From NCBI GenBank assembly GCA_003221985.1, contig QHUQ01000199.1:1-8292 (forward strand): DNA of 8,292 bases, in the 5' to 3' direction. The stretch comes from Gemmatimonadota bacterium (GTDB taxonomy: Bacteria; Gemmatimonadota; Gemmatimonadetes; Gemmatimonadales; GWC2-71-9). The translations under genes and the position numbers were made by a program. The notes under the pieces are model-generated. The model worked only from the letters and a program-made list of their open reading frames with translations. It was not told where the DNA came from and ran no database searches. Below, piece after piece: positions 1-8,292 of the stretch. Numbering within the stretch: the first letter of the stretch is position 1; each line of letters opens with the position of its first letter.

Positions 1-1482
1 CGGGCTGGCGCCGCAATGCAACTCGACCTGTTCCGCCACCTGCTCGGGCTCTCGCTCGGCTTCTTCAGCCGCCAGCGCACGGGCGAGCTCGTCTCTCGGC
101 TCGATGAGGACACGCGGGCGACGAGCGCCGGCCTCGAAACCGTGGCGTGCACGCTGCTGTCGGCGCCCCTCCTCGTCCTCTTCTACGGATACCTCCTGGT
201 GCGGACGAGCCCGACCCTCGTCGTCGCGGCCCTCGGCGCGGCGGCGCTCCATTACGGGGTCACGCGCGGGATCCGCGGGCCGATCCGGCGATTCGCCACC
301 GACCAGTTCACGGTTTTCGCCGACCTCGTGGCCCGGCTTCAAGAGACCATCCTCTCGGTGCGCGTTGTGAAGTCGTTCGCCGCGGAGCGGTTCGAGGCGG
401 TACGGCTCGGCGCGATCCTCCGGAAGGTCCTCCGGGTCAACGTGAAGTACGGCGCCTACAAGCACGCGGAGGAGCCGGCGCGGACCGCGGTCGGCTACGT
501 CGTGGAGGCGGGGATCGTGCTCCTGGCGGCCCGCGAGCTCCTCGGCGGACGCCTCGCGGTGCCGACCTTCTTTCTGTTCCTCTATGTGGGGCGCGCCGTC
601 CTGACGCAGATCAGCGCGCTCGCGAGCGCGTACACGCAGATCCAGGCGACGCTCGCGGCGTCCACACGGATCGCCGAGCTTTTTACCGTCGTGCCCGAGG
701 TGAAGGACGGGCCCGAGACGATCACGGAGTTCCGCGACCGGATCGCCGTCCGCGACGTATCGTTCGACTACGGAGGCGAGCGCGTGCTGGAGGGCGTGAG
801 CTTCGAGGTCCGGAAGGGGGAGATCGTCGCCCTGGTCGGGCCGAGCGGCGTCGGCAAGTCGACGCTCGCGGACCTGATCCTGCGTCTGTACGATCCCGTG
901 TCGGGCGCGGTCACGATCGACGACCGCGACCTGCGTACGCTGCGCCAGGAGCCCTACCGGCGCCTCTTCGGCGTCGTGCCCCAGGAGGCCCTCCTCTTCA
1001 ACGCGACCATTCGCGAGAACATCGCGTACGGGCGCGAGAACCTCACGGACGCGGACATCATGCGGGCGGCGCAGATCGCGAACGCCCACGACTTCATCGG
1101 CGAGTTCCCCGACGGCTACGAGACGGTCGCCGGCGACCGCGGCGTCCGCCTCTCGGGCGGCCAACGCCAGCGCGTGGCGCTCGCGCGGGCGATCGCCGGG
1201 CGGCCGCCGATCCTGCTCCTGGACGAGGCGACGAGCTCGCTCGACAGCGAGTCCGAGCGGCTCGTGCAGCAGGCGATCGACCGCGTCATCCAGGGCGCCA
1301 CGTCGATCGTCATCGCCCATCGGCTCTCGACCATCCTCCACGCGGACAGGATCGTCGTCTTGAACCGCGGTCGAGTCGACGCGGTGGGCCGGCACGCCGA
1401 GCTGCTCTCCGCCAGCGAGACGTACAGCCGGCTGTACCGGTACCAGTTCAACGAGGCCGAGCTGACGAAGGAGCTGACGTGA
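1..1482 (+). CDS. ABC half-transporter, permease-ATPase (MsbA/PglK-like), 5'-truncated
   Basis: This is an exporter-type ABC half-transporter that should dimerise in the inner membrane and move a lipid-linked glycan, lipid or similar substrate by ATP hydrolysis. The frame is open from base 1. The ATG at 16 is probably internal, because the family's first transmembrane helices are missing and the text from there (LFRHLLGLSLGFF, then RTGELVSRL) matches the middle of the membrane domain. Numbering from that Met, hydrophobic helices lie near 42-82 and 160-200. The ATPase has Walker A GPSGVGKS (275-282), Q-loop VVPQE (320-324), signature LSGGQ (379-383), Walker B ILLLDE (399-404) and the H-loop His in IAHRLST (H435), so it looks catalytically intact. 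Its stop overlaps the next ATG by one base (TGATG). The glycan genes downstream favour a PglK/MsbA-like flippase role, which is inference. A peptide exporter cannot be excluded because the N-terminus is not visible. Confidence 0.94.
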   Translation, partial: RAGAAMQLDLFRHLLGLSLGFFSRQRTGELVSRLDEDTRATSAGLETVACTLLSAPLLVLFYGYLLVRTSPTLVVAALGAAALHYGVTRGIRGPIRRFATDQFTVFADLVARLQETILSVRVVKSFAAERFEAVRLGAILRKVLRVNVKYGAYKHAEEPARTAVGYVVEAGIVLLAARELLGGRLAVPTFFLFLYVGRAVLTQISALASAYTQIQATLAASTRIAELFTVVPEVKDGPETITEFRDRIAVRDVSFDYGGERVLEGVSFEVRKGEIVALVGPSGVGKSTLADLILRLYDPVSGAVTIDDRDLRTLRQEPYRRLFGVVPQEALLFNATIRENIAYGRENLTDADIMRAAQIANAHDFIGEFPDGYETVAGDRGVRLSGGQRQRVALARAIAGRPPILLLDEATSSLDSESERLVQQAIDRVIQGATSIVIAHRLSTILHADRIVVLNRGRVDAVGRHAELLSASETYSRLYRYQFNEAELTKELT

Positions 1483-1661
1483 TGACGGAGTTCCTCAAGG
1501 GCAACTACGAACTCACGGTCAAGATCGAAGAGCCTGCGGACGAGGCCGAGACCTCCGCGACGGAGGAGTTCGAGAAGAAGGCGTTGTCCCGGCTCGGCGG
1601 GAGCATTTGCTTCGTGCGGAAGAAAGGCTTCCTCTGGAACGGCGACACCCCCGAGAAGTGA
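1482..1661 (+). CDS. Unrecognised 59-residue protein between ABC transporter and Maf-like gene
   Basis: I do not recognise this protein. The ATG at 1482 overlaps the transporter stop by one base, and its own TGA (1659-1661) overlaps the next gene's ATG in the same way, so it sits in the coupled chain and is probably translated. The 59 residues fall in two parts. The acidic N-terminal half (about 1-35) contains ELTVKIEEPADEAE and TEEFEKK. The C-terminal part (36-59) is more basic, runs LGGSICFVRKKGFLWNGD, and has a single cysteine (C43). There is no signal peptide or membrane segment. It could be a small accessory protein of the glycan pathway, a carrier-like or regulatory peptide, or a modified-peptide precursor. 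The Gly-Gly pair at 39-40 recalls a processing site, but the residues around it do not fit the usual double-glycine leader spacing. Its reality rests on the gene junctions, not on homology. Confidence 0.6.
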   Translation: MTEFLKGNYELTVKIEEPADEAETSATEEFEKKALSRLGGSICFVRKKGFLWNGDTPEK

Positions 1662-2665
1662 TGGAGCTCGGCCGCCGGATCGCCAGCCGGCTCACGGAAG
1701 CCACCTTCGAGCGGGTGGCCGCGGTCGGGCTCGCAAACGCTGAGCGAAACCAGAGGGTGATCCGCCACTCGATTCTCGAGTTGGCGGAGGCGTCTCTTGG
1801 GGAGGGGAATTCAGCGGTCGTGGTCGCGGCCGGACCGAGTCTGCACCGTCGCCGAAGCCTCGAGCGCCTCAAAGCATCAGCGTTCACTGGGACGATCGTC
1901 GCGGTGGACGGCGCCCTCGGCGCCTGCCTCCGCCACGGCGTGACTCCGCACGTGGTCGTTACCGTGGACCCGCACGCCGAGCGCATCGTGCGCTGGTTCG
2001 GGGATCCAATGCTCGTGGCCCCGCCGCGCGATGACTACTTCCGGCGCCAGGAAATGGATCCCGCGCATGCGCATGACGAAATCATGGCGAACCGGGTCCT
2101 CATCGAGCTGGTCGACCGCTGCGGCCCCGGGATGAAGGTCGCGATTGCCACGTCTGCCGCGCCAGCGGTGGTGGATCGCTGCGAGAAGGCAGGAATGACG
2201 CTCTACTGGTGGAACCCGATGTACGACGATTACGACCGGCCTGGGAGCCTGTCGCGCCGGCTCCACGCCATGAACGGGCTGCCTTGCCTGAACGGCGGTG
2301 GCAACGTGGGCACGGCCGCATGGGTCGTGACCCACGCGGTGCTCGGCAAGACGCGCGTCGGGTTGCTTGGCATGGACTTCGGCTACGTGCCCGGCACGCC
2401 ATACGCGCGGACGCAATACTACCCCGAGCTCCGTGAGCTTTTGGGCGACGGGTTCGCCGAGGCGTTCATCCATGTGGAGAATCCGTTCGTCAGCGAGACG
2501 TGGCTCACCGACCCGGCCTACTACTGGTTCCGGGACGTGTTCCTCGAGATGGCCGGCGACGCGGGCTGCGAGACCTTCAACTGCACCGAGGGCGGCATCC
2601 TCTTCGGCGCGAACGTGCCGATGGCTGCGCTCGAGACGTTCGTCGCCGGCGGGGGCCGGCCGTGA
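1661..2665 (+). CDS. DUF115 / MptE-like (Maf-type) protein, candidate nonulosonate glycosyltransferase
   Basis: The protein has 334 residues from the ATG at 1661, which overlaps the preceding stop (TGATG). A TTG at 1607 would extend it by 18 residues into the previous gene and is less likely. Family motifs visible are VVVAAGPSL (53-61), AVDGALGACLRHGVTPHVVV (81-100) followed by TVDPH (101-105), GGGNVGTAAWVV (212-223), VGLLGMDFGY (233-242) and a late NCTEGGILFG (307-316). These are hallmarks of the DUF115/MptE-like domain. Known members are archaeal MptE (a pterin pyrophosphokinase) and bacterial Maf proteins, which are implicated in glycosylating flagellin with nonulosonic acids and whose core resembles sialyltransferases. 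A CMP-nonulosonate synthetase and NeuD downstream favour the Maf-like glycosyltransferase role. No flagellin is present, so the acceptor is unknown. At 334 residues it is shorter than full flagellar Maf proteins and is essentially the core domain. Confidence 0.88.
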   Translation: MELGRRIASRLTEATFERVAAVGLANAERNQRVIRHSILELAEASLGEGNSAVVVAAGPSLHRRRSLERLKASAFTGTIVAVDGALGACLRHGVTPHVVVTVDPHAERIVRWFGDPMLVAPPRDDYFRRQEMDPAHAHDEIMANRVLIELVDRCGPGMKVAIATSAAPAVVDRCEKAGMTLYWWNPMYDDYDRPGSLSRRLHAMNGLPCLNGGGNVGTAAWVVTHAVLGKTRVGLLGMDFGYVPGTPYARTQYYPELRELLGDGFAEAFIHVENPFVSETWLTDPAYYWFRDVFLEMAGDAGCETFNCTEGGILFGANVPMAALETFVAGGGRP

Positions 2666-3600
2666 CCGAGCGGGAGCACGTCCGGCGGTACTTCTCGGAC
2701 TCCGCGCACACGTGGCTCGCGCGCGCCTACGGCGAGGACGAAGACCCGCTGGCGTATCCGGTTGGCGCGCAGCGGCTCCGCCTGGCGATGAACGCGGTGC
2801 GCGATCGCCTGGGCGAGGCCCGGGGCCGGCTCCTCGACCTCGGCTGCGGCGGAGGCGATCTCTGCTTGCACGCCGCCCGGCTGGGATTCGACGCCACTGG
2901 CGTCGACGCTGCCGAAGGCATGATCGCCGAGGCCGAGGCGCGACGTTCCACGCTCCCGGCCGACGTCCGCGAGCGCGTGAGCTTCAAGGTCGCCGACATC
3001 CTCGGGAATGGGCTCGCCACCGCGTCGGCCGACGCGGTGACCGCGATCGGTGTCCTCGAGTACCTCGAGGAAGACGCCGCCTTCTTCGCAGAGGCCGCGC
3101 GTCTCCTGCGCGTGGGCGGGGCGCTCGTCGTGTCGTGCCGCAACCGGCTCTTCAACATGGTGAGCGGCAATGAGTACACACTTAAGGAAGTCGAGGCCGG
3201 GGCCGTGCCGACGCTCCTCGCCGAGCTGTCGGCCTTCCGGCCCGACGAGAGCATCTGTCCGCTGCTCACTACGGTGGTGGCGAAGCTGCGCGAGGCTCTA
3301 CCGGATCTCGAGCGTGCGTTAGCGAAGGACGCGGCGGGGGCGCGCGGGCCCGCCGACACGCTCCGGGCGTTCGGGCGGCACCGGCGGCAACACACACCTT
3401 CAGGGCTCGCGGCCTCGGCCGCGGCTGCCGGCTTCTCTCGTCCGCGGTTCTTTGGCGTGCACCCGCACGTGCTGACGCCGGCGCTCGAGTCGCTGGTGCC
3501 GCGCTTCTACAACCGGCTCACGGCAGTGCTTGAGCCGCTCGAATCGACGCCTGCGAGCCTTGGCTGGAGCTCGGCGTTCCTGGGGGTGTTCACGCGGTGA
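2662..3600 (+). CDS. Class I SAM-dependent methyltransferase
   Basis: The protein has 312 residues from the GTG at 2662, which overlaps the previous stop by four bases (GTGA). Upstream in-frame sequence exists but lies wholly within the preceding gene, so this start is preferred. The Rossmann-type SAM site is clear: motif I LLDLGCGGG (57-65), an acidic residue after strand 2 in TGVDAAEGM (79-87; D82), the post-strand-4 segment IGVLEYLEED (129-138), and LLRVGGALVVSC (148-159), the usual strand-5 approach. The C-terminal half (about 165-312) is an extra helical or substrate-recognition region that I cannot assign to a specific substrate. It probably O- or N-methylates a sugar or lipid-linked intermediate made by the neighbouring genes. 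This substrate guess is from context only; the methyltransferase fold itself is certain. Confidence 0.92.
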   Translation: MTEREHVRRYFSDSAHTWLARAYGEDEDPLAYPVGAQRLRLAMNAVRDRLGEARGRLLDLGCGGGDLCLHAARLGFDATGVDAAEGMIAEAEARRSTLPADVRERVSFKVADILGNGLATASADAVTAIGVLEYLEEDAAFFAEAARLLRVGGALVVSCRNRLFNMVSGNEYTLKEVEAGAVPTLLAELSAFRPDESICPLLTTVVAKLREALPDLERALAKDAAGARGPADTLRAFGRHRRQHTPSGLAASAAAAGFSRPRFFGVHPHVLTPALESLVPRFYNRLTAVLEPLESTPASLGWSSAFLGVFTR

Positions 3601-4586
3601 GCGCGCTGACGATTGTGATGTATCACTACATCCGCGACCTCGCGCGGAGCCGCTATCCGGGGCTGAAGGCTCTCACGGTGAAGGCGTTCGAGGGCCAGCT
3701 GGACTACATCATCCAGCACTACCGAGTCTGCGCCGTGCAGGACGTCGTCGCGGCCAGGCGAGGCGAACGCCGGCTCCCGCCGAACGCGTGCCTCCTCACG
3801 TTCGACGACGGGTTCCTCGACCACTTCACGACAGCGCTCCCGCGTCTGCTCGATCGCGGGCTGCCCGCCAGTTTCTATCCGCCCGCCGTGCCCGTCGAGG
3901 GAGGGCGCGTACTCGACACCCACAAGATCCACTTTATCCTGGCGGCGTGCCCCGACCGTGCGAAGCTCGCCCGTCAACTCCTCGATATGATCGAGGGCTG
4001 GCGCGGGGACGTCGCGCTGCCGCCGACCGACGCGCTCTGGCGGCAGCACGCGGTGGGCTCACGCTTCGATGGGCCGGAGGTTGTCTTCGTCAAGCGCGTG
4101 CTACAGCGCGGCCTGCCCACCGACGTCCGGTCGGTCTTGACGCAGCGCCTGTTTGAGGAGTTTGTGGGCGTGGACGTGCGGGCGTTCGCGCAAGAGCTCT
4201 ATATGGATCTGGAACAGTTGCGTTGCCTGCGGCGGCTTGGGATGGACGTGGGCGGGCACGGCGCAGAGCACGTGTGGCTCGACGCGCTTGATCGGCGGGC
4301 GCAGGACGCTGAAATCTCCCGGACGCTCGCGTTCCTCGCACGGGTCCACGGGGGCGTCCCCGTGGACTGGGTGATGTGCTATCCGTTCGGCAGCTACGAC
4401 GAGACCACCCTCGAGCTCCTGCGGAGTCGTGGCTGCGCGCTTGGGCTGACGACGCGCGCGGCCGTGGCGCCCGACCTGGGCCGGCCGCTCGAGCTGCCCC
4501 GGCTCGACACCAACGACTTGCCGACGTCGGCGACCGCCGAGCCGGGAGCATGGACCGTCGAGGCCCTTCGAGGTGGACATGGCTAA
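3597..4586 (+). CDS. Polysaccharide deacetylase (NodB/CE4 family)
   Basis: The protein has 329 residues from the GTG at 3597 in a GTGA overlap with the preceding stop. It is predicted to remove an acyl group, typically N-acetyl, from a sugar by a metal-dependent mechanism. Visible are motif 1 TFDDG (68-72; D70 likely base, D71 metal ligand), motif 2 HGAEH (221-225; H221 and H225 metal ligands) and motif 3 YPFGSYD (262-268). The metal triad is complete. The first and second motifs are about 150 residues apart, much more than in compact NodB enzymes. The insert (about 95-205) carries DTHKIHFILA, recalling the longer deacetylases of surface-polysaccharide clusters. In motif 2 the usual Ser/Thr after the first His is Gly. 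No signal peptide is seen, so it probably acts in the cytoplasm on a nucleotide- or lipid-linked precursor. The stop TAA lies inside the next gene. Confidence 0.92.
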   Translation: MSALTIVMYHYIRDLARSRYPGLKALTVKAFEGQLDYIIQHYRVCAVQDVVAARRGERRLPPNACLLTFDDGFLDHFTTALPRLLDRGLPASFYPPAVPVEGGRVLDTHKIHFILAACPDRAKLARQLLDMIEGWRGDVALPPTDALWRQHAVGSRFDGPEVVFVKRVLQRGLPTDVRSVLTQRLFEEFVGVDVRAFAQELYMDLEQLRCLRRLGMDVGGHGAEHVWLDALDRRAQDAEISRTLAFLARVHGGVPVDWVMCYPFGSYDETTLELLRSRGCALGLTTRAAVAPDLGRPLELPRLDTNDLPTSATAEPGAWTVEALRGGHG

Positions 4587-6123
4587 GGTGCTCTTCGTGA
4601 ATCCCGTCATCCGCGAGGAGGACGACCCGCGACACGTGCCGTACGGCATCGCACTGCTCGCCGCGATCGTTGTCCGGGAAGGTCATCGCGTCCAGGTGTA
4701 CGACGCGAACGCGTGGCGCGCCTCCGACGCAGTGCTCGCCCAGGTCCTGAAGGCCGACCGCTGGGACGTCGTCGCCGTCGGCGGTATCACGACCGCCTAC
4801 CGGTCGATTAAGCACATCGTCGCGATGGCGCGGGCGCTGGCGCCGCAGGCGCTGATCGTGGCCGGCGGCGGGTTCGTGACTAGCATGCCGCACGACATTA
4901 TGCGGCTCATGCCGGAGATCGATGTCAGCGTCGTGGGCGAGGCGTTCGTCTCCTTCGTGGAGGTGCTCCGGCGGCTCGACGCCGCGAATCGGGACTGGGC
5001 CCCCGTGCGAGGGCTCGTCTGGCGCGATCCCGCGGGCGGGTCGCACCTCAACCCGGAGCAGCCACTCTTGCGCGATCTGGACTTGCTGCCGTACCCGGCT
5101 TGGGAGTTTTTTCCGCTCGATATCTACTTCAAGAACAGCATGGCGCTCTTCTCCGAGGAGGGGATGCTCGCGCGCCGGCGGCTCGACGTCAACGCGAGCT
5201 ACGGCTGCTCGTTGATCTGCCGGTTCTGCTTCCACCTCGGGATCGCCGGCGACATGGAGCAGGTCGAGCGCGATGGCGAGCGAGACGTGACCTTCACGTA
5301 CAAGCGCGTGATCCGCTACCACAGCCCACGCTACGTCGTCAGCCTGGTGAAGTACGCCCGCGAGCGGTTCGGCGTCGACTTCATCGCCTTCCTCGATGAA
5401 AACCTCATGACGATGCACCAGTCATCGGGCAAGAAGTGGCTGACCGAGATCGCGCGCCTCTGGATCGACGAGGGGCTCCAGCCGCAGTGCGTCCGGGAGG
5501 GGGTGCCCCACGATCCCGCGCGCTGCTCCGGAGTTCACTGGGGCGGCACCAGCCACGCGACGCTCGTCAACCGGGAGCTCCTTTCGCTCCTGAAGCAGTC
5601 GGGCTGCGCGCACCTGCTCTACGGATACGAGAGCTTTTCAGGCCGCGTTCTCAAGACCATCGGCAAGGGGGCGACGCCGGAAACGAACGAGCGGTCGCTC
5701 CGCTGGACGCTCGAGGCGGGGATCCGTCCGATCCCGAATCAGATGGTCGGCTTCCCAGACGAAGACTTCGACTCGATCCGTGACAACGTCCTCGCCTGGA
5801 ACCGGCTCGGGCTCAACGTCAAGCCATTTTTCGCGACGCCCTACCCGGGCACGGAGTGGTACCAGAAGTACAAGAGCCGGATCCTCCGGCAGTACGGCGG
5901 CGACCTCGAGGCGTTCCTCCTAGACCTTGGCGACGCGACGCGCGTGACTGCGGTCATCTCTCAGAAGTTCAACGCTGTCGAGCTCTACGGACTCCGTGAG
6001 CTCATGGTCCTACGCGACCTCAAGCGCATCGCCGAATACGAAGCGGAATGGAATCGGCTGCACCCAGAGGCGACCGGTGCCAAGGACCCGGCGCTGGCGC
6101 GCGCGCACACAACGCTCGCATGA
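4579..6123 (+). CDS. B12-binding-domain radical SAM enzyme
   Basis: The protein has 514 residues from the ATG at 4579. A GTG two codons upstream (4573) is an alternative start. MAKVLFVNPV is the usual beginning for this family, which supports the ATG. The N-terminal ~150 residues form a cobalamin-binding-type domain (PYGIALLAAIVVREGHRV, then VVAVGGITTAY, LIVAGGGFVTS and VVGEAFVSF). The radical SAM core follows with CSLICRFC (C210, C214, C217; the CxxxCxxC iron-sulfur motif), then FLDENLM (271-277), YGYES (348-352), QMVGFPDEDFDSI (388-400) and the PYPGTEWY tail motif (421-428). Family members carry out methylations at unactivated carbons, cyclisations and rearrangements; the reaction here cannot be read from sequence. 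The segment around 304-330 (CVREGVPHDPARCSGVHWGG) adds two cysteines, C304 and C316, not part of the core motif. It overlaps the deacetylase by eight bases and ends in an ATGA overlap with the oxidoreductase. A tailoring role on the glycan is inferred from context. Confidence 0.92.
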   Translation: MAKVLFVNPVIREEDDPRHVPYGIALLAAIVVREGHRVQVYDANAWRASDAVLAQVLKADRWDVVAVGGITTAYRSIKHIVAMARALAPQALIVAGGGFVTSMPHDIMRLMPEIDVSVVGEAFVSFVEVLRRLDAANRDWAPVRGLVWRDPAGGSHLNPEQPLLRDLDLLPYPAWEFFPLDIYFKNSMALFSEEGMLARRRLDVNASYGCSLICRFCFHLGIAGDMEQVERDGERDVTFTYKRVIRYHSPRYVVSLVKYARERFGVDFIAFLDENLMTMHQSSGKKWLTEIARLWIDEGLQPQCVREGVPHDPARCSGVHWGGTSHATLVNRELLSLLKQSGCAHLLYGYESFSGRVLKTIGKGATPETNERSLRWTLEAGIRPIPNQMVGFPDEDFDSIRDNVLAWNRLGLNVKPFFATPYPGTEWYQKYKSRILRQYGGDLEAFLLDLGDATRVTAVISQKFNAVELYGLRELMVLRDLKRIAEYEAEWNRLHPEATGAKDPALARAHTTLA

Positions 6124-7103
6124 AGGTCGCGGTCATCGGGCTCGGATCGATCGGTCGTCGGCATCTCGGGAACCTCCGGGCGCTCGCGGTGGAGACCTTG
6201 GCGGCGTTCGACGTGGATCCCGCCCAGCGCGAGGCGGCGCGCGCGCAATTTTCCTTCGCGGAGTTCCCGGCGGCGCTCGAGGCCTCCCTCGACGGCGCTT
6301 CGGGAGTGATCATCTGCACGCCCCCGGACTCGCACCTCGCGATCGCCCGTATGGCGGCGTCGCGAGGCGCGCACCTCATGATCGAGAAGCCGCTGTCGTA
6401 TTCCGCGGATGGAATCGAGGATCTGCTCCGGTCCTGTGACGCGCGTGGGCTGCGGATCCTGACGGCGTACAACTGGCGCTACTGGCCGCCAATGCTCCTC
6501 GCGGAGAAGCTGCTGAAGGAGGGCAGGATCGGAGCCGTCCTCGCGGGGCGGACCGAATACGCGTACCACCTGACGACTCGATATCCAGGCAAGGACTATC
6601 GGCGGTTCTATATGGCTGACGCGAAGCAGGGTGGTGGCTGTCTCCTCGACGAGAGCCACGCGATTGACTACATGCGCTGGCTCCTCGGCGACATCGTCGA
6701 GGTGAGCGCCGTTGTGGAACGGGTCTCAGGGCTCGAGATCTCGACCGATGACCTCGCCGACCTCACCGTCCGGTTCGCGTCCGGCGCCATTGGGAACCTC
6801 CATATGAACCTCTTCGCGTGGAACGTCCACAGTCACATCGAGATCTTGGGAGAGGCCGGCGTGCTCCAGTGGAGGCGCTTCGAGAACGAGGTGCGTGTCT
6901 TCGACCCGAAGGCGAACCGCTGGGAGGTCTACCCCTTCACCTGTCAGCTCAACGACATGTACGTGGACGAGGCGCGCCACTTCCTGGCGTGCATTCGCGA
7001 TGAGGCCGTGCCGCGCTGCGACGGCTGGGACGGGCTCAAGACGATGCAGGTCATCGAGGCGGCCCGGCGGGCGTCCGCGGAGCGCCGCTGGGTGCGGGTC
7101 TGA
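6120..7103 (+). CDS. Gfo/Idh/MocA-family NAD(P)-dependent sugar oxidoreductase
   Basis: The protein has 327 residues from the ATG at 6120, in a four-base ATGA overlap with the radical SAM stop. An upstream in-frame ATG at 6048 would run deep inside that gene and is rejected. The N-terminal Rossmann domain begins at once with VAVIGLGSIGRRHL (3-16), followed by VIICTPPDSH (63-72) and the characteristic EKPL (89-92), whose Lys contributes to catalysis in this family. The C-terminal catalytic domain shows GGGCLLDESHAIDYMRW (171-187), with D177, H180 and D183 in the usual DxxxHxxD arrangement. Length is normal for the family. Members oxidise or epimerise sugars, inositols and nucleotide sugars at a ring hydroxyl; several act in legionaminic or sialic acid-related pathways. 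The substrate is unknown, and a role in building the NDP-sugar or nonulosonate precursor is inferred from the neighbours. Confidence 0.94.
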   Translation: MKVAVIGLGSIGRRHLGNLRALAVETLAAFDVDPAQREAARAQFSFAEFPAALEASLDGASGVIICTPPDSHLAIARMAASRGAHLMIEKPLSYSADGIEDLLRSCDARGLRILTAYNWRYWPPMLLAEKLLKEGRIGAVLAGRTEYAYHLTTRYPGKDYRRFYMADAKQGGGCLLDESHAIDYMRWLLGDIVEVSAVVERVSGLEISTDDLADLTVRFASGAIGNLHMNLFAWNVHSHIEILGEAGVLQWRRFENEVRVFDPKANRWEVYPFTCQLNDMYVDEARHFLACIRDEAVPRCDGWDGLKTMQVIEAARRASAERRWVRV

Positions 7104-7104
7104 G

Positions 7105-7827
7105 GTGAACGCGTCCCCATTCGTCTTCGGCGTCATCCCGGCACGCGGCGGCTCGAAGGGACTGCCGGGCAAGAATCTCAAGATGCTCGGCGGTCTCTCG
7201 CTGATCGGCCACGCGATCGCCTCGTGCCGTGAGGCCGCACGGTTGTCGCGGTTCATGGTGTCGACGGACAGCGCGGAGATCGCGACGGAGGCGCGCCGTC
7301 ATGGCGCCGAGGCGCCGTTTCTGCGGCCTGCGGCGCTGGCGAGCGACGACGCGGGGATGGTGCCGGTTCTGCAGCACGCCGTGCGGTGGCTCGAGTCGCA
7401 TGGCGGCCCGCGTCCGGATCTCGTCGTGACGCTCCAGCCGACGTCTCCGTTCCGCACGGGCGCCGACGTCGACCGCACGATCGCGAAGCTCCTCGAGACC
7501 GGGGCGGATTCTGCGCAGACGGTGACCGAGGCGACCTATCACCCGTTCTTCATGAAGACGCTCGACGGCGACCGCACCGTCCCGCTCTTCCCCGACGGCC
7601 ACAAGTACGTCCGTCGCCAGGATGCGCCGCAGGTCTACCAGCCGTCGGGCGCCGTCTATGTGACCCGCTATACGGTCCTCATGGACCAGGGACGTGTTCT
7701 CGGCGACGACAACCGGGCGATCGTCATGGGGTTCGAGTCGTCCGTGAACATCGACACCGAGTGGGATTTCATGCTGGCCGAGCTCATCCTGGCGCACGGG
7801 CGCGCCCCCACGCCCCCGCGTCCATGA
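7105..7827 (+). CDS. neuA: CMP-nonulosonate (sialic/legionaminic/pseudaminic acid) cytidylyltransferase, NeuA-like
   Basis: The protein has 240 residues from the GTG at 7105, one base after the previous stop. Conserved sequence begins nine codons in, which fits this start; there is no strong ribosome-binding site, so coupling is likely. The family signature IPARGGSKGLPGKN (11-24) binds CTP. It is followed by VSTDS (52-56), TLQPTSPFR (109-117), PQVYQPSGAVYVT (175-187) and VNIDTEWDF (214-222), which provides late acidic residues for metal binding. The enzyme transfers CMP from CTP to a nine-carbon alpha-keto acid sugar, giving the donor for a transferase. Whether the sugar is neuraminic, legionaminic or pseudaminic acid cannot be decided, so neuA stands for the family. 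Length is normal apart from a Pro/Arg-rich tail RAPTPPRP (233-240). Its stop TGA lies within ATGA at 7824-7827, where the first tandem repeat unit starts. Confidence 0.93.
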   Translation: MNASPFVFGVIPARGGSKGLPGKNLKMLGGLSLIGHAIASCREAARLSRFMVSTDSAEIATEARRHGAEAPFLRPAALASDDAGMVPVLQHAVRWLESHGGPRPDLVVTLQPTSPFRTGADVDRTIAKLLETGADSAQTVTEATYHPFFMKTLDGDRTVPLFPDGHKYVRRQDAPQVYQPSGAVYVTRYTVLMDQGRVLGDDNRAIVMGFESSVNIDTEWDFMLAELILAHGRAPTPPRP

Positions 7828-7912
7828 GGGAACGGGTCTTGGCCGGACGGAGCCACGCCGTACCCACGGCACGCCACCCACGGTGTGTTCCGACCTCACG
7901 GCCCCCGCTACG
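7824..7912 (+). repeat. Tandem repeat unit 1 (89 nt), at the neuA/neuD junction
   Basis: This is the first of two directly adjacent 89-nt units. It starts with ATGAGG, whose TGA is the cytidylyltransferase stop, and ends with CCCCCGCTACG. By eye it differs from unit 2 at seven positions (unit positions 7, 43, 61, 65, 66, 70, 75), so 82/89 are identical. Read from its ATG it is open for 30 codons (beginning MRERVLAGRSHAVP, ending SRPPLR) and stops at the TGA inside the ATGA that opens unit 2. The potential peptide is rich in Arg and Pro. An internal stem is possible: CACGCCGT (7854-7861) with ACGGTGTG (7880-7887), including one G-U pair. I do not recognise the element family. Whether the mini-ORF is translated is unknown. 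Confidence 0.96.
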
Positions 7913-8001
7913 ATGAGGCAACGGGTCTTGGCCGGACGGAGCCACGCCGTACCCGCGGCACGCCACCCACGGCGTGCACCGGCCTCGCGGCCCCCGCTAC
8001 G
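7913..8001 (+). repeat. Tandem repeat unit 2 (89 nt), immediately upstream of neuD
   Basis: This is the second unit, directly abutting unit 1 with an exact 89-base period (ATGAG at 7824, 7913 and 8002). It is open for 30 codons from its ATG (beginning MRQRVLAGRSHAVP, ending SRPPLR), and its TGA (8003-8005) overlaps the neuD ATG at 8002 as ATGA. It forms a better hairpin than unit 1. The outer arms GGCCGG (7930-7935) and CCGGCC (7979-7984) enclose CACGCCGT (7943-7950) and ACGGCGTG (7969-7976). An alternative tight hairpin pairs GCACGCC (7958-7964) with GGCGTGC (7971-7977) across a six-base loop. No T-run follows, so it is not a canonical terminator, and no ribosome-binding site is seen before neuD. 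Confidence 0.96.
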
Positions 8002-8292
8002 ATGAGCCACCGGCTGCTGATCCTGGGGGCGGGGGGCCACAGCCGCGCGGTCGCGGAGCTGGCGAGCGAGGCGGGATGGACCGTGGCCGGATTCACCGAC
8101 CGCGCGGGCGCACCTCGACCGGGGATCCTCGGCACCGACGCGGATGTCGGGGCGCTGGCGCGCGCCGGGAAGATCGATGCGGCGGTCGTCGGCGTCGGCA
8201 ACAGTGCGCTGCCCCGTCGCGCTGAGCTCTTCCGGCTCCTCTACGATTGCGGGCTCGCGACCCAGGCCCTCGTCCACCCCCGTGCGGTGCTC
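8002..8292 (+). CDS. neuD: NeuD/PglD-like sugar acetyltransferase, N-terminal part (cut by window end)
   Basis: The frame is open for 97 codons from the ATG at 8002 to the window end. It begins MSHRLLILGAGGHSRAVAEL, the typical nucleotide-binding-like N-terminal domain of the NeuD/PglD family, continues with VAGFTDR and a conserved VVGVGNSALPRRAELFRLL (about 63-81), and ends ATQALVHPRAVL (86-97), where the domain hands over to the left-handed beta-helix acyltransferase domain. The catalytic hexapeptide-repeat part lies beyond the window. Family members use acetyl-CoA to acetylate sialic acid or UDP-diamino-sugar precursors. Position directly after a CMP-nonulosonate synthetase is classic for neuD in sialic and legionaminic acid clusters. 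The ATG forms an ATGA overlap with the end of the mini-ORF in repeat unit 2, and the sequence just upstream (GCCCCCGCTACG) lacks a ribosome-binding site, so initiation may depend on ribosomes arriving from upstream. Confidence 0.9.
   Translation, partial: MSHRLLILGAGGHSRAVAELASEAGWTVAGFTDRAGAPRPGILGTDADVGALARAGKIDAAVVGVGNSALPRRAELFRLLYDCGLATQALVHPRAVL

Follow-up and report, generated by a model that had tools for sequence, protein, structure and literature searches.

Stop/start relay frames in a dispersed repeat: a probable case of filtering for translational transparency

The tandem repeat that separates a cytidylyltransferase gene from a PglD/NeuD-like gene in the 8,292-nt stretch of DNA analysed here (the window) consists of two copies of a short, dispersed and probably mobile repeat that has multiplied within one bacterial family. 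Comparison of its copies makes it very likely that this is a repeat akin to the Rickettsia palindromic elements (RPEs) and filtered for translational transparency, such that the surviving insertions would largely be those that let translation go on. What would be new is the stop/start relay as a mode of doing so; in-frame repeats as such are already known from Rickettsia and from intragenic REPs.

In the window, the cytidylyltransferase gene (neuA-like; Pfam CTP_transf_3, E 5.5e-17) occupies 7105..7827 on the + strand, with a GTG start at 7105 that is our own reading of the frame and a TGA stop at 7825-7827. Two 89-nt units follow on the same strand and are 92% identical: unit 1 at 7824..7912, made up of a left arm of 23 nt (7824-7846) and a core of 66 nt (7847-7912), and unit 2 at 7913..8001 (left arm 7913-7935, core 7936-8001), the borders of core and arm being taken from an alignment of copies of the family. 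The sequence-only reading of this DNA had reported ATGAG at 7824, 7913 and 8002 with an exact 89-nt period, and so it is found; Tandem Repeats Finder agrees (7812-8013, period 89, 2.3 copies, 89% matches, score 320). Both translations, MRERVLAGRSHAVPTARHPRCVPTSRPPLR and MRQRVLAGRSHAVPAARHPRRAPASRPPLR, likewise confirm the units as stretches of 30 sense codons running from ATGA to ATGA, each ended by an overlapping TGA, and they differ at the five residues counted there. Relay ORF 1 (7824..7916, +; 30 codons and TGA) begins with an ATG that overlaps the neuA stop (ATGA at 7824..7827, +), and ends on a stop that shares a second ATGA (7913..7916, +) with the start of relay ORF 2. Relay ORF 2 (7913..8005, +; again 30 codons and TGA) ends in turn on the start of the PglD-like gene (ATGA at 8002..8005, +). 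That gene (8002..8292, +; Pfam PglD_N, E 1.4e-9) is truncated by the end of the window; in the locus to which the window belongs (L009), a two-step chain of 90+90 nt, the full protein has 209 aa, and element-free relatives start at or near the same residues.

The search of the host genome with the unit that the sequence-only reading had proposed returns 48 matches to one 89-nt unit, beyond what chance would give. The further supposition of a fixed 89-nt unit does not hold: the core measures 66 nt, and the length of a single relay ORF varies between 24 and 459 nt. With a profile of the core (a sequence-only model built from 44 copies) there are at least 127 host matches at E<=0.01, a lower bound because 150 of 13,633 first-look candidates were scored, and the host stretches picked around matches (285 kb) hold at least 118 copies in 86 arrays, 18 of them with 2-4 copies. 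A survey of the class in which the best 54 candidates at most were scored per genome finds the core at E<=0.001 in 40 of the 57 genomes of the host's family and, weakly (5e-5), in 1 of 38 from the rest of the class. In one relative of another genus (G024), at least 124 of the 150 candidates scored match at E<=1e-8, more than in any other of the 13 genomes so searched. When a 39-nt degenerate pattern was run over 84,980 GTDB species genomes, a set that may not include the genome of the window itself, eight stretches matched, all of them in MAGs named Candidatus Rokuibacteriota, the phylum to which the host's family probably belongs as well.

The pattern of the core is ACGGAGCC...CGCACCT or GTACCC...GGCCACCCACGG.GTG..CCGG.CTCGCGG.CCCCGCT(A/C)CA, and many copies carry the left arm, which includes ATGA. 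Variants occur: at L022:2052-2189, and in L028, L029, L021 and L167, an alternative middle module (GCCGACTCACGCAGGCTCGCCTCGCGCGTCGGACGCGCTGCGGCTTCGCACTCCCACGG) lies between the left and right parts of the core, as if a second repeat had been inserted or swapped in, and a stretch resembling this module is also present in L220 (mutS of the relative G001). The first base 3' of the array is A at 25 of 30 arrays inside ORFs and at 69 of 84 sense junctions, which possibly marks a target preference; ACA stands directly 3' of 8 of the 16 host arrays inside ORFs, and junction copies are most often followed by ATG.

At junctions between co-directional genes, as delimited by our own codon-score gene caller, the repeat lies in the sense direction 84 times and antisense 5 times (host 42/4; relatives 42/1, with arrays less than 300 nt from the end of a locus and duplicates left out). 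A fresh set of 60 newly fetched loci from 12 genomes, with three arrays near ends and two already seen left out, yields 33 sense and 6 antisense arrays at junctions, with 2 sense and 7 antisense inside ORFs. Placement is also exact in many cases: the downstream start codon sits at the 3' edge of the core (within 3 nt) in 46 of the 84 sense junctions, and the upstream stop overlaps a start codon in 40 of these 46 edge-start junctions. A Shine-Dalgarno-like motif is found for 3/46 edge-start genes, compared with 15/38 non-edge genes and 89/213 genome starts; its scarcity is expected if edge-start genes depend on coupling, but the repeat itself occupies that stretch. A second class of junction has a core ending in CTACAA, then AGGAG, with the start codon slightly downstream (for example L136, L112, L126, L063, L167 and L037), and here the repeat stands upstream of a Shine-Dalgarno-like site and not of the start codon.

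The central observation concerns reading phase. A relay was scored where a chain of ORFs, joined by -4 or -1 overlaps only, leads from the upstream stop to the downstream start, and random indels of 1, 2 or 3 nt inside the array served as the control. Relays are present in 37 of the 46 edge-start junctions, against 3.2 and 3.8 expected with 1 or 2 nt added. For single copies whose upstream stop overlaps a start codon (n=22) the count is 20 relays against 0.0 and 0.07 expected; for the host, including hisZ, where three ORFs span four copies, it is 20/25 against 2.0-2.6; for the 17 host loci whose gene pair has an orthologous counterpart, 15 against 1.5-2.4; and for the fresh loci, 12 of 18 edge-start junctions against 1.6-1.7. 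An earlier set from which orthologues had been removed still held the orthologous junctions L052, L110 and L178. Once these are merged, along with every other group of junctions in which both flanking proteins match, 65 junctions across all sets become 54, and 41 of the 54 have relays (host 20/25, relatives 12/15, fresh 9/14), compared with 3.9-4.2 after indels of 1-2 nt and 40.4 after a 3-nt insertion. A strict chain is lacking at 13 of these 54 distinct junctions, and non-edge junctions seldom have one (5/38 in the first sets, 3/15 in the fresh set). When the spacer is inverted in place, 8 of the 37 relays remain, so the need for a relay explains the orientation bias only partly. The sequence-only reading had proposed an element that sits at ATGA junctions while keeping the stop/start chain. 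As a sequence pattern, the keeping of the chain is strongly sustained by the merged counts, but the repeat is not confined to such junctions: 38 of the 84 sense junctions have their start off the edge, mostly without a relay, so that what had been named as speaking against that proposal is in part observed.

Orthologous junctions that are filled in one genome and empty in another allow a closer view. Where the repeat is absent, a -4 or -1 overlap is seen in 23 of 39 rows, compared with 50 of 170 repeat-free co-directional pairs in the host stretches, and 12 of the 13 loci compared have a plain overlap in one or more element-free relatives. It had been anticipated that empty sites would show the plain ATGA overlap; this fits most loci, but fits neuA-neuD itself only in part: that junction is repeat-free in nine other places, three with a GTGA-type overlap and six with gaps of 6-8 nt (a further row, L071, mispairs with a neighbouring paralogue and is the same place as L090, leaving nine distinct places). 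Filled rows in relatives keep a chain in 14 of 23 cases, one of which (L241) is a C-terminal extension and not a relay, and have none in 9. At rplD-rplW the copy number is 0 in G014, with plain ATGA, 1 in the host, 2 in G001 and 3 in G003, and every filled version has a single open relay. The element-free versions of secD-secF show plain ATGA in G007 and in two G014 loci and a 7-nt gap in G003; in G001 this junction has three copies and a three-step relay, and the host's copy is without a strict chain.

The repeat is also found within protein-coding genes, where it is in frame on either strand. Of the 86 host arrays, the same gene caller puts 16 within ORFs (7 sense, 9 antisense); a further 15, of which 11 are sense and 4 antisense, are C-terminal, and 6 are N-terminal, although these last may be junctions with a miscalled start; host and relatives together have 14 sense and 16 antisense arrays inside ORFs (n=30). 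Alignment to solved structures places the extra residues in a HisH-like protein (28 residues against 6 in chain 4gud), a UbiD-like enzyme (30 against 10 in chain 2idb) and an RlmD-like enzyme (76 against 15 in 5xj1). Other genes with internal copies look, by eye, like those for HolB, GlnE, HemW and MetG. Orthologues were compared in three same-genus genomes (G001-G003) and two others of the family, and were located through pieces of the proteins, since a whole-locus DNA search in G001-G003 was dominated by matches to the repeat. A 66-nt insert in hemW is shared by the host and G001 and missing from G002, G003, G007 and G014. For glnE the host has two copies and G001 three detected ones, with an adjoining degenerate stretch, and again G002, G003, G007 and G014 have none. 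The host and G001 share the holB insert, which G003, G007 and G014 lack; that of hisH occurs in the host and in both G001 and G002, survives as a shorter remnant in G003, and is absent from G007 and G014. An RlmD/TrmA-like methyltransferase gene at L162:1202-2761 contains four in-frame copies of a shortened unit of about 16 codons, adjoining a YRNKMEFT stretch; G001 has about three of these units, G002 and G003 a short single one, and G014 none.

Several other explanations for the open frames can be envisioned. An ordinary selfish dispersed repeat might owe its phase, without selection, to an inherited left arm and right end that do not vary, and the 90-nt layout common to several single and tandem copies (L009, L011, L014, L200 and L122) is what one ancestral arm-to-end distance would give. 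Copies do share ancestry, so their phases are not fully independent, even with orthologous junctions merged. However, the 37 relays have 29 distinct layouts, in which the upstream stop lies anywhere between 251 nt ahead of the core start and 4 nt past it and the phase is nonetheless kept; the phase is therefore not one inherited length. The change in copy number at rplD-rplW, which retains an open chain throughout, and the small number of chains at non-edge junctions also weigh against simple inheritance, which we consider unlikely. The frames could instead be real small protein genes whose peptide is important, since they are open and coupled at three quarters or so of the distinct junctions (41/54). 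This can hardly be credited: three same-genus orthologous relay pairs, on which the idea of a peptide gene was rejected, show no codon-position constraint, with 15, 12 and 13 substitutions at positions 1, 2 and 3 (counts summed by hand and uneven between pairs, as in L040/L226, where changes are skewed to position 1 at 8, 2 and 2; a fourth pair, L040 with L234, was left out as too diverged and frame-shifted). With the phase kept and the peptide not, it is the reading phase, rather than the peptide, that appears to be selected.

A cis-acting RNA or DNA signal for the downstream gene, such as a terminator, promoter or riboswitch-like leader, would suit the strong sense bias, the exact placement before start codons and the AGGAG that stands immediately 3' of the core in eight arrays. 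It is nevertheless very unlikely, given that the two window units have no stable fold (z-scores -0.75 to 0.86), that 29 aligned copies contain no compensatory pairs (five consensus pairs), that in 7600-8292 Rfam offers no match except one far below cut-off and outside the units, that the same interval has no promoter- or terminator-like site, and that the host arrays inside ORFs lie on either strand; a structured RNA was rejected on the single folds, the alignment fold and Rfam over that interval. GGAG is a variant of the REP tag GTAG, and the core begins with ACGGAGCC and has TG(T/G)AGCG as the reverse complement of its end (TGTAGC or TGGAGC in the commonest copies), so that the repeat might be a REP/REPIN with inverted GGAG/GTAG ends moved by a RAYT (Y1 tyrosine transposase). 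In other bacteria, REPs tagged with GTAG have been described both within ORFs and at their ends (PMC3733652). Set against this, the 29 copies lack compensatory pairs, and PF01797 (Y1 transposase) has no match in the host, with controls positive in 5 of 14, and none in the element-rich relatives G001-G003, G006, G013, G014, G024, G026 and G027. The 11 of 57 family genomes that do have PF01797 have 0-6 repeat matches each. A PF01797 transposase was accordingly rejected as the current mobiliser, and a REP/REPIN origin seems quite improbable. Comparison of filled with empty sites reveals no clean target duplication, the ends of the repeat show about 5 nt of imperfect inverted match, and no long terminal repeats were found. 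The ATGAG copies had been suggested as target duplications, and in the window and at hisZ the left ATGAG does resemble the downstream start, but copies with the same arm at L011 and L023 have unrelated downstream starts; ATGAG therefore reads as part of the element, and the suggestion has been abandoned.

Among known systems, the RPEs are the closest likeness, judged from their descriptions: they are short dispersed repeats found in frame in unrelated conserved protein genes and also between genes (PMC10969869, PMC2229807). The sequence-only reading drew this parallel loosely, and it proves closer than supposed, as the arrays inside host ORFs, the insert-free orthologues and the structure alignments all point to in-frame insertion in conserved protein genes here too. 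The differences lie in the phylum, in the absence of a detected stable palindromic fold, in tandem in-frame expansion and in how closely copies fit stop/start junctions, with relay ORFs across them. REPs have dispersed copies between co-directional genes and some inside ORFs (PMC3733652), and REP, BIME and REPIN elements thus have in common with this repeat both junction and intragenic placement, as well as inverted GTAG/GGAG near both ends; here, however, no conserved imperfect palindrome adjoins the tag, the host and element-rich relatives are without a Y1/RAYT match, and junction orientation is tied to reading phase. MITEs with ORFs (the Correia 107-bp form, ERIC and QMITE1) are non-autonomous and can fuse in frame with genes (PMC2229807, PMC10969869); in the present repeat we saw neither extended inverted repeats at the termini nor a distinct target duplication, and found no parent transposon for it. 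Gene overlaps are known from experiments in E. coli and Haloferax to couple translation (PMC6728339, PMC10666635), and about 20 nt between genes nearly abolishes coupling (PMC10666635). The same -4 and -1 overlaps as in coupled ATGA or TGATG pairs recur at each relay step here, with the difference that both flanks of the repeat retain or restore the overlap, turning one coupling into two or more. Within the literature on Rokubacterial repeats and coupling-linked repeats, with subscription papers mostly outside its range, no account was found of a dispersed repeat with stop/start relays.

The preferred reading, a mobile repeat filtered for translational transparency, can be laid out as follows. 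Inside a gene, an in-frame insert on either strand would yield a longer protein, and the phase rule may well extend to these gene-internal copies. Between coupled genes, a sense copy would place a start codon over the upstream stop (ATGA), an open frame would cross the repeat, and its stop would overlap the next start. If an insertion split a coupled pair, the second gene would be starved of ribosomes unless these were passed on, and the relay would do precisely this. For the window this would mean that ribosomes finish neuA at 7825, make two peptides of 30 codons each and start afresh on neuD at 8002. The relay ORFs are presumed to be translated, and their phase is probably maintained because uncoupling or polarity is selected against, rather than because the host gains from it. 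There may be more to the repeat than this. In an extended version, about which our opinion is evenly balanced, it would represent a class of mobile repeat transparent to ribosomes, open in most frames, with a stop/start pair of its own and a manner of stacking that keeps phase; core operons such as rplD-rplW, secD-secF and hisZ would tolerate such repeats, and the number of translated relay ORFs would set the ratio of the neighbouring proteins.

An insertion in an operon is commonly supposed to uncouple its genes and silence those downstream; in this one repeat family, with its dozens of natural cases, the chain is most often intact. The empty, single-copy and multi-copy versions of one junction amount to a natural experiment on selection for the reading phase of overlaps, and because copy number varies, termination-reinitiation becomes testable step by step. 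If the reading proposed here is right, in-frame decoration of proteins by repeats would be extended to another phylum, and the family would show a route by which a repeat may spread through dense genomes.
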